A stretch of DNA of 64,000 nucleotides, from NCBI GenBank assembly GCA_000739535.1, contig DF820465.1, forward strand, positions 721,064-785,063, in the 5' to 3' direction. The stretch comes from Candidatus Vecturithrix granuli (GTDB lineage Bacteria > Moduliflexota > Moduliflexia > Moduliflexales > Moduliflexaceae). Made by a program: the position numbers and the translations under genes. The notes under the pieces are model-generated. The model was not told where the DNA came from and searched no databases. It was given only the letters and a program-made list of their open reading frames with translations. This document shows positions 1 through 64,000 of this stretch, one piece after another. How positions within the stretch are numbered: position 1 is the first letter of the stretch; each line of letters starts with the position of its first letter.

Positions 1-214
1 ACTCTCTGTGAGAGTCATCCAATCACGCCGTGATACAGCGCACTCGCCGTTCATGCGCATCGTTAGAGCCATGATATATCATTTGTACTCCCGACCTGAC
101 TCTTCCTTTTAACGCTTCTTCTTTACGTTCCCTCCCTCCCCTACTTTTTATCATGCTCTTCTCTGTTATTACCTGGTACTGTAACGGTATGGATTATTTC
201 CAAAACTGCCACCA

Positions 215-637
215 CTATTTACTTTTTTCTGACGGGGTATTCCTGATGACTTCATTTCTGTAATTACGCCATTTCGAAAATCCTTCATCTGGATTTCTAT
301 CAAAATCAATAAACTCACCTAAAGAACAATCTAGTGCTTTCCATCCTGTATACTCACATATTTTTTTAATGGCATTAAGGGCTTTCTCATCACCTCGTAC
401 ATGGAGCATGACAGATTCCATAGGGTCATCTTTTCCAGAATTAAATTCTATAGAATAACTCTCTTCTTGAAGAATCATCCAGGATGTATCGTTATTATCA
501 ATATTAGGGAATAAGGCCACCACCATGTCTTCAAAGTATTTTCTTGAACACAGTGCGTGAGGCGTAAAATTTTCTGGTATTTTTCCTACGCTATCAATAT
601 TTTGGGGAACATCCTGAAACAAGACATCCCAGCTCAT
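215..637 (-). CDS. Small conserved hypothetical protein
   Basis: A 140-residue soluble protein with no signal peptide or membrane segment. The start is well supported: on the minus strand AAGGAG lies seven bases before the ATG. The opening MSWDVLFQDVP, the following PENFTPHALCSR and the central IEFNSGKDDPMESVMLHVRG recall a widespread family of small bacterial proteins that start MSWDVF-QDLP and carry a FHVRGG motif. That match is from memory and no function is established for the family. The gene stands alone, preceded on its 5' side by an operator-like array of three 16-bp quasi-palindromes. An immunity-protein-like role is conceivable but not shown. Confidence 0.75.
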   Translation of the reverse strand: MSWDVLFQDVPQNIDSVGKIPENFTPHALCSRKYFEDMVVALFPNIDNNDTSWMILQEESYSIEFNSGKDDPMESVMLHVRGDEKALNAIKKICEYTGWKALDCSLGEFIDFDRNPDEGFSKWRNYRNEVIRNTPSEKSK

Positions 638-1050
638 TTTCTATCTCCTTGTATTCGTATATTATAGGTTCTTATCATCGTTTATACGGGGAGAGATATT
701 TTGGCTCCGCTCTAACTCTTAATTAGGCTGCCAGGACGTATGGCTATATTTAGACATAACTGGCTACATATAGCCATAACATGACTGGCTATATGTAGCC
801 ACTTTTTGTTATTTCGCAACTTCAGTCATATTCAATGCTGTACTGCTGGGCATTCCAGCGACTGCCAGTGGTGTAATGGATCGTCTATGAAACTGTAGCA
901 AGTGTCAAGAAAAAAGCGTGAAGATGGATGGAGAATTTCTGCTGGATCGAAGAAAATCCCATCAACAGTCTTTGAGGCTGTTGATGGGCAAGTGCTGGAC
1001 AAATTCCTGTGGGTCAGAACGGCGTCCACAATTGAGCGATCAGTGACCTA
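638..1050. other. Intergenic stretch without a convincing gene
   Basis: About 410 bases between the small hypothetical gene and pstB. It holds the three-copy quasi-palindrome at 741-801. A 65-codon minus-strand frame at 832-1029 has no recognisable motif, no clear ribosome binding site and an unlikely composition, so I do not call it. Otherwise I see nothing. Confidence 0.6.
741..801. promoter_or_regulatory. Operator-like array of three 16-bp quasi-palindromes
   Basis: Three related 16-mers lie at 741-756, 761-776 and 786-801. The second reads TGGCTACATATAGCCA and the third is its exact reverse complement, TGGCTATATGTAGCCA. The first (TGGCTATATTTAGACA) is a diverged copy. Each is itself close to palindromic (TGGCTA...TAGCCA). 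Spacing is 20 and 25 bases. Such arrays are typical of binding sites for a dimeric repressor. The array sits about 100-165 bases upstream of the minus-strand gene at 215-637, so it may control that gene; the regulator is not identifiable. Confidence 0.5.
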
Positions 1051-1872
1051 TCAACCGAAACGACCGGTGACGTAATCTTCGGTGCGCTGGCTTTTCGGGG
1101 CTTCGAATATCGTAGAGGTCTTCCCGTATTCCACGATTTTTCCCAGATACATAAACGCTGTATTATCGGACACGCGGGCGGCTTGCTGCATATTGTGCGT
1201 CACAATGGCAATCGTATATTGCCCGCGCAATTCATCAATCAAATCTTCGATTTTACTGGTCGCAATCGGGTCTAAGGCTGAACACGGCTCATCCATCAAC
1301 AGAATTTCCGGGTCTGAGGCAATGGCTCGCGCAATGCACAGGCGTTGCTGTTGTCCGCCGGACATGCCCATGGCGTTTTCCTTGAGCCGGTCTTTGACTT
1401 CCTCCCATAAAGCCGCGCTCTTTAAAGCCCGCTCGACCGTTTCTTTCAAAATACGCCGGTCGCGGATGCCATCCACTTTCAGAGGATAGGTGACGTTTTC
1501 AGCGATGCTCATGGGAAAAGGATTTGGCTTTTGAAACACCATGCCCATACGTTTGCGCAGGGCTATCACGTCAATATCACGGTGATAAATGTTTGTGCCA
1601 TCCAGCCGAATTTCGCCGTCAATATTGAGGCCGTCAATCAGATCATTCATGCGATTCATGGAGCGCAGCAAGGTTGACTTGCCGCAGCCCGATGGCCCGA
1701 TTAAGGCCGTGACCAACCCGCGTTCAATCGCCATTGTATTTTCAAACAATGCCTGTTTCGCCCCATACCACAGCGAAAACCGTTCAACCTCAACCGAGAT
1801 TCCTTTCGCCCCCTTTTTCGGGTGGTACACCGTTTCTATTGTTTCCCAACTTTGATGAATTTTTTCTTTCAT
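1051..1872 (-). CDS. pstB: Phosphate ABC transporter ATP-binding protein PstB
   Basis: The ATPase of the high-affinity phosphate importer PstSCAB; it binds the cytoplasmic faces of PstA and PstC and powers uptake. The 273 residues contain Walker [10 protein letters not shown] (about residues 58-66), a Q-loop ([12 protein letters not shown]), the ABC signature [16 protein letters not shown], Walker [15 protein letters not shown] and the switch histidine in IVTHNMQQA. The run KPNPFPMSI is characteristic of PstB. The length fits the family. It is the last gene of the minus-strand pstS-C-A-B series but is separated from pstA by about 220 bases of palindromic repeats, so its expression may be partly uncoupled. 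Confidence 0.97.
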
Positions 1873-1877
1873 ATATG

Positions 1878-1973
1878 TAGTGTTTAAGTGTTTGGGTGTT
1901 TAAGTGTTTAAAAAAATCCTTCAAAAACACTCAAATACTTAAACACCCAAACACTTAAACACTTAAACACTAA
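1878..1973. repeat. Octamer-based palindromic repeat (ACACTTAA type)
   Basis: A large imperfect inverted repeat made of short direct repeats. The left arm (about 1878-1910) is the complement of the right arm (about 1938-1973), which carries one extra ACACTTAAA unit. The right arm is a run of variants of AACACTTAA/AACACCCAA. A short A-rich loop (AAAAAAATCCTTC) separates the arms. It sits between pstA and pstB and would form a long hairpin in the transcript. A similar design, with different sequence, occurs next to phoB at 34312-34410. Confidence 0.7.
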
Positions 1974-2087
1974 GGTAGTGGTTAAATGGTAAGTGATGTC
2001 CGCTCGTTGAGCGAAGTCGAAACGAGCCGCTCAGTGTTCCCTTCGACTTCGCTCAGGGAACGCATCACTTACCATTTAACCATTACC
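1974..2087. repeat. Nested inverted repeat with two TCGACTTCGCTC-loop hairpins
   Basis: The outer arms at 1974-1998 and 2063-2087 are 25-base inverted repeats with one mismatch. Inside are two smaller hairpins that share the same 12-base core. At 2002-2027, GCTCGTT and AACGAGC flank GAGCGAAGTCGA. At 2036-2061, GTTCCCT and AGGGAAC flank TCGACTTCGCTC. The element fills most of the pstA-pstB gap and could act as an mRNA processing or stability element. Confidence 0.75.
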
Positions 2088-2091
2088 AACA

Positions 2092-3897
2092 CTAAAAGTG
2101 CCCTCCATGATATTTTTTCTTCAACTGGTTGCGGATATAAATTGCCGTCGCATTCATGATTGCAATCAGAGTGATCAGCAGCAAAGTGGTCACAAAGACC
2201 ATAGGTTTCCCGGCTTCGGAATTGCGTGATTGAAAGCCGACGTCAAAAATATGGAACCCTAAGTGCATAAAGCTGCGTTCCAGATGGATAAAAGGAAAAA
2301 AGCGATCAATCGGCAATTCCGGGGCGATTTTCACCACACCCACCAGCATAAGCGGCGCAACTTCGCCTGCGCCGCGCGCCATGGCCAGAATCAAGCCGGT
2401 CATGATGCCCGGCAGGGCTTTGGGCAGCACAATATATTTAATCGTCTGCCATTTTGACGCGCCGCAGGCCAGCGAACCTTCCCGTAAGGACCTCGGGACG
2501 GCGGCCAACGCTTCTTCTGTGGCGACAATAACGACCGGCACGGTTAATAAGGCTAAGGTGAAGGAGGCCCAGAGAATCCCGCCAGTTCCAAACGTCGGAT
2601 TGGGCAGGCGTTCCGGGTAAAAGATTTGATCAATTGACGCGCCGATGATATAGGCAAAAAACCCCAGTCCAAACACGCCATACACAATCGAAGGCACTCC
2701 GGCCAGATTGTTGACGCAGATGCGCACAACTGAGACCAATCGCCCTTGTTTCGCATATTCACGCAGATATAAGGCCGCCATAACCCCGAAAGGAGCAACA
2801 GCGAACGCCATGAGGAGGGTCATGACAAACGTGCCGAAAATGGCCGGAAACACGCCGCCTTCGGTATTGGCTTCACGCGGTTCGTGCGTTAAAAATTCGC
2901 CCCAGCGCGAAAAATACACGCCCAGTTTTTGAAACGTGCTCAGGGCATTGGCCGGATAGATGCACACAAGCTCTGACAGACGCAAAGTTTTTTCCTGACC
3001 GTTCACATCGTTCAGCACAATCGTATATTCTTCATCCCTCAATTTCATGGCGTTCGCATTCTTTTGCAGTTCTGCATACCGTTGTTCCAGTTCGGCGCTT
3101 TGTGTTTCATAGGCTGTGAAAGCTGTCTGATAGTGTGCACTGTTCTTGCCGTATTTTAGTTCGATTTTGCGCAAGGCCAGGCGTTGTTGTTCCAGAGCAT
3201 AGTTAATCGTTCCGATCTCTTTGCGTTCGATCTTTCTGATGCGGTCGCGCCGATTTCGCGCCTCTTCTAAGCTCTTAGATAAGATTTCCGGATTGATCGC
3301 GTCGCTTTCGAACACGATTTCTTTCAGATGAAGGGCTTTGATGAAACCGATAAAGGGTCCCCATTCCATCCGCTCGACAAAGTAAATATCTTTGGGATTG
3401 CTGAGGTTCTGTACCTCATATTCAGAGACCCACTTGAAGTCTTCGTTATAAAGATCAAAGTTTCCGGTTCGATATAATACTCGACTGGCAAAGCCCTGAT
3501 TCTCCTGAATCTTCTGACGAAGAGTGGGATCGAGGGATTCGAGCAGGGACGCAGCCGGTTTGAAGAGTTCGTCCCGCGACGGTTCTCCGGCGATCATTTG
3601 TCCGTTTTTGAGCGTAACGACCTGGATCGGTTTCGGATAAAAGGCGATGATGCCGTTCCAAAAAATCAGCGCTAAAAATCCGAAAATCATTAGCACTCCC
3701 AACACCAACGCGCCTCCCATACCCCACAGAAACGGCTCGCCGCGCGCGGTTAAATTGGCCCCGCTCATGGCTTTTTTCGAACGCGCCGTTGTGCGTTCCT
3801 CTGAGAGGACGTGTTCGGGAATCGTCGGGAACAGGTCGTCCATCACTGCTTCAGCGGTTTCTTCTTGTGCGAATATCGCGTGTGTTTTGACCATCAT
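2092..3897 (-). CDS. pstA: Phosphate ABC transporter permease PstA, long form
   Basis: Inner-membrane permease subunit of the phosphate importer. The 601 residues are about twice the classical PstA length. A first membrane segment lies near residues 55-85, followed by a long extracytoplasmic, partly coiled-coil region (about 90-330) rich in charged residues (ERKEIGTINYALEQQR...). The permease core of five or six helices follows from about 350. The ATPase-contacting EAA loop reads ATEEALAAVPRSLREGSLAC. Long PstA forms with a periplasmic insertion are known in Pseudomonas-type systems. It lies 12 bases downstream of pstC and is clearly co-transcribed. The start at 3897 (MMVKTHAIF) could be one codon later. 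Confidence 0.95.
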   Translation of the reverse strand: MMVKTHAIFAQEETAEAVMDDLFPTIPEHVLSEERTTARSKKAMSGANLTARGEPFLWGMGGALVLGVLMIFGFLALIFWNGIIAFYPKPIQVVTLKNGQMIAGEPSRDELFKPAASLLESLDPTLRQKIQENQGFASRVLYRTGNFDLYNEDFKWVSEYEVQNLSNPKDIYFVERMEWGPFIGFIKALHLKEIVFESDAINPEILSKSLEEARNRRDRIRKIERKEIGTINYALEQQRLALRKIELKYGKNSAHYQTAFTAYETQSAELEQRYAELQKNANAMKLRDEEYTIVLNDVNGQEKTLRLSELVCIYPANALSTFQKLGVYFSRWGEFLTHEPREANTEGGVFPAIFGTFVMTLLMAFAVAPFGVMAALYLREYAKQGRLVSVVRICVNNLAGVPSIVYGVFGLGFFAYIIGASIDQIFYPERLPNPTFGTGGILWASFTLALLTVPVVIVATEEALAAVPRSLREGSLACGASKWQTIKYIVLPKALPGIMTGLILAMARGAGEVAPLMLVGVVKIAPELPIDRFFPFIHLERSFMHLGFHIFDVGFQSRNSEAGKPMVFVTTLLLITLIAIMNATAIYIRNQLKKKYHGGHF

Positions 3898-3909
3898 AAC
3901 AAGAATCCT

Positions 3910-6543
3910 CTAAAGCTGAGACGCGCGCTTACGAAAACGAATGCGGACGATCTCAGCAATCGTATTAATCACAAATGTCATGGCAAATAACACCAGGCCG
4001 GACAGAAAAAGAATACGGTATAATGTTCCATTTTTCACGGCTTCTGGGAGTTCGACTGCAATTGTCGCCGACAGCGCACGCAAGCCGTTGAATACGTTCC
4101 AATCCAGAATCGGCGTATTTCCGGCCGCCATCACCACAATCATGGTTTCCCCAACCGCGCGTCCCATGCCGATCATAATCGCTGAAAACACCCCGCTCAC
4201 CGCCGTCGGCAGTACCACATACAGCGCGGTCTGCCAGGGCGTTGCTCCGCATCCGAGGCTTGCGGCGCGTAAATGTTCAGGCACTGCATTTAAGGCGTCT
4301 TCGGCAATCGTATAAATAATGGGAATAATCGCAAAGCCCATAGCAAAACTGACGATCAGGGTATTGCGTTGGATGTATGTATTCACAAAACTGCCGCGAA
4401 CATCGAAACCAAAGGCGGTGAAAAGATAGGCAAGGCAGTATGAGAGGGCGATTGAACTGCCAACCATCAGCAGCCATTTGACCATATCAAACAACGCGGC
4501 CTGAAACGGCGAAATGACGAGCATCAACTTTGAGATGCGGCGTCCCCAATATCTTGTGACCACAGCGGCAATCAACGTGAATGACAGAGGCAGCAGCAAA
4601 AGAAACAGAAAGGGCGTCGCGGTTCCGAGGTCGCCGTTGACCCAGGCTTTGAAATCGCCCTGGAAAAAAAATACTTCAAACAACAATCCTAATTGATATG
4701 TGACGAACATCGCGGCGAGCATGACCGCGATCATCAAGCTGAATTTCGGGATGCCGCGCCAGCGATTGGCTAAATGGAAGGGGAGCAATTGCCAGAGAAG
4801 CGCGCTGAACATTAACGCTACAGGAATGGCGACAAAGGCTAAGATCACTGCGGCAATCCAGGTTTCAACAATCGGGGCCAGCACTAAGGCGGCGACAAAT
4901 CCTAATACGACGGAGGGGAGCGAGGCCATCATTTCCATAATCGGTTTGACCACGCTTCGCACACGCAAATGCAGAAATTCAGAGGTATAAATCGCGCCTA
5001 AAATCGCGATGGGCACGGCAAAAAGCAAGGAGTAGAATGCAGCTTTGATCGTGCCGAAAATCAAAGGAATCAACGAAAATTTGGACTCAAAGTCTTCGGT
5101 GGCTCCGGTTGACTGCCAGGTGTAGCCCGGTTCGGCATACCCTTCGTACCATACTTTTTGAAATAAGGTACGGAAGGTGGTTTCAGGATGAGGCACGTCA
5201 AATTCCCAAAAACGCGCCTGCCCATTTTCTTGTAAGGCGAACAGCCCGTCAAACCGAGGGGCTAACAGGATTTTTCGATACGACACGCCTGGGTGATCCG
5301 CCGGGAATCTTGCCAGAATTTTCTGACTCGTGCCGTGTAAGACCAGGATATCGCCATTTTCCAGCGCAAGGGCAAAGCTTTTGCCGCGATTGCTCGCTGA
5401 AAAATGACGAATGGCTGAGGCTGTCGAAGCAAAACGCCGCCCCTTAACAAGCATCTGTCCGTCCTGCGAGTCATTGTCTGCTTTTGACACCAGAAAAAAG
5501 ACGCCCAACGAACCATCTGCGCCGCCAACTACCAGGGATTGTTCTCCGAGTAAAAAATGAAACGCGCTTAATTCGGTATTGGGAGGAAGAACGCGGGTTT
5601 TTTCCGCCAGAAACGGCGATTTTACATTTTGTGTATTGTAGCGATAGACCGTTCCGTCCACACCAGCGACCATCACCGTATCGGCTTTTTGAGTGAGCAG
5701 TACGTCATAGAGCGATGCAGCCACCCCTTCAGGCAGCGGCGGCAAGGGAATGTGCTCGATCGTGACGCTGGGTTTCCCGGTCATCAGGTTCATTTTCGAT
5801 TTCGCTAAATTTAGTGTGATGTTCCCTTCCTGATCAACCACCACAAAGGCTTTTAATTGTCGTTCCGCTTTGCCGCTGACACGATAATCAAGCGCAGCAA
5901 TCGCCGCGCCGTTGTTCGTAGCTTCCACGGGATCATCTACGTGAATGTCATAGTGAATCTTCCTGAACTGGTTGCCCGGAATACGCGAATAAACAGCGAT
6001 GCCATCAGTGCTATCGCGTTCATCAATCTGTTGTAAATGTTGAGGCAGCCTGTCAGCCGGCACAATTTCCGTGACAATCTGCATTTCCGCAAATTGCACT
6101 GTGCCATCCGCAAATCCGATTCCCAGATGAGTCTGATCAATGCTACTGGCGACCGCCGTAATCGTTTTTCCCTGAAAACCGAGAGGCGGCGGCGTCAATT
6201 TGACGCCAGTTGCGGCGTGATGGAGAGAAGATATGCCATTGGCAAACAAGGTGAACGCCAGGGTTTTATATTCATCCATTGTGAGCGTGAGTACCTGTTC
6301 AGCCGGAATTTCTACGGTATAACTGCTGGTCTTTGTCATTTCTCCGCTTTGAAATAACGGGAAGGTTTCCCTGACCAAAAACACCAAAATGCCGAGAACG
6401 GCAAGAATGACCAGCACTCCGCCAATCGTAATAATCCGGTCGGCGAACCAATCCGCAATCAGCACCTTGCGGCTGACCTGTTTCTTTCGTTGAAAAGGAA
6501 TGACATCTTGCGTCTGTTGCTTGTGAGCGTTTTCTGATTTCAT
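3910..6543 (-). CDS. pstC: Phosphate ABC transporter permease PstC, long form
   Basis: Second permease subunit of the phosphate importer; 877 residues. A helix near residues 32-56 anchors the protein. A roughly 400-residue extracytoplasmic region (about 60-470) has beta-propeller-like repeats, for example VVGGADGSLGVFF and MVAGVDGTVYRYN. The permease core is C-terminal (about 490-875). The EAA loop reads EDALNAVPEHLRAASLGCG and is followed by the PstC-like MGRAVGETMIVVMAAGN. Long PstC proteins with such an insert exist in Pseudomonas and relatives. The gene is followed 12 bases later by pstA. A strong hairpin separates it from pstS. Confidence 0.95.
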   Translation of the reverse strand: MKSENAHKQQTQDVIPFQRKKQVSRKVLIADWFADRIITIGGVLVILAVLGILVFLVRETFPLFQSGEMTKTSSYTVEIPAEQVLTLTMDEYKTLAFTLFANGISSLHHAATGVKLTPPPLGFQGKTITAVASSIDQTHLGIGFADGTVQFAEMQIVTEIVPADRLPQHLQQIDERDSTDGIAVYSRIPGNQFRKIHYDIHVDDPVEATNNGAAIAALDYRVSGKAERQLKAFVVVDQEGNITLNLAKSKMNLMTGKPSVTIEHIPLPPLPEGVAASLYDVLLTQKADTVMVAGVDGTVYRYNTQNVKSPFLAEKTRVLPPNTELSAFHFLLGEQSLVVGGADGSLGVFFLVSKADNDSQDGQMLVKGRRFASTASAIRHFSASNRGKSFALALENGDILVLHGTSQKILARFPADHPGVSYRKILLAPRFDGLFALQENGQARFWEFDVPHPETTFRTLFQKVWYEGYAEPGYTWQSTGATEDFESKFSLIPLIFGTIKAAFYSLLFAVPIAILGAIYTSEFLHLRVRSVVKPIMEMMASLPSVVLGFVAALVLAPIVETWIAAVILAFVAIPVALMFSALLWQLLPFHLANRWRGIPKFSLMIAVMLAAMFVTYQLGLLFEVFFFQGDFKAWVNGDLGTATPFLFLLLLPLSFTLIAAVVTRYWGRRISKLMLVISPFQAALFDMVKWLLMVGSSIALSYCLAYLFTAFGFDVRGSFVNTYIQRNTLIVSFAMGFAIIPIIYTIAEDALNAVPEHLRAASLGCGATPWQTALYVVLPTAVSGVFSAIMIGMGRAVGETMIVVMAAGNTPILDWNVFNGLRALSATIAVELPEAVKNGTLYRILFLSGLVLFAMTFVINTIAEIVRIRFRKRASQL

Positions 6544-6554
6544 GAATAACTTAT

Positions 6555-6589
6555 AGAAACCGGGTTTTTCGAAAAAAAACCCGGTTTCT
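6555..6589 (-). terminator. Hairpin between pstS and pstC, probable attenuator
   Basis: An inverted repeat of 15-base arms (AGAAACCGGGTTTTT at 6555-6569 and its exact complement at 6575-6589). It lies in the 61-base gap between pstS and pstC. A partial terminator at this point would allow more binding protein than permease to be made, as is common for binding-protein-dependent importers. The same AAACC...GGTTT hairpin type recurs at 41768-41802, 42564-42596 and 50865-50898. Confidence 0.65.
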
Positions 6590-6604
6590 TCTACGGTTTC
6601 TCAC

Positions 6605-7585
6605 TTACTTCAAACCGGTCATTTCCAGATTAAGGTCGGCTAAGGCTTTGGAAATCGGATAAAATCCGTCTTTAATCACCGCTCCCTGACCTTCTTTGGA
6701 CACTATGTATTTGATGAATTCGGCGCGCAGCGGATCCAGGGCTTCATTGGGGTTCTTATTGATATAGATGTAGAGAAAACGAGCCAGTGGATAATCGCCG
6801 CTATAGGCGTTTTCTGCGGTAGCGCCAAAGGCTTCATCGCCTTCACCGGCAGATAATGGCACAATGCGCACGTCAGCGGTTTTGTAGCCCACGCCGGAAT
6901 AGCCGATCCCATACTTATCAGAAGCCACGCCTTGAACGACAGCCGATGAACCAGGCTGTTCTTTGACAGTATCTTTATAATCGCCTTTGAACAGCGCGAC
7001 ATCTTTGAAATAGCCATAAGTGCCGGAGGCTGAATTACGGCCATAGAGAGAAATCGGTTTGTCAGCCCACTCACCGGTTAGCCCGAGATCGCCCCAGGTT
7101 GCGATTTCATTCGGATACCCGCCAGCGCGGTTTTTCGAGAAAATCGCATCTAACTGCGTCAGGCTTAACGATTCAATCGGATTATCTTTGTGCACAAACA
7201 CAGCCAGAGCATCAACGGCTACTTTTAACTCCGTTGGCTTGTACCCGAATTTTTTCTCAAATTCATCCACTTCCTGCGCCTTCATTTCACGCGACATCGG
7301 ACCAAACTGGGCAGTTCCTTCGATTAAGGCTGGCGGCGCAGTGGAAGAGCCTTTGCCCTCAATCGAAATTTTCACGGTCGGATACAGGGCTTTAAATCCT
7401 TCAGCCCACAATGCCATCAGGTTATTTAAGGTATCCGACCCAATGGCTTTTAAATTACCAGACACGCCGCTGACAGCCTCATATCCCGAAAGAGCGGGAT
7501 CTACTTCTGCCGCAAACGCTGAAGCAGCAAACAAAAGACTGAACAATAACACAACACACGATATTTTCATACGTTTCGACATCAT
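6605..7585 (-). CDS. pstS: Phosphate-binding protein PstS
   Basis: Periplasmic phosphate-binding protein that delivers phosphate to PstCA. I place the start at 7585, giving 326 residues: AAAGGAGAAA (7591-7600) precedes ATG and the next codon is also ATG. A longer in-frame start at 7678 would put 31 extra residues before the signal peptide and is unlikely. The signal peptide MKISCVVLLFSLLFAASAFA ends at AEVDP. Phosphate-site motifs follow: IGSDTLNNLM near the N-terminus, GKGSSTAPPALIEGTAQFG and YGRNSASGTYGYF. First gene of the minus-strand pst operon. No convincing Pho box was found upstream. Confidence 0.96.
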   Translation of the reverse strand: MMSKRMKISCVVLLFSLLFAASAFAAEVDPALSGYEAVSGVSGNLKAIGSDTLNNLMALWAEGFKALYPTVKISIEGKGSSTAPPALIEGTAQFGPMSREMKAQEVDEFEKKFGYKPTELKVAVDALAVFVHKDNPIESLSLTQLDAIFSKNRAGGYPNEIATWGDLGLTGEWADKPISLYGRNSASGTYGYFKDVALFKGDYKDTVKEQPGSSAVVQGVASDKYGIGYSGVGYKTADVRIVPLSAGEGDEAFGATAENAYSGDYPLARFLYIYINKNPNEALDPLRAEFIKYIVSKEGQGAVIKDGFYPISKALADLNLEMTGLK

Positions 7586-7781
7586 CAATATTTCTCCTTT
7601 TGGATAGTTACACACATCAGGGTATTTAAAAAAATACCCTTTTTCATTCTCGACGTGCTTTATATAAAAAGAGGGCATTAAACCAGTATTATGTGATTAT
7701 TAGAAATCTGTTAATTCTGGTTTTGCCCTCCTTTTTAAGCTGTAAGTTTCACAATAAAAGTTCTTCTCTATATATTTTCTC

Positions 7782-7812
7782 TTGACAGCAGAATCTATCA
7801 GCATGATAGATT
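7782..7812 (+). promoter_or_regulatory. Possible promoter with overlapping operator
   Basis: TTGACA at 7782-7787 is followed at roughly 17-18 bases by AT-rich sequence (GATAGA/ATAGAT) that could serve as a weak -10. A perfect inverted repeat of 9-base arms with a 3-base loop (AATCTATCA at 7792-7800, TGATAGATT at 7804-7812) overlaps it. It lies 70 bases before the BON/LysM gene start at 7882, so it may be that gene's promoter and regulator site. Confidence 0.35.
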
Positions 7813-7881
7813 TTAAAAGAATGGTACTCTGTTAACATAAAATGCTTTGAGAACATGAATATTTCTAAGGGGGGAAAGAGT

Positions 7882-8556
7882 ATGGCATTTTTTAAATCAC
7901 GCGATGAAAAAAAGTCTGAAGAGATTTATAAGATTATCATGGATACGCTGAAAAATCGGGGAAATCAGGTCTATGACCTGAAGGTCGAATTTCAAGAGGG
8001 GGTTGTGACGCTTTCAGGGGTGTGCGACTCAGAAGCCACCAGAAAAAAGGCGATCCTGTGCGCAGAGCTTGCAGAAGGAGTGAAAAAGGTGAATTCCGAT
8101 CCTTTATTACTGTCAGAGGCGGCTGCTCAGGAGCAAGCTGCAGCTGTTCCGCCTGCTGCGCCTGTTTCACCTAATCCGCCTATTCAGACTGCTCCACCTG
8201 CTGCCCCGTCTGTTCAGACTGCTCCGGCTGCTCCGGTTTCTGAGAGTCCTTTAGAAACAGGGTTTCCCTCTGCTGAAGCGGAAGCTGCTGAACTGAAGCC
8301 GTCGCCTGAACCGCAGCCATCGCCGCAAGCGCCCGAAACTGCGGCAAGGTCGGCGCAGCCTTCTGAACCGGTTCAGCCGCAGGCCGAAATGCAGACCTAT
8401 ACGATTAAATCCGGGGACACGTTGTCCAAAATTGCCAAACAATTCTACGGTCAGGCCAACAAATATATGGTGATTTTCGAGGCAAACCGCGATGTGATCA
8501 AAGACCCGGATCGAATTTATCCAGGCCAGACTATCCGTATTCCGCCATTACCATAA
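7882..8556 (+). CDS. BON and LysM domain protein
   Basis: Predicted 224-residue protein. A BON domain spans about residues 8-70 ([12 protein letters not shown] ... [15 protein letters not shown]). A proline/alanine-rich linker follows (about 80-170), then a C-terminal LysM domain (about 172-222; [18 protein letters not shown] ... [11 protein letters not shown]). The domain order is that of E. coli Kbp/YgaU, a cytoplasmic potassium-binding protein, but this one has a long extra linker. I chose ATG 7882 because it follows AAGGGGGGAAAGAG; the upstream ATG at 7855 lacks a good site. There is no signal peptide, so a cytoplasmic location is possible despite LysM. It is divergent from pstS. Confidence 0.85.
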
Positions 8557-8570
8557 CTCCAGACCGGAAT

Positions 8571-8674
8571 GCGAAAGCTCTGCTTTCGCCGTCAAAGCAG
8601 AGCTTTGACACTCCTGACCCGGAGTGCGAAAGCTCTGCTTTCGCCGTCAAAGCAGAGCTTTGACACTCCTGAGT
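8571..8674. repeat. Two tandem 55-bp hairpin units
   Basis: Two copies of a 55-base unit start at 8571 and 8626 (GCGAAAGCTCTGCTTTCGCC). Each contains AAAGCTCTGCTTT, a short loop, then the complementary AAAGCAGAGCTTT, followed by GACACTCCTGA. The unit lies just after the BON/LysM stop codon and could terminate it. The CACTCC(T/A)G phrase and palindromic layout resemble the 49-bp tandem repeats at 31507-31655, suggesting one repeat family. Confidence 0.75.
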
Positions 8675-8693
8675 TCTGAAAATAGGTGTTCCT

Positions 8694-9215
8694 TCAGCCC
8701 TCAACATAGACAGGATAATTCCATTTCCATCGAGAAGTTTCCATTCTGGAAATATTGGGATTGTTCAGAAGCACTCGAAGTCTGACAGACATTCCGATTT
8801 TAAGCTGCTGATAGAGGGCAGGAGAAATGATTTGAGTTGCGGCAAATTGCTGCAGCGCGTCTGCTCCAGAGAGATCAAACGCATAAAGCATGTAGTATCT
8901 CGGTCTGAGAGGCAGAAATTTTCCAGAAGCCTGTGGCTCTTGCCATAATGCCATCACTTTTCCGGGCAGCACCACGCCTTTCTGGTCTAATTCATCGGCT
9001 AATTTCCAGGTTTTCCATGATTTTAACACGGCTCCTGCAACGAGAGCGATTAAGAGCAGACTTCCCCCCAGAATACTCTGTGATAAAGGCGATGTCAAAG
9101 AACCATTCGTACAAAGCACTGTTCCTGCACAGCCAATCAGAAAAATTGATGAATAAATCCCTATTTGTGGAAAAAATTCTCGTAGCGCAGGAATGGCTTT
9201 CTGAGGTGTACGCAT
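8694..9215 (-). CDS. Small membrane protein, function unknown
   Basis: A 173-residue protein with two predicted membrane helices near residues 17-37 and 45-65, separated by a short serine/glycine loop. A C-terminal domain of about 105 residues is probably beta-rich (KGVVLPGKVMALWQEP, RPRYYMLYAFDL, MSVRLRVLLNNPNISRME). The layout is reminiscent of DUF3592-type membrane proteins, in which a strand carrying V-G-V/A is followed by a YxVxY segment; this is only a resemblance. GAGGGA precedes the ATG. It starts 22 bases after the phoU stop on the same strand, so it is likely co-transcribed with phoU. Confidence 0.75.
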   Translation of the reverse strand: MRTPQKAIPALREFFPQIGIYSSIFLIGCAGTVLCTNGSLTSPLSQSILGGSLLLIALVAGAVLKSWKTWKLADELDQKGVVLPGKVMALWQEPQASGKFLPLRPRYYMLYAFDLSGADALQQFAATQIISPALYQQLKIGMSVRLRVLLNNPNISRMETSRWKWNYPVYVEG

Positions 9216-9237
9216 TTTCTCTGTCCCTCACGATATG

Positions 9238-9894
9238 TTAATACATGCCGCCGCTGTGCCGGACAATCTGCCCTTCTACCAGATAGATGACATCTTCAGC
9301 AATGTTAGTTGCATGGTCAGCAATGCGTTCCAGGTAGCGCGAGACGCTCAAATAGCTGATAAATTGCTCAACATACTGCGGCTGGGCCTGGATAGCTTGT
9401 TCTACTTTCTGAAACATACTGCTGTGCATATCATCCACGGCGTCATCGGCCGCACAGACTTTTCTGGCAAGTTCAATATCTAAATTGACCAGTGCATCAA
9501 GGCTTTTTTGCAGCATATCCTGCGCTTTGCGCGACATGCCTAAAAAATCGAAGGGTAAAGTGACCTCTTCATGGGTAGCAAAATAACGGGCGCGGTCGGC
9601 AATATCTACCGCCAGGTCGCCAATCCGTTCCAGATCAATGTTGATCTTCATGACTGCCATAATCAGGCGCAGATCAATAGCAACTGGTTGGTGTAACGCG
9701 AGTACTTTTAAACAATCTTCTTCCAGATCTACTTCCAGCGCGTCAACTTCACAATCGCCTTCAATGATCTGCTGCGCCAGTTCCAGGTCGCGTTTATCAA
9801 CCGCTTTCACCGATTTATTTAAACGTTCTTCCACCAATGCGCCCAGAGCGAGTAATTGTTGTTTCAATTTGCCGATTTCTTTGTGTAGAATCAT
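9238..9894 (-). CDS. phoU: Phosphate signalling complex protein PhoU
   Basis: PhoU links the PstSCAB transporter to the PhoR kinase and keeps the Pho regulon off when phosphate is plentiful. I start it at 9894 (MILHKEIGKLKQQLLALG), giving 218 residues, the usual size; GGTGA lies eight bases upstream. An in-frame ATG at 9975 would add 27 unrelated residues. Two PhoU three-helix repeats are visible. The first has the metal-binding E(D)xx(D) pattern in LEVDLEEDCLKVLALHQPVA and the second has RIADHATNIAEDVIYLVEG near the end. It is encoded apart from pst, with the divergent BON/LysM gene between. Confidence 0.95.
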   Translation of the reverse strand: MILHKEIGKLKQQLLALGALVEERLNKSVKAVDKRDLELAQQIIEGDCEVDALEVDLEEDCLKVLALHQPVAIDLRLIMAVMKINIDLERIGDLAVDIADRARYFATHEEVTLPFDFLGMSRKAQDMLQKSLDALVNLDIELARKVCAADDAVDDMHSSMFQKVEQAIQAQPQYVEQFISYLSVSRYLERIADHATNIAEDVIYLVEGQIVRHSGGMY

Positions 9895-10333
9895 AAAATA
9901 TTCACCAGGTTCTGAATGGCGGGAAACAAATTGATGTTTCCCGCCGCAATCCACCAATTTCCTGCTCTGAGTCAAAAGGTGGAGAATTATTTCCGCGCAA
10001 CCTGTTCATTCACGCTCATTGATAGTCTGTATATGTATGTCGGAGGAGCAATACCTCGACATGCGTAAGTAACTACAAGAATCGAATATAAGAAAGAATT
10101 TCTTGGCTTTTGTCTGATAACAACGATATTCGCCAAACAAAAGTCAGGGAATCCTTGCTTATAAAAAATCCTTGTAGTTACTAAGGTACACTAAAAAAGT
10201 CCTGTTAGAGAAATATTAGCGATTTATAAAAAATTTATTATTTGTTGAAAAAGTCGGGATAAGGGGCAGGAGGATGTTAAATTCTCTGCGGACAGGGCTG
10301 TCCGCAGGTACGCACCGGTCTACAAAAGAAGGT
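9895..10333. other. Intergenic region with an inverted-repeat element
   Basis: About 440 bases between phoU and the UroD-family gene, both on the minus strand. It contains the AACTACAAGA-bordered element at 10067-10182 and a small hairpin near 10295. I see no gene. The phoU promoter is expected here but no convincing Pho box could be read. Confidence 0.5.
10067..10182. repeat. AACTACAAGGA-bordered inverted-repeat element
   Basis: AGTAACTACAAG at about 10068-10079 and its complement CTTGTAGTTACT at 10171-10182 border a 116-base segment. Related borders occur at 15142-15160 (single arm), 23386-23465 and 35779-35885. The family resembles a small non-coding dispersed element; no open reading frame lies inside. 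Confidence 0.65.
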
Positions 10334-11401
10334 TTAATATTTCCCATATTCCCGGATTGTGCTGACGGCTAATTTAATATTTTCCGGGGGGGTGTCTGCA
10401 TCTAAACTGGTTAAATACAGAATAAATTTGCCTCCTGGCGAAGCCTTTTGGATATAATGCCTGATTCGGTTTCTGATCTCTTCTTCTGACCCCCAATTCA
10501 AGATTCCGTCGCCAACCCCTAATTCCAACACAACATTATGTTTGACAGCGAACTCCTTAAAGATTTCAGGCCCCAGGAGAGCGACATCGGGATCTTGTGC
10601 CCTGATTAATCCGGAAGCGACTTCGAGTTTCAGCGTCAAAAATTCGATGGGATTCTTGACATGACTTTCTCCCCACCAATTGATGACCGAAACCGGTCTT
10701 CTGCAAAGTTCTCTCAGTCTGCGGATATAAGGGATCGAAAAGTTTTTGATAAGCTTTGTATTTACCATTGGCGGCGAACACAGGGCGTCAGCCCCAATCG
10801 CTGAGGTCGATTCCGGAAACTCATCTTGCTGGAAGTTGATCCAGGGCGCAATCACTTCTTCGGTGAGGAAAGTGAGCAGTTCGTGCGCAAACTCCAGATC
10901 TTCATACATATCCAGAATAAAATCTTCATAGCCTCTCAGAAGCACTGCCAAAGAAAAAGGCGCACAGAACTGAATCGCGGGTGAGATGCCTGTTCGTTCG
11001 CGGTAAAGTCTGTGGAGATTCAGGACAAAAGGCATTCTGCCGGAAGAACCCGGAATCGGAGGTTTCAGAGACAACAGATGTTTTTTCTCTTTGAGTAATC
11101 GTAAGGCAGTGTTGATGGCAGGAGTCTGCCGTTCATTAAAAATAAGTTGCTGCCCCAATGCTTCGGCTTCGATGTTATACACATCATAGCCCAGGCCAGG
11201 AATGTCGAAATCAAAATCCTCGGCTGTTTTTACGATCCCTGCCACAAGCGCGCTGGCATCCGTGTAGAACGTGCTGCCGCTTGTCCCGGACCAGGCCATG
11301 GCAAATTCATGCATTTGGGATGTAAAAGGAACGCAGTCAGGAATTCCTTCCCCGGCTTTTTGAAGCCTTTCATATCCTTTGTGAAAACGCCCGTCAATCA
11401 T
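10334..11401 (-). CDS. Uroporphyrinogen decarboxylase (URO-D) family protein
   Basis: A 355-residue soluble protein of the URO-D superfamily, which includes haem-pathway HemE and corrinoid-linked methyltransferases (MtaA/CmuA type). Recognisable parts include PFVLNLHRLYRER, QFCAPFSLAVLLRGYEDFILD (the helix common to the family), SPPMVNTKLIKNFSIPYIRRL and the C-terminal KFILYLTSLDADTPPENIK, typical of the final barrel strand. The N-terminal arginine motif of true HemE is not evident, so a haem role is unlikely. It lies 27 bases downstream of the ABC permease gene, as often seen for this subfamily next to carbohydrate importers. Substrate unknown. Confidence 0.85.
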   Translation of the reverse strand: MIDGRFHKGYERLQKAGEGIPDCVPFTSQMHEFAMAWSGTSGSTFYTDASALVAGIVKTAEDFDFDIPGLGYDVYNIEAEALGQQLIFNERQTPAINTALRLLKEKKHLLSLKPPIPGSSGRMPFVLNLHRLYRERTGISPAIQFCAPFSLAVLLRGYEDFILDMYEDLEFAHELLTFLTEEVIAPWINFQQDEFPESTSAIGADALCSPPMVNTKLIKNFSIPYIRRLRELCRRPVSVINWWGESHVKNPIEFLTLKLEVASGLIRAQDPDVALLGPEIFKEFAVKHNVVLELGVGDGILNWGSEEEIRNRIRHYIQKASPGGKFILYLTSLDADTPPENIKLAVSTIREYGKY

Positions 11402-11428
11402 AGAAGAATCATTAATAATATGTGGTCA

Positions 11429-12256
11429 TTACTTTAAGGAAGCAAAGGTAAACGCTCGAATAATATGCCGCTGAGCTATCGCAAAAACGACGAGAATGGG
11501 TACCACCACAAACATGTTGCCAGCCATGATAATATGCCAGCGAGCACCGGTGCCTTCTTCGCGTAAGAGGGCGACGCCGAGGGGAAGTGTACGCACGGTT
11601 TCATCGGTGGTCATGACCAGAGGCCAAAAATAATCATTCCAATGATACACAACGCTAAAAAGCCCAAAAGCGACAATAGAGGGCTTAGCGATCGGGGCCA
11701 TCACGCGAAAGATCAACTGAAAAATATTAGCGCCATCTATGCGCGCCGCGTCCAGAATATCATCGTTAATCTCTAAAAAGGCTTCACGAATGAGAAAGGT
11801 CCCCAGAGCACTGACTGCATAAGGAAGAATCAACGCGGCATACGTATTAATCAGACCAAACTTACTCAGCAAAATATAAAGCGGCACAAAACGCACCTGC
11901 GGAGGCACAATGAGGCACGCGATAATCACGTAAAAACAGAAATCTCTGCCCCAAAATTCCATTTTGGCAAACGCATAAGCCGCCAGACAGGCTAAAAAAA
12001 TTTGAATGACCAGGATAGCCGCCGTGACCAGCACATTATTAAGAAAATATCGCAGAAACGGGCCGCTGTTCCACGCGTCAATGTAATTCTCCCAGTGCGG
12101 CGGGAGAGGAAGGAGCGTTGGGGGAAAACGGAGAACCCCTTTCAGATCCTTGAGCGAGGTAATGGCAATCCAGAAGTACGGAAAAACTTCCACCAATGCC
12201 ACAAAAGCAAGTAACAAAATGACAAGACTGCGCAGCCAAAAATTTTTACTCGTCAC
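11429..12256 (-). CDS. ABC transporter permease, UgpE/MalG family
   Basis: A 275-residue inner-membrane protein with six predicted helices. It contains the CUT1 permease EAA loop (EINDDILDAARIDGANIFQL followed by the RVMAPIAKPSIVAFG helix) and the family's VEVFPYFWIAITSLKD start. It works with the adjacent permease and the binding protein at 13273-14553 to import a sugar or glycerol-phosphate-like solute. There is a 3-base gap from the upstream permease gene. No ATPase subunit is encoded in this cluster, so a shared ATPase elsewhere (MsmK/UgpC type) is needed. Confidence 0.92.
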   Translation of the reverse strand: MTSKNFWLRSLVILLLAFVALVEVFPYFWIAITSLKDLKGVLRFPPTLLPLPPHWENYIDAWNSGPFLRYFLNNVLVTAAILVIQIFLACLAAYAFAKMEFWGRDFCFYVIIACLIVPPQVRFVPLYILLSKFGLINTYAALILPYAVSALGTFLIREAFLEINDDILDAARIDGANIFQLIFRVMAPIAKPSIVAFGLFSVVYHWNDYFWPLVMTTDETVRTLPLGVALLREEGTGARWHIIMAGNMFVVVPILVVFAIAQRHIIRAFTFASLK

Positions 12257-12259
12257 GTC

Positions 12260-13171
12260 TCATGCTCCATTGGAAAGTTTTCGTCGCAAATAAATATATT
12301 GGAATAGGGTTAGCAGAAGAATCAGATTAAAAAAGATCGTGACCGCTGCTGAAGCCTTCCCGAGTTTAAAGAAGTTAAACGCCTGCTCATACACATAATA
12401 GACATAAATAGTCGTGCTATACACGGGGCCGCCTTGCGTCATGATCTTGACAATATCAAATCCCTGGAACGAAGTGATGGTTAACGTGATCAGAAGAAAA
12501 ACGGTGGTCGGCACCAGCAGAGGCCAGGTAATATACCGAAATTGCTGCCAGACAGTCGCGCCATCCAGGGCTGTTGCCTCATAATAATCCTGATTAATGC
12601 TCTGTAAGCCGGCCAGGAAGATGATCATCGCATAACCGATAATTTTCCACACCGTGACCAACACCAGACTGAGAAGCGCAATCCGATGGTCTCCTAACCA
12701 ATTCACAGGAGCAAGGCCTACCAGGCGGAAAAGGTAGCTTATCAATCCATACTGTGGATCCAACAGCCAGATCCAGAGGAGAGAAACGGCCACCCATGAC
12801 ACAACATACGATGTAAAAATACAGGCGCGCAAGAAAGCGGCCAATTTCGTGCGGTTGTTGAGGAAGAGAGCGAGGAGTAATCCTATAATCATCGTGAGGA
12901 GCACAACCCCTCCCGAAAATTTTACCGTAGTTCCGATGGTATCAAGAAATTCCGACGATCGAAAAAGCTCCCGGTAATTTCCCAGGCCAACAGGCCGAGC
13001 CGGAGTCACCAGGTCCCACTCATAGAAGCTCAGATAGAAGGAATAGACGATCGGATACAGATAAAAAAGCAGGAAAAGAAACAAAGAAGGCAAAAGCAAC
13101 GCATAACCGATCACACAATTCCGCACTCGTTTGCGATTCCACCTACTCTTATTCATCGGGATTTTCTTCAA
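12260..13171 (-). CDS. ABC transporter permease, UgpA/MalF family
   Basis: A 303-residue inner-membrane permease with six predicted helices. The first follows the basic N-terminus (YALLLPSLFLFLLFYLYPIV). The EAA loop reads NQDYYEATALDGATVWQQFR, followed by YITWPLLVPTTVF, as in CUT1 permeases. A C-terminal SNGA follows the last helix and an arginine pair. It partners the downstream UgpE/MalG-like permease. A 101-base gap, filled by an inverted repeat, separates it from the binding-protein gene. Confidence 0.92.
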   Translation of the reverse strand: MKKIPMNKSRWNRKRVRNCVIGYALLLPSLFLFLLFYLYPIVYSFYLSFYEWDLVTPARPVGLGNYRELFRSSEFLDTIGTTVKFSGGVVLLTMIIGLLLALFLNNRTKLAAFLRACIFTSYVVSWVAVSLLWIWLLDPQYGLISYLFRLVGLAPVNWLGDHRIALLSLVLVTVWKIIGYAMIIFLAGLQSINQDYYEATALDGATVWQQFRYITWPLLVPTTVFLLITLTITSFQGFDIVKIMTQGGPVYSTTIYVYYVYEQAFNFFKLGKASAAVTIFFNLILLLTLFQYIYLRRKLSNGA

Positions 13172-13178
13172 AGTTGCA

Positions 13179-13256
13179 TTTCACCGCAGAGCGCGTCCGC
13201 AGAGAAAAACCCGTTCCGCTGTTTCCCTCTGCGAACCTCAGCGTCCTCTGCGTTGA
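13179..13256. repeat. CTCTGCG-type inverted repeat
   Basis: TTCACCGCAGAG (13179-13190) and CTCTGCGTTGAA (13245-13256) are inverted repeats with one mismatch. The segment between holds further CTCTGCG and TCCTCTGCG words. Similar CACCGCAGAG...CTCTGCGG strings are, from memory, common intergenic repeats in environmental bacteria. It separates the binding-protein gene from the permease genes and may form an intra-operon hairpin. Confidence 0.6.
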
Positions 13257-13272
13257 ATACGAGGCTGAGAGC

Positions 13273-14553
13273 TTATTGGCTGCCTTTTGCCAACGCTTGA
13301 TTCGATCCTTCCACAGCTTTTTGCATCATCTCTTCTACAGATTGCACGCCCACAACAGGCCCTTCCAGATGGGGTTGAATATATTCCCGTTGAATCGTAT
13401 ATAACTCTGAAGAAAAGGGCAGACGAACCGCATATTGGAGCTGTTTATACGCCACCATATAATTGGGATTGGCTTCGTAGAAATCTTTCATCAACGAAGA
13501 CTCGACCGCAGAAATGCGCACCGGCATATAGCCTGTATTCTTTGACCAATAGGCAGTCTGTTCCGGTTCTGACATCCATTTGATAAAGGCCCACCCGGCT
13601 TCTTTTTCCTCTGGTTTTGCCTCTTTCACCATGACAAAGAACGTTCCCCCTGAAGGAGTGGCAAAATCCTGCTTTTTGGGAAGAAAAGCGGTGCCAACCT
13701 GAAAGGAAGAATTATCAGTCAGATACGAGAGGAAAGCAGTGGAAGTGAAAATGATCGCCACCTTTTCATTGATGAAGTCGGTATTGGTCACTTCCCAGGC
13801 ATTATAATCTTGTCCCGGAGGATGTTTCATGACTTGATCTTTGTTTACCAGATCGACCCAAAATTGGAGCGCTTCTGCTCCTGCCTCGCCAAAAGCAGCC
13901 TCCGTACCAGTTGCATTCGTCAAGCTTCCTCCGGCCTGGTACACCATGGCAAGCCAGAACCACCAGTCAACCGGCACTTCAAAACCCCAGACCTTCACTT
14001 CGTTCCCTTCACGTACGGTCAGTTTGGCTGCCGCTTCACGCAGTTCATCCCACGTGGTAGGAACGTTTACCCCTTTTTCCGCGAGCATGTCTTTGTTATA
14101 GTAGAGCAGAGGAGTGCTGCGATTGAAGGGAATTGCAAAGAGCGGAACCTCTTTTCCCAGGTAATCGAAATACCCATCCTGGGTCAGCCCGGGGACAAAA
14201 TCCTTGAGATCGGTCGGATTGTCTCCCGTGGCGTAGGGTTCTAAGTTTTCGAGGATTCCGGACTCATAGAGGCTGGGAAGAACTTCAGGGATCGAATGGA
14301 AAATAGTCGGGGGCGATTTGGTGACGATGGCCGCGCGTACCTTCGCAATAGCCTGAAAGTAATCCCCTTGAAAAGATCCTTTAATCTGATACTTTGATTG
14401 AGATTCGTTAAACTGCTTGATCATCGCTTCTGTCACTTCTCGATTCTTCCCCCCATAGGAATACCAGAAGGTCGCAGTTAACGGTTCGGCAGAGACCAGA
14501 AGACCCCAGCCGACAACAAACAGGGTCATAAATAGTTGAGCAACCTTTTTCAC
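13273..14553 (-). CDS. Extracellular solute-binding protein, UgpB-like
   Basis: A 426-residue periplasmic binding protein of the carbohydrate family 1 type, with a signal peptide (MKKVAQLFMTLFVVGWGLLVSA). The mature start LTATFWYSYGGKNREV resembles UgpB, which binds glycerol-3-phosphate and its diesters. Other family features are KVRAAIVTKSPPTIFHS, FNRSTPLLYYNKDML and GWAFIKWMSEPEQTAYWSK. It heads a minus-strand cluster with two permeases and a URO-D protein. Its position near pst/phoU fits a Pho-regulated glycerol-phosphate importer, but a sugar substrate is equally possible. Confidence 0.9.
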   Translation of the reverse strand: MKKVAQLFMTLFVVGWGLLVSAEPLTATFWYSYGGKNREVTEAMIKQFNESQSKYQIKGSFQGDYFQAIAKVRAAIVTKSPPTIFHSIPEVLPSLYESGILENLEPYATGDNPTDLKDFVPGLTQDGYFDYLGKEVPLFAIPFNRSTPLLYYNKDMLAEKGVNVPTTWDELREAAAKLTVREGNEVKVWGFEVPVDWWFWLAMVYQAGGSLTNATGTEAAFGEAGAEALQFWVDLVNKDQVMKHPPGQDYNAWEVTNTDFINEKVAIIFTSTAFLSYLTDNSSFQVGTAFLPKKQDFATPSGGTFFVMVKEAKPEEKEAGWAFIKWMSEPEQTAYWSKNTGYMPVRISAVESSLMKDFYEANPNYMVAYKQLQYAVRLPFSSELYTIQREYIQPHLEGPVVGVQSVEEMMQKAVEGSNQALAKGSQ

Positions 14554-14740
14554 GATCTCCCTCCTTTATGAAAATGAACCATAGATACTTTTGCCAGACA
14601 GACCATTTCCAAACTATCTTTGGCTGTCTGCACTTCTACAACAGCATAACGCCATTCTTTTGTAAGTCAGAGGAATCTTTTAAAGTCAAGCAAATTCTTC
14701 AGGATTTTATAAACAATAGTTCGGACATTTGTGGATGTGT

Positions 14741-14794
14741 GTCATCTCGACTTCGCTCGATGACCTGAACACCGCACGTTGAGCGAAGTCGAGA
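14741..14794. repeat. Pair of TCGACTTCGCTC-core repeats
   Basis: At 14741-14764, GTCATC and GATGAC flank the core TCGACTTCGCTC. At 14781-14792 the complementary core GAGCGAAGTCGA occurs. The 14-base words TCTCGACTTCGCTC (14745-14758) and GAGCGAAGTCGAGA (14781-14794) are exact inverted repeats of each other. Same family as 2002-2061 and 44967-44996. Confidence 0.65.
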
Positions 14795-15141
14795 CGGTAT
14801 GCTTTGCGAGAACTTAACAGCCCTGCCGTCAACGGGGGAATTTGGAAATACACCTCTCATGTGTGCTTTCCCGTGTTGACGGGGGGATTGAGGGGTGAAT
14901 CAAAACTGTCCGAATGGCGAAACGCATGAATGCACAGCGACATTTGTAAACGCTATCTTGCTCCGTAAGCTGATGGTGTCTCACAATGTCCATCAAACTT
15001 TCTTTCCGATACTCTTACTAGCCTATATTCAGCAGGAGAACACGTCAAGCAATTTAGGCTGCTGCGCAAAATCTGCTTTGAAACATCTTGACGGTTTCCG
15101 CATACGTCAATATCAATACATAAGACGGAAACCGCCCATCT

Positions 15142-15160
15142 AAGTAACTACAAGGAGAAG
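15142..15160. repeat. Single arm of the AACTACAAGGA element
   Basis: AAGTAACTACAAGGAGAAG matches the left border of the element at 10067-10182. No matching right border was found nearby, so this is probably a solo or decayed copy. It lies about 90 bases before the sigma-like gene. Confidence 0.45.
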
Positions 15161-15246
15161 AGATAAGAAAAGGATGTCTGAATACTGCCTGAAAATGAAT
15201 GTTCCGTTCCGGTTAATGACGTTCAGAACGATTATTTATCATCATT

Positions 15247-16122
15247 ATGAGTCAGTTGTTTAACCTGGGATCCTATTCGTTTGGAAAGAACCTGAAGCCT
15301 ATGCCTATCAAAAACCTGATCAGTCTATATTGTTTGGGAAATGTAACGGAGACTGATTCCCCTTGCGAACAATTGCTACCGCCGAAAATTTGCCGCTTGC
15401 TGCGCGATTGTGTACTGCGCGTGATTTTTGAGCAGGGGCGTTGCCGTCCTACAACAGAGCTTTTGCGACCAACGGTGGCCGGTCAATTACGACGCTATCG
15501 CGATCTGTTCTCACCTGATGCGCCTGAAGATTATACAGATTCTTTGACCTTCGAACTGGTCAAACAACTGGAACCACAACGCCTCATCGATCATCCTACC
15601 CTGCCGGGTTTGAAATCCTATTTCAATGTTACGGCCGCTCACGCCGTTGTTGATCTGCTCGAAGATTTGGCGCTGCTTCTGGCCAGAACCTGCGGCAATT
15701 GTATCCACCTTTCCTCTGTAAAACCTTATGTCTGTCAACATACTGAAATGCCCTGGTACAGGCAAACTTGCATCCCCTCAGAAAAGGCCTGTCGCGAAGG
15801 ATTCGAAGCCTATACGCTGGAGCCGTTAACTTTCATGACACCCGCGCCGCCTGCTGCTGAAATCTCCGTCGCCGCACTTGAACTGGAAAACCTGCTGCTG
15901 CTCCTGGCGAAACGCGCAGAACAGGAACAAGGGCCAAAGCGCAAGCAGATCTATGAACGCCAATTCAGCATCTTTTCTGCGTTTTGCCATCTGATAATGC
16001 AGGGTTATACCCGCAAAGAGGTGTTTGATGAAATCCTGCGCTTACTTGACGTCGGTCACAAGCTGCTCAAAAAAGATCTGCAAGAAATTAAAAAATTTTT
16101 TGTGCAAAAAAAGGTGCTGTAA
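15247..16122 (+). CDS. Cysteine-rich, divergent sigma-factor-like protein
   Basis: A 291-residue soluble protein I do not recognise with certainty. Residues about 85-140 (DYTDSLTFELVKQL then LKSYFNVTAAHAVVDLL) follow the spacing of sigma-70 region 2 in ECF sigma factors, where an acidic helix precedes a W/F..IA.N...D.LR helix. The last 50 residues (GYTRKEVFDEILRLLDVGHK) look like a region-4 helix-turn-helix. Between them is a putative metal site, C149-x2-C152 with C163, H165, C175 and C182. The next gene is a zf-HC2 protein 46 bases downstream, which supports a sigma/anti-sigma-like pair. No clear ribosome site was seen; 15301 is an alternative start. Confidence 0.6.
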   Translation: MSQLFNLGSYSFGKNLKPMPIKNLISLYCLGNVTETDSPCEQLLPPKICRLLRDCVLRVIFEQGRCRPTTELLRPTVAGQLRRYRDLFSPDAPEDYTDSLTFELVKQLEPQRLIDHPTLPGLKSYFNVTAAHAVVDLLEDLALLLARTCGNCIHLSSVKPYVCQHTEMPWYRQTCIPSEKACREGFEAYTLEPLTFMTPAPPAAEISVAALELENLLLLLAKRAEQEQGPKRKQIYERQFSIFSAFCHLIMQGYTRKEVFDEILRLLDVGHKLLKKDLQEIKKFFVQKKVL

Positions 16123-16168
16123 GGCCAAAAATTCTCCTCTTTAATAAAATAGGAGGGAAGATTTTACT

Positions 16169-16873
16169 ATGAAAACACGACATCAGGCGCAAGAGGCTGC
16201 TGCGGAAGGATTTCTGGATAAAATCGAACAGATCGCCGCACAGTCGCGTCAAGGGCAGAGAAAAGTGAGCAGCTCGCAGACGCAGCATCCTTCGGGAAAA
16301 TTGCTCTATGAGTATGCGGCCGGCAACCTGGAACGCGAACATGCCTCGCAAATCCGCCGCCATTTAATGCGCTGCGCGGCGTGTAATTTTGCCACGTTAG
16401 CGATCATGCGGCTGACGTCCGGTGAAATAGTCGCCCATCCGATCTTTGACGACTTGCAAGCGTTCATTCAGAATTGGACTGAAAAGGTAAAAGGCTCGCT
16501 TGATGCCGCGACCAGGGTTACGGCCCTCTGGCAGCCGCAATGGGCCGGACAGCTCACAACGGCCGCGGATCTCCCGGCGCAGGAACATCTGTTTGCTTTA
16601 GATGAAGGCGCGATCAGGCTGTCCTGCATTTGGCAGCCGCAGCATCGCAAAAAACCGGCGTTTATCGAGTTAACCTGGAACGCAGACCTCAAAGTCCGCA
16701 GCGATCTCAGCGCGTTGTTTATTCGGCTTGAAGATCCCCAACACGCACAAGTGGAAGTGCCGCTCGGCAATGACCTGCGCGGCGATAAGATCATCACCAG
16801 CGGTGAATTAGGCTTTGATCCATCCCGCGAACGCTGGGCAATCGCCTTGATACTCCACAACAATGGCGCTTGA
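16169..16873 (+). CDS. zf-HC2 (anti-sigma-like) zinc-finger protein
   Basis: A 234-residue protein with no membrane segment. Residues about 41-80 carry the zinc-binding anti-sigma signature H65-x3-C69-x2-C72 (RRHLMRCAACNFA), preceded by the usual LLYEYAAGNLEREHA helix. The C-terminal 110 residues look beta-rich (AIRLSCIWQPQ, PAFIELTWNADL, LFIRLEDPQHAQVEVPLG) and may bind a ligand or partner. AGGAGG lies 11 bases upstream of the ATG. It is sandwiched between the sigma-like gene and the Lon-like/STAND gene, so I infer a regulatory role within that unit. Confidence 0.75.
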   Translation: MKTRHQAQEAAAEGFLDKIEQIAAQSRQGQRKVSSSQTQHPSGKLLYEYAAGNLEREHASQIRRHLMRCAACNFATLAIMRLTSGEIVAHPIFDDLQAFIQNWTEKVKGSLDAATRVTALWQPQWAGQLTTAADLPAQEHLFALDEGAIRLSCIWQPQHRKKPAFIELTWNADLKVRSDLSALFIRLEDPQHAQVEVPLGNDLRGDKIITSGELGFDPSRERWAIALILHNNGA

Positions 16874-16888
16874 AGGCCATAACCGCAC

Positions 16889-16923
16889 AATGTGCCCGGC
16901 ACTTCCAAGGTGCCGGGCACATT
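16889..16923. terminator. Strong hairpin before the STAND gene
   Basis: AATGTGCCCGGCAC (16889-16902) and its exact complement (16910-16923) form a GC-rich 14-bp stem with a 7-base loop in the 75-base gap between the zf-HC2 and STAND genes. It is not followed by a T-run, so it may be an attenuator, processing site or translation control element. The STAND start codon lies 25 bases further on. Confidence 0.45.
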
Positions 16924-16948
16924 CCCATAGGGAAAAGGAACGACTATC

Positions 16949-19810
16949 ATGAACATGCACTTTGCCTATCCGAATGCTACAGATGGGGTCTTTCTGGGCT
17001 GCGGCCGCTATGTCGTGTTTGCATTAGGTCAGGAACCGGCCGAGTATGAGATTGCGGATCCTTTTTCCGCAAAAGTGCATGAAGTGCTTGAAGCCGCTGC
17101 AATATTGGCCCCTGAGCCCGTGCCCTCGGGTTATTGTGTGTATGAAACCAAAGATTCGGATGACCCCAATCTGCTGTATCGAGGCGACTCGCTTCACCTG
17201 GCTTTTTTATTGGCGCTGATCAGCCGCGCCCGATTCTTGCGCTCCTATCTGTGCCAGACCGACCTGTGGTGTACCGGCGACATCACGCTGCGACAGCCGC
17301 GGCAGCCAGTCTTAGAACCGGTTTCTCAAGCTGGCTTCGATGTAAAATTAGCCGCGTTTCTCGGCCCTGACAATCCTGACCGATTGTTTATTGTCCCGTT
17401 TGCCAACATGGCCGATCAGGTAACCATCCGGGATTTTCTGAGCCAACGCGAGGATGTTGAGATTGCCACGCTCGAATGGTTGTTGCAGCGCCAGCCGGCC
17501 GCGCAAAAAGTCATCATTACGGTACAGGGACACGAGTTACAGGCACTCGTTGATCGCTTGTTCGACAAACCTGAGCCGGTCATGCTCTGGCAGGGCGAAC
17601 CGGACGTGCCGGAACACTGGGTGGAGCGTAGTACGCTGATGGACGCGCTCAAGCAGGATTGGCAGACCCCGGGCTGCTGTATCAACGCGTTGATCGGCCT
17701 CGGAGGAGAAGGCAAAAGCGCGTTGGCGCGAAAATGGCTGCATGATCTCTTACCGGCGTTCGGGGCGCGCCTGGAAGGGGTGATCTGGTGGAATTTTGCA
17801 CTCCAACCCAGCGTGGATGCGTTCTTTGAAGCGGTTTATCTCAAATTGTTTCATGAGACTGCCGGCGAACGCGGTGCCGTATCTGCCCTGGCGCAGCAGG
17901 TCATGCAAATGATGCGTCATGGCCGTTATGTGTTGATCCTCGACAGCCTGGAAAGCGTGTTAACGCCTGCTGAACATGGGTGCGGGGCCGTCCGCCACCC
18001 TGATCTGCGCCGGTTACTCGACGTATTGAGCGATCCGTCCGGGCAGTCCTTCTGCCTGCTGACCAGCCGCTGCGAGATCGAAGGATTGGTTTGCCGGACG
18101 CATCAGGTCGCGCGGCTGAGCCAGACCGAAGGGCGGAAACTCCTCCAAAATATGGGCGTTTCGGACGATGAACCGACCTTGAACGCGATTGTCGAACAGT
18201 GGCACGGACACGCGCTTTCCCTCAAATTATTCGCTGCGCACCCGGCTGAACTGTCTGAAAAAACCGCGTTCAGCCCGGCGGCAACCATGCTGGAATATTA
18301 TGATCGCGTTCTGACTGAGGCGCAGCAGGCGTTCTTGCAATGCCTGAGCGTCTTGCGCCGGCCCGCGGATTGGCGCATGTTAGAACGTGTGTTTCGCCGC
18401 CCGCCGCTGCGGCGTTTGAGTTTGGCAAAATCCTTTGCCGCGCTCGAAGACCGGGAGTTTGATGAATTGTTGGAGCAACTGCGCCGTTACCGTCTGCTCA
18501 ACGAGAATACCCAGCATACGGCCTACGCGGCCCATCCGCTGATTCGCGCCCATTACCGCGAGCAACTACAGCGAACCCCGCAAGCCAGGCAGCGCCGCCT
18601 CCATCATCACCTCGCTCGCGGTTACGAGCGCAATAGCCCGACCGTGACTGAGACCTTAGAGTCGCTTGCCTTCCTGATAGAAGCCGTGCATCACGCCTGT
18701 CAGGCCCGGGAATATGACACGGCTTACGATCTGCTCTGGCAGCGCGTGAATCAATACCCGCGTTTTGTGCTCTCGGATGTCTTAGGCGCGTGGGAGACCT
18801 ATTTGGCCTGCCTGTTAGAATTTTTTGTTGACGGCGAACCGCAGGTCAGTGACCTGAAACAGCAAGCCTCGCTGCTGCACGAAGTGGGCTTTTGCCTGAT
18901 GACCCTGGGGCGTTTGCGCGAAGTTCCGCCCTATTATCAGCGCTCGATTGCATTGCACAATGAGGTTGACAACTGGTTAGGCGTCAGCCGCGGTTACCAG
19001 AATTTAGTCGAACTTTACATGTTTTTTGGCAAATTGAACCAGGCCGCAGAGGCCGCAGACCAGGCCCTGGCTTTTGCCCGCCGCGCTGTTAAAACAGGAC
19101 AGGAATACGCCCCGCAGCAAGAAATCATCGCCCTTGTTGACCAGGCGACAATCGCGGCCCTGCGCGACGAATCGGACAGGGCAAATATCCTGTTCGAACA
19201 GGCTCAGACGCTCCAGCAGAAGTTGCAGCCCGGGATGCGCTTTTTACGCCAATTAGAAGGCGTCAAACAGGCGGATTTTCTGCGACGGACCGGAGATTTT
19301 GAACGCGCCCGGCAGGTCGCGCAAGCCAACCTCGTCTTCTGCCAGCAAGAGGCATTATCGGATTATGTGTGCCAATGCCATCGCCTCCTCGGCGATTTAG
19401 ACGCGGAAGAGGGGCAGCATGAGCGCGCCGGCCGGCATTACGACGAAGCTTTGCGTATTGTTCGCACGCTCCAGCGCCGCGATGTGCTGATCGAGGTGCT
19501 GCTTGCGCGCGGCATCTGGCAGATCGAGCGCGGCGCGCGTCAGGCCGGCTTCGACGCCCTGCGCGAAGCCCTGAATTATGCGGTTGAGAGCGGATTTCGC
19601 CTCTATGAAGCCGACATTCGCTGCGCCCTGTCCCGCGCCTTTTTCTCGGCCGCGACGTCCGCTGATCTTGCCCCCTCTGCGCGCCGGGAATACCAGGAAC
19701 ATGCCGCCCGCGAGCACGCCCTGGCCCGGCAGATCTGCGAAGAAACCGGTTATAGAGGAATTTCGCGTTACATGTCTTGGGGCAAAGATTCCGGGCCGAA
19801 GCCGGTATAA
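16949..19810 (+). CDS. Lon-like (S16-fold) / STAND NTPase / TPR protein
   Basis: A 953-residue soluble multidomain protein. Residues about 20-160 resemble the Lon peptidase domain: GDS81 in the place of the catalytic-serine motif, CTGDITL (108-114) matching Lon's TGEITL, then GFDVK133LAA matching GGLKEKVLAA, then RLFIVPFAN. Ser81 and Lys133 would be the dyad. An NB-ARC/STAND ATPase follows, with P-loop GLGGEGKSA (250-258), Walker B VLILDSLES (328-336), sensor-like LLTSR (370-374) and a winged-helix-like part near 455-540. From about 600 to 930 TPR-type helical repeats follow. The design suggests a sensor (TPR), a switch (NTPase) and a proteolytic effector. The last gene of the three-gene unit; its 3' end overlaps the xisI remnant. 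Confidence 0.8.
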   Translation: MNMHFAYPNATDGVFLGCGRYVVFALGQEPAEYEIADPFSAKVHEVLEAAAILAPEPVPSGYCVYETKDSDDPNLLYRGDSLHLAFLLALISRARFLRSYLCQTDLWCTGDITLRQPRQPVLEPVSQAGFDVKLAAFLGPDNPDRLFIVPFANMADQVTIRDFLSQREDVEIATLEWLLQRQPAAQKVIITVQGHELQALVDRLFDKPEPVMLWQGEPDVPEHWVERSTLMDALKQDWQTPGCCINALIGLGGEGKSALARKWLHDLLPAFGARLEGVIWWNFALQPSVDAFFEAVYLKLFHETAGERGAVSALAQQVMQMMRHGRYVLILDSLESVLTPAEHGCGAVRHPDLRRLLDVLSDPSGQSFCLLTSRCEIEGLVCRTHQVARLSQTEGRKLLQNMGVSDDEPTLNAIVEQWHGHALSLKLFAAHPAELSEKTAFSPAATMLEYYDRVLTEAQQAFLQCLSVLRRPADWRMLERVFRRPPLRRLSLAKSFAALEDREFDELLEQLRRYRLLNENTQHTAYAAHPLIRAHYREQLQRTPQARQRRLHHHLARGYERNSPTVTETLESLAFLIEAVHHACQAREYDTAYDLLWQRVNQYPRFVLSDVLGAWETYLACLLEFFVDGEPQVSDLKQQASLLHEVGFCLMTLGRLREVPPYYQRSIALHNEVDNWLGVSRGYQNLVELYMFFGKLNQAAEAADQALAFARRAVKTGQEYAPQQEIIALVDQATIAALRDESDRANILFEQAQTLQQKLQPGMRFLRQLEGVKQADFLRRTGDFERARQVAQANLVFCQQEALSDYVCQCHRLLGDLDAEEGQHERAGRHYDEALRIVRTLQRRDVLIEVLLARGIWQIERGARQAGFDALREALNYAVESGFRLYEADIRCALSRAFFSAATSADLAPSARREYQEHAAREHALARQICEETGYRGISRYMSWGKDSGPKPV

Positions 19811-20010
19811 GGACGAATTTCAGGAGGCTTGAAAGCCAGCACAATCCGTTCGCGCGGAATCCCGGTGTTGACCAATTCTTCGGCAACGCCGCCTTCCGTG
19901 CCGTCATATTGAACCCATACCAACCCGTCCCGAATGTCGAAGTGCAATACGCTGCCATGAATCCGGTACGGCCCGTTCCAGCCGGCATGCATCAGTTCGT
20001 AATGGTCGTT
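19768..20010 (-). pseudogene. xisI: XisI-family remnant, 5' truncated
   Basis: On the minus strand the frame reads NDHYELMHAGWNGPYRIHG, then LHFDIRDGLVWVQYDGTEGG and TGIPRERIVLAFKPPEIRPY. These are the middle and end of XisI proteins, named for the fdxN-element excision factors of cyanobacteria and widespread with XisH. The N-terminal third is missing: homology stops at 20010, exactly where the 40-base inverted repeat begins. The C-terminal tail (GFGPESLPQDM) also departs from the family ending and overlaps the STAND gene's 3' end. The first in-frame ATG (19992) would give 74 residues. No xisH is present. I read it as a decayed copy. Confidence 0.75.
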
Positions 20011-20122
20011 ACGCAGCCCCCCTCAATCCCCCCGCAAGCGGGGGGAAACGTTCAATGGTACCCTGCGCTGCTCACGTTTGGCTTCCCCCCGCTTGCGGGG
20101 GGATTGAGGGGGGCTGCGTAAC
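20008..20122. repeat. 40-base perfect inverted repeat
   Basis: The arms at 20008-20047 and 20083-20122 are exact complements over 40 bases and contain CCCCTCAATCCCCCCGC and its complement. The 35-base spacer includes GTTCAATGGTACCC. The element abruptly truncates the xisI frame. It resembles common GC-rich CCCCTCAATCCCC palindromes known from many genomes (general recollection). The region 14825-14890 carries a degenerate half. Confidence 0.85.
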
Positions 20123-20155
20123 ATGAGTAACTAAGTTCGAAACCCTGGATGGAAA

Positions 20156-20490
20156 ATGACAATGTATTCTCATGAGTTTTTACATGATCTCCCTGTCAGT
20201 ATGGCAGGTTTTCTCAAAGACGTGCAATACGCGGTTCGCACGGTTGTCCCTGACGCCGACGTGATTCTTTATGGTTCCAGAGCGCGAGGAGACGCCAGAT
20301 TTGTATCGGAGTGGGATTTTCTGATTCTTGTCAATCAACCGGTCAGTTGGAGTCTGGTGAAGGCCTTATGAAATCGCCTGCATCGCGCCGAGGAAACCTA
20401 TCAAGATGCGATCCTGATGCAGCGCGAATCGTCTGTACTATGCGTGCTTCTATGCTGTCAATGCGTTAATCGTCTGCCTTCAATAAAGGA
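20156..20490 (+). pseudogene. Broken MNT nucleotidyltransferase-HEPN remnant
   Basis: The first 71 codons (20156-20371) encode the N-terminal part of a minimal nucleotidyltransferase (MNT), with the GSRARGD signature and the WDFLILV strand that supplies the acidic residue. The frame then stops with TGA, but the following codons read LHRAEETYQDAILMQ, typical of a HEPN N-terminus. After a frameshift at about 20410-20424 the +1 frame gives NRLYYACFYAVNALIVCL, the HEPN core helix. So an MNT/HEPN toxin-antitoxin pair appears collapsed into one damaged remnant, with the MNT end and the HEPN start deleted. Confidence 0.75.
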
Positions 20491-20549
20491 AAGTCAGCAG
20501 CCAAACGGTCACGCGAGGCCTTGCGCCCCGCGTGACTCTTTTCTCCGGG

Positions 20550-23180
20550 CTAGTTGGAATGGCAGCGACCGATCACCGGGCGCAGGTACAGATCGTCTGT
20601 CATGATGATTGGTGTTCCGGGAATCCATAACTGACCATTGACTTCCAACCCTTTGAAATTCGTCGGATCCATTAATACGCGCAGGTATAACGCTGTCCCT
20701 GACTCAGCAGGCACAATGATCCGCTTACATTCCTCATCACAGACCTGATCGCCAATCCAGATTGTCACATCATCATTTTCAGGACAGGCTACTTCCTCTC
20801 CAGTCTCATTATCCACGCATTTCTTGCGGAGAATAGCCAGCTTGGGAATTTCTGCGTCAGGCGTTGTTGCAGTACGAAGTTTCAGGGCTTCTGCTCCTTC
20901 GAGCAGCCATCCAGTGTATTGCTTGCTGTCAGCACTCACGCGCCATTTGGCTTCAGAACCGCTGCCCATGGTGTATTCAACCGGCAGCAGACATTCCTGC
21001 GGCGGTTCGGACGAGACATCGTCTGAGTCTGTTACCCACAAGCCGAGCACGTTGCCGTCCGCATCGTAACGATAGCCCCATACCGATAGCACATGCCCTG
21101 AGGCCAGGCTATCGGTGCTATCGTACAAGGTAATGGTCGTACCATAACCGCTATGCAGATATTCCTTGATGGCGTCAATCAGAGCCACCTGTTTCCAGTG
21201 CGAGAGATAAGCTCCGGCAAAATTACTTTGTTCTGTTCCAGTCGGAAAATAGCCGCCGCCTTCACCAGTCACCGTCGCCCAGTCATTCCCAAATTCCGGC
21301 GGCTGTATTCCGTCTAGCCACCAGCGCGCCAGATAGCGCACCAGACTACCCCTATCTTCCCAATTAGTCTGGAAATTACCGAAAATGTGCTGCTCGGTAT
21401 CGAAAGTTGGCGGCACATCCCATTTGCTCCAATCCAAAATATTCGACGTCGCAGCCGCATGACACTTATTGCTGTCATTGTCGCCGGTTTTGTCAGCGTC
21501 ATGAAAGCGGCCGAGATGCACCGGGTCTTTGTGCATGAAGTAATCGAAAATCGTAGGGTCTCCTGAAAATTCATCCGCGCCAATATCATAACCTGCGCCT
21601 TGTGGACGCGAGTTCCCATCAATATCGGTCGTTACCCCGGCATCCGTTCCCTGATCAAGCAGTGGCGATTGTGTCTGGAGGTGCAAATCCCTCGCAGCCG
21701 GATTGACAAATAACGGATCAACGTGCAAATCATGGGCACCACCGGAAAAGGGGGTCGCGATACCATCATAATATTCGCCGGTATCGTAAACAGTATTATA
21801 ATCGGCGGTTCCCTTGCTAATATCATAAAACTGGATTCCTGTATCCGTAGCGCGAACGATGATATTGTTTTGAACAACACCGTTATTGACCGGATGCCAT
21901 TTTCCCATCAAAATTCCATCTTGCGAGACATTATAGATGGTGTTGTGGACAATCTGTATATTGTTGGTGGGATATGCTGAATGGTTGCTGACATCAATCC
22001 CGCCGCCGCCAGACCCTGAACCAATGATATTCCAGATAAAATTGTTTCTGACGATCACGTCCGTCGTGGTAAAATCCGGATGTGATTCAATGTCAATCCC
22101 ACTGGTATAATCGCTTCCTGCCGGATCAAGATCGCTAATTACCGCGTCATGAATCCAATTCCGTTCAATCAACACCTGAGAGGCCGGATACACAGTGATG
22201 ATGCGCTCCGCGCCCGTGAGCCAAAAGCCAGTCACTGTCACCTGAGACGCCCGAACAATGCCAATGACCGAAAAGGCAATTCCATCTCCATCAATAATGG
22301 TCGGATTAGCTACAGAATCAGGCGTTGTCCAATTAGCAGCTGTATAACCGCCTTGCAATGTCAAGCTTTTGGTAATATTTACCATATTCGTTGTAACACC
22401 ATTGTTCGTACAAGTGCCGGCCACTTTGATCGTATCTCCAGGATTTGCGGCATCTACGGCTGCCTGGATGGAGGTGTACTCAACGGAACTTTCATTGATG
22501 CGCACCTGGCAATCAGCTGCTTGCGCTCGTACATTCCCGGCAAATAGCAACAACATCATTCCTGACACAAACAGAGACTTCGCAAGGCAGCGAGTCTTTT
22601 TCCTCCTTCTGAAGACTCCGAACACCCCTAGTAACCCTAACCCCAACAGGAGCATTGTTGATGGCTCAGGGACTGGGGTAGCAACTGGATTAGGGGTGAC
22701 CGTTCCAGGATCGCCACCCGTTGAGGAGGTCAGGAATATAATGGGTTGTCCGACCGGAATATTCACTTTTGCCACTCCACTCGTGGAATCCACCTTGATC
22801 GTCTTGTCGTTGACCCGTACCGCGACAATTCGCTCCTGGTCATCTTGTGCTTTCGGCAGAAAGACCAGCAATATATCGTTTCCAACCGGATCATGGACCA
22901 CAAAAAAATCCACGACCGGGTCGAAATTTGGCATAATGTCCGCCGGCGGCTTCAATATTTGCTTGACTTCATCCTCTGGCAGAATGATGAACATCATGGG
23001 GTCAGTATAAATGGTACCCGTACTGACATCCAGGCCCTGAAAATAATAGGCAATTTCCACGCTGGTATTCAGGCTCTGAAAAGAATAGTCAATCTTCACT
23101 GTGTGGTCAGCCGCTCGGGCGCTTCCACTCAGACTCAGAAGCGCGAGTGCGACGCACAACAGTACAATAACGTGTTTCAT
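20550..23180 (-). CDS. PEP-CTERM / beta-helix / IdeS-like cysteine protease fusion
   Basis: An 876-residue secreted protein. The start at 23180 follows AAAGGAA and gives signal peptide MKHVIVLLCVALALLSLSG. Residues about 25-165 are an exported domain, followed at about 170-194 by a complete PEP-CTERM anchor (VPEPSTMLLLGLGLL, then RRRKK). The frame continues into a second signal-like helix (SLFVSGMMLLLFAGNVRAQA) and a right-handed beta-helix (about 225-500) ending in a choice-of-anchor-Q-like TDIDGNSRPQGAGYDIGADE. The last 300 residues resemble IdeS/Mac (C66) proteases: NKC573HAAATSN, SGH696VLSVWGY and VTD718SDD. It may be two former genes fused by loss of a stop codon. An upstream ATG at 23306 is in frame but has no supporting leader. 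Confidence 0.8.
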   Translation of the reverse strand: MKHVIVLLCVALALLSLSGSARAADHTVKIDYSFQSLNTSVEIAYYFQGLDVSTGTIYTDPMMFIILPEDEVKQILKPPADIMPNFDPVVDFFVVHDPVGNDILLVFLPKAQDDQERIVAVRVNDKTIKVDSTSGVAKVNIPVGQPIIFLTSSTGGDPGTVTPNPVATPVPEPSTMLLLGLGLLGVFGVFRRRKKTRCLAKSLFVSGMMLLLFAGNVRAQAADCQVRINESSVEYTSIQAAVDAANPGDTIKVAGTCTNNGVTTNMVNITKSLTLQGGYTAANWTTPDSVANPTIIDGDGIAFSVIGIVRASQVTVTGFWLTGAERIITVYPASQVLIERNWIHDAVISDLDPAGSDYTSGIDIESHPDFTTTDVIVRNNFIWNIIGSGSGGGGIDVSNHSAYPTNNIQIVHNTIYNVSQDGILMGKWHPVNNGVVQNNIIVRATDTGIQFYDISKGTADYNTVYDTGEYYDGIATPFSGGAHDLHVDPLFVNPAARDLHLQTQSPLLDQGTDAGVTTDIDGNSRPQGAGYDIGADEFSGDPTIFDYFMHKDPVHLGRFHDADKTGDNDSNKCHAAATSNILDWSKWDVPPTFDTEQHIFGNFQTNWEDRGSLVRYLARWWLDGIQPPEFGNDWATVTGEGGGYFPTGTEQSNFAGAYLSHWKQVALIDAIKEYLHSGYGTTITLYDSTDSLASGHVLSVWGYRYDADGNVLGLWVTDSDDVSSEPPQECLLPVEYTMGSGSEAKWRVSADSKQYTGWLLEGAEALKLRTATTPDAEIPKLAILRKKCVDNETGEEVACPENDDVTIWIGDQVCDEECKRIIVPAESGTALYLRVLMDPTNFKGLEVNGQLWIPGTPIIMTDDLYLRPVIGRCHSN

Positions 23181-23329
23181 AAATGATTCCTTTGTTTTTT
23201 TGGTCTGCGATGCGGCAAACCGAGCATTGTGTACCCTGGCTGTCTGCATGAGGCCGGTTATTTGAAGCTCCTCACAACAATCCTGTAAAAAAGATACGGT
23301 TGACATTAGTGTTCATAATCTAAAGAAGC

Positions 23330-23359
23330 AAAATTTGGGGAATTACGGCCCCAAATTTT
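23330..23359 (+). terminator. AT-rich hairpin with T-run
   Basis: AAAATTTGGGG (23330-23340) and CCCCAAATTTT (23349-23359) form a perfect 11-bp stem with an 8-base loop (AATTACGG). On the plus strand it is followed by GAAATTTTTTTG. No plus-strand gene ends here. A related AATTACGACCC word occurs at about 30509-30519 upstream of the duplicated leader, so it may instead belong to a conserved minus-strand 5' region. Confidence 0.5.
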
Positions 23360-23385
23360 GAAATTTTTTTGTTATATGTTCTCTT

Positions 23386-23465
23386 ATGAAACTATAGGAA
23401 TTGATGTATAAGCGAGAATTCTCTTCAGAACGATTCCTGCTTATTCTTTATTCCTGTAGTTTCAT
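23386..23465. repeat. ACTACAGGAAT-bordered inverted-repeat element
   Basis: ATGAAACTATAGGAAT (23386-23401) and ATTCCTGTAGTTTCAT (23450-23465) are inverted repeats with one mismatch, enclosing about 48 bases. The right border is of the same type as the elements at 10067-10182 and 35820-35885. Confidence 0.65.
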
Positions 23466-23549
23466 CGTGTCGGGTGAGCGGTTAGCTCATGGTAACTCCT
23501 TTCTTATATAAGCCTCTTACTCCAATGTCAATGATCTGGATAGAAAGAT

Positions 23550-26500
23550 CTATCGTGTCCAGAGGATATAACTTTCAGTGGGCTGCGAAATTGTAAACGT
23601 CTGTTCACTGGCAAATGGCGACCCGGCAAATGCCGTATCAATTGCCTGGACACTCGAATAATACGTGCCGGCCGGGAGATTCTTGATCGTCCAACTGGTG
23701 TTGTGATTCATGTTGCCGAATTGGACCACTCGGCGATCCCCATTCGTAAGATTGCTCATTGGTGAACAAATCTCAGAACCTCCAGGAGTCGTCCCAATAC
23801 GAAGATTGTAGGTCAACCCGTGCTGTGGGGTCTGTCCATCGGTGGCAGGTGTCCAACTCAATACGACCGTATTCCCTGAGACTGAGGTAGTCAGATTGGC
23901 AGGGGCAACCGGCACCGTATTTTTCATGGTGCTATTATTCCGATAGAGCTTCGTCACACGGATTCCATCAGTAGTATTTCCGGTGAACAAAACATCAAGA
24001 TCAGCATCGTTGTCATAATCCACCCAGGTCGCGGCGCTGTCGCGTACACCTACTAACCCGGCCTGCAGATCCGTGAATGCGCCGTTGGTGTTCCAGTAAA
24101 CCCGGGCAATTGGCTGCAATGCGCCGAGTTCTGGCAACCAGGCCCAACCTGTTAACAGGAGATCCAGATCTCCATCGTTATCCACATCGCCCCACGCCGC
24201 CGCCCCGTATTTGATTGGCGGCAAGCCGGCGTTGATATCGGTAAATGCCCCCTGATCATTACGATAAATGCGGGTGATAAAAAATCCCTGATTATCCGTT
24301 CCGCCCAACACGACCAGATCCAGATCGCCGTCGTGGTCATAATCGCCCCAGGCCGAAGCGCTGGCGGCCACGCCGGATTCCGGCGGAGCGACGATGTTGA
24401 TGCCGGTGAATGTCCAATCCGATCCGGCGGCCGGGCCATCGTTCCGGTAAATTTGCGCAATCGCGCCGGACGTCAGGCTTCCGCCAGTCAATAAGATATC
24501 AAGATCGCCGTCGCCATCATAATCCCCCCAGTTGGACGAGCCATTGAGCACGCCAATCATGCCTGTATTGATCGACGTAAAGGTCTCATCCCCATTGTTA
24601 CGATAAATCCTGGACACCCACTCTGTACTCGAAGCATATCCTGTCAACAACAAATCCAAATCACCATCATTGTCGTAGTCGCCCCATTCCGTAGAGCTCC
24701 CACTGACTCCAGTTAATCCGGCATTAATGTCTGTAAATGTCCCATCCTGATTATTCCGATAAATGTTACTCACATAACGTAACGTGGATGAATAGCCCGT
24801 TAACACCAGATCAAGATAGCCATCGTTATTATAGTCACCCCAGGCTGTTGCACTATCTTTCACGGTAAGCAGTCCGGCCTGAATATCGGTGAACGTTCCA
24901 TCGCCGTTGTTGTGATAGATGTTTGCAATGGCTCCTGAGACTGATTCCCCGGTCAGCAAAAGATCGACGTGACCATCATTATCATAATCACCCCAGGCGA
25001 TGGCGCGACAAGATACTCCCGGTAACGATAAAGGAGTTATATCGGTAAAGAGATCGGAATTTAGGGTAAAAGTCGCAGTCACATTATAACCTGTATTCAT
25101 TGTCATCGAACAAGGTCCAGGGCCGCCGTTACACCCCCCCGACCAGCCGCTAAATGTCGACCCTGCCGATGGTGTTGCGGTCAGGGTAACACCCGTACCA
25201 GATGGATAATTCTCTGTACAGTCCGAACCACAGCTAATTCCGGCCGGACTGCTGGTCACTGTGCCGCTGCCAGTTCCTGCTTTGCTTACACTCAAGGTGT
25301 AAGAATTTAATGTAAAGGTCGCGGTCACGCTTCGAGCCGCCGTCATGCTGACAGTACAGGTCCCAGTGCCACTGCACGCTCCTGACCAGCCCGTAAAGGT
25401 CGACCCGGTCGCTGGTGTTGCGGTCAGAATCACGACCGTGTTATAGGCATAGGTCTCCGTACAATCCGCGCCACAGGAAATTCCCGCCGGACTGCTGGTC
25501 ACTGTGCCACTGCCGGTACCTGCTTTGCTTACACTCAAGGTGTAAGAATTTAATGTAAAGGTCGCAGTCACGCTTCGAGCCGCTGTCATGCTGACAGTAC
25601 AGACCCCCGTCCCGCTACAGGCCCCGGACCACCCTGTAAAGGTCGACCCGGTCGCTGGTGTTGCGGTCAGGGTGACACCTGTCCCAGATGGATAATTCTC
25701 TGTACAGTCCGAACCACAGCTAATTCCGGACGGATTGCTTGTGACAGATCCACTGCCGCTACCGATTTTTGTGACATTCAATAAGTAGGTCTGGGCCGCA
25801 TATCCAGTATCATAGGAACTATATGAACTGGGACGATTTCCGGCGCTATCCACCGCAGCTTTAACCCAATAATAATAGGTTACGCCCGGCGTGGCAGAGT
25901 AATCGTAATAGTACGTGTTCGTTTGCCAGCTACCAAGCGCGGTAGCGCCGGTGGTGCTATTCGTCATATTGCGGTACACCTGATAATAACTCGCACCAGT
26001 CACGCTAGTCCAGCTAATAAAAACGTACTTGGGGTATGTCCCATCAGTGGCAGAGATGCTGGTTGGGACGGATAAGGCCCGCCAACCTGCATCCGACGAA
26101 CTGAAATTGCTGGCAGACGCGCCGCCGCTGCTGGTGGCGGCTTTGACCCAATAATAGTACGTCACCCCCGGTGTCGCAGAAGAATCGGAATAGGAAGTGT
26201 TCGTCTGCCAGCTACCGAGCGCGGTTGCGCCAGTGGTGCTATTCGTCGTATTGCGGTACACCTGATAATAACTCGCGCCGGTCACGCTCGGCCAATAGAT
26301 GTACACGCCCCAGGTGTAGGAGCCGTCTGACGCGGAAACGTATGAGGGAGGTTGTAGAACCGTTGGTTGAGTAGAAAACAGCCCTATAGCCGGATCGCCA
26401 TACAGACAAAAAACGGTAAAATTCATCCATAGCGAATTCCCATTAGGATTCAACAATTGCTTGAGATCGTGTAACGCATCGCCGCTATTCATTTCATCGG

Positions 26501-28349
26501 TAATCAGTCGTTTACTATATTCATACGTCATCCCAGAGTTCGTAGCACTTCCGGCAAAGGAGGTCTGCCCGATAGAATACCAGGAAACGCGAGTCGCCCC
26601 AACTGTCCCAATTCCTCCGTTTTTAAGCAGTGAATATGTCAAATTGTTTGCAGCTTCAGGGTAGGAATTCGAGCACGAACACTGAAACGTAAATCCGGGA
26701 TGACTATTGTCTAATGTCGCCGCATGCGTCAAATCCATAATCCCGGAAGCGCCGGTCGAGCTTCCATGCGTCCACCAAAAAATCGCCCCAAAGTCTGAAT
26801 TATTCCAGGCAGTTGTGACGTTATCGGTTGTACAGGGCACTGTCTCGGGAACAGGCGTTAACCCGTAGTTGTCATCATAGACCCGATGATAATTCCAGGT
26901 TTTCGGAACCACGACAGCATTTTTGATCGCTTCGCCTAAATGATACCCCGGAGTGTTTGCATCACTCGGTTCCATCGGCAGTAACACCCGTTTGCGCCAG
27001 GCGGCCTGCGCTGACGTTTCATTGCTATACGCGATGATTTTGGCGAAGATATTGTCCAAATCCGTCATATTCCCATAGTAAGGAATACGCCCGACAATCA
27101 CTTCATAGTTTCGGTCAACCCCGCCAGAGGTGAAATCATCTCCCCATTCGCCGTAATACCCATCGCCGTCTATATCCCAATTTCCGGTCAGATCGGCATA
27201 GTAATAATCTGATGGAGCCTCTAGAGCAGGCGTGGTATCATGGATGGGCCACAACATTTTCATGGGAACATCCCCGGAAGTCGGATGGGGGTTTCCGATC
27301 AACAAGACATATTTGATCTGTAGTGCAAGATACTGGCTTCGTAACCAATTCCGAATATTCTCCGCGGCCGTATTGCCTGTGCCTCCCCCCCAGGTACTTT
27401 CTGTCACGACGCTCACCATAAACCCACGTTGTTGTTTGCTCGCAACAAAATTATTCAATTGGGTAGAGCCGGACACAATAGCATTCGTCGTGATAATAAC
27501 ATATCTTTCCCCTGTCTGAGGAAGTGTTTCCTCATGGACGAATTCGTGATAGGCAGGCGCCATCGTCTCAAAATTGACGGCTATCTGTTGAACTCGTTTT
27601 TCTCCGATGACGTCAAGTGTATCGAGTTCTGATGCCATATTCGAACTAAGACTGGCCAGATGCTCAAATTGTACCTGAACCTGGGCGCTCATCAACCGAG
27701 AGAGTTTTTTCGTGATAGGGTTATAACGAAACAAGGCGATAGGCGCTTCTGCAAGTCGCCATTTCCGCATTGCACCAGGATGACTTGCCACAAGCAACGA
27801 TTCTGGAAAAAACGCATTTCTGGTATAAATTGTCGTATCTCTGCCATCCACAATCGTCTTATCTGGGGGCCATACCACGATCGTTTTTTCTCCGTCCCAG
27901 GTCGCCATTGGAGGGATTGGTCGTACGTTCCATTCTCCGCTCAGGTCGTTAAAGACCTCTCCTGTCAACACTATACTGACGGTTGACAGGTCTGTATCAG
28001 GTGGGAGCAAAATATGCATGGAGTAATACGGAATGGCCGGTTCGCCGGTTTGACTGAGATATTGAATCTGTTCACCTGAAAATGTCGCATATCCTTCAGC
28101 ATCTATAGAGATGTCAATTTCTTGAAAAGGAAGATCAAGCATCAGTTGATCGGCAAAGACCCCTTTCGTAAATACGCTCAGGATCAGGATCGAGATAACT
28201 ATGAAGGCAATATGATGTTGTGGCCCGATTTTTTTCATCCCCATCGAGCCAGTTATTCTGCGATTGCCTGTTGGCTCAAGTTCTGCTGGATTGTTAAAGA
28301 TCAGTGTTAATGAGCGTAAGTGCCTTAAAATTATTCTCAATGTTTTCAT
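23550..28349 (-). CDS. Secreted gingipain-like (C25) multidomain protease
   Basis: A 1599-residue exported protein. The start at 28349 has a strong AAGGAGG; a hydrophobic signal (HIAFIVISILILSVFTKGVFA) follows a 37-residue leader, so the true start could be at the internal MGMKK. Residues about 270-640 match peptidase family C25: YVIITTNAIV, KYVLLIGNPH, a catalytic His in WWTHGS (about 526) and Cys in FQCSCSNSYPE (about 556). Two fibronectin-like repeats follow (about 670-860), then three near-identical 81-residue repeats of the divergent InlB B-repeat type (TLSVSKAGTGSGTVTSSPAG). Next come at least six FG-GAP/VCBS-like repeats (WGDYDNDGDLDLLLTG) and a final fibronectin-like domain. No PEP-CTERM is seen. 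Confidence 0.88.
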   Translation of the reverse strand: MKTLRIILRHLRSLTLIFNNPAELEPTGNRRITGSMGMKKIGPQHHIAFIVISILILSVFTKGVFADQLMLDLPFQEIDISIDAEGYATFSGEQIQYLSQTGEPAIPYYSMHILLPPDTDLSTVSIVLTGEVFNDLSGEWNVRPIPPMATWDGEKTIVVWPPDKTIVDGRDTTIYTRNAFFPESLLVASHPGAMRKWRLAEAPIALFRYNPITKKLSRLMSAQVQVQFEHLASLSSNMASELDTLDVIGEKRVQQIAVNFETMAPAYHEFVHEETLPQTGERYVIITTNAIVSGSTQLNNFVASKQQRGFMVSVVTESTWGGGTGNTAAENIRNWLRSQYLALQIKYVLLIGNPHPTSGDVPMKMLWPIHDTTPALEAPSDYYYADLTGNWDIDGDGYYGEWGDDFTSGGVDRNYEVIVGRIPYYGNMTDLDNIFAKIIAYSNETSAQAAWRKRVLLPMEPSDANTPGYHLGEAIKNAVVVPKTWNYHRVYDDNYGLTPVPETVPCTTDNVTTAWNNSDFGAIFWWTHGSSTGASGIMDLTHAATLDNSHPGFTFQCSCSNSYPEAANNLTYSLLKNGGIGTVGATRVSWYSIGQTSFAGSATNSGMTYEYSKRLITDEMNSGDALHDLKQLLNPNGNSLWMNFTVFCLYGDPAIGLFSTQPTVLQPPSYVSASDGSYTWGVYIYWPSVTGASYYQVYRNTTNSTTGATALGSWQTNTSYSDSSATPGVTYYYWVKAATSSGGASASNFSSSDAGWRALSVPTSISATDGTYPKYVFISWTSVTGASYYQVYRNMTNSTTGATALGSWQTNTYYYDYSATPGVTYYYWVKAAVDSAGNRPSSYSSYDTGYAAQTYLLNVTKIGSGSGSVTSNPSGISCGSDCTENYPSGTGVTLTATPATGSTFTGWSGACSGTGVCTVSMTAARSVTATFTLNSYTLSVSKAGTGSGTVTSSPAGISCGADCTETYAYNTVVILTATPATGSTFTGWSGACSGTGTCTVSMTAARSVTATFTLNSYTLSVSKAGTGSGTVTSSPAGISCGSDCTENYPSGTGVTLTATPSAGSTFSGWSGGCNGGPGPCSMTMNTGYNVTATFTLNSDLFTDITPLSLPGVSCRAIAWGDYDNDGHVDLLLTGESVSGAIANIYHNNGDGTFTDIQAGLLTVKDSATAWGDYNNDGYLDLVLTGYSSTLRYVSNIYRNNQDGTFTDINAGLTGVSGSSTEWGDYDNDGDLDLLLTGYASSTEWVSRIYRNNGDETFTSINTGMIGVLNGSSNWGDYDGDGDLDILLTGGSLTSGAIAQIYRNDGPAAGSDWTFTGINIVAPPESGVAASASAWGDYDHDGDLDLVVLGGTDNQGFFITRIYRNDQGAFTDINAGLPPIKYGAAAWGDVDNDGDLDLLLTGWAWLPELGALQPIARVYWNTNGAFTDLQAGLVGVRDSAATWVDYDNDADLDVLFTGNTTDGIRVTKLYRNNSTMKNTVPVAPANLTTSVSGNTVVLSWTPATDGQTPQHGLTYNLRIGTTPGGSEICSPMSNLTNGDRRVVQFGNMNHNTSWTIKNLPAGTYYSSVQAIDTAFAGSPFASEQTFTISQPTESYILWTR

Positions 28350-28428
28350 AAATATCCTCCTTGTAGAAGCGCCCGAAATCTCATAATGCCTGTGACATGA
28401 TCAGATACGTTGAATAAATACCCGAAAA

Positions 28429-28469
28429 TCCCCGTCATGTTCCCGGTAGGGTCAAAAGCATGACGGGGA
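28429..28469 (-). terminator. Terminator of the thrombospondin-repeat gene
   Basis: TCCCCGTCATG (28429-28439) and CATGACGGGGA (28459-28469) pair as a perfect 11-bp stem. On the minus strand the stem is followed by ATTTTCGGG. It lies 25 bases after the stop of the gene at 28494-30056 and would separate it from the C25 protease gene. Confidence 0.65.
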
Positions 28470-28493
28470 CGTGTGATCCGGAACCTGTCGGGG

Positions 28494-30056
28494 TTATCTG
28501 TTGCGTCGTCGCCGCAGCAACGCTAAACCGCCGAACAGCCCGATTCCGAATAAGAACATTGTCGCCGGTTCGGGCACCACGTTAGATATGACCGGCTTGC
28601 TCACGTGTTTTTCGGTATCGCCATCAATATATATCCAGGCCGTATTCTCGATTCGCGATCCAGCCGCTACGCTATCTTTATCCTTAACCACAACATCAAA
28701 TGTAATGCTCAAGGTTTCATCAGCGCCTAGCCCACTGAATCCCCATCCTTCAAAGATATCTCCGATCAGCGTCACGTCTGTTCCGTCAACCGTCGCCGTT
28801 AATCCTCCGACATACTCAACAAGACTGCTCAAGGCATCCCCAATCATTAAATCCACCGCAGTTTCGAACGTGTTTGTAATCGTCAGCATGTAAGAAATCG
28901 CCTCACCCCAGGTCACGCTGAGTGGATCCGTCGTCCAATCGGAATCCTCCGTCTTCTGCATTTTCGTGATGGACACATCCTCTTCACATTTTTGCTCATT
29001 GCACGCCTGGCTCTCGCTTAACGCCGGACATTCCGCACCGCCATGCTCGGGGAAGACCACAATCTCCCGCGTCAGCGTCTGCACGCCGCCGCCGCACGCC
29101 GCGCTGCACTCGCTCCACGCGCCCCACTCGCTCACCACGCAGTCCACCCGCTTACCTAGGACGACAACATTGAACCCTGAAATCGTGACGGAGTCGCCGC
29201 AATCATTCTTCTTCCCATCGCCATCGGCCTCACACAGCCTGGCCTGATCCCACGGGGAGATCACCTTCATTGTCACTTGCTGAACCTCGCCAGGAACATT
29301 CCGTAAGGTTCGTGTCACCACAAGAGCTTCATTCGTCACGACCGCTGGTTGATCATTCAAATAGGAATAGCTGAAGGTTTCTTGATGTCGAATTTCTCCT
29401 GCTTCAGCTTCAATATCCACGATCCGGCAGTCACTTTGCAGATCGCTGATCACAAAACTGACCTGAATATCTCTGGGCGACGAGGCGGTCGGAATCGGGA
29501 AGACCGCTGTATAGGGATCGCTTGCCCAGGGGGTCAAGCTTTTGGCATATACCGATTCATGGATCAATGCTCCCGTGACGAATTGAGAGACTCCGGTTTG
29601 CCGGAATACGTAGAGATAAAAGGCGCGCGGGGTATATGAGTGCGGTGAGAAGCCGATATCCAACACCTGGGCCGTGATGCGATTCGTTGGTTTGAAGACG
29701 GCTTCGTAATATCGTTCATCCTCCGTAGTTGTACCGCTTGGCGTCGTCAACGTAAAACTCTCCTGCGGGGATGAGAAAGTCACTCGCGGCGGTTGACCGG
29801 CAGTTGTTTCAATTGCCACTACCTGAGCGATAATGGAGACCACATTCTCCGGGTTCGCAATTGTCAGCGTGACGGGGTTGTGTTCGACTCCATATTTACT
29901 GCCCATCCCGGCCCCGAGGAGTTCAACTTCAATTCCCTCACCCGGTTGATGCGTCCAGTCTTTGCCGGAAATAATCTGGGTATGCGCGGGAGTAACAAGT
30001 CCACTGACGACCATCATGCAACATACTGCCATAAGTATATAACGTAATTTCATCAT
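28494..30056 (-). CDS. PEP-CTERM protein with a thrombospondin type 1 repeat
   Basis: A 520-residue exported protein. AGGAGG precedes ATG 30056; the signal peptide is MMKLRYILMAVCCMMVVSG with cleavage near PAHTQ. Residues about 30-300 are beta-rich and unassigned. Residues about 305-355 form a thrombospondin type 1 repeat: SEWGAWSECSAACGGGVQT, then EHGGAECPALSESQACNEQKC, with the WxxW and CSxxCGGG motifs and six cysteines. A DUF11-like Ig domain follows (about 360-490), and the C-terminus is a PEP-CTERM anchor (VPEPATMFLFGIGLFGGLALL then RRRRNR). Such anchors are processed by an exosortase, not encoded here. Confidence 0.88.
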   Translation of the reverse strand: MMKLRYILMAVCCMMVVSGLVTPAHTQIISGKDWTHQPGEGIEVELLGAGMGSKYGVEHNPVTLTIANPENVVSIIAQVVAIETTAGQPPRVTFSSPQESFTLTTPSGTTTEDERYYEAVFKPTNRITAQVLDIGFSPHSYTPRAFYLYVFRQTGVSQFVTGALIHESVYAKSLTPWASDPYTAVFPIPTASSPRDIQVSFVISDLQSDCRIVDIEAEAGEIRHQETFSYSYLNDQPAVVTNEALVVTRTLRNVPGEVQQVTMKVISPWDQARLCEADGDGKKNDCGDSVTISGFNVVVLGKRVDCVVSEWGAWSECSAACGGGVQTLTREIVVFPEHGGAECPALSESQACNEQKCEEDVSITKMQKTEDSDWTTDPLSVTWGEAISYMLTITNTFETAVDLMIGDALSSLVEYVGGLTATVDGTDVTLIGDIFEGWGFSGLGADETLSITFDVVVKDKDSVAAGSRIENTAWIYIDGDTEKHVSKPVISNVVPEPATMFLFGIGLFGGLALLRRRRNR

Positions 30057-30164
30057 ACAACCTCCTCTTTACTGTCGTAATGTTATCGAATGAAATGAAT
30101 TCTTTCCTGAGAAACTGATGCTGATTTTACTTCCGAATCTACTTCCGAATTTACCGTTCTTTAC

Positions 30165-30377
30165 TCAAATACACACATAGCAACCACCTCCTTCTTCGGA
30201 CATTCGGCGATAATCGCCGACAAATCCGTAACAGTCACGTCGTGTTCCGCCATGTAAGCCTGGACACCTTCCGCTCAGGCTCAGAAGCGCGAGGGCGACC
30301 CACAACAGCGCAATAAGAGCATCCTCACAGCAATCCTGTAAAAAAGTGCAGCATGAAACGCTCTTTCCTACCTCCAA
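30165..30377 (-). pseudogene. Duplicated leader and signal-peptide remnant of a PEP-CTERM gene
   Basis: The minus strand reads CTFLQDCCEDALIALLWVALALLSLSG, closely matching the 5' region of the PEP-CTERM fusion gene (SFLQDCCEELQ upstream, then IVLLCVALALLSLSG in the signal peptide). Nucleotide similarity extends through TCCTCACAGCAATCCTGTAAAAAAG (30324-30348), matching 23268-23292. After the signal peptide the similarity ends and the frame stops soon. It is a duplicated and decayed 5' end. Confidence 0.6.
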
Positions 30378-30546
30378 GACGGCATATCAGATACAAAGGA
30401 TTTCTGCGAAGAGCCTTGCACGAGACCTCTTGAGCACCACAAGTCCTCGTCCATTCCGTCTGAACGACTTGTACTGTCCTTCATAAGATCAAGAGGGCAG
30501 ATTTTGAGAATTACGACCCAAAAAAAGTTGAGATTTTTTCTTTGCC

Positions 30547-31185
30547 ATGCTTTTTGTGCTTGACAGAAGCGGCTGCTTTCAACAATCTCATAGATTGCTG
30601 ATTGATGAGTACGATAATTTTGCGAATGAAGTTCTGATGGCCGGACGCGCCGCCAGTACAACCCGCTACCAAACCTTAATCGAAGGGGAAGGGATGCTGA
30701 AAACGGTGTTTAAGACCATCAAATCCGGCGTCGAGGGGCGTGGGATTGATCACGTGTTTCTGACCGGTGTGTCGCCCATAGTCATGAGCGATGTCACGAG
30801 TGGGTTCCATATTTCCGAGAATCTGTCGCTCTTGATGGATTCAGAGCCTGCGTTAGAACAAAGGTATGCGGATTTAATCATGATTAGCCGCCCTGACATG
30901 CGGCAGTATCAATTGCTTGATTTTTTGTTGGAATTCAAATATGTCGGGCTGAAACAACTGGGCTTGACACGCGATGCTGTGCGCGGGATGCCCCTCGATG
31001 AAATTTGCACGCTTGCTCCAGTCAAAGCCAAACTTGCGGAATCAAAGCGGAAACTTCGGGAGTACCATCAAACACTGGATCGCATATATGGCGGCAAACT
31101 GCGGCTGCGCGTCTATAGCATCGCCGCAATCGGGTTCGACCGTCTGATCTGGCAGGAAATTTCACATACTCAACAAGAAGAATGA
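30547..31185 (+). pseudogene. AAA-ATPase-like / PD-(D/E)XK (DUF1703 type) remnant
   Basis: The 212-codon frame joins two pieces of a protein family that normally exceeds 500 residues. LLIDEYDNFANEVL is the Walker B strand of the AAA-ATPase-like (PF09820-type) domain, and HVFLTGVSPIVMSDVTSGF is its next motif. The frame then jumps to the C-terminal nuclease-like part (FLLEFKYVGLKQLG ... YHQTLDRIYGG). The P-loop end is missing and replaced by unrelated codons (about the first 17), and the middle is deleted. These genes are frequently multi-copy and decayed. It abuts the duplicated PEP-CTERM leader, so the junction is a recombination scar. Confidence 0.7.
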
Positions 31186-31390
31186 AGGCTGAATGAGGCG
31201 TTTACCAACACAACGCAGCAAAGCGGCGCTGAAAACCCTGTTGATATCTGTTGGTTTTCATGACGCTCGCCAGCGCCTTTCTTCGGTAGATCTCGAACAG
31301 TGGGCGGTGGTGATGATATTAAAGAAACATTATCTCAAAAAACATGCCCGGTGTCGTCAATGCCCGACAACCGGCAGGGCTGTTAAGGCG

Positions 31391-31500
31391 GCCCAGCCAT
31401 CAATGGCTGGGCTCAAAGCGCAAGCAGGCTGAAGCCCGCTTCAAATCTGTGGAGGACGCTTGAGCGTCCTTGAGCTTTGAGATTGGCGATTGATCGCCAG
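31391..31500. repeat. Cluster of short palindromes
   Basis: Several perfect hairpins follow each other: GCCCAGCCATCAATGGCTGGGC (31392-31413 approximately), GGCTGAAGCC near 31423, GGACGCTTGAGCGTCC (31454-31469) and TGGCGATTGATCGCCA (31484-31499). Loops are TGAA, TTGA or CA. No gene is present. Together with the next feature and flanking sequence this fills 31186-31816, where a 79-codon frame at 31193-31432 is not credible. Confidence 0.65.
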
Positions 31501-31506
31501 AACTTA

Positions 31507-31655
31507 ACTGACACGCGCAAAAGTAGAACTTTTACACTCCAGCCCAGAATTGTTTACTGATACGCGCAAAAGTAGAACTTTTGCACTCCAGCCCAGAATT
31601 GTTTACTGACACGCGCAAAAGTAGAACTTTTGCACTCCAGCACAGAATTGTTGAC
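31507..31655. repeat. Three tandem 49-bp hairpin units
   Basis: Three copies with a 49-base period (ACACGCGC at about 31511, ATACGCGC at 31560, ACACGCGC at 31609). Each contains the palindrome AAAAGTAGAACTTTT followed by (A/G)CACTCCAGC and CAGAATTGTT. Copies differ at a few positions. The unit resembles the 55-bp tandem units at 8571-8674. Confidence 0.8.
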
Positions 31656-31816
31656 AGGAACATCTTTTTTGAAATTTTGGGGTAACTTCCTTATGATTCC
31701 TGCCCTGATGAGGGGCGGCAGCGTCTGAGGCCGGACAACTTCATATCACCTGAAAACAATCGTTTTATGCCATAAGAGGAAAACTCGCTCAAGCGAAAAC
31801 TACAAACCTGTCAGGT

Positions 31817-33595
31817 TTACGCGCCGGGCAGAATAATGGCAAAGGTGCTGCCCGCTCCGGGGGTGCTTTCAACCGTGACGCGCCCGCGATGCACATTGGT
31901 AATATGTTTGACAATGGCAAGCCCCAGACCGGTGCCGCCCAGGGTGCGGCTTCTGGCTTTATCCACGCGGTAAAAGCGTTCAAAGAGGCGCGGAAGGTGT
32001 TCCGACGGAATGCCACAGCCGAAATCTTGCACCGCCATCACAAGTTCCTGTCCCTGTTTGTTCGCGCTGATCTTGATCGTCGCGCCAGAATTGCTGTATT
32101 TAATCGCATTATCCAGTAAATTCACCACAGCCTGCTCTAATAACGGCGCATTCACCTTGCCCCACAGTCCGGCCGGACATTCAAGGTCAATTTGGATTTG
32201 CTGTTCGTTGGCGCGGCTGTCACAAATAAGAATCGCCGCTTCTAGCACATCTTTGATGCGGCAATTTTTCAGCACAATCTGCTCTTCTTCTTTTTCTTGT
32301 TCGATCTTTGACAGCGTTAGTAAATCCGTAATAATCGAATTCAGGCGTTGCGCGTTTTTCTCAATAATGTTGAGAAATTTTCTGGCATTTTCCGGATCCT
32401 CAATGGCCCCGTCGAGCAGGGTTTCAACAAAGCCGACAATTGATGTAATCGGAGTACGCAGTTCGTGAGACACGTTGGCGACAAATTCTTTGCGAAGATT
32501 TTCAAGTTGTTTTAACCGCGTAATATCATGAAACACAAATAAGGCTTCCGGGGGTTGGTCTGTTTCTGCGGGAAGTAAGCTGCCATGAACGTGTAAAAAC
32601 TGTTCGTGCTCAAAATTCAAGGTCAGCACATCTTCTACAGGTCCCGCAGATTCAAAAGTTTTTTTCACAAAGCGTTGGATGCCAGCGTTGCGGATCATTT
32701 CCTGAATGCTCCGCAAACTACAGTCTTCGAGCGTGATTCCGAAAAGGTTTTTCGCCGCAGTATTACAACGCAGAATGCGTTCATCTTTATCAACCGTAAT
32801 AACAGCTTCGACCATGTTGGCTAACACGGCTTCCAGCTCATTGCGTTGTCTGGTTACCGTTTGCATACGTTCGGCGAGTTGAGAGGCCATCAGGTTCATC
32901 GCATCCGCCAGGCCGCTAAGCTCTTCGGAACCGGTGAAGTGGATGCGGTGGTGTAATTCCCCGCGAGCATAGCGCGTGGCCCCTTGCTGAATCTGCTGTA
33001 ATGGTTTTGTAATATAGCGCGAAATATACAGACTGATGATCGCGGCCAGTACTGCGATCATCGCACCAGCCGCCGTAATTTCCCGATAGAGATGAGACAA
33101 CGTCTCATTAAATACAGTGACAGGCATGGCGGCGCGTACCACGCCAATCACGCGCTTTTGCTGTTCAAGCGGCATCGCGACATACATCATATCCTGTTCT
33201 AAGGTATAACTATATCGGACGGAATCACCCGGTTTTCCGGAAAATGCCCGCTGCACTTCAGGGCGCTGGGCGTGATTGTCCATCCTGGCAGGCTCTTCCT
33301 GTGAATCGCCGATTACCTGTCCTGACGGCAGAATCAGGGTAAAACGAATATCAATTTCCGCCCCAAGCTTTTTACAAAGTTCATCAACGGCAGACCAGGT
33401 TTCCGGATCCATTGTCTGATCCTTGACAAGGTATCGGAATTGCCGGGCATGGTGTTCAAGCGTTGTCCTGGTCTGTTGCAGATAAAACTCCTGAAACGAA
33501 TGCGACGCGTAAAGCATGACCCCTACAAGGGTCGCTCCAATCATTGCCAGGAAGGCGAGATAGATTTGCCACCCGAGTTTTCGAATTCTTTTCAT
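31817..33595 (-). CDS. phoR: Phosphate-regulon sensor histidine kinase PhoR
   Basis: A 592-residue membrane-bound kinase that phosphorylates PhoB when phosphate is low. A first helix near residues 10-30 and a second near 165-188 enclose a periplasmic sensor of about 130 residues, larger than in E. coli and as in Gram-positive PhoR. HAMP (about 190-240) and PAS (about 250-350) domains follow. HisKA carries the phospho-accepting His in FVANVSHELRTPITSI, and the ATPase domain has LLDNAIKYSN (N-box), DFGCGIPSEH (G1) and GGTGLGLAIVKH (G2). It lies 11 bases downstream of phoB. Confidence 0.92.
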   Translation of the reverse strand: MKRIRKLGWQIYLAFLAMIGATLVGVMLYASHSFQEFYLQQTRTTLEHHARQFRYLVKDQTMDPETWSAVDELCKKLGAEIDIRFTLILPSGQVIGDSQEEPARMDNHAQRPEVQRAFSGKPGDSVRYSYTLEQDMMYVAMPLEQQKRVIGVVRAAMPVTVFNETLSHLYREITAAGAMIAVLAAIISLYISRYITKPLQQIQQGATRYARGELHHRIHFTGSEELSGLADAMNLMASQLAERMQTVTRQRNELEAVLANMVEAVITVDKDERILRCNTAAKNLFGITLEDCSLRSIQEMIRNAGIQRFVKKTFESAGPVEDVLTLNFEHEQFLHVHGSLLPAETDQPPEALFVFHDITRLKQLENLRKEFVANVSHELRTPITSIVGFVETLLDGAIEDPENARKFLNIIEKNAQRLNSIITDLLTLSKIEQEKEEEQIVLKNCRIKDVLEAAILICDSRANEQQIQIDLECPAGLWGKVNAPLLEQAVVNLLDNAIKYSNSGATIKISANKQGQELVMAVQDFGCGIPSEHLPRLFERFYRVDKARSRTLGGTGLGLAIVKHITNVHRGRVTVESTPGAGSTFAIILPGA

Positions 33596-33606
33596 AAGCG
33601 ACCATG

Positions 33607-34299
33607 TTATTCCCGGCCTTTAAAACGGTAGCCGACGCCTCGCACCGTTTCAATCAGATCGCCTAAAGGTCCGAGTTTTTTTCTCAAACTCACGATTTGC
33701 ACATCCACGGCCCGATCCGTGACAATATAATCTTCACCTTTCACGGCGTCAATAATCTGATAGCGCGTAAACACCCAGCCAGGGCGTTTTGCCAGACACA
33801 CTAAAATTCCGAACTCCGTCGTGGTCAATTTGACCGGTTTACCTTTGACAAAAACTTCGTAGCGTGAAGGGTGAATTTGGAGGTCGTCAACTGTAATCAC
33901 TGAAGGATCAGCCTGGTCGTCTTTCTGGCGGCGGCGAAGTACGGCGCGGATGCGGGCCAATAGCACTCGCGGGCTAAAGGGCTTGGTGATGTAATCGTCT
34001 GCGCCGAACTCCAGACCAAGCACAATATCCGATTCTTCGCCTTTCGCAGTCAGCATAACTACTGGAATATGCGCGGTATGGCTGTCGTTTTTCAAAATTT
34101 TGCAGACCTCAAGTCCGTCCACGTCGGGAAGCATCAGATCGAGCACTACAAGATCAACGACGCTCTGCTTGATCTTTTTCAGAGCCTCTTCTCCCGATGA
34201 AACGCCTTCCACCCGATAACCCTCTTTTTTCAGATTATACACCAGTAATTCGCGAATATCTTCTTCATCCTCAACAATGAGAATTTTCTCTTTTTCCAT
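33607..34299 (-). CDS. phoB: Phosphate-regulon response regulator PhoB
   Basis: A 230-residue OmpR-family regulator. The receiver (about 1-120) has the acidic pair in VEDEEDIR, the phosphorylated Asp in VVLDLMLPDVDG and the conserved Lys in YITKPFSPRVLLARI. The C-terminal winged helix (about 130-228) contains KLTTTEFGILVCLAKRPG and a recognition helix near DRAVDVQIVSLRKKLG. I start at 34299 because GAGGA lies six bases upstream; an ATG four codons earlier lacks a site. It would activate pst, phoU and possibly the ugp-like cluster, none adjacent to it. Confidence 0.92.
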   Translation of the reverse strand: MEKEKILIVEDEEDIRELLVYNLKKEGYRVEGVSSGEEALKKIKQSVVDLVVLDLMLPDVDGLEVCKILKNDSHTAHIPVVMLTAKGEESDIVLGLEFGADDYITKPFSPRVLLARIRAVLRRRQKDDQADPSVITVDDLQIHPSRYEVFVKGKPVKLTTTEFGILVCLAKRPGWVFTRYQIIDAVKGEDYIVTDRAVDVQIVSLRKKLGPLGDLIETVRGVGYRFKGRE

Positions 34300-34311
34300 T
34301 GTGTTCCTCAT

Positions 34312-34410
34312 TCAGTGGTCAGTAATCAGTGAACAGTAATCAGTAATCAGAGGGCAATGTTTACTGAATACTGAATACTGAATACTGAACACTGAACACT
34401 AAACGCTGAA
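34312..34410. repeat. Octamer-based palindromic repeat (ACTGAATA type)
   Basis: The left part is a run of CAGTAATCAGT/CAGTGAACAGT words. The right part, from about 34369, is the complementary run ACTGAATACTGAATACTGAA. They form a long imperfect hairpin in the gap upstream of phoB. The design matches 1878-1973 (short word repeated in each arm) with a different word. Confidence 0.7.
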
Positions 34411-34419
34411 TAGAGGCGC

Positions 34420-35592
34420 TTATGGTTCTATATCGCCTCGGAGTTGTGTTCCTTTGTCAGGCAAAGGTTTTGCGGCGGTTGTTCCGCACAAATCGCCCTC
34501 AATGGTAAAGGTCGAGAAGGCGACTGCGCTTCCGGCTGAGGTGTGCACAATGTAACGCGACTTCCAAATACATTTTGCGCTCAGATACGGGCAGCCGCTG
34601 CACGGGTTCACTTCATTCGACCATTCTCGAATGAGCAAGGTGGCTCCTGACGGAACCACTGTCGCTAAATTTGGGGCAAAAGCTCCGGTGCGCCCTGGTT
34701 CACAACTGCCGGTCGGAGAATCTTTGGTTAAAACAATTTCATAATCAATCGTGCCAAGAGACACATCGGCCGCAGAATTATTGGTGACAAAGAGTTGGTT
34801 TGTAACCACAGTGCCGCAGGAAATCTGAAGATCCGGCGATTTGATCAATTCTGCCAACACGTTGTCGGTGGTATCATCAATGGAATCCCAAATGCTTCCG
34901 CCTCCTCCGCTGCTCCCGCTGCCGAAAGCTATACCGGCGGCGACGGCGGCGGCGCCAAGTCCTGCTCCAGCGCCAATAACGGTTTTCTTTCCCAATCGAG
35001 ATTTTTTAGGGGATGGTTCGGAGAAAGGCGTCACTGAAATTTCTTGCGCCTGTTGGAGATATGGAGTTGGCAGATCATCTTCTGCCGTCACCTTCCATTC
35101 TATAAACTTTCCTGAAAATCCGACTTCCGGAGGGATGGATTCTTCAGCAAAAACGACAAGTGTTGCAGGAATATCTGCGCTCTGAGCTTGTGGACAGGCG
35201 GCTGCCTTTTTTTCCACTTGAACAGTGAAAACCGGCGATTTCACCGCTTGCCCTTCCTGATCGATCAGGAGTAGCCTGTAAGCGATCTTCTTCACATCAG
35301 GCAGAGGAGCAGGTAAAATCCCTCTGAATTCATCAGACGCGGCGGCTTGCAGCCGGATAAAATAAAAATTTTCGGCTGGCTGCGTTTTAAAGTAGAGACG
35401 CGCCTCTGAAATTTCGACCTCTGGGGCGACATGAACCACAAGTTCTAACGGCGTTTCCGCAAGTATGCACGACGCCGGATCGTGCTGCACTTGTAATTTA
35501 GTAGCAAGAGCAGAAGGGGCGCAGAATCCGATCAAAAGCCAACAGATACCTATTGTTATCTTAGATCCCAGAAATTGTTTGTGATATTCCAT
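34420..35592 (-). CDS. Exported protein with a glycine-rich segment, function unknown
   Basis: A 390-residue exported protein. I start at 35592 (MEYHKQFLG): GAGGAG lies ten bases upstream and the signal peptide (ITIGICWLLIGFCAPSALA) follows at once; an ATG at 35682 adds 30 residues before it. Residues about 25-135 look like an Ig-like domain (LVVHVAPEVEISEARLYFK). At about 195-230 a hydrophobic glycine/alanine stretch (VIGAGAGLGAAAVAAGIAFG) could insert in a membrane. The C-terminal 150 residues have several cysteines, probably in disulphides, and resemble a CARDB-like beta domain. Upstream of phoB on the same strand but separated by a repeat. Confidence 0.75.
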   Translation of the reverse strand: MEYHKQFLGSKITIGICWLLIGFCAPSALATKLQVQHDPASCILAETPLELVVHVAPEVEISEARLYFKTQPAENFYFIRLQAAASDEFRGILPAPLPDVKKIAYRLLLIDQEGQAVKSPVFTVQVEKKAAACPQAQSADIPATLVVFAEESIPPEVGFSGKFIEWKVTAEDDLPTPYLQQAQEISVTPFSEPSPKKSRLGKKTVIGAGAGLGAAAVAAGIAFGSGSSGGGGSIWDSIDDTTDNVLAELIKSPDLQISCGTVVTNQLFVTNNSAADVSLGTIDYEIVLTKDSPTGSCEPGRTGAFAPNLATVVPSGATLLIREWSNEVNPCSGCPYLSAKCIWKSRYIVHTSAGSAVAFSTFTIEGDLCGTTAAKPLPDKGTQLRGDIEP

Positions 35593-35778
35593 AGCTTTAT
35601 TTCTCCTCAATATCATTTTCTCTGTTTTCATGACAAAAATTCTCTTGACGAACTTATCAATATAATCCAGGAATTTTTTCAAGGAGAAAGTGACTTTTTC
35701 TGAGAAAAATACAATGTTGCCCTATTTTCTCCTTTACAGGTTTGCGATGAGTCATTACCATATTCGCCGATACAGATA

Positions 35779-35885
35779 AGTGGCTACAAGAATGAAGAAT
35801 AAACAAAAATGTTCTGAGTGAACTACAAGGATGACAGATAAACAAGAATGAAGAAATTTCTGTTTATCTGCCATTCCTGTAGTTC
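35779..35885. repeat. AACTACAAGGA-bordered inverted-repeat element plus partial copy
   Basis: GAACTACAAGGATG (35820-35833) and CATTCCTGTAGTTC (35872-35885) are near-complementary ends of a 66-base palindrome whose inner arms are CAGATAAACA and TGTTTATCTG. A partial copy (AGTGGCTACAAGAATGAAGA) starts at 35779. The same borders occur at 10067-10182 and 23386-23465. Confidence 0.7.
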
Positions 35886-35943
35886 CTCAAGCATACACCT
35901 GAAGAACCAGAGAAAATAACTCTCAAGAAAAATAGGAAATATC

Positions 35944-36708
35944 ATGAACGTGAATAAACTGAAATGTTTGTGGTGCATAAGTTGCATGTTTGTCCTTTTG
36001 AGCTGCGGCCCGACGATTGAACAACAACAACAAGCTGCAGATTCTCAATATCAAGTTGGCATCGCAGAATTCAATCGAGGTAATTTCGCTGCGGCTCTGG
36101 AGGCATTCGGAAAAGCCCTGGAATATTATCCACATGACCCGAAATGTCATAATGCGATGGGTTTAATCTATCTCCAACAGAAACTATATCAAAATGCCCT
36201 CTCTGCGTTCAAAAAAACTTTGAGCCTTGATCCGAATTTTACAGAAGCGCACAATAATCTGGGCAATACGTATGCGCAGTTAAGAGATTGGGACAAAGCG
36301 ATTATTGAATTTAAAGAAACTTTGAGTGACCCATTTTATCGAACTCCGGCGCTTGCTCATTATAATCTGGGCCTGGCGCTTATGGAACGCCAACTTCAGG
36401 GGGATATGTTCGAGGCGATTAAGGAGTTTCATGCTGCCGTGCAACTACAACCCAATTTCAGTCGGGCTTTAGATAAATATGGAATTGCCCTGTACCGGGT
36501 CAATCGGAATCAGGAAGCGATCAAACAATTCAAACGTGCTATCGAGATTGATCCGCAGTTTATCGATCCCTACCTGAATCTTGGAATGGTGTATATGAAG
36601 CAAGGCAACAAAGAAGACGCCATTGCTCAGTTTAAACTTGTTTTAGAACGGGCAAAAGATGAAAAGCTCATTGAAGAAGCCACCCGGTATTTAGGAATTT
36701 TAGAGTAA
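35944..36708 (+). CDS. TPR lipoprotein, PilF/PilW-like
   Basis: A 254-residue outer-membrane-type lipoprotein. The signal peptide ends in a lipobox (FVLLSCGP, Cys21), with no aspartate at the following positions. About six TPR units follow (residues 30-254), such as YQVGIAEFNRGNFAAALEAF and CHNAMGLIYLQQKLYQNAL. The size and repeat number resemble PilF/PilW, the pilotin for the type IV pilus secretin, and pilQ is present at 56.6 kb, but many TPR lipoproteins look alike. First gene of a plus-strand run with the giant TPR protein and the barrel. Confidence 0.85.
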   Translation: MNVNKLKCLWCISCMFVLLSCGPTIEQQQQAADSQYQVGIAEFNRGNFAAALEAFGKALEYYPHDPKCHNAMGLIYLQQKLYQNALSAFKKTLSLDPNFTEAHNNLGNTYAQLRDWDKAIIEFKETLSDPFYRTPALAHYNLGLALMERQLQGDMFEAIKEFHAAVQLQPNFSRALDKYGIALYRVNRNQEAIKQFKRAIEIDPQFIDPYLNLGMVYMKQGNKEDAIAQFKLVLERAKDEKLIEEATRYLGILE

Positions 36709-36798
36709 AGTCATGTGTGTCGAAATGCTATTTCGACCCACGTAGTAGTGGAGATGGCGTCGAATATCATTTCAATATACATGCGACTTGTATTCACC

Positions 36799-39700
36799 AT
36801 GAAACAACATAGGATGATCAGAAGTTTTTTGTTCGCAGGTTTGTGGATAGCGATCGTATTCTCACCGTTCCCGGTGTTGGCTGCGAATACAGAAGAAGAG
36901 GCCTATACGATAGCTGTCGGGTTATATAACGATGGCTTAATTGATCTGGCCCGGGATCAGTTTAAAAACTTTTTGCAACAATTTCCGACCAGCGTCCAGG
37001 CCCCTTATGTGCAGTATTTGATTGGCGAATGTGATTATCGTCAAAAAAAATATGAATCGGCGATTCAGGAATATCGGAAAGGCATGACCGAATATCCGGG
37101 CAATCTCTACATTGATCAAATGGCGTATAAGCTTGGACGATCGTATTTCCTGGCGCAAAATCACAAATCTGCGCAGGAAACTTTTGAAGACTTTATTAAA
37201 ACCTATCCTCAGAGTTCACAACTCCAACATGCGTATTATTGGCTCGGAGAAACCTATTTTCAACGCGGCAAATATCAACAAGCGATCGAGACGTTCTCCC
37301 AAATTCTTTCGCGTTTTCCAGAGTATGAACTCATGGATTACACCTATTATTCTCTGGGATGGAGTGCTCTTAATCTGCAACGCTATCAAGAGGCATTAGA
37401 ATATTTTCAGGTAGTTCTGAAAAATTTTCCTGCGAGTGAACTGATCCCTTCCGCGCGCTTGAATAGTGCGCGTTGTTTGTTTCAATTAGGCGAATATACC
37501 CAGGCACGCCAGGAATATCAAGTGGTCGCACAAACCTATTCTTCTGAGGAAAGCCGGGAAGCCTTGTTCTGGATTGCTGAAAGTTCGTATCTGCTCCAAG
37601 AATATGAGATGGCTCTTGAATACTATCAAAAATTTATCGAGACCCCATTCCCGAAGGACTATCTTGATAATGCTGCTTATGGCATTGCCTGGAGTTTTCT
37701 CAATTTGGGAAAAACTCAGGAAGCGCTGCAACAGTTTCAACACTTCATCTCCGAATATTCCAAGAGCGATCTGATCCCTTCAGCCTTATTTCAAGTTGGA
37801 ACGTTGTTATTCCAGACGAACCAGCAGCAAGAAGGCATGGCCGTGTTTGAACGTTATCTTGCCCGTTATTCGCAAACGCCCTATCACGATGATATTCGTT
37901 TTCAACTTGGTCAGGCATATTTTCAACAAGAACAGTACCCCCAGGCGTTAAAATTGTTTCAAGAGATCGTTGCCGCGCCGACAGATGACCACTATCTTGC
38001 CTCAGCTTTCTTCATGAGCGGGGCCTGTTTATACGCTCAAAATCTGTTTCAAGAGGCAGTTGAACAATATACCCGGGCGGTTTCTCAAGCGCAGATTGAT
38101 TTGACAAACGCCCAGGATGAAACAGCGCAAAGTGAGGCCGAACAGATGCTGCATGATGCAGTCTTTCGGATCGGGTTAAGCTATATGAACCTGACTCAAT
38201 ACGACGCCGCGCTCTCATATTTTTCCCAATTGATCGACAAAGATACCATCAAAGTTCCTTATGGGGATCAGTTGTATTACTGGCTTGGAGAAGCGTATTT
38301 TCAGCTTGAACGCTATAATGAAGCTCTCCAGGCTTACCAGCAGGTTGTGCAGCGTTATCCTCAGAGTTCGCTCCTGCCGCAAGCCCGGTATGGCGTTGCC
38401 TGGGCTTATTACAGTTTAGCGCAATGGAAAGACGCTGCCAATGCGTTTGATCAGGTTTATCAAGCCGACCCTCAGGGAGAATTTGCCCTGGAAGCCTTAT
38501 TCCAACGCGGCGACAGTTATTTACGCGCCGAACAGTATGCAGATGCGGAAGCAACCTATCAAGTCATCCAGCAAGCATTTCCTGAGAGTGAGTTGTCTGC
38601 TCAGGCTCAATTTCGTCTGGGACATGCGTATTACCAGCAAAATCAACTTGAAAAAGCGACAGAGGTATTTCAGCAATTGCTGACAACGCTTTCTGAAACC
38701 GATCAGCCCCCTTCGGATATCGTTGAACAAAGCCATAGTCTCCTTGGTTGGGCGTATTTTCGGATGCAGCAATTTGACATGGCCCTTCTGCATTTTGAAA
38801 ATGTTCTATCCTCGTCTCAGAATAAGGAACTTCGCGCCAACGCGCTCTTAAAGATCGCGGATGCGTATTACAGTCTGGGACAATACCAGGAGGCACTGGA
38901 ATATTATACCCAGCTCCTGAGTGAATACCCGGAATCCAACGAAGCGATTGACGCTGAATATAATCGCCTTCTGACCTATTTTCAAGCAGGTGAACAGGAA
39001 GAATATGTGCTTGCGGCTGAACAATTTTTGCAGGCGCATCTTCCTGATACCACTTCCGTTGCCAATACGTCTCAGAATACAGAAAAAACGTTTCGGGAGC
39101 ATCCTCAAACTCCGGCGGTATTATACCAGCTCGGTGAATTTCTTCTGGAACAACAACAATTTGAGAAAGCAATTGCGTTATTTCGCCAACTTGCATCCTT
39201 GTATCCCGAGCATGAACTTGCCGATGAAAGTTCGTACGGGATAGGATGGGGATATTTTAAAGCTCAGCAATATCCTGAAGCTATTCAAGCGTTTGAGGAG
39301 TTTCTGCGTCGGTTTCCGGAAAGCGAGTATGTTCCTGACGCTTATTATGGCCTGGGCACTTCATATTTTAAGCAGCAAAACTACACAGCCGCCATTACAC
39401 AATATACACTGATTCTCAAAGGATTCCCTGAATATTCCTTGAATGATCGCGTGATGCTGAATCTTGGGACATCCTTGATCAATACGGGTGTGTTCGACGA
39501 AGCGGTGAATATTTTGCAACAATCAATTGTTCGCTATCCTCAACAGCCCAACCTGTCGGAAGCCCATTTAAAAGCAGGATATGCCCTGCAAAAATTGGAA
39601 GAATATGATCAAGCGATTCCTCATTTAGGTCAGGCCGTGGCTGGTTCTGATCCGAATATTGCCGCAGAAGCGCAATTTCGTATTGGCGAATGTTACGCCC

Positions 39701-39936
39701 ACCTTCAGGAGCGTGACAGAGCGATTGTTGATTATCTCAAAGTTGTGTATCTCTATCCGGAACAAATGCAATGGGTGTCTCAAGCACAGTTTCGAGCCGC
39801 CAATATCTATGAAGAAATTGGGAAAGAAGAAGAAGCAATGTTGTTATATCAAAAAATTCTTGATACCTCTCAGAATGCCGACCTCATCAATCAGGCTAAA
39901 CAGCGAATTACTGAGCTGAATCAGGAATTACCTTAA
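36799..39936 (+). CDS. Giant TPR repeat exported protein
   Basis: A 1045-residue periplasmic protein built almost wholly of TPR-like repeats of the YbgF/CpoB and BamD type, about 25 units (AYYWLGETYFQRGKYQQAIETF, ALYQLGEFLLEQQQFEKAIA). I start at 36799 because the signal peptide (MIRSFLFAGLWIAIVFSPFP, ending in VLA) follows directly; upstream in-frame ATGs at 36715, 36754 and 36781 lack good ribosome sites, so the start is uncertain. Such proteins act as scaffolds in outer-membrane assembly or gliding complexes. It sits 90 bases after the TPR lipoprotein and 32 before the barrel gene, which suggests a common machine. Confidence 0.88.
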   Translation: MKQHRMIRSFLFAGLWIAIVFSPFPVLAANTEEEAYTIAVGLYNDGLIDLARDQFKNFLQQFPTSVQAPYVQYLIGECDYRQKKYESAIQEYRKGMTEYPGNLYIDQMAYKLGRSYFLAQNHKSAQETFEDFIKTYPQSSQLQHAYYWLGETYFQRGKYQQAIETFSQILSRFPEYELMDYTYYSLGWSALNLQRYQEALEYFQVVLKNFPASELIPSARLNSARCLFQLGEYTQARQEYQVVAQTYSSEESREALFWIAESSYLLQEYEMALEYYQKFIETPFPKDYLDNAAYGIAWSFLNLGKTQEALQQFQHFISEYSKSDLIPSALFQVGTLLFQTNQQQEGMAVFERYLARYSQTPYHDDIRFQLGQAYFQQEQYPQALKLFQEIVAAPTDDHYLASAFFMSGACLYAQNLFQEAVEQYTRAVSQAQIDLTNAQDETAQSEAEQMLHDAVFRIGLSYMNLTQYDAALSYFSQLIDKDTIKVPYGDQLYYWLGEAYFQLERYNEALQAYQQVVQRYPQSSLLPQARYGVAWAYYSLAQWKDAANAFDQVYQADPQGEFALEALFQRGDSYLRAEQYADAEATYQVIQQAFPESELSAQAQFRLGHAYYQQNQLEKATEVFQQLLTTLSETDQPPSDIVEQSHSLLGWAYFRMQQFDMALLHFENVLSSSQNKELRANALLKIADAYYSLGQYQEALEYYTQLLSEYPESNEAIDAEYNRLLTYFQAGEQEEYVLAAEQFLQAHLPDTTSVANTSQNTEKTFREHPQTPAVLYQLGEFLLEQQQFEKAIALFRQLASLYPEHELADESSYGIGWGYFKAQQYPEAIQAFEEFLRRFPESEYVPDAYYGLGTSYFKQQNYTAAITQYTLILKGFPEYSLNDRVMLNLGTSLINTGVFDEAVNILQQSIVRYPQQPNLSEAHLKAGYALQKLEEYDQAIPHLGQAVAGSDPNIAAEAQFRIGECYAHLQERDRAIVDYLKVVYLYPEQMQWVSQAQFRAANIYEEIGKEEEAMLLYQKILDTSQNADLINQAKQRITELNQELP

Positions 39937-39968
39937 TTCCGGGAATAAACAGGAAAGAGGTTCGTCCT

Positions 39969-41723
39969 TTGATCGCCAAAACGGTTCTACGAGGAATTTT
40001 TTTGACCTTGTTCGCGTGTCTTGTTCCCTCTCTTGATATGCTGGAGGGTCATGATGTTTTGGCGGCTACAACCCTACAGCCGAATATCAAGCGACGCAAC
40101 CTTACCCCTTTGCCATTTTTCTCCTTTTCCAAATCCCTGTCTTTTCAATCTGACTGGGCGAGACAGACAAACGCACCTGTCCAGAAAGCCCAGCAGAAAC
40201 GGCAATTTGTCCCTGGAAAAATTATTGGCCGATTGCTGCCGCCCCAGTCTGTTCAAAAAGAGCTTCCGCGCCTTTCACGCTCGTTAGATCGCTTGAAATA
40301 TCTTCCGGCAGAAATGCGCAAGAAGCTCCAGACCGGCATTGTGCTCGAATTGGACTCGGCGTATGGATTCCATCACACATTTATCGGCCAACTCCAACAT
40401 GGCACGCAGTTTAAAGGCGCAAATTATTATATGCAGGGGCATTGGGAGAGCACGGAAGGAGAGGGGGGCGGTCAGCGTGAAGAACAACGCATTACGGGGC
40501 AGATAAAAGTGGATTGGGATGTGTCAAAGCAGTCAAAATTTTCCTTAAACAGCTCCTATTTTCAAAGTTCTGCGGCGTTACCTCAACCTCAATATGCCAA
40601 TGCAACGCACAAAAAGTCTGCCATTGAACTTATTGCCGGTTGGCAATGGAATCTTGAAACGGATACGGATCTCTTTCTGGCATGGACAGGAGAACTTGCT
40701 AATTTTGATGATCAGGAGAAGAGCAGGTTTGAGATGAACCGAACTGGCGCACAGTTGACGCTGAAACATCTCTGGACCCCCAAAAACATGCTCCTGCTGG
40801 ATTCTGTCGGCTCCTGGGAAATCATGTACCAGGATGATAGTCGCATAGACACTTGCTATTATTACACAGGAACGTTCCTCAATTCTTTTGCCATGTCCGA
40901 TGTGTTTGCGGTCGAAGCCGGCGTCAAGTTCGACTACTATCATTCAGAGGAAAGCTCTGCGACCGACTATCTGATTGCCCCCGTTTTTACGACGCGATTT
41001 CGGCTATTTCGAAACACTAATTTATATACAACGTATTCTCCGCGTCTTCTGATCCCTGATTTCACGGACTTATACATCAAGAAGCTCTATACGGTTTTGA
41101 ACCCCGATCTCCATGCCGAAAAAATCCGCCATGCTCTTGAAACTGGTATTCACCAGCGATTTGGCGAGGCTGTTTCTCTGAATATCGGGTTATTTTATCA
41201 AGAAAGCGAAGCAGTCACACTACAAATTGATGATAACCGCGACAACCTCCTTGAGTATATTCAGCCTGGTTCTGCCCGATTTATTGGAATAAAAACGAAT
41301 CTTCAAATGAATTTTCTTGAACAATTGGTGCAAAATATTACTTACACCTACACAACCTATAAAATTTTAGACTGGAACCATGTTACGTTTTCTGACCAGT
41401 TTTTAGATGAGGATCACCTCACGTATCAGCCCAATCATCAGGTGCAGGCTAGCGTGTATTGGGCGACACCTTTTGGGTTATCTTTTGATTTTCACGGGAT
41501 ATATATCAGCGAACAGTATCGAAACGGCAAACCTCAAGACCGGATAGGCAAACGATTTTTTCTGAATATGACGCTGACGCAGAAAATTACAGAGGGATTT
41601 CAGGTGTATGTGATCGGGCGCAATCTCACGGACACAAATACTTATGACATCATCCCCATTTTAGATAGTGAAGAAATTACCTCTTCACGCCTGTTTGTCG
41701 GGGGGATTCGTATTCGATTTTAG
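39969..41723 (+). CDS. Outer-membrane beta-barrel protein, TonB-receptor-like
   Basis: A 584-residue exported protein whose last two-thirds (about 130-584) is a run of amphipathic strands typical of TonB-dependent-receptor barrels (VYVIGRNLTDTNTYD is the classic penultimate-strand motif), ending in phenylalanine (GGIRIRF). There is no plug domain or TonB box. About 100 residues with basic/proline-rich sequence follow the signal peptide. TTG is the start codon at 39969, preceded by AGGAAAGAGG; no better ATG exists. It is the last gene of the TPR run, so it may be the outer-membrane partner of the two TPR proteins. Confidence 0.85.
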   Translation: MIAKTVLRGIFLTLFACLVPSLDMLEGHDVLAATTLQPNIKRRNLTPLPFFSFSKSLSFQSDWARQTNAPVQKAQQKRQFVPGKIIGRLLPPQSVQKELPRLSRSLDRLKYLPAEMRKKLQTGIVLELDSAYGFHHTFIGQLQHGTQFKGANYYMQGHWESTEGEGGGQREEQRITGQIKVDWDVSKQSKFSLNSSYFQSSAALPQPQYANATHKKSAIELIAGWQWNLETDTDLFLAWTGELANFDDQEKSRFEMNRTGAQLTLKHLWTPKNMLLLDSVGSWEIMYQDDSRIDTCYYYTGTFLNSFAMSDVFAVEAGVKFDYYHSEESSATDYLIAPVFTTRFRLFRNTNLYTTYSPRLLIPDFTDLYIKKLYTVLNPDLHAEKIRHALETGIHQRFGEAVSLNIGLFYQESEAVTLQIDDNRDNLLEYIQPGSARFIGIKTNLQMNFLEQLVQNITYTYTTYKILDWNHVTFSDQFLDEDHLTYQPNHQVQASVYWATPFGLSFDFHGIYISEQYRNGKPQDRIGKRFFLNMTLTQKITEGFQVYVIGRNLTDTNTYDIIPILDSEEITSSRLFVGGIRIRF

Positions 41724-41802
41724 CAACCAGATTTCTTGAAAAAATTTGGTTGCTAAAGCAGGTTTTTCAGAAACCAGGTTTCTTCAAGAAACCTGGTTTC
41801 TG
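41721..41802. terminator. Two hairpin terminators between convergent genes
   Basis: TAGCAACCAGATTT (41721-41734) and AAATTTGGTTGCTA (41742-41755) form a stem with one mismatch, overlapping the barrel gene's stop. A second near-perfect palindrome, CAGAAACCAGGTTTCTT...AAGAAACCTGGTTTCTG, spans 41768-41802. They separate the plus-strand barrel gene from the convergent TPR gene. Confidence 0.7.
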
Positions 41803-41821
41803 CCCGTTGCGGGGGCAGGTT

Positions 41822-42505
41822 TTAATAATTTTTGGGAAAGGTCCAATCACTGTAATATTCCGGTTCCTGATATTGATATTCGTCGCTGCATCGAGATCTT
41901 CCGCTATACGAAGAAGGCCACCCGCAACGATCAAACCAGCGATAGGCTTTACGCGCCGGATCCGAATTCGGATACCGATTAACCAGGTCGGCTAAATACT
42001 GGCAGCCTCGGACATATTGTTTGAGAGACATATAGGAAAGAGCAGTTTTTAGCAGCGCATCCGGTACTTTATTCGCGCGCGGATATTCAAACAGAATGCG
42101 TTGAAAATACGATAAAGCATCGTAGTACCGTTTCTGAGCGTAATAGCACTCCCCGGTCCAGTACAACGCATTATCTGCTAAACTTGACTGCGGATACATT
42201 TGTAGAAACATCTGGAACGTTCGAATCGCATCATAATAGCGTCTGGCATAGACAAGCTGGAGTCCGCATTGATACAATTGATTTGGACTATACCCATAAT
42301 ATGGAACGCTCATCTGCGCTTCCCCCCACGGATACGACGGATAGGATGGGTAAGATGGATAGGATGGGTACGACGGATACGATGGCTGAATATACAGAGG
42401 TGATTGGGAATAAAACCCCGGAACTTGCGCAAACAACGGAGAGCTTGCCATTAAGAAACCACAGAAGATCAGCACACCAGTTATACAGCATTTTTTCATA
42501 AACAT
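41822..42505 (-). CDS. Exported TPR protein with a YPS repeat
   Basis: About 227 residues. AAAGGAG lies five bases before the second of two adjacent ATGs; 42508 and 42499 are alternatives. The signal peptide (CITGVLIFCGFLMASSPLFA) is followed by a YPSYPSYPSYPSYPSYP tract, encoded by an in-frame 9-base direct repeat at about 42333-42385, which is likely to vary in length. The C-terminal 130 residues are CpoB/YbgF-type TPRs (NALYWTGECYYAQKRYYDAL). Convergent with the TPR/barrel operon. Likely an envelope protein; partner unknown. Confidence 0.85.
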   Translation of the reverse strand: MFMKKCCITGVLIFCGFLMASSPLFAQVPGFYSQSPLYIQPSYPSYPSYPSYPSYPSYPWGEAQMSVPYYGYSPNQLYQCGLQLVYARRYYDAIRTFQMFLQMYPQSSLADNALYWTGECYYAQKRYYDALSYFQRILFEYPRANKVPDALLKTALSYMSLKQYVRGCQYLADLVNRYPNSDPARKAYRWFDRCGWPSSYSGRSRCSDEYQYQEPEYYSDWTFPKNY

Positions 42506-42941
42506 CATTTCTCCTTTCTCACTACAACCATTTTATCGCATGATTCATGGCCGTTAGTATTGCGAAAAACCGGGGTTCTTCGGGAACCCGGTTTTCTGCT
42601 TGAAAATTCATCAATATCTAATTTTACGACATCATTTACCAAATACGCTCATCTTTTCTAGTAAATTCGATAATGCTATGAAAGAAAAACAAGAATGTCA
42701 ACAAAAAAGTCATGGAAGATAGCAAACTTCAGGAAAGTTCCAAAAAAAAGATTGACGAAATCACGGATTCCGAGATGTCTGTCATCTCAAGAAATTCATA
42801 CATGCGGACCTGAAAGGTTTCAGAAAAACCTTTCAGGTCTTTGGGAGCAAAGCCGTAAAATCTGCTTATGGGGCCAGAATTTCAGACAAAAGCTTCCTGG
42901 CGAAGTTTTCTCTCTGCATTTTCACTGCCCGGCAAAGAGAT
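42506..42941. other. Intergenic region with two hairpins
   Basis: About 435 bases between divergent genes. A terminator-like hairpin lies at 42564-42596 (AAAACCGGG...CCCGGTTTT type) and a second palindrome at about 42803-42838 (GACCTGAAAGGTTT...AACCTTTCAGGTC). A 97-codon frame at 42695-42988 is basic and shadow-like; I do not call it. Confidence 0.6.
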
Positions 42942-43145
42942 ATGCAAAAGAGTTTCGGAACGCTTATCAGCCAACTTGCTCAGGTTAATATTGCGTTGTG
43001 GCACGAAGAAGATAAGGCTCGCATCGAGGATGATCGTCAAGTCGCACAAGCGAAACGCCAGATTGACCAATTAAATCAGCAGCGCAACGATTTAATCGAA
43101 CAATTAGATGAATTGGCCATCACGCTTTGCGTCAAACAATCTTAA
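42942..43145 (+). CDS. Small coiled-coil protein, paralogue 1
   Basis: A 67-residue protein: QKSFGTLISQLAQVNIALWH, then a heptad region ending QLNQQRNDLIEQLDELAI. It is a clear paralogue of the next gene, which starts AETIGSLTDKITILELKRYY and has LTQQRDDLVAEIDQLL. From memory, similar short proteins with the pattern TIGSLIDKLTI...IWH...QRDDL occur in sugar or lipopolysaccharide loci (DUF4254/DUF6165 neighbourhood). Their role is unknown. A weak site (AAAGAGAT) precedes the ATG, and an earlier alternative start was not found. Confidence 0.65.
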   Translation: MQKSFGTLISQLAQVNIALWHEEDKARIEDDRQVAQAKRQIDQLNQQRNDLIEQLDELAITLCVKQS

Positions 43146-43235
43146 AGAATCATTATAGGCGTAACTCTGTCTTCAGGCAGCCCGCTAACGCGTGAACTAC
43201 CAACCTGTCAAGTTGGCGATGCAGGAGTCTTACGT

Positions 43236-43508
43236 ATGGCAGAAACTATCGGAAGTTTGACAGATAAAATTACCATTCTTGAATTAAAACGCTATTATAT
43301 GCGTCAGCAAACCTTACGCCAGGATGTTGGCGAACATCACCGGCAGCAGTGTCAGCAGAAACTTCTGGTGCTAACCCAGCAACGCGATGATTTGGTGGCA
43401 GAAATTGACCAATTACTGCAAGACGTGTGCTCTGGTAAAAAAGCCTTGAAAATCTATCGCCAGTATAAAATGTATAATGATCCCCAATATCGACTTCCCC
43501 CTGAGTAG
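43236..43508 (+). CDS. Small coiled-coil protein, paralogue 2
   Basis: A 90-residue protein with AGGAG eight to nine bases before the ATG. It starts AETIGSLTDKITILELKRYY and has LTQQRDDLVAEIDQLLQDV, a longer C-terminal tail than its neighbour (KKALKIYRQYKMYNDPQY). It belongs to the same family as the gene at 42942. The 90-base gap between them contains a small hairpin (CCAACCTGTCAAGTTGG). It ends one base before the convergent response-regulator gene. Function unknown. Confidence 0.75.
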   Translation: MAETIGSLTDKITILELKRYYMRQQTLRQDVGEHHRQQCQQKLLVLTQQRDDLVAEIDQLLQDVCSGKKALKIYRQYKMYNDPQYRLPPE

Positions 43509-43509
43509 T

Positions 43510-44901
43510 TCAGGGAATCTCCGGTGATGATAGATCATATTCTTTTAATTTATACATGAGGGCGCGATGGCTGATTTCCAACAATTGGGCGGCCCTGGTG
43601 CGATTATTCTCCGTGCGTTTGAGCGCACGGGTGATCAAGGTTTTCTCTGTTATATGCGTAATTTCTTTCAGCACGTCTTTCAGGGAAATCCAGGGTTCCG
43701 GAATGTTCACAATAATCTGCGACGGCAGTTGTAGCAATTCCTGGGGGAAATATTCGGTAGTAATCGTGTCGCCTTCGGTCATCACGATGGCACGTTCCAG
43801 GATATTTTCCAATTCGCGGATATTCCCTTTCCACTCATATCCCAGGAGAACTTTCATGGATTCCGGCGCAATATGTGTAATATTTTTTCCAAGCTCCTGC
43901 GTATATTTTTTAAGAAAGTGTCGAACCAGCAATGCAATATCTTCACGTCGTTCGCGTAGAGGCGGAAGATAGAGCGGCACCACGTTGAGCCGGTAGTACA
44001 AATCTTCCCTGAATGCGCCTTGCTCTACCGCTTTTGCCAGATTTTTTGACGTTGCCGCAATCACGCGCACATCCACCGTGAGCGTTTGTGTATCACCGAC
44101 TTTCCGGATCTCGCTTTCCTGTAAAAAGCGAAGCAGTTTCACCTGAAGGTTGAGTGGAAGTTCTCCGATTTCATCTAAAAACAACGTGCCACGATGAGCC
44201 TGGAGAATTAAGCCGGGTTTACTGGTGTATGCCCCGGTAAACGCCCCTTTCACATGACCAAATAATTCACTTTCCAGCAATTCATGCGGAATGGCCCCGC
44301 AATTGACGGCCACAAAAGGAAGCTCTTTCCGATTCCCGGCATAGTGAATGGCTTTGGCGACCAATTCTTTCCCTGTGCCGCTTTCCCCTGTCACCAGAAC
44401 AGTGCTCTTATAATTCGTAATTTTTTCGATTTTCCGAAAAATTTCCTGCATTTGCGAACTTTTCCCAATGATGTTTTCAAAGCGGTATTTTCGCTCGACT
44501 TCTTGACGAAGAAACTGGTTTTCCAGCCGTAACCGTTCTCGTTCTTCGGCCTTTTTCAGGGTCAGAAGGATTTCATCTTGTTTAAACGGTTTCATCACAT
44601 AATCATACGCGCCTTGTTTCATGGCTTGAATTGCCGTATCAATTGTTCCAAACGCTGAAATCATGATCACCGGGATATTCGGAGAAGATTCAATCACAGA
44701 AGCAAGCACATCTAATCCGCTTACTTTTGGCATCTTAATGTCACAGATGACAAAGTCAAAATGACTGGAATGTACCCTTTTTATCCCTTCCATGCCATTG
44801 CTCGCTGCCTCGACCTCATACCCTTCACTTTCCAGGGTCAATTGGAGCATATAGCGCATATTTTCTTCATCGTCAATAATAAGTACTCGTTTTTTTTCCA
44901 T
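43510..44901 (-). CDS. NtrC-family sigma-54 response regulator
   Basis: A 463-residue regulator. The receiver (1-120) has the phospho-Asp in VICDIKMPKVSG and Lys in YVMKPFKQDE. The AAA+ domain (about 140-380) has Walker A GESGTGKE and the GAFTGA loop that contacts sigma-54, plus TLFLDEIGELP (Walker B). A Fis-type HTH is C-terminal (NRTRAAQLLEISHRALMYKLKEY). Together with the adjacent kinase it forms a two-component system (AtoC/ZraR style). Its target is not visible; pilus regulation as in PilR is possible but not supported. The stop lies close to the convergent small-protein gene. Confidence 0.93.
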   Translation of the reverse strand: MEKKRVLIIDDEENMRYMLQLTLESEGYEVEAASNGMEGIKRVHSSHFDFVICDIKMPKVSGLDVLASVIESSPNIPVIMISAFGTIDTAIQAMKQGAYDYVMKPFKQDEILLTLKKAEERERLRLENQFLRQEVERKYRFENIIGKSSQMQEIFRKIEKITNYKSTVLVTGESGTGKELVAKAIHYAGNRKELPFVAVNCGAIPHELLESELFGHVKGAFTGAYTSKPGLILQAHRGTLFLDEIGELPLNLQVKLLRFLQESEIRKVGDTQTLTVDVRVIAATSKNLAKAVEQGAFREDLYYRLNVVPLYLPPLRERREDIALLVRHFLKKYTQELGKNITHIAPESMKVLLGYEWKGNIRELENILERAIVMTEGDTITTEYFPQELLQLPSQIIVNIPEPWISLKDVLKEITHITEKTLITRALKRTENNRTRAAQLLEISHRALMYKLKEYDLSSPEIP

Positions 44902-44966
44902 AGATTATTTGCACGGGCAACATCGAGTGTTTGATCAAGATGCAAAATTTCATAGGGGAACGCGCT

Positions 44967-44996
44967 CCGTTCGTTTCGACTTCGCTCAACGAACGG
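44967..44996. repeat. TCGACTTCGCTC-core hairpin
   Basis: CCGTTCGTT (44967-44975) and AACGAACGG (44988-44996) are exact complements flanking the 12-base core TCGACTTCGCTC. It lies in the 152-base gap between the kinase and regulator genes. Same family as 2002-2061 and 14741-14794. Confidence 0.7.
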
Positions 44997-45053
44997 AATT
45001 GGTCGAATTACATATCAACAACTCGGTGTTTACATGTACAAGCATGTATTTTT

Positions 45054-46547
45054 TCATATACTCTCGTATGCCTGGCCCTGTGTGTTTTTTCGAAAAGGTG
45101 GTAAAAATATCGTTACTGTCGTTCCTTGTCCCAGGGTGCTGCGTACCTCAATTTCTCCATGAAAGGATTCAATGATCCGATGACACAGAGAAAGCCCTAA
45201 TCCCATTCCGCTTCCAGGGTCTTTTGTGGTAAAAAACGGATCAAAGATTTTGGAAAGGTGTTCTTCCGGAATCCCTTCCCCATTATCTGCAAATTCAATG
45301 GCGATTACTTCCGATCCTTCAAGCATTGTCGAAGTTTCTCGAATTCTTCGCGACGTCGCAATTCGAATCTCGCCCTCTGAAGCGATGGCATCGCGTGCAT
45401 TCCCAAGGATATTTAGAAACGCGGTCTGTAATTTGTGCGCATCAGCTTCAGCAAACAGAGGAAATTCAGTTAATTGCACGCGCATGGTAATGCTTTTTTC
45501 CTGGTGAGCAGGAAGTTGCGAAAGTATTTTCCGTAAAAGAAAATTGACATCAACCTTTTCAAGATGGAGGGAGTTCGGACGAGAAAACGTCATCAACTCC
45601 TGAATGATTTGTCGAATTCGTTGAACTTCCCGTTCAGTTCGCCCCAGAATATCTTTAGTTTTGGCAGAATCGAGTTGATTTTTTTGAAGTAATTCAACAT
45701 ATCCTAACACCGCGCCGAGCGGATTCCCGATTTCATGAGCAATTCCAGCCGCCAGATAGCCTAATGACGCTAGTTTTTCAGAAATATACAGTTCCTTTTT
45801 GGTTCTGCGTAAATTATAATTCACCTGTTCCAGGGTTAATGCGTAGGCTTCCACCTGCTGTTGTTTCTCCGAGATGTGTTGACTTACTCGACCCAATATC
45901 AGAAAGACTCCCCCCAAAATCATCATCCCTGTAGTAAAAAGGATAATCCGGAATGTGACTCGCACGACCTGGATATAGACCTTATTTGTCTCATTGACCC
46001 AAAACTCTCCCCGCAGAAATCCTGCCGGAGCATGGGAGCCAGCTAATGGCAATTGCAGAATGTGGATTTTTTCTATCAGGTCAGACTCTTCCATCTTGCC
46101 CCGCTGACTATAGTTAACCACTCTATAAGAAGATGATGAAAACACCTCTTGCCACTGCTCCGTGAACTCCTGGCGTTCTTTGCCTGCAATCACAGTGCCA
46201 TCCGGGTTGAGAAGTAAAAGCCGAAACAGCCAGGGGGATGTTTGAAACCAGGCCTCCATCATTAACGTTATTTGTTTCTGCTGCATCATACAGGCATTCT
46301 CTGATGCATCGCATTGCTCCCATACATTCAAAAGTTCCTGGTGGAATATTTCCATCTCAGTCCAGTGCGCGAAACGTTCTTTTTCAAGAGACTGAGCATA
46401 TCGTTTTTGACTGACCAAATAGGTCAGCAAACTTCCAAAAATCAATGTCAATAACACGATGACAATAAGTCGTTTCCAGGTTTGTGAAAATTGTTGAGCC
46501 AAATCTGTCAATTTCATATTCTGTAATAATCGTCGAATTTTGAGCAA
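45054..46547 (-). CDS. Sensor histidine kinase, NtrB-like
   Basis: A 497-residue membrane kinase. Helices lie near residues 28-46 and about 200-222, around a periplasmic sensor of about 150 residues. HisKA motif: [19 protein letters not shown] (His about residue 271). ATPase: [10 protein letters not shown] (N-box), [12 protein letters not shown] (G1) and [13 protein letters not shown] (G2). It pairs with the NtrC-family regulator 152 bases downstream; the HEIGNPLG motif is typical of kinases that partner sigma-54 regulators. No PAS domain is seen. What it senses is unknown. Confidence 0.92.
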
Positions 46548-46939
46548 CTATGGTTGAAAATTCACTCGAAATGTAAAAAAATGTTGCATAAAATCCTATG
46601 GTTTCTTAATTAAGAAAATAGGAATAAAGAAATGCTTTTCGATATTCAGAAATAGATTTGCAGGGCAAAATCGGGTTGTTTAACAACCCGATTTTGAGGT
46701 ATGCAAAGTTTTTTCTGAAAAAGTATAGACATCTTCGCCTGTTGGATTTATTATAGTATAGAAAAAAGGTTTTGGGCATAGGTCATGAAAAAATATAATA
46801 TTTTCAGATAGTAACTGAAAAACTATATATTCCTCCTTATGCAGAATCATAGTAATGCCAGGTAAATTTGTCAACTACAATGTCATCACAGGGGACGATA
46901 ACTATCCAGATACGATTTTCAACATAAAAGGTGATGTTT
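46548..46939. other. Intergenic region
   Basis: About 390 bases between the divergent kinase and zinc-ribbon genes. It contains the hairpin at 46666-46696 (CAAAATCGGGTTGTT/AACAACCCGATTTTG) and AT-rich sequence suitable for promoters. No gene is credible here. Confidence 0.6.
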
Positions 46940-47926
46940 ATGGCAACAATTATTTGTCCTGCATGTTCAGCACAATATCGGATCAGTGATGAAAAGATCT
47001 CCGAGAAAAGCCGATTGCGCTGTAAAAAGTGTGGAACTGTTTTTCGGTTGCACGATACTATCAAACAAGCGGATGAATTTTCTCCAGACCATGAAGCACC
47101 ACCAAGGCAGCCATCATTGTCTGAACCTGTTCAGCCGCCCTCTGAGGCTCATACTTTGGAATTTGACCTTGCCTCTATCCAGTTTCATACGCCTTCGTCA
47201 GTGCAAGAAACTGAGACGCCTCCCGTTCAAGAAGATCTTTCGGTAGATATGAACCTTGGGGATATGGCGTTAGACTTTGGAATTCCTTCACGCGTAGATT
47301 CTGAAGGCGAGACGCTTTCTTTTGGCCCATTGATTCCTGCTGATGAAGAAACTCCTTTGGGAGGAGAGGAACTTCACGATCATATCGCAGAAATCAGCAT
47401 TGAGCAACCAGAGATGAATCTTTCAGGGTTTTCTTTTGGAGAAGATGATCAACAAGGGAAACCTGATGATAATCTTGATTTTTCTTTTAGTGCGAACATT
47501 CCGGAAGGTTCTGGTGAAGAAGGGGAAGAAGTCGCTAAGGGGGAGGAAGAATTCACAGATGAAAGTTTGGAAGAACCACAAGTCTCTTCTACCGATCAAG
47601 ATTTGGGGGGAGATTTGAATTTGGGGTTGCCTGAAGAAGAGATCGCCGCGTCGGCTGTTGAAGCGCAGAAACTCCCTATTTCTTCGGAAGCAGAGGTGCG
47701 GCCGGAAGCACTTGAACAACCGCAGCCAGAGGAAGTTCTCCCTGAAGAGAGCTTAAAGACCTGTTGCATTGATAGCCTGGCGATGGGACTTCTGCGGTGT
47801 GAAATTTGCGGCCGGAACCTGAAAGACAAACACCAATATGCCCACGAACTCCAGCAACAAAGGAGACAACAACTCAGAGAAGAACTGGTGAAAGCTGAAG
47901 TTCAAATTGGTTTTTCAGAAGAGTAG
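46940..47926 (+). CDS. Zinc-ribbon (MJ0042-type) acidic protein
   Basis: A 328-residue protein. The start is at 46940 (MATIICPAC) with GGTGA eight bases before it; 46931 is an alternative. The N-terminal zinc ribbon CPACSAQYRISDEK...RLRCKKCGTVF (C4 type) is the MJ0042 motif. A long acidic, low-complexity middle (about 50-270) follows, and near the C-terminus a second CxxC pair (LLRCEICGRNL). Proteins of this layout are common in delta-proteobacteria-like genomes next to envelope genes; function unknown. The next gene starts 21 bases downstream. Confidence 0.8.
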   Translation: MATIICPACSAQYRISDEKISEKSRLRCKKCGTVFRLHDTIKQADEFSPDHEAPPRQPSLSEPVQPPSEAHTLEFDLASIQFHTPSSVQETETPPVQEDLSVDMNLGDMALDFGIPSRVDSEGETLSFGPLIPADEETPLGGEELHDHIAEISIEQPEMNLSGFSFGEDDQQGKPDDNLDFSFSANIPEGSGEEGEEVAKGEEEFTDESLEEPQVSSTDQDLGGDLNLGLPEEEIAASAVEAQKLPISSEAEVRPEALEQPQPEEVLPEESLKTCCIDSLAMGLLRCEICGRNLKDKHQYAHELQQQRRQQLREELVKAEVQIGFSEE

Positions 47927-47947
47927 TATGAATCTAACGCTAGCGAG

Positions 47948-49183
47948 ATGAGAGTGAGTTCCGCGGAAGATTTCTCTGATGTTGAGCGCGCGCTTGATGC
48001 GTTAGCTGATGGGAGTTTTCAGGAAAGCATCAAAAAGAAAGAAGCCAGACAGAACGTCACTAAAACTCTGAAAATGATTGTCGCGATTGTTGTGACTGTT
48101 CTGGTCGTGATAGCCGGAGTACTCTGGTACCTTTTGCCGTCCAGCCATGAAAAATTGGTGGCCCAATATGAACAACTGATGTCACAGCAAGACGCTGATC
48201 CGACAAACCTTGTCCGTCTTTTTTTGGACGCTGCAATTGAGAAAGACGAAGAAATTTTTCGAAAGATCGCGGTGATGACCGCTCTGCCTGAAATTACTTC
48301 TGGAAAAATTCTTGGCGCAAGCGATGAATATGAGAAGACCTCAATTGGCAGTCCGGGACAGGTGATCTCATCTCTGAAGGGGGAAATTGCCGCGCTCGAA
48401 GAACAGATCAGTGAAAAAACAAAATTCTTGAATGAGTACAGTTCGAAAACGTTCTCTCCCGCGGCGCTCGAAGAAATATTGAAAAGTCTTGAGAAAAAAA
48501 TTGAAATACTCAAGGCTGAATTTGAAGCAAAAGATGCTGAAAACGCCAAAAAGCTGAGAGGGTTACAGAGAGAGCTTGCAGAAACTCAGGACGAAATCCA
48601 AAAGAACCAGCAAATTTCTCGAAAATATTTAGATGCGACTGATACGGTTGGAAAAGCTCTTTACACGAATAGCGTCACAAAACTTCGCTCACTGGCTGAA
48701 CAAAAAGCCAGGCTCGAAGCCCAAATTCAACAAGAAAATACAGCCTATCAACAACACAGCCAGGAGCTCAAAGCGGAATATGCTCCTCGGTTTTCAGAAC
48801 TTGAAGAACGGGTAGCAGATACAAAAGCCATGCTTCATGAGGCCAGTTTACTGCAGGATGCGAGCAAATCACCAGTGGTGATTCTTTCAAAAGAGCTTGA
48901 GCAATTGACCCAGACGATTATCGACAAAAAAAATGCGCTCGAACAAGCAGAACATCAACTGAAAGAGGCTTTAAGTTTTTTTCTGTCGCCAGAAAAAAAG
49001 AACCAGATCATGAACGAACAGGACTCAGCAGAATTTTCCCATGTAAGCAAGAATGTTGCGGCGTTAGTTAAGGTGGGGAAAAGTTCGGAACAACAAGTCT
49101 CTATTGTGCTGAAACGCTATGAAGCGATTGTCTCAAGTGCGACCTTGCAGAGCAATTGGCTGATAGAAAAAATCGCTAAGTGA
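47948..49183 (+). CDS. Membrane-anchored coiled-coil protein
   Basis: A 411-residue protein with a cytoplasmic N-terminus of about 40 residues, one helix near 42-64 (MIVAIVVTVLVVIAGVLWYLL) and a long extracytoplasmic coiled coil (about 130-400; QTIIDKKNALEQAEHQLKEA). No known domain is recognised. Only a weak GAG precedes the ATG at 47948. Its last four bases overlap the rsmA start (GTGA), so the two are translationally coupled, an odd pairing of an envelope protein with an rRNA methyltransferase. Confidence 0.8.
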   Translation: MRVSSAEDFSDVERALDALADGSFQESIKKKEARQNVTKTLKMIVAIVVTVLVVIAGVLWYLLPSSHEKLVAQYEQLMSQQDADPTNLVRLFLDAAIEKDEEIFRKIAVMTALPEITSGKILGASDEYEKTSIGSPGQVISSLKGEIAALEEQISEKTKFLNEYSSKTFSPAALEEILKSLEKKIEILKAEFEAKDAENAKKLRGLQRELAETQDEIQKNQQISRKYLDATDTVGKALYTNSVTKLRSLAEQKARLEAQIQQENTAYQQHSQELKAEYAPRFSELEERVADTKAMLHEASLLQDASKSPVVILSKELEQLTQTIIDKKNALEQAEHQLKEALSFFLSPEKKNQIMNEQDSAEFSHVSKNVAALVKVGKSSEQQVSIVLKRYEAIVSSATLQSNWLIEKIAK

Positions 49184-50007
49184 GAAAGAGATTAGGCCAG
49201 CATTTTTTAACCGACCGTCGGATTATTGCTCGAATACTCGATGTAGCAGCTATTCAGCCAGAAGATGTTGTCGTAGAAATCGGACCGGGGAAGGGGAGTT
49301 TAACGTTTCCTCTTGCCGAAAGGGTCAAGCATCTTGTGGCGATTGAATATGATCCATTTTTTGTTGATTATCTGCAAGAACGCCTGTTGGATCAGGAACA
49401 TGTCCAGATTCTTCAGGCTGACGCCAGACGACTCGATTATGTCGAACTGTTTTTGACTCATCGGCTTGAGAATCGGCAGGTTAAACTCATTGCTAATCTT
49501 CCCTATTATGCCGCAGTCCCTATTCTGTTAGCGATTTTACACGCTTCCCAACTGTTTCAGCAGTGTACGTTTATGTTCCAAAAGGAGGTTGGTGAGCGAA
49601 TCACGGCAGTGCCGGGTCAAAAGTCTTATAGCTTGCTTTCCGTGACCGCGCAGTATTATAGTAAACCGACCTACTGTTTCACTGTGCCGGCCCACGCTTT
49701 TCACCCCTCTCCACAGGTCGAATCGGCGGTCGTAAACATGCAGGTGTTTGCGCAGCCGCTAGTTCAGGTCGTCAATCAGGAACACTTTTTTCGCGTCGTC
49801 AAACATGCGTTTTTAAGTCGCAGAAAAACCTTAAAAAATTCTCTGATAACCCATGGACAGGGTCTCTTTCCAGGAGATTTACTGCACCAGGCGTTTGAAA
49901 GGCTCCATTTTGCTCCCAATATTCGAGGTGAAGAACTTTCCGTCGAAAATTTTGCAGCATTGAGTAACGAATTATTGCGATTACAGAGAGAAGAAAGAAC
50001 ACCATGA
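49180..50007 (+). CDS. rsmA: 16S rRNA dimethyladenosine transferase RsmA (KsgA)
   Basis: Dimethylates the two adjacent adenosines of helix 45 of 16S rRNA using S-adenosylmethionine. The 275 residues include the N-terminal LGQHFLTD motif, the SAM-binding VVEIGPGKGSLT, the acidic loop in IEYDPFFV and the catalytic NLPYYAAVPI (N-L-P-Y motif IV). The C-terminal domain contains FHPSPQVESAVV. The start codon is GTG at 49180, overlapping the previous stop. It overlaps uppP by four bases (ATGA). Confidence 0.96.
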   Translation: MRKRLGQHFLTDRRIIARILDVAAIQPEDVVVEIGPGKGSLTFPLAERVKHLVAIEYDPFFVDYLQERLLDQEHVQILQADARRLDYVELFLTHRLENRQVKLIANLPYYAAVPILLAILHASQLFQQCTFMFQKEVGERITAVPGQKSYSLLSVTAQYYSKPTYCFTVPAHAFHPSPQVESAVVNMQVFAQPLVQVVNQEHFFRVVKHAFLSRRKTLKNSLITHGQGLFPGDLLHQAFERLHFAPNIRGEELSVENFAALSNELLRLQREERTP

Positions 50008-50840
50008 GAGAGCTTGTACTAGGTTTCATTCAGGGATTGACTGAATTTCTTCCGGTTAGTAGTTCAGGCCATTTAGCTATTATCCAAAATTTTTATCAGG
50101 GCCTAGACGATACTGATGTGTTATTTGATATTCTGCTGCATGTCGGGACGTTATTTGTCGTCTTTCTCTATTATCGTCGGGAGATTATGGCGCTTATCAG
50201 AACGGCGCTTTTATGGATCGTTTCCGGATCAGTTCAGAGTACGTGCCTTTTAGATCAGGAAGCAGCGCACGAAATCGCCATGAATCGCAAGATGATTCTG
50301 CTGATTATTGTCGGTACAATTCCGACAGGTCTCATTGGAGTGACCTTACGATCAATCATCAAAGACAGTTTTTCTTCATTACCGCTAGTTGCGAGCTGCC
50401 TTCTTATCACGGGTATAAAGTTATACCTCGCTGATACCTTTGGTATTTCGTCCGGAAGAAAGGCGATTTCATACAAAGATGCTTTGATTATTGGAACTGT
50501 TCAAGGTATTGCAGTCTTTCCGGGGATTTCACGATCCGGTTCAACCATTTCAACCGGCATCCTGCTCGGCATTGACCGGACCGTTGCGGCGCGCTTTTCA
50601 TTTCTCCTTTCAATTCCTGCCATTCTCGGAGCCGTCGTATTACACAGCCAAAACCTCCTGATGCTTGCCCAGACTCCAAATTTTAGGCTGTATCTACTGG
50701 GAACCCTGGTCGCTTTTTTGACAGGTTATGCGGCGATTACCACACTGATTACACTGGTGGTAAAACGAAAACTTACCTGGTTTTCGATCTATTGTTGGAT
50801 TCTGGGCGGGGGAATACTTATCTATTCTTTTTTAAAGTAA
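50004..50840 (+). CDS. uppP: Undecaprenyl-diphosphatase UppP (BacA)
   Basis: Inner-membrane phosphatase that recycles undecaprenyl pyrophosphate for peptidoglycan and O-antigen synthesis. The 278 residues span several helices and carry both family motifs: GFIQGLTEFLPVSSSGHLAI near the N-terminus and PGISRSGSTISTGILLG in the middle. The gene overlaps the rsmA stop by four bases and ends at a bidirectional terminator. A roughly 30-residue loop (about 70-95, SGSVQSTCLLDQEAAHEIAM) is somewhat longer than usual. Confidence 0.95.
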   Translation: MRELVLGFIQGLTEFLPVSSSGHLAIIQNFYQGLDDTDVLFDILLHVGTLFVVFLYYRREIMALIRTALLWIVSGSVQSTCLLDQEAAHEIAMNRKMILLIIVGTIPTGLIGVTLRSIIKDSFSSLPLVASCLLITGIKLYLADTFGISSGRKAISYKDALIIGTVQGIAVFPGISRSGSTISTGILLGIDRTVAARFSFLLSIPAILGAVVLHSQNLLMLAQTPNFRLYLLGTLVAFLTGYAAITTLITLVVKRKLTWFSIYCWILGGGILIYSFLK

Positions 50841-50864
50841 AATACCTGGAGTATTGCAGACATG

Positions 50865-50898
50865 AAAAAACCGAGTTTTTTCAAAAAACTCGGTTTTT
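50865..50898. terminator. Bidirectional terminator between uppP and efp
   Basis: AAAAAACCGAGTTTTT (50865-50880) and AAAAAACTCGGTTTTT (50883-50898) form a stem with A and T runs on both strands, suited to the convergent uppP (plus) and efp (minus) genes. Same AAACC...GGTTT hairpin style as elsewhere in the window. Confidence 0.8.
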
Positions 50899-50933
50899 AG
50901 GCTTATTCACGGAAATATCACCATTTTGACAGG

Positions 50934-51497
50934 CTATCTTTGGACGCGTTCAATATATCCGCCTGTGCGTGTGTCAACTTTCACCACATCACCCACATTT
51001 AAGAACAGCGGCACCTGCACGGTCGCCCCTGTTTCCAGTATGGCTGGTTTGGTTCCTCCTGAGGCGGTGTCTCCTCGAACCCCGGGATCTGTTTCCGCGA
51101 TCCGTAATTCAACAAAGATCGGCACATCCACTCCAATGGGCTGTCCATTATAAAATAAGACTTTCACGACGACATTTTCCTGAAGATAGTTTTTACTGGT
51201 TCCTAATTGATCTTCTGTCAAAAAGATCTGTTCATAGGTTTCCATGTCCATAACATGGTACTCGTTGTCGCTTGAATATAAATATTGCATCTCTTTTTCT
51301 TCAAGCTGCGGTTTGCCAACTTTCTCTCCGGAACGAAACGTTCTTTCTAACACGTTTCCGGTGATCAGGCTTTTCAATTTAGTGCGGACAAACGCTCCGC
51401 CTTTTCCAGGTTTGACATGCTGAAATTCGACAATCACAAACGGTTCATTATCGAGTTCAATTTTTAATCCGTTTCTAAACTGGTTGGTCCCGTACAT
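50934..51497 (-). CDS. efp: Elongation factor P
   Basis: Binds between the P and E sites and helps ribosomes through polyproline stretches. The 187 residues have the three-domain layout of EF-P. Domain I has the modifiable lysine loop HVKPGKGGAFVRTKLK, with Lys at the tip. The ending FLNVGDVVKVDTRTGGYIERVQ is the family signature. No EpmA/B or EarP modification gene is encoded nearby, so the modification type is unknown. It is a monocistronic minus-strand gene. The organism encodes proline-rich proteins such as the BON/LysM linker at 7882-8556. Confidence 0.96.
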   Translation of the reverse strand: MYGTNQFRNGLKIELDNEPFVIVEFQHVKPGKGGAFVRTKLKSLITGNVLERTFRSGEKVGKPQLEEKEMQYLYSSDNEYHVMDMETYEQIFLTEDQLGTSKNYLQENVVVKVLFYNGQPIGVDVPIFVELRIAETDPGVRGDTASGGTKPAILETGATVQVPLFLNVGDVVKVDTRTGGYIERVQR

Positions 51498-51530
51498 ATT
51501 CTCCCTGTTCGTTATAAAGAAAGAAACACA

Positions 51531-51572
51531 AAAAAAGAAGGAACATGGAGGGATTCGCTGTTCCTTCTTTTT
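51531..51572 (-). terminator. Terminator of the acidic TPR gene
   Basis: AAAAAAGAAGGAACA (51531-51545) and its complement TGTTCCTTCTTTTT (51559-51572) form a 14-bp stem. On the minus strand it ends in CTTCTTTTTTT. It lies between the stop of the gene at 51615 and the efp start. Confidence 0.8.
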
Positions 51573-51614
51573 ATTGATCTGCTCTCTTTACACGTAGTTC
51601 ACAAATTCCTTTTT

Positions 51615-53762
51615 TTATTCCAAACCATCCACATAAGCTTGTAAAGCAATCGTTTCTTCTAACATTTGTCGAATTGTCTTATTGGCTGAATCGCTGTCAA
51701 GAATTTTACGATAAATATTTACGGCTTCATCAAAAAGATCTTGTTTAATATACAGTTCTGCCAGAGAAGTTGACGGCGATTCTCCCTCCTCTGCTTCTTC
51801 CTCAACTTCTTCTTCAAATTCTTCAATAATCGCTTCTTCATCGCCTGCTTCTTCATATTCAACTTCTTCAACTTCTTCAATAGCCTCAATTGCTTGAGCC
51901 TCTTCAAGTTCCTCAACTTCTTCCTCTTCAGGCAGAGGGACTTCTTCTTGAATCGCAATTTCTTCGGCTACTGGCTCCTCTCCTTTGGAGGGCTCTTCCT
52001 TCAATAATTCCTGCTCGAAGACGTCAAAATCAAAATCTTGAAACACATCGCCTTCCTCTTCCTCTTCTTCTTCACCCCCCTCAATTTCTTCCTCTTCTTC
52101 TATTTCTTCTTCAGCAAGTCCAAAATCCTGGAATATAGAGGATTTCTCTCCACCTTCTTTTCCTTCGATATCTTCTGCGATCTCAACTTCTTCGCTTTCA
52201 CTTTTAATTTCTGCTTCAGGAATCTCTTCGATTTCTTCAATTTCTTCAATTTCTTCAAACTCTGTTTCTTCTTCAAACTCTTCAATTTCTTCAACTTCTT
52301 CAACTTCTTCAATTTCTTCAATTTCTTCGGTTTCTGCTTCTTTAAGCTCTTCAATTTCCTCGAATTCCTCTTCCTGTTCAGGCAGTTCTTCTATTCCCGG
52401 AACGCCTTCAAGATCGATCATCTCTTCCAGATCTCTCTCATCCTCAACAGATTCTAACCTCTCTGTACTCGCCATATCAAGGTCTTCACGCACATGTTCC
52501 TCTTCCGACTCTAAAAGTCCCATAAAGTCATCAAGCTCTTGTGCATCCGTTTCATAGAGCAATTCACTTTCTGAGTCTGAGGTATATTTGCTATCAGAGA
52601 GTTCCTGGAATATTTGATTGACAATATCATCGCCTTCGTCAGAAATTCCCTCGCCGAATTCAAGGGCTTCTTTCGCGCCAATATCTTCTTCAAGCTCTTC
52701 AACTTCTTCGAGTTCTTCAACTTCTTCGAGTTCTTCAACTTCTTCAAACTCTTCAACTTCTTCAAGCTCTTCAACTCCTTCAAACTCTTCAACTTCTTCG
52801 ACTTCTTCAAGCTCTTCAACTTCTTCGATTTCCTCAAACTCTTCAATTTCTTCAAGCTCTTCAACTTCCTCTGGAAGTTCTTCTGCTTGAGCTTCCAGAT
52901 ATTCTTCATTGACACCTTCGATCTCATCTAGCGCTTGTTCAGCAAAGGCATCCATTTCGCTCTCTTCTTCTTCGATTTCCTCAAAAACTTCTTCAAATTC
53001 AGGCGATTCAAACGCTGTCTCTTCCTCGCTCACCTCTTCTACAGGTTCAAATTCTTCAATCTCTTCAACTTCTTCAACTGGTTCGACTTCAGTAATCTCT
53101 TCAACTTCTTCGAATTCTTCTTCCAAAGGCAGTTCTTCGATTTCTTCAAGGGCTTCAACTTCCTCTTCTTCTGTCCCAAAATCCATCATTTCTTCGAATT
53201 CTTCAGTCACGTCAAATTCCCCGAACCCTCCCTCAGGCGACACCGCAATGGTTTCACCAGGAGCGGCAGGCACAGGACCAGCTTGAACGGGTTTAGAAGG
53301 CACAGCAACCCCTGCTCCTTCGATTTTGGGAGTGACGTCACGGCCTATGAGACTGCTGATATAATCCAGCATGACCTTACACTCAGGATCTTCTGGATTC
53401 AATTTGAATGCTGAACCAAATCGTTCAGCAGCCTTTTCATGATCTTGTTTCTGCATGGCGATTTCACCAAGCAGTTTATACGCCACAAACTTTTTGGGAT
53501 CCTGGCGAATGACTTCTTCAAACTCACGAGTGGCATCTTCAACCTGCCCCTGCGTCAGATAGATGCGCGCAATCGCCAGACGCGCATCCACATAATCAGG
53601 ATGGCGTTTTAGTCCCTCGCGCAGAATATTTGTGGCCTCTTCAGCCACCCCAAGTTTGCGATATAATTCGGCTAGCGTCAGGAATTCCCGTGAATTCGGA
53701 TCCTTCTGCATAATATCTTTGTATTTATCAATCTGAGCTAACAGCTCCTGATCTAATGACAT
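51615..53762 (-). CDS. TPR protein with a very long Glu-rich linker
   Basis: A 715-residue soluble protein. Residues about 1-140 are TPRs (EFLTLAELYRKLGVAEEATNI, DYVDARLAIARIYLTQG). A glutamate/valine-rich region from about 180 to 650 consists of repeats such as EELEEVEEVEE and EEIEEIEEIEE with scattered FEE. A final TPR (about 660-710; AELYIKQDLFDEAVNIYRKI) closes the protein. The acidic stretch is encoded by GAA/GAR codons, so the coding strand is almost pure purine over roughly 1.4 kb. No signal peptide. The function is unknown; such linkers can act as disordered scaffolds. Confidence 0.85.
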   Translation of the reverse strand: MSLDQELLAQIDKYKDIMQKDPNSREFLTLAELYRKLGVAEEATNILREGLKRHPDYVDARLAIARIYLTQGQVEDATREFEEVIRQDPKKFVAYKLLGEIAMQKQDHEKAAERFGSAFKLNPEDPECKVMLDYISSLIGRDVTPKIEGAGVAVPSKPVQAGPVPAAPGETIAVSPEGGFGEFDVTEEFEEMMDFGTEEEEVEALEEIEELPLEEEFEEVEEITEVEPVEEVEEIEEFEPVEEVSEEETAFESPEFEEVFEEIEEEESEMDAFAEQALDEIEGVNEEYLEAQAEELPEEVEELEEIEEFEEIEEVEELEEVEEVEEFEGVEELEEVEEFEEVEELEEVEELEEVEELEEDIGAKEALEFGEGISDEGDDIVNQIFQELSDSKYTSDSESELLYETDAQELDDFMGLLESEEEHVREDLDMASTERLESVEDERDLEEMIDLEGVPGIEELPEQEEEFEEIEELKEAETEEIEEIEEVEEVEEIEEFEEETEFEEIEEIEEIEEIPEAEIKSESEEVEIAEDIEGKEGGEKSSIFQDFGLAEEEIEEEEEIEGGEEEEEEEGDVFQDFDFDVFEQELLKEEPSKGEEPVAEEIAIQEEVPLPEEEEVEELEEAQAIEAIEEVEEVEYEEAGDEEAIIEEFEEEVEEEAEEGESPSTSLAELYIKQDLFDEAVNIYRKILDSDSANKTIRQMLEETIALQAYVDGLE

Positions 53763-53852
53763 GTTGATATATACTCCCCTAAAAATCTACCGATTGTAAG
53801 ATCGTTACACTTCACAATTCAAGACACTCCTGTCTTGTATAAATACATTCAC

Positions 53853-53901
53853 TTTCCAGGAGTTCCTGGTTTTCATAAAGATTCCCATCAACTCCTGGAA
53901 A
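53853..53901. repeat. 12-bp inverted repeat
   Basis: TTTCCAGGAGTT (53853-53864) and AACTCCTGGAAA (53890-53901) are exact complements, 25 bases apart, in the gap before the acidic TPR gene and just after the stop of the lipoprotein at 53925. It could be that gene's terminator, though no T-run is seen. Confidence 0.5.
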
Positions 53902-53924
53902 CAATCATAGATAAGCACACCCAC

Positions 53925-55820
53925 CTAGTTCGCGCTGACGGTAAACCATGTATCCGTATCAGTCCCATCAGGCGTTGTGTCATATTTTCGCAGATCGCCG
54001 GCAACCACTTCCATGTTCACTTGACAGCTTGTATTAGATGCCGTCGCCACCGCTGTGATTGTCGGTTCCGCCACGCCCGCCGCATTGGTCGTCGCGGTTA
54101 CGCTTGTGGGCGGTGTAAATGTAATGCCCGCACAATTCTGCATCTGTAATAGTGTGAAGGTCACGGTCAATCCTTCAATTCGACTTCCAACCGAATCTCT
54201 TATGATGGCTTTAACACTTACCAGTGACGTTCCTGTGAGATCTGTCCCGGTGCGAGTAATAGCGACATCAGAGAGATACAAGTCAAGAGTGGCCGGCACA
54301 GAAATAATGGCAACTTCTGTAGAACCGTGACCACCACCCTGTCCGCCTGTTGGGAGCGTTGTTGAAGCCAGTGCAGTAACCGTGGCTGTACCTGGCGTTG
54401 ATCCCGCTTGCAATGTTGTTGTCGCGATGCCAAACTGGTTAGTCGTCGCTGTTGTTGACAGCAGCGATCCTAAATTCGTCTGAAATCCGACAGTGACTCC
54501 TGAGAGGAGTTGATTCTGATACGAGACGATAGCGGTAATAACAGAGGTGCTGCCGACTTGAATTTCATCCGGCATAGCTGACACTTCAATCGTTAATTCA
54601 ACCGGAGGTGCCGCCAGAACGGTCACGGTCACGGTGACATCATCGCAATATTTTGTACCAGCAGAATCAATGCCGTAAGTGCATGCTTTTATGGTAAACT
54701 CGTGTGTTCCGACCGAGAGTTTCCCAGGTTTAAACGTCAGAGTCGCTGTTCCGTTAGAATCTGTCGTGGCATATCCGACAACGGCTCCGGAAAACTCGAC
54801 GCGCACGCCACTGCCGACTTTGTCACCGGTAGCATCCCAGATATTAGCCGTCAATGTGACATCAGCCGTCTCTCCAAGTCCGGTTGTCGAATCTGCTGTA
54901 ACCACCTGAGATATAGGCTCTGCCGTTAAAAAGATGCCTGGAACACCGGGGCCTGGCACCCCAGGTCCTTCGGTAATAAGCACAACTGTCTTGGCCTGTA
55001 GCGTTCCAACCAGATCATTGACAAAGACGCTAGCTGAAATCACAGCGCTTCCCTTGCGCGCGCCATAAAAGTATATGGAAGAGCTTCCCCCTGAATCCGT
55101 TATGCCTGTGGCAGTGGTACTCAAAGAGGAGGGGCCATCCGGATCATTTTCTAAATATCCTAAATCAGAAGTGAAAGTAATGGTAAAATTCTCGACGGAT
55201 CCTCCTGTAGAATCAACTAATTTGGCGACAATAGCTGCATAGGTTGCCATATCCGCGGGAATAGTTCTGGGAGAGGCTGTCAGCGTCAAGGTATAATTTC
55301 CGGCTGACGAGGGCTGACCACTTGAAGTGAGCGTAATCACTGTGGTGACATATAAATCGTTCACACTATCTTTATCAAGATCAATGCTTGCCTGGACGGT
55401 ACAACTGCCCGATGTGGTTCCATAAAAGCGAACAGATGCCTGTCCATTAGCATCGGTCGTTGCAGTCACTGTGGATAAATGAGTTGGACCTAAATTTCCA
55501 ATCGAGTCAGCAGTAAACGTCACGGGAAAATTTGCCAGGGATCTTCCGGAGGTATCCGCAAGTGCCGCTGTCATCACGGCATAATTCAGATTATCTGCCG
55601 GAATTGTATTGGTGTCAGAGGAAATTGACAAGGTATAGGTGCCAAGGGAGGATTGCGGTCCTATCGGAAGAGGTACGCCGCCGCTTGTGCCGACCGGCGA
55701 ACTCGGGCGATCGGTATCATCACTCAATTTTCCACAGCCAACAAAAATAGCACCTATAATAATCCAAACAAGAAGACAACTCATAATAAGGATGTTGTTG
55801 ACATGCCTAAATTTTTTCAT
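53925..55820 (-). CDS. Lipoprotein with bacterial Ig-like (Big_1) repeats
   Basis: A 631-residue lipoprotein: signal helix followed by lipobox IFVGCGKLS (Cys29). The remainder is about five Ig-like repeats of the invasin/Big_1 type, each with a DSxGxxxxNFPVTFTxD pattern, for example DTSGRSLANFPVTFTADS and DATGDKVGSGVRVEFSG, followed by ATTDANGQASVRF-like strands. Such domains are found in adhesins and surface scaffolds. It probably stands on the cell surface or in the periplasm. The neighbouring upstream gene is a smaller lipoprotein on the same strand. Confidence 0.87.
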   Translation of the reverse strand: MKKFRHVNNILIMSCLLVWIIIGAIFVGCGKLSDDTDRPSSPVGTSGGVPLPIGPQSSLGTYTLSISSDTNTIPADNLNYAVMTAALADTSGRSLANFPVTFTADSIGNLGPTHLSTVTATTDANGQASVRFYGTTSGSCTVQASIDLDKDSVNDLYVTTVITLTSSGQPSSAGNYTLTLTASPRTIPADMATYAAIVAKLVDSTGGSVENFTITFTSDLGYLENDPDGPSSLSTTATGITDSGGSSSIYFYGARKGSAVISASVFVNDLVGTLQAKTVVLITEGPGVPGPGVPGIFLTAEPISQVVTADSTTGLGETADVTLTANIWDATGDKVGSGVRVEFSGAVVGYATTDSNGTATLTFKPGKLSVGTHEFTIKACTYGIDSAGTKYCDDVTVTVTVLAAPPVELTIEVSAMPDEIQVGSTSVITAIVSYQNQLLSGVTVGFQTNLGSLLSTTATTNQFGIATTTLQAGSTPGTATVTALASTTLPTGGQGGGHGSTEVAIISVPATLDLYLSDVAITRTGTDLTGTSLVSVKAIIRDSVGSRIEGLTVTFTLLQMQNCAGITFTPPTSVTATTNAAGVAEPTITAVATASNTSCQVNMEVVAGDLRKYDTTPDGTDTDTWFTVSAN

Positions 55821-55926
55821 AAATTACACCTCATCTATTACAGCGCATAAAATAGCACACATTTTTCTTGGTTATGACGGCAAACTCGTATATATCAAAA
55901 CACTGATCAAAATTTCTTTAATTTTT

Positions 55927-56508
55927 TTATCCCGGAAAATCTGACGCAAGTACGATGATCACAGTTTTACAAGACACCGCATTTCCCATTAAGTCTTCCC
56001 CAAAAAATTCAACAACAGCATTGAAGTAGATTTCACCTTCTCCTCCGCCAAAGGCCAATTCTTTTAAGGGGGACTTCAGTTTTGCCGATGCCAGCATAAT
56101 GGGAAGATTCTCCACTGTTCCTGTTGATCCTGCCGGAACTCGCATTGAAATGTTCATCATAAAAGGATCAGGAACGTTAGAACTTCCATCAACACGATAA
56201 TACGTTACTCGATATTCCGTAATAATTACATCAGCAAATACTGTCGTGGGAGTGTTCGTCTGATTTTTGTAAATAGATTCTATTGTAAATTTCTCATACC
56301 GGGTGTCTGTCACTCCTGACGGAACTGTCGGTGTATACACATCAACAAGAACTCCTAAAACGTCTTCTGCTCCTCCTGGGTCACCAACAACTAAAAATAT
56401 CGGTGATTTTCCATTCCCCCCAACTGATTCTCCACAGGATACCAACATGAGAGACAATAAAAGCAGTATAATGATCAGACATAAAAACGTAGAACGTTGA
56501 ACTTGCAT
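55927..56508 (-). CDS. Small lipoprotein, function unknown
   Basis: A 193-residue lipoprotein with a lipobox at SLMLVSCGESVGG (Cys25). The rest is predicted beta-strand: VLGVLVDVYTPTVPSGVTD, VFADVIITEYRVTYYRVDG, then a VEFFGEDLMGNAVSCKTVII ending. It shares the general style of the Big_1 lipoprotein immediately downstream, and the two may act together. It lies between that gene and pilQ, all on the minus strand. No known family is recognised. Confidence 0.75.
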   Translation of the reverse strand: MQVQRSTFLCLIIILLLLSLMLVSCGESVGGNGKSPIFLVVGDPGGAEDVLGVLVDVYTPTVPSGVTDTRYEKFTIESIYKNQTNTPTTVFADVIITEYRVTYYRVDGSSNVPDPFMMNISMRVPAGSTGTVENLPIMLASAKLKSPLKELAFGGGEGEIYFNAVVEFFGEDLMGNAVSCKTVIIVLASDFPG

Positions 56509-56586
56509 AATTCTTGCAGGAACAGAGGAATAAAGCTGCCTCTCCTACGGTATTCATTCCTCTTTCCCAACAATTTCCTTCCTTGT

Positions 56587-59169
56587 TTAATATGCCAATG
56601 ACACATTTGTTCCTTCTTGTTCAGATTGCAGAAACTGACGATCTAAAATACGCGGCGTCAAAAAGATTAACAGTTCACTCTTTTCTTTGATATTCGGCAG
56701 CGTCGATTTGAACAGGCGTCCGACTACTGGTATTTTGTGCAAAAACGGCACTGCTGTAAAGTTTTCGGCTTCGGTGGTCTGATAAATTCCACCAATAACC
56801 ACAGTTTCACCATCTTTCACCGTAATTTCACTATTGACTGACTGGTTTGTTGTATCAGTTCCGGATGAGCCAGTAAAGGCATCATTCTTCACATCGACAG
56901 TCATGGTAATATAACCATCATTTGACACGCGCGGGGTAACATTAAGGCTCAGAGTGGCCTGCACTTCACGCGTAGTCGTCGTGGTCGTGCCTGCACTCGT
57001 CGTTGTCTCGGTGATACGGCGTACCTGTCCGGCACTCACTGTCGCAGGCACATTATCCTGAGTAAAAATCTTGGGCTGACCAAGAGTCTTGGTTTTGTTT
57101 TCTTTTTCAGCCGCATCTATTCTGGCAAAGATCGCAATAACGTCATCAATGCTTCCGAAGCGAATATCGCCGGTTGAAAATACCGGAGATGTCACGCCCG
57201 GTAAGTTGACCCCAAAGCCTGGAATATCAACGGAATAGGGAAACCGATAATCCAGAGCATTGCCATGTTCCGCATTAGCATAAAAGCTTCCACCCCAGGT
57301 AATGCCAAGTTCTTTTTGGAAATATGAAGAAATAGAAACAACCCGCGCTTCAATCATTACTTGCGGGGTTCGTCGATCCAAGGTGGCGACAATTTCTTCA
57401 ATTTTTCGAATATTTTCCGCTGTATCCTGAATAATAAGGGTTTTTGTGCGATCATCCACCGTGATCGTTCCTCTTCGCTGCTCCTGTCGCCCTGTTTGAG
57501 CGAATGTACCCTGAAAATATTGATTAATAATACCAACAATACTCTGAGGTTCAGCGAAATTAATCGTAATGAGACGGGTTTCCAACGCTTCCAATTCTTC
57601 TTGAACTTTCCGCGCTTCAATCTGCTGTCGCTGTTGTTCGACTCGTTGCACAATTTCTTGTTGGAAAATCGTTGATTGCGCTACTCGCAGAATGTTCCCC
57701 TCGATTTCAACGCTTAAGTTATTCATTTTCAAGACAATATCTAAGGCTTGATCCCAGGGGATATTATTCAAGTGAACTGTCACCTTGCCTGAAACTCCGG
57801 GATGCACAACTAAATTCAATCCACTGACTTCTGCAATCACTTGCAGCACATCTAAAACATCAGCTTCTTGAAAATGAATTGAAATTAATTGCCCTTTATA
57901 TTGTTGTTCTTCATCAGTTTTAGGAGTTCGAATCGAAGGTTCAGCAGCAAATTCGGCCTCTTCAGTCATTTCCACGTCCTCTTTTACGGCTTGCTCAATC
58001 CCTGTTGTCAAGGGTACTTCTACAATCTCCGCTTGTTCAGAAGATAGCTCAGATGTTGTAAAGATCTTCTGGTGATCGAATTCAATTGTCAATTGCCCGG
58101 ATTCTACCTTGACTTCATGCTTTGTGGGTTTCAGTAAATCAACGAGAAGCCGCACGCTATTATCCTTTCCATCAGGAGTTTTGCGCAATTGAAATAATCG
58201 TAGTTGTTTGACAACTGTTTTCAATTCATCCGGCGTAATCACCTTTTCATTGCCCGGAGGAAGTTCACTCTGTTTTAAATCAAGCGTTAATCGCGGGGGA
58301 GTTTCACTGCGTTTGACCTCAAATTCAGGCAGTTTATTGCTATAAATGGTAATCTGCGTTTTGTCATCAGTTTCTGTCACCTGAAGATCTTTAATCAGAG
58401 CAATATCTGTAATCATCCCGGGCAGGGGAGTGACTCCCCCGACAGTTTGAGGCGGCTGTTGAATTTCAATAACAGGCGTACCGGGTTGAAGCGTCACAGG
58501 CTGAATTGTCGGCAATTCTTCTTGTACTTTTGGAATTGGCTGAGGAAGAGCCGGCGTTTCCGGTGTAAGCGAGACAGGTAGTTTTGATGGACTGAGTTCT
58601 GGTTTGGATGCAATCACTGTTGCAGGTTTCTCTTGCAATGGTTTGAATTCTTCAAATCCAGGCGGCAACACCGAGGTGACTGAAGTTGGAGGCGTCGTTA
58701 CGTCTTCAATCGTGGTTTCCAGATCAATATATAATTTATTGGCGTCGCTAAACACCTGATACGGCACTAAACGTGAAAGTGCAACCTCTATACGGGAATT
58801 TACGCTTCCTCCATCAGTAAATTGAAACGGCGTAATTCGCATAACTGGAAATGCCTCTTGAAACGTTAATTCTGACACCTCTGAAGAATCAATATTGGGC
58901 AAATCCAATACCAGTCGCAACGGATCGGTCAACTTAAAAGCCGTGTAGGTTAGCTCTGAATTAGCTTCCAGTGTGATCCGCATTTTTCCGATCAATGATT
59001 CGGTCGAAATCCGAGAAATTTTTGCGGTGGTTGCTATCGGCTTCTGTTCCTCCGGAACACTTCCTAATTGTTCGACTTCCGGGGTCGCACACCCCCACAT
59101 CATGATCACGAAAAGCGTTCCAATAACAATACCTTTCATCCAGGAGCTAAAATTTTCAGGATGCATCAT
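56587..59169 (-). CDS. pilQ: Type IV pilus secretin PilQ
   Basis: Outer-membrane pore through which the pilus is extruded. The 860 residues contain a signal peptide with a possible lipobox (MMWGCATPE, Cys27), unusual for PilQ. Two AMIN-type domains follow (about 50-150 and 265-370), then a STN/N0 domain (IHFQEADVLDVLQVIAEVSG), N1 (LITINFAEPQSIVGIINQYF) and the secretin core (about 650-850). The core includes VPATVSAGQVRRITET, DGETVVIGGIYQTTE and FLHKIPVVGRLFK. The start overlaps the pilP stop by four bases. Confidence 0.94.
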   Translation of the reverse strand: MMHPENFSSWMKGIVIGTLFVIMMWGCATPEVEQLGSVPEEQKPIATTAKISRISTESLIGKMRITLEANSELTYTAFKLTDPLRLVLDLPNIDSSEVSELTFQEAFPVMRITPFQFTDGGSVNSRIEVALSRLVPYQVFSDANKLYIDLETTIEDVTTPPTSVTSVLPPGFEEFKPLQEKPATVIASKPELSPSKLPVSLTPETPALPQPIPKVQEELPTIQPVTLQPGTPVIEIQQPPQTVGGVTPLPGMITDIALIKDLQVTETDDKTQITIYSNKLPEFEVKRSETPPRLTLDLKQSELPPGNEKVITPDELKTVVKQLRLFQLRKTPDGKDNSVRLLVDLLKPTKHEVKVESGQLTIEFDHQKIFTTSELSSEQAEIVEVPLTTGIEQAVKEDVEMTEEAEFAAEPSIRTPKTDEEQQYKGQLISIHFQEADVLDVLQVIAEVSGLNLVVHPGVSGKVTVHLNNIPWDQALDIVLKMNNLSVEIEGNILRVAQSTIFQQEIVQRVEQQRQQIEARKVQEELEALETRLITINFAEPQSIVGIINQYFQGTFAQTGRQEQRRGTITVDDRTKTLIIQDTAENIRKIEEIVATLDRRTPQVMIEARVVSISSYFQKELGITWGGSFYANAEHGNALDYRFPYSVDIPGFGVNLPGVTSPVFSTGDIRFGSIDDVIAIFARIDAAEKENKTKTLGQPKIFTQDNVPATVSAGQVRRITETTTSAGTTTTTTREVQATLSLNVTPRVSNDGYITMTVDVKNDAFTGSSGTDTTNQSVNSEITVKDGETVVIGGIYQTTEAENFTAVPFLHKIPVVGRLFKSTLPNIKEKSELLIFLTPRILDRQFLQSEQEGTNVSLAY

Positions 59170-59741
59170 GATTTTTCCTCCTCTTCAATAGGCTTAAGAT
59201 AGAGTGGCGTCTCAACTTCTTCTACCTTTCCACTCTCATAGCGATAGATTTCTTTCACAATAACGACATTATCCGTAATGGAAATCACTTCTCCATCATG
59301 AGTGCCAACAAGCGTTCCAACAAGCAATGTGTAGGATTTCCCATCAGGAGCAGCGACCCTGGCATACTCCCCTAGCCCGCCAAGAATGATTCCTGTGATT
59401 TTTAATTGTTTCACATCAAACTTTTGGAGAGGAGTTTTTACCGTAGCCGGATCAGGCGTCACGAGAACTTCAGGCACTTCAGGGATTTCCTCAACAATTA
59501 AGGTTTTAAACGGTTCTCGACGTCCTGACGGATCATATTGATATTCGGGCGGTTTTTCCTGCTCTGCCTCTCCTTGATTTTCCTCCGCCTCTGCTGTTGC
59601 AGGCGGAGGAGTTGTTTTTTCTATTTTTTCAGGAGGTGGCGGTGGTGGTGGCTCCTTACAGCCGGACAGTAAAATCAACCCTCCCCACAGAGTAACCAAA
59701 AGACTGCTCACAACTATTTTCAAGAAATATTTCGTTATCAT
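59166..59741 (-). CDS. pilP: Type IV pilus assembly lipoprotein PilP
   Basis: Periplasmic lipoprotein that links PilN/PilO to PilQ. The 191 residues have a lipobox GLILLSGCKE (Cys28), a proline-rich segment (PPPPPPEKIEKTTPPPATAE), then the conserved RREPFK motif and the beta domain (LKITGIILGGLGEYARVAA ... GEVISITDNVVIV) characteristic of PilP. It ends within the pilQ start. A 75-base gap separates it from pilO. Confidence 0.92.
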   Translation of the reverse strand: MITKYFLKIVVSSLLVTLWGGLILLSGCKEPPPPPPPEKIEKTTPPPATAEAEENQGEAEQEKPPEYQYDPSGRREPFKTLIVEEIPEVPEVLVTPDPATVKTPLQKFDVKQLKITGIILGGLGEYARVAAPDGKSYTLLVGTLVGTHDGEVISITDNVVIVKEIYRYESGKVEEVETPLYLKPIEEEEKS

Positions 59742-59816
59742 AATAGATCAAGACCTATTTTTTTATGTTGCTCATCATAACAGCATATACTCTCAATATC
59801 CATCACTCTCTTCCTG

Positions 59817-60389
59817 TCATTGGGCTGGTGGAGTTTTAGCCTGCTTAAAGGTGACTGCCTGACAGGAAATATTTAATTCTCCGGTAACCCCTTTCGGCGA
59901 AAGCGTCATATTCCTGAGTGTGACAATGCGCTCCATTTTACTAATCGCATCAGCAAATTTGGCGAAGTTATGATAGCCGCCTGACACACTGATTTGAACA
60001 GGTACTTCACTATAAAATTCCTGCGCTTGTTCACCTTGCGGTTGAAAAAGCGAAAATGACAATCCTGCATTCAGGGCCGATTCGTTGATCTGATCCAAAA
60101 GATTCGGAATTTCTTCTTCTTCCGGAAGTTTTTTCAAGGCATCTTTCAATTTGAGATCAACCAATCGTAATTCTTCTTTGAACTCGTCATATCTAGCCGC
60201 AAACGCTTCTGCCTTTTGTAATTCAACCTGTAAACTCTGAAGTTCTTGTTCGAGGGCGTCTATTTTGGCTTTTTTGTCAGTATATACCAACCAATAAAAT
60301 AACCCGACGGAAATAAGCACGATCCCCACCAGGATCAAATACTTATACTTTGCGGGAAAATCTGCAAATTTATCAAGAAATTTATCCAT
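59817..60389 (-). CDS. pilO: Type IV pilus alignment protein PilO
   Basis: Inner-membrane protein of the pilus alignment subcomplex. The 190 residues start with a short cytoplasmic tail, a helix near 17-35 (YLILVGIVLISVGLFYWLVY), a coiled coil (about 40-100) and a ferredoxin-like domain (about 105-185). The latter contains VPVQISVSGGYHNFAKFADA, the classic PilO/GspM motif, followed by VTLRNMTLSP. It lies 20 bases after pilN. Confidence 0.93.
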   Translation of the reverse strand: MDKFLDKFADFPAKYKYLILVGIVLISVGLFYWLVYTDKKAKIDALEQELQSLQVELQKAEAFAARYDEFKEELRLVDLKLKDALKKLPEEEEIPNLLDQINESALNAGLSFSLFQPQGEQAQEFYSEVPVQISVSGGYHNFAKFADAISKMERIVTLRNMTLSPKGVTGELNISCQAVTFKQAKTPPAQ

Positions 60390-60409
60390 GGGTCTTCACT
60401 CTATTACTG

Positions 60410-60982
60410 TTATTTTGGTTGCGCTGTTTGTTCTTTCTGGTCTTCAGGCACTGTCAATTTCATGTTAATTTGAAAATCTCGGACTTCCTGTGTGCCAATT
60501 ACTCGCGTTTGAGCGACAACAAGTCGAACCTGGTCGAAATACGGCGAATCGTCAAGTTTTCGCATGTAATTCGACAGGATCGGATGAGATAAAGCCGATC
60601 CATTCACGCTTAAATTTTCACTTCTTTGGGTAAATAAATTGAGCCACAAGTCATCTTCCAGGGTGATATACACTTCATCAAGCAGACGAACCGGCAAACG
60701 TTGTTCTTTTTCCAATTTCTCGATCACTTTCAGTTTCTGCTCTAACGCCTGCCGTTGAGCTTCAAATTTATTGATCTCATCAATCACTTTTTTCAATTCA
60801 TCGAGTCGCTGCTGAGTTCGAGCAATATCTGTTTGCTTTTGTTCGATCACGCCGTTCAAATAGCTCCAGTAAAAACCAATCCCAACAAAATTCAGGATGA
60901 GCACCAGGACAATAATAAAAATTTGTTCTCCCAGTCCAACCCGCTTACGCGCCTCTTTGGGGAGCAAATTTATTTTGATCAT
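60410..60982 (-). CDS. pilN: Type IV pilus assembly protein PilN
   Basis: Binds PilM through its N-terminal MIKINLLPKEARKR (the INLLP motif) and PilO through its periplasmic part. The 190 residues have a helix near 21-42 (IFIIVLVLILNFVGIGFYW), a coiled coil (about 45-95) and a C-terminal ferredoxin-like domain with VRLVVAQTRVIGTQEVRDF. The gene overlaps the pilM stop by four bases, indicating coupled translation. Confidence 0.94.
   Translation of the reverse strand: MIKINLLPKEARKRVGLGEQIFIIVLVLILNFVGIGFYWSYLNGVIEQKQTDIARTQQRLDELKKVIDEINKFEAQRQALEQKLKVIEKLEKEQRLPVRLLDEVYITLEDDLWLNLFTQRSENLSVNGSALSHPILSNYMRKLDDSPYFDQVRLVVAQTRVIGTQEVRDFQINMKLTVPEDQKEQTAQPK

Positions 60983-64000: not shown

Follow-up and report, generated by a model that had tools for sequence, protein, structure and literature searches.

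The cassette and its genes

The window analyzed here—64,000 nucleotides of the genome of Candidatus Vecturithrix granuli (GenBank assembly GCA_000739535.1, contig DF820465.1, positions 721,064 to 785,063 of the forward strand)—contains a cassette of three plus-strand open reading frames separated by gaps of 46 and 75 bases. Its host is an uncultured bacterium of KSB3, a phylum that is partly filamentous. The coordinates of the reading frames confirm the gene order, the common strand, and the gap lengths given in a sequence-only reading of this DNA. Positions below are those of the window.

15247 to 16122, plus strand: gene 1 (291 aa), in first position, with cysteine pairs (CGNC...C...C)
16169 to 16873, plus strand: gene 2 (234 aa), the middle protein, a zf-HC2 finger followed by a constant C-terminal domain
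16301 to 16384, plus strand: zf-HC2 finger, residues 45-72 of gene 2 (Pfam, 2.9e-6)
16517 to 16870, plus strand: the part of the middle protein that is constant among cassettes, a C-terminal domain of about 115 aa without a Pfam family
16891 to 16921, plus strand: hairpin formed by a perfect 12-bp inverted repeat that lies between genes 2 and 3, with no T-run after it
16949 to 19810, plus strand: gene 3 (953 aa), a Lon-like domain, an NB-ARC STAND NTPase, and TPRs
16949 to 17566, plus strand: Lon-like (S16-fold) proteolytic domain, residues 1-206, assigned by predicted structure, fold search, and a profile of relatives
17189 to 17191, plus strand: codon of Ser81, the predicted nucleophile, in GDS (by alignment)
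17345 to 17347, plus strand: codon of Lys133, the predicted general base, in GFDVKLAA (by alignment)
17654 to 18238, plus strand: NB-ARC (STAND/AP-ATPase) domain, residues 236-430, P-loop GLGGEGKS (Pfam, 3e-8, over the cut-off)
18863 to 19597, plus strand: TPR region, approximately residues 639-883 (Pfam TPR_12, 4.5e-10)

The NB-ARC and TPR_12 matches uphold the earlier assignment of a STAND NTPase with TPRs to the gene 3 protein, which also shows a similarity to TPR_MalT (5.8e-6) that falls below the cut-off of that family. A SAVED domain was absent from the Pfam scan of this protein, the C-terminal part of which consists of NB-ARC and TPR. Residues 208-794 are 29% identical to a TIR/SEFIR-STAND-TPR protein encoded in the same genome (G000:C7, locus L019, 7211-10051). 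The two proteins thus have a STAND-TPR chassis in common; however, the relative carries TIR/SEFIR in the place of the Lon-like domain, and no pair corresponding to genes 1 and 2 was seen alongside it. A search of positions 14500-20600 for Rfam families found none.

The Lon-like domain of the gene 3 protein

Is the N-terminal domain of the gene 3 protein related to Lon peptidases? Pfam, NCBIfam, and PADLOC give it no family name. The AlphaFold (AF2) model of residues ~1-206 of the 953-aa protein has the Lon proteolytic fold (pTM 0.82). Its structural matches (Foldseek, VIA-align 2) are Lon-fold domains with a best Z of 13.4, and structural re-alignment returned Lon-type domains in 50 of 50 rows. 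The top Foldseek match is BrxL, and ComM (Z 13.4) and RadA (Z 13.1) score level with true Lon. A profile built from 7 sequences matched nothing in the PDB, and 14 sequences were required for matches to appear: MtaLonC at 9.1e-6, archaeal Lon at ~3e-5, and CalpL at 0.016. Up to E = 10, every PDB match belonged to the Lon/CalpL group.

In the profile alignment, Ser81 falls at Ser582 of MtaLonC and Lys133 at lysine 625 of the same protein (counted along the alignment). These are the sole invariant polar residues among the 14 relatives, whose mean identity is 22%. The pair and the intervening CTGDITL are present as first described, and the Lon fold proposed on sight is recovered by model, structural search, and profile alike. 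The serine-lysine spacing of 52 residues had given cause for doubt; the relatives span 42 to 53, which removes it. MtaLonC and the proteolytic domains of archaeal LonB share both the fold and the positions of the Ser-Lys pair with the gene 3 protein, which is instead fused to STAND-TPR and lacks the AAA+ ATPase part of Lon. As judged from the model and the alignments, the domain belongs to the Lon (S16) fold with a conserved Ser-Lys dyad, and proteolysis is its predicted activity.

Constant and variable parts across cassettes

How widely does this layout recur? A regulator, a middle protein, and a Lon-like fusion are found together at three other KSB3 loci (L016, L017, and L018; two KSB3 genomes). 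This recurrence, together with the invariance of Ser81 and Lys133 in 14 homologues, lifts the three-part layout above chance. The layout is also kept in a distant family, from unrelated bacteria (L033/L034, L035, L048, and L068). What stays constant from cassette to cassette is the Lon-like domain and one domain of the middle protein—the latter present in every KSB3 cassette as well as in G130, G266, and G386—while the remaining parts vary. The C-terminal parts of the fusions comprise STAND-TPR, nSTAND1-WD40, TIR (an effector carried by the L017 fusion), and membrane-WD40 forms. The expectation that homologues come with both upstream genes therefore holds for the four KSB3 loci and for the distant loci just named but not throughout: the middle gene is not detectable at L049, it is of a different kind in one family (L050, L079, and L081), and L080 is a broken orphan copy.

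A scan of genome contigs had as its sole match the KSB3 genome already known. A separate match in G134 was rejected as false, being a histidine kinase by reading. Viral contigs and plasmids gave no matches, so nothing points to carriage by phages or plasmids. Neighboring genes differ from cassette to cassette. Upstream of the window cassette, on the opposite strand, lie sugar ABC transporter genes (by reading), which also occur near the L017 copy. We identified no defence island around the window cassette, and no CRISPR genes were noticed near it.

Are the first genes sigma factors? In four cassettes (L017, L018, L068, and L079) they are sigma-like. Profile comparison against shuffles gives Z 6.8 for L017/L018, Z 9.9 for L068, and Z 4.8 for L079; the L068 gene also matches Pfam Sigma70_r2 (0.0029) and r4 (0.026), in order. 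The first genes of the distant family L033-L048 look HTH-like by eye, with weak or no Pfam support. The sigma-like label, given to gene 1 of the window by the sequence-only reading, was not established. This protein is 33% identical to the first gene product of L016, has no Pfam match and no NCBIfam or PADLOC name, and yields an unusable AlphaFold model (pLDDT 41.8). Compared with sigma-factor profiles (hhalign) jointly with its L016 sister, it scored no better than shuffles in two tests; a by-eye match to sigma region 2 was not counted as evidence. By its position in the cassette we regard gene 1 as a regulator, but not as a recognizable sigma factor.

The middle protein of the window carries the zinc anti-sigma signature H-x3-C-x2-C (HLMRCAAC) in a zf-HC2 finger, as had been claimed; the finger, however, does not occur in every cassette. 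The finger is limited to the window and L016—i.e., it is present exactly where the first gene is not a canonical sigma factor and missing where it is. This distribution leaves it doubtful whether the finger is what binds a sigma factor.

A candidate proteolytic signaling module

Which known systems does the cassette resemble? CalpL, CalpT, and CalpS are a type III CRISPR-associated Lon-SAVED protease, an anti-sigma factor, and an ECF sigma factor. In CalpL, an N-terminal Lon domain is joined to a C-terminal sensor, and the protein cuts the anti-sigma factor CalpT, freeing CalpS (PMC11417357). Like this system, the cassette fuses an N-terminal Lon domain to a C-terminal sensor and is a unit of three genes, one of which encodes a protein of the anti-sigma type; sister cassettes also encode a sigma-like protein. 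It differs in having STAND/TPR, WD40, or TIR in the place of SAVED, without a cyclic-oligoadenylate receptor, and in a middle protein that bears its own constant domain. Csx29/Csx30/CASP-sigma of type III-E CRISPR is a second such trio, in which a protease cuts the protein that inhibits an ECF sigma factor (PMC10028731); there the protease is of the CHAT (caspase-like) type and is activated by Cas7-11 with target RNA.

The EACC systems have a constant N-terminal peptidase module, highly variable C-terminal domains that include STAND NTPases, and often an adjacent ECF sigma factor; for EACC2, autopeptidase activation with an ECF sigma factor has been proposed (PMC8195603). Like EACC1 and EACC2 (Kaur et al. 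2020, 2021), the Lon-like cassettes join a constant module to variable C-terminal domains, whereas the peptidase of EACC2 is a caspase and that of the cassette a Lon-type Ser-Lys domain. The main text of both EACC papers makes no mention of Lon protease, the Pfam scan of the gene 3 protein matched no EACC1/EACC2 or trypsin/caspase domain, and we found no description of a Lon-STAND fusion in the open-licence papers searched. The combination of Lon and STAND is as unfamiliar as first thought, but the system as a whole appears closer to a variant of known Calp-type signaling than to something new. By analogy, it is best read as a CRISPR-independent counterpart of CalpL/CalpT/CalpS with EACC-like modularity.

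We give about an even chance to the view that the cassette is a three-gene proteolytic signaling module, in which a sensed signal activates a protease that cleaves a partner and so frees a regulator. The TPR/STAND part of protein 3 would sense the signal, presumably infection or stress; NTP-driven assembly would bring the N-terminal Ser81/Lys133 protease domains together and activate them. The activated protease would then cut a partner—most likely the gene 2 middle protein, the presumed holder of the gene 1 regulator—and the released regulator would alter transcription. The logic would be that of CalpL/CalpT/CalpS, with STAND-TPR replacing SAVED and without CRISPR. What the analysis shows of this module is a Lon fold with its conserved dyad, an NTPase domain and TPRs behind it, a cassette that is conserved, and C-terminal parts that are swapped. 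The switch, inhibitor cleavage, and regulator release proposed earlier are plausible because CalpL/CalpT/CalpS and Csx29/Csx30/CASP-sigma work likewise.

Could the protein instead be a conflict (abortive) effector? Its Lon-like domain would then be self-activating or toxic and would attack either proteins of the cell or the part to which it is fused. Genes 1 and 2 would do no more than silence the protease or control the operon, an arrangement also suggested for the EACC1/EACC2 caspase systems. We consider this rather unlikely. A constant N-terminal domain with variable C-terminal parts, including the L017 TIR, fits the description of EACC2 (PMC8195603), and the Lon-like domain sits at the effector position of a chassis (208-794) common to the TIR/SEFIR-STAND-TPR protein; however, the sigma-like genes adjoining several cassettes favor a transcriptional output, and the target of CalpL, which is the nearest active fusion of Lon to a sensor, is an anti-sigma factor. 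Metabolic or developmental regulation, with a MalT-like STAND-TPR switch sensing sugars and a regulator cleaved by the Lon-like domain, outside any conflict, would suit the TPR_MalT similarity and the nearby sugar transporter genes; it seems improbable, as flanking genes change at each cassette and metabolic control does not usually involve sensors swapped among STAND, WD40, TIR, and membrane-bound types. We consider very improbable a catalytically dead scaffold for ring assembly or DNA binding, which the structural ranks of BrxL, ComM, and RadA would suggest, since BrxL lacks the Ser-Lys dyad (PMC12839542) that is invariant here and the 14-relative profile favors catalytic Lon and CalpL sequences.

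Returning to the signaling module, we tentatively propose a broader possibility: that such cassettes are CRISPR-independent, NLR-like bacterial receptors with a Lon-type protease effector. Interchangeable sensors (STAND-TPR, STAND-WD40, TIR, or membrane-WD40) would connect to a single conserved adaptor and to a regulator of the sigma-like type, and cleavage of the adaptor would convert the sensing of an invader into a transcriptional program. To our knowledge, Calp-type protease-to-sigma signaling is known solely from type III CRISPR, which it serves as an output. If a CRISPR-free form exists, the trio of protease, adaptor, and regulator would be a general output device into which different sensors plug, and such use would parallel that of caspases in EACC systems and inflammasomes. 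The cassette offers a testable substrate hypothesis and a new candidate Lon-type effector for STAND proteins.

Gene layout and domains of the cassette

Three plus-strand open reading frames, separated by intergenic gaps of 46 and 75 bases, lie where the sequence-only reading had placed them:

15247-16122, plus strand, gene 1 (regulator position)
16169-16873, plus strand, gene 2 (middle protein)
16949-19810, plus strand, gene 3 (953-aa Lon-like/STAND/TPR fusion)

The zf-HC2 finger claimed for gene 2 is present in the Pfam scan (with HLMRCAAC), as are an NB-ARC domain (residues 236-430) and TPRs (residues ~639-883) in gene 3, while Pfam, NCBIfam and PADLOC assigned gene 1 to no family. By kinship the host is a KSB3 bacterium; G001, the closest of the genomes in which a match was found, belongs to the same family.

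The 75-base spacer ahead of gene 3 contains a perfect 12-bp inverted repeat (16891-16921), found nowhere else in the window, which could act in transcript stabilisation or attenuation. Copies of CCCCCTCAATCCCCCCG occur on both sides of the cassette (14880-14896, 20018-20034 and 20096-20112; 3 matches versus 0.02 expected), those within 20018-20112 forming an inverted pair (n=2); this may be a palindromic repeat dispersed through the genome, or it may mark the boundary of an inserted unit.

The N-terminal domain of gene 3

Is the N-terminal domain of gene 3 related to Lon? As had been proposed, it is Lon-type, judged by an AlphaFold2 model, structural matches and a 14-sequence profile. The model, built from four KSB3 sequences (pLDDT 79, pTM 0.82), retrieved Lon, BrxL and ComM domains plus one low-probability outlier among the Foldseek matches listed, and VIA-align 2 gave Z scores of 13.4 for ComM, 13.2 for human Lon, 13.1 for RadA and 12.0 for BrxL, with the Lon fold in 50 of the 50 rows listed. 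A four-sequence profile gave only a weak match (1xhk, E 1.1); the 14-sequence profile matched MtaLonC (9.1e-6), the Lon proteins of A. fulgidus (3.1e-5) and M. jannaschii (3.5e-5) and CalpL (0.016), with no match outside the Lon and CalpL proteins at E values up to 10.

Among these 14 sequences, which share a mean identity of 22% (minimum 12%), only G17, S81, L84, L88 and K133 are invariant. In the profile alignment the family's GDS falls on the GDS of MtaLonC, whose S582A mutant appears as a PDB title among the Foldseek matches, and its lysine falls on MtaLonC lysine 625 (numbered by count along the alignment). The Ser81-Lys133 spacing of 52, once a concern because it exceeds that of E. coli Lon, is confirmed and is not anomalous, since spacings run from 42 to 44 in one family and from 44 to 53 in the remaining ones (42-53 overall).

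The same genome encodes, at another locus, a TIR/SEFIR-STAND-TPR protein (L019 7211-10051; G000:C7) with 29% identity to the STAND-TPR part of gene 3 (residues 208-794); the Lon-like domain occupies the slot of a recognised effector domain. This TIR/SEFIR protein, whose STAND part is NB-ARC, adjoins a nucleotidyltransferase-like gene, near what by eye are a probable DNA methyltransferase and a HerA-like ATPase, making these surroundings a candidate defence island.

Recurrence and modularity of the cassette

The cassette is conserved and modular. The window's genome holds two further copies, in each of which the regulator, the middle protein and the Lon-like fusion are encoded in the same direction; the fusion ends in nSTAND1 and WD40 in one (L016) and in TIR in the other (L017). 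The third cassette beyond the window's own, L018 in G001, again ends in nSTAND1 and WD40. Searching with the middle protein's constant domain led to family f129, where the neighbouring gene is Lon-like at L033, L034 and L035; these loci are independent confirmation, because the Lon-like neighbour played no part in finding them. Searches with the Lon-like domain recovered L048 and L068, both with adjoining middle and first genes and with a membrane helix predicted by eye in the Lon-like protein; WD40 propellers form the C-terminal end of the L068 and L049 proteins.

The linkage of all three genes held at L016-L018, L033-L035, L048 and L068 but not throughout: no middle gene was detected beside the Lon-like gene of L049, and that of L080 is an orphan. 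At L049 (6540-8711 and 8875-10902), a probable vWA/MopE-type secreted protein, identified by eye, precedes the Lon-like membrane-WD40 protein, replacing regulator and middle gene. The L080 gene (6258-6934), broken into two frames and without partners, is apparently a decaying copy. In a third family, f31, the Lon-like proteins, which carry TPRs or membrane helices, adjoin a middle gene of another type. Its loci L050, L079 and L081 form a separate three-gene set: a helix-turn-helix or sigma-like protein, a 400-430-aa protein without known family, and the Lon-like gene, which is a tandem pair at L081.

Sigma-like first genes and proposed protease-driven signalling

The reference set for the first genes consisted of ECF sigma factors, almost all of them encoded in the genome of the window, and Z was computed over column shuffles. 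Those of L017/L018 (Z 6.8), L068 (Z 9.9) and L079 (Z 4.8) were sigma-like, and L068 showed Sigma70_r2 then r4 in order, both below the Pfam cut-off; the signal was absent in this comparison for the window/L016, L050 and L081. The label "sigma-like" therefore suits the cassette's first position but is premature for gene 1 of the window, to which it had been applied. Among the cassettes, only the window's own and L016 have the zf-HC2 finger, and in both of them gene 1 is not a canonical sigma factor; this makes a plain sigma/anti-sigma pairing less convincing for the window's cassette.

How does the cassette relate to known systems? In CalpL/CalpT/CalpS, assembly driven by a C-terminal sensor leads the N-terminal Lon domain to cleave an anti-sigma factor, releasing an ECF sigma factor (PMC11417357; PMC12751052); Csx29/Csx30/CASP-sigma follows the same logic with a CHAT protease (PMC10028731), and in EACC2 systems a constant module bearing a peptidase is paired with C-terminal sensors that vary, alongside an ECF sigma factor (PMC8195603). 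The cassette matches this pattern, using a Lon domain with STAND, WD40 or TIR sensors. By analogy, the Lon-type domain would be an active protease triggered by assembly, protein 2 would be its cleaved partner, and the trigger may be an invader.

Filamentous bacteria are placed within KSB3 (PMC4312070), and such systems are viewed as commoner in multicellular forms (PMC7159879); as context only, the filamentous KSB3 members agree with that view. The cassette, previously unnamed in the libraries searched, is a real, well-conserved variant of regulatory or conflict signalling driven by a protease.
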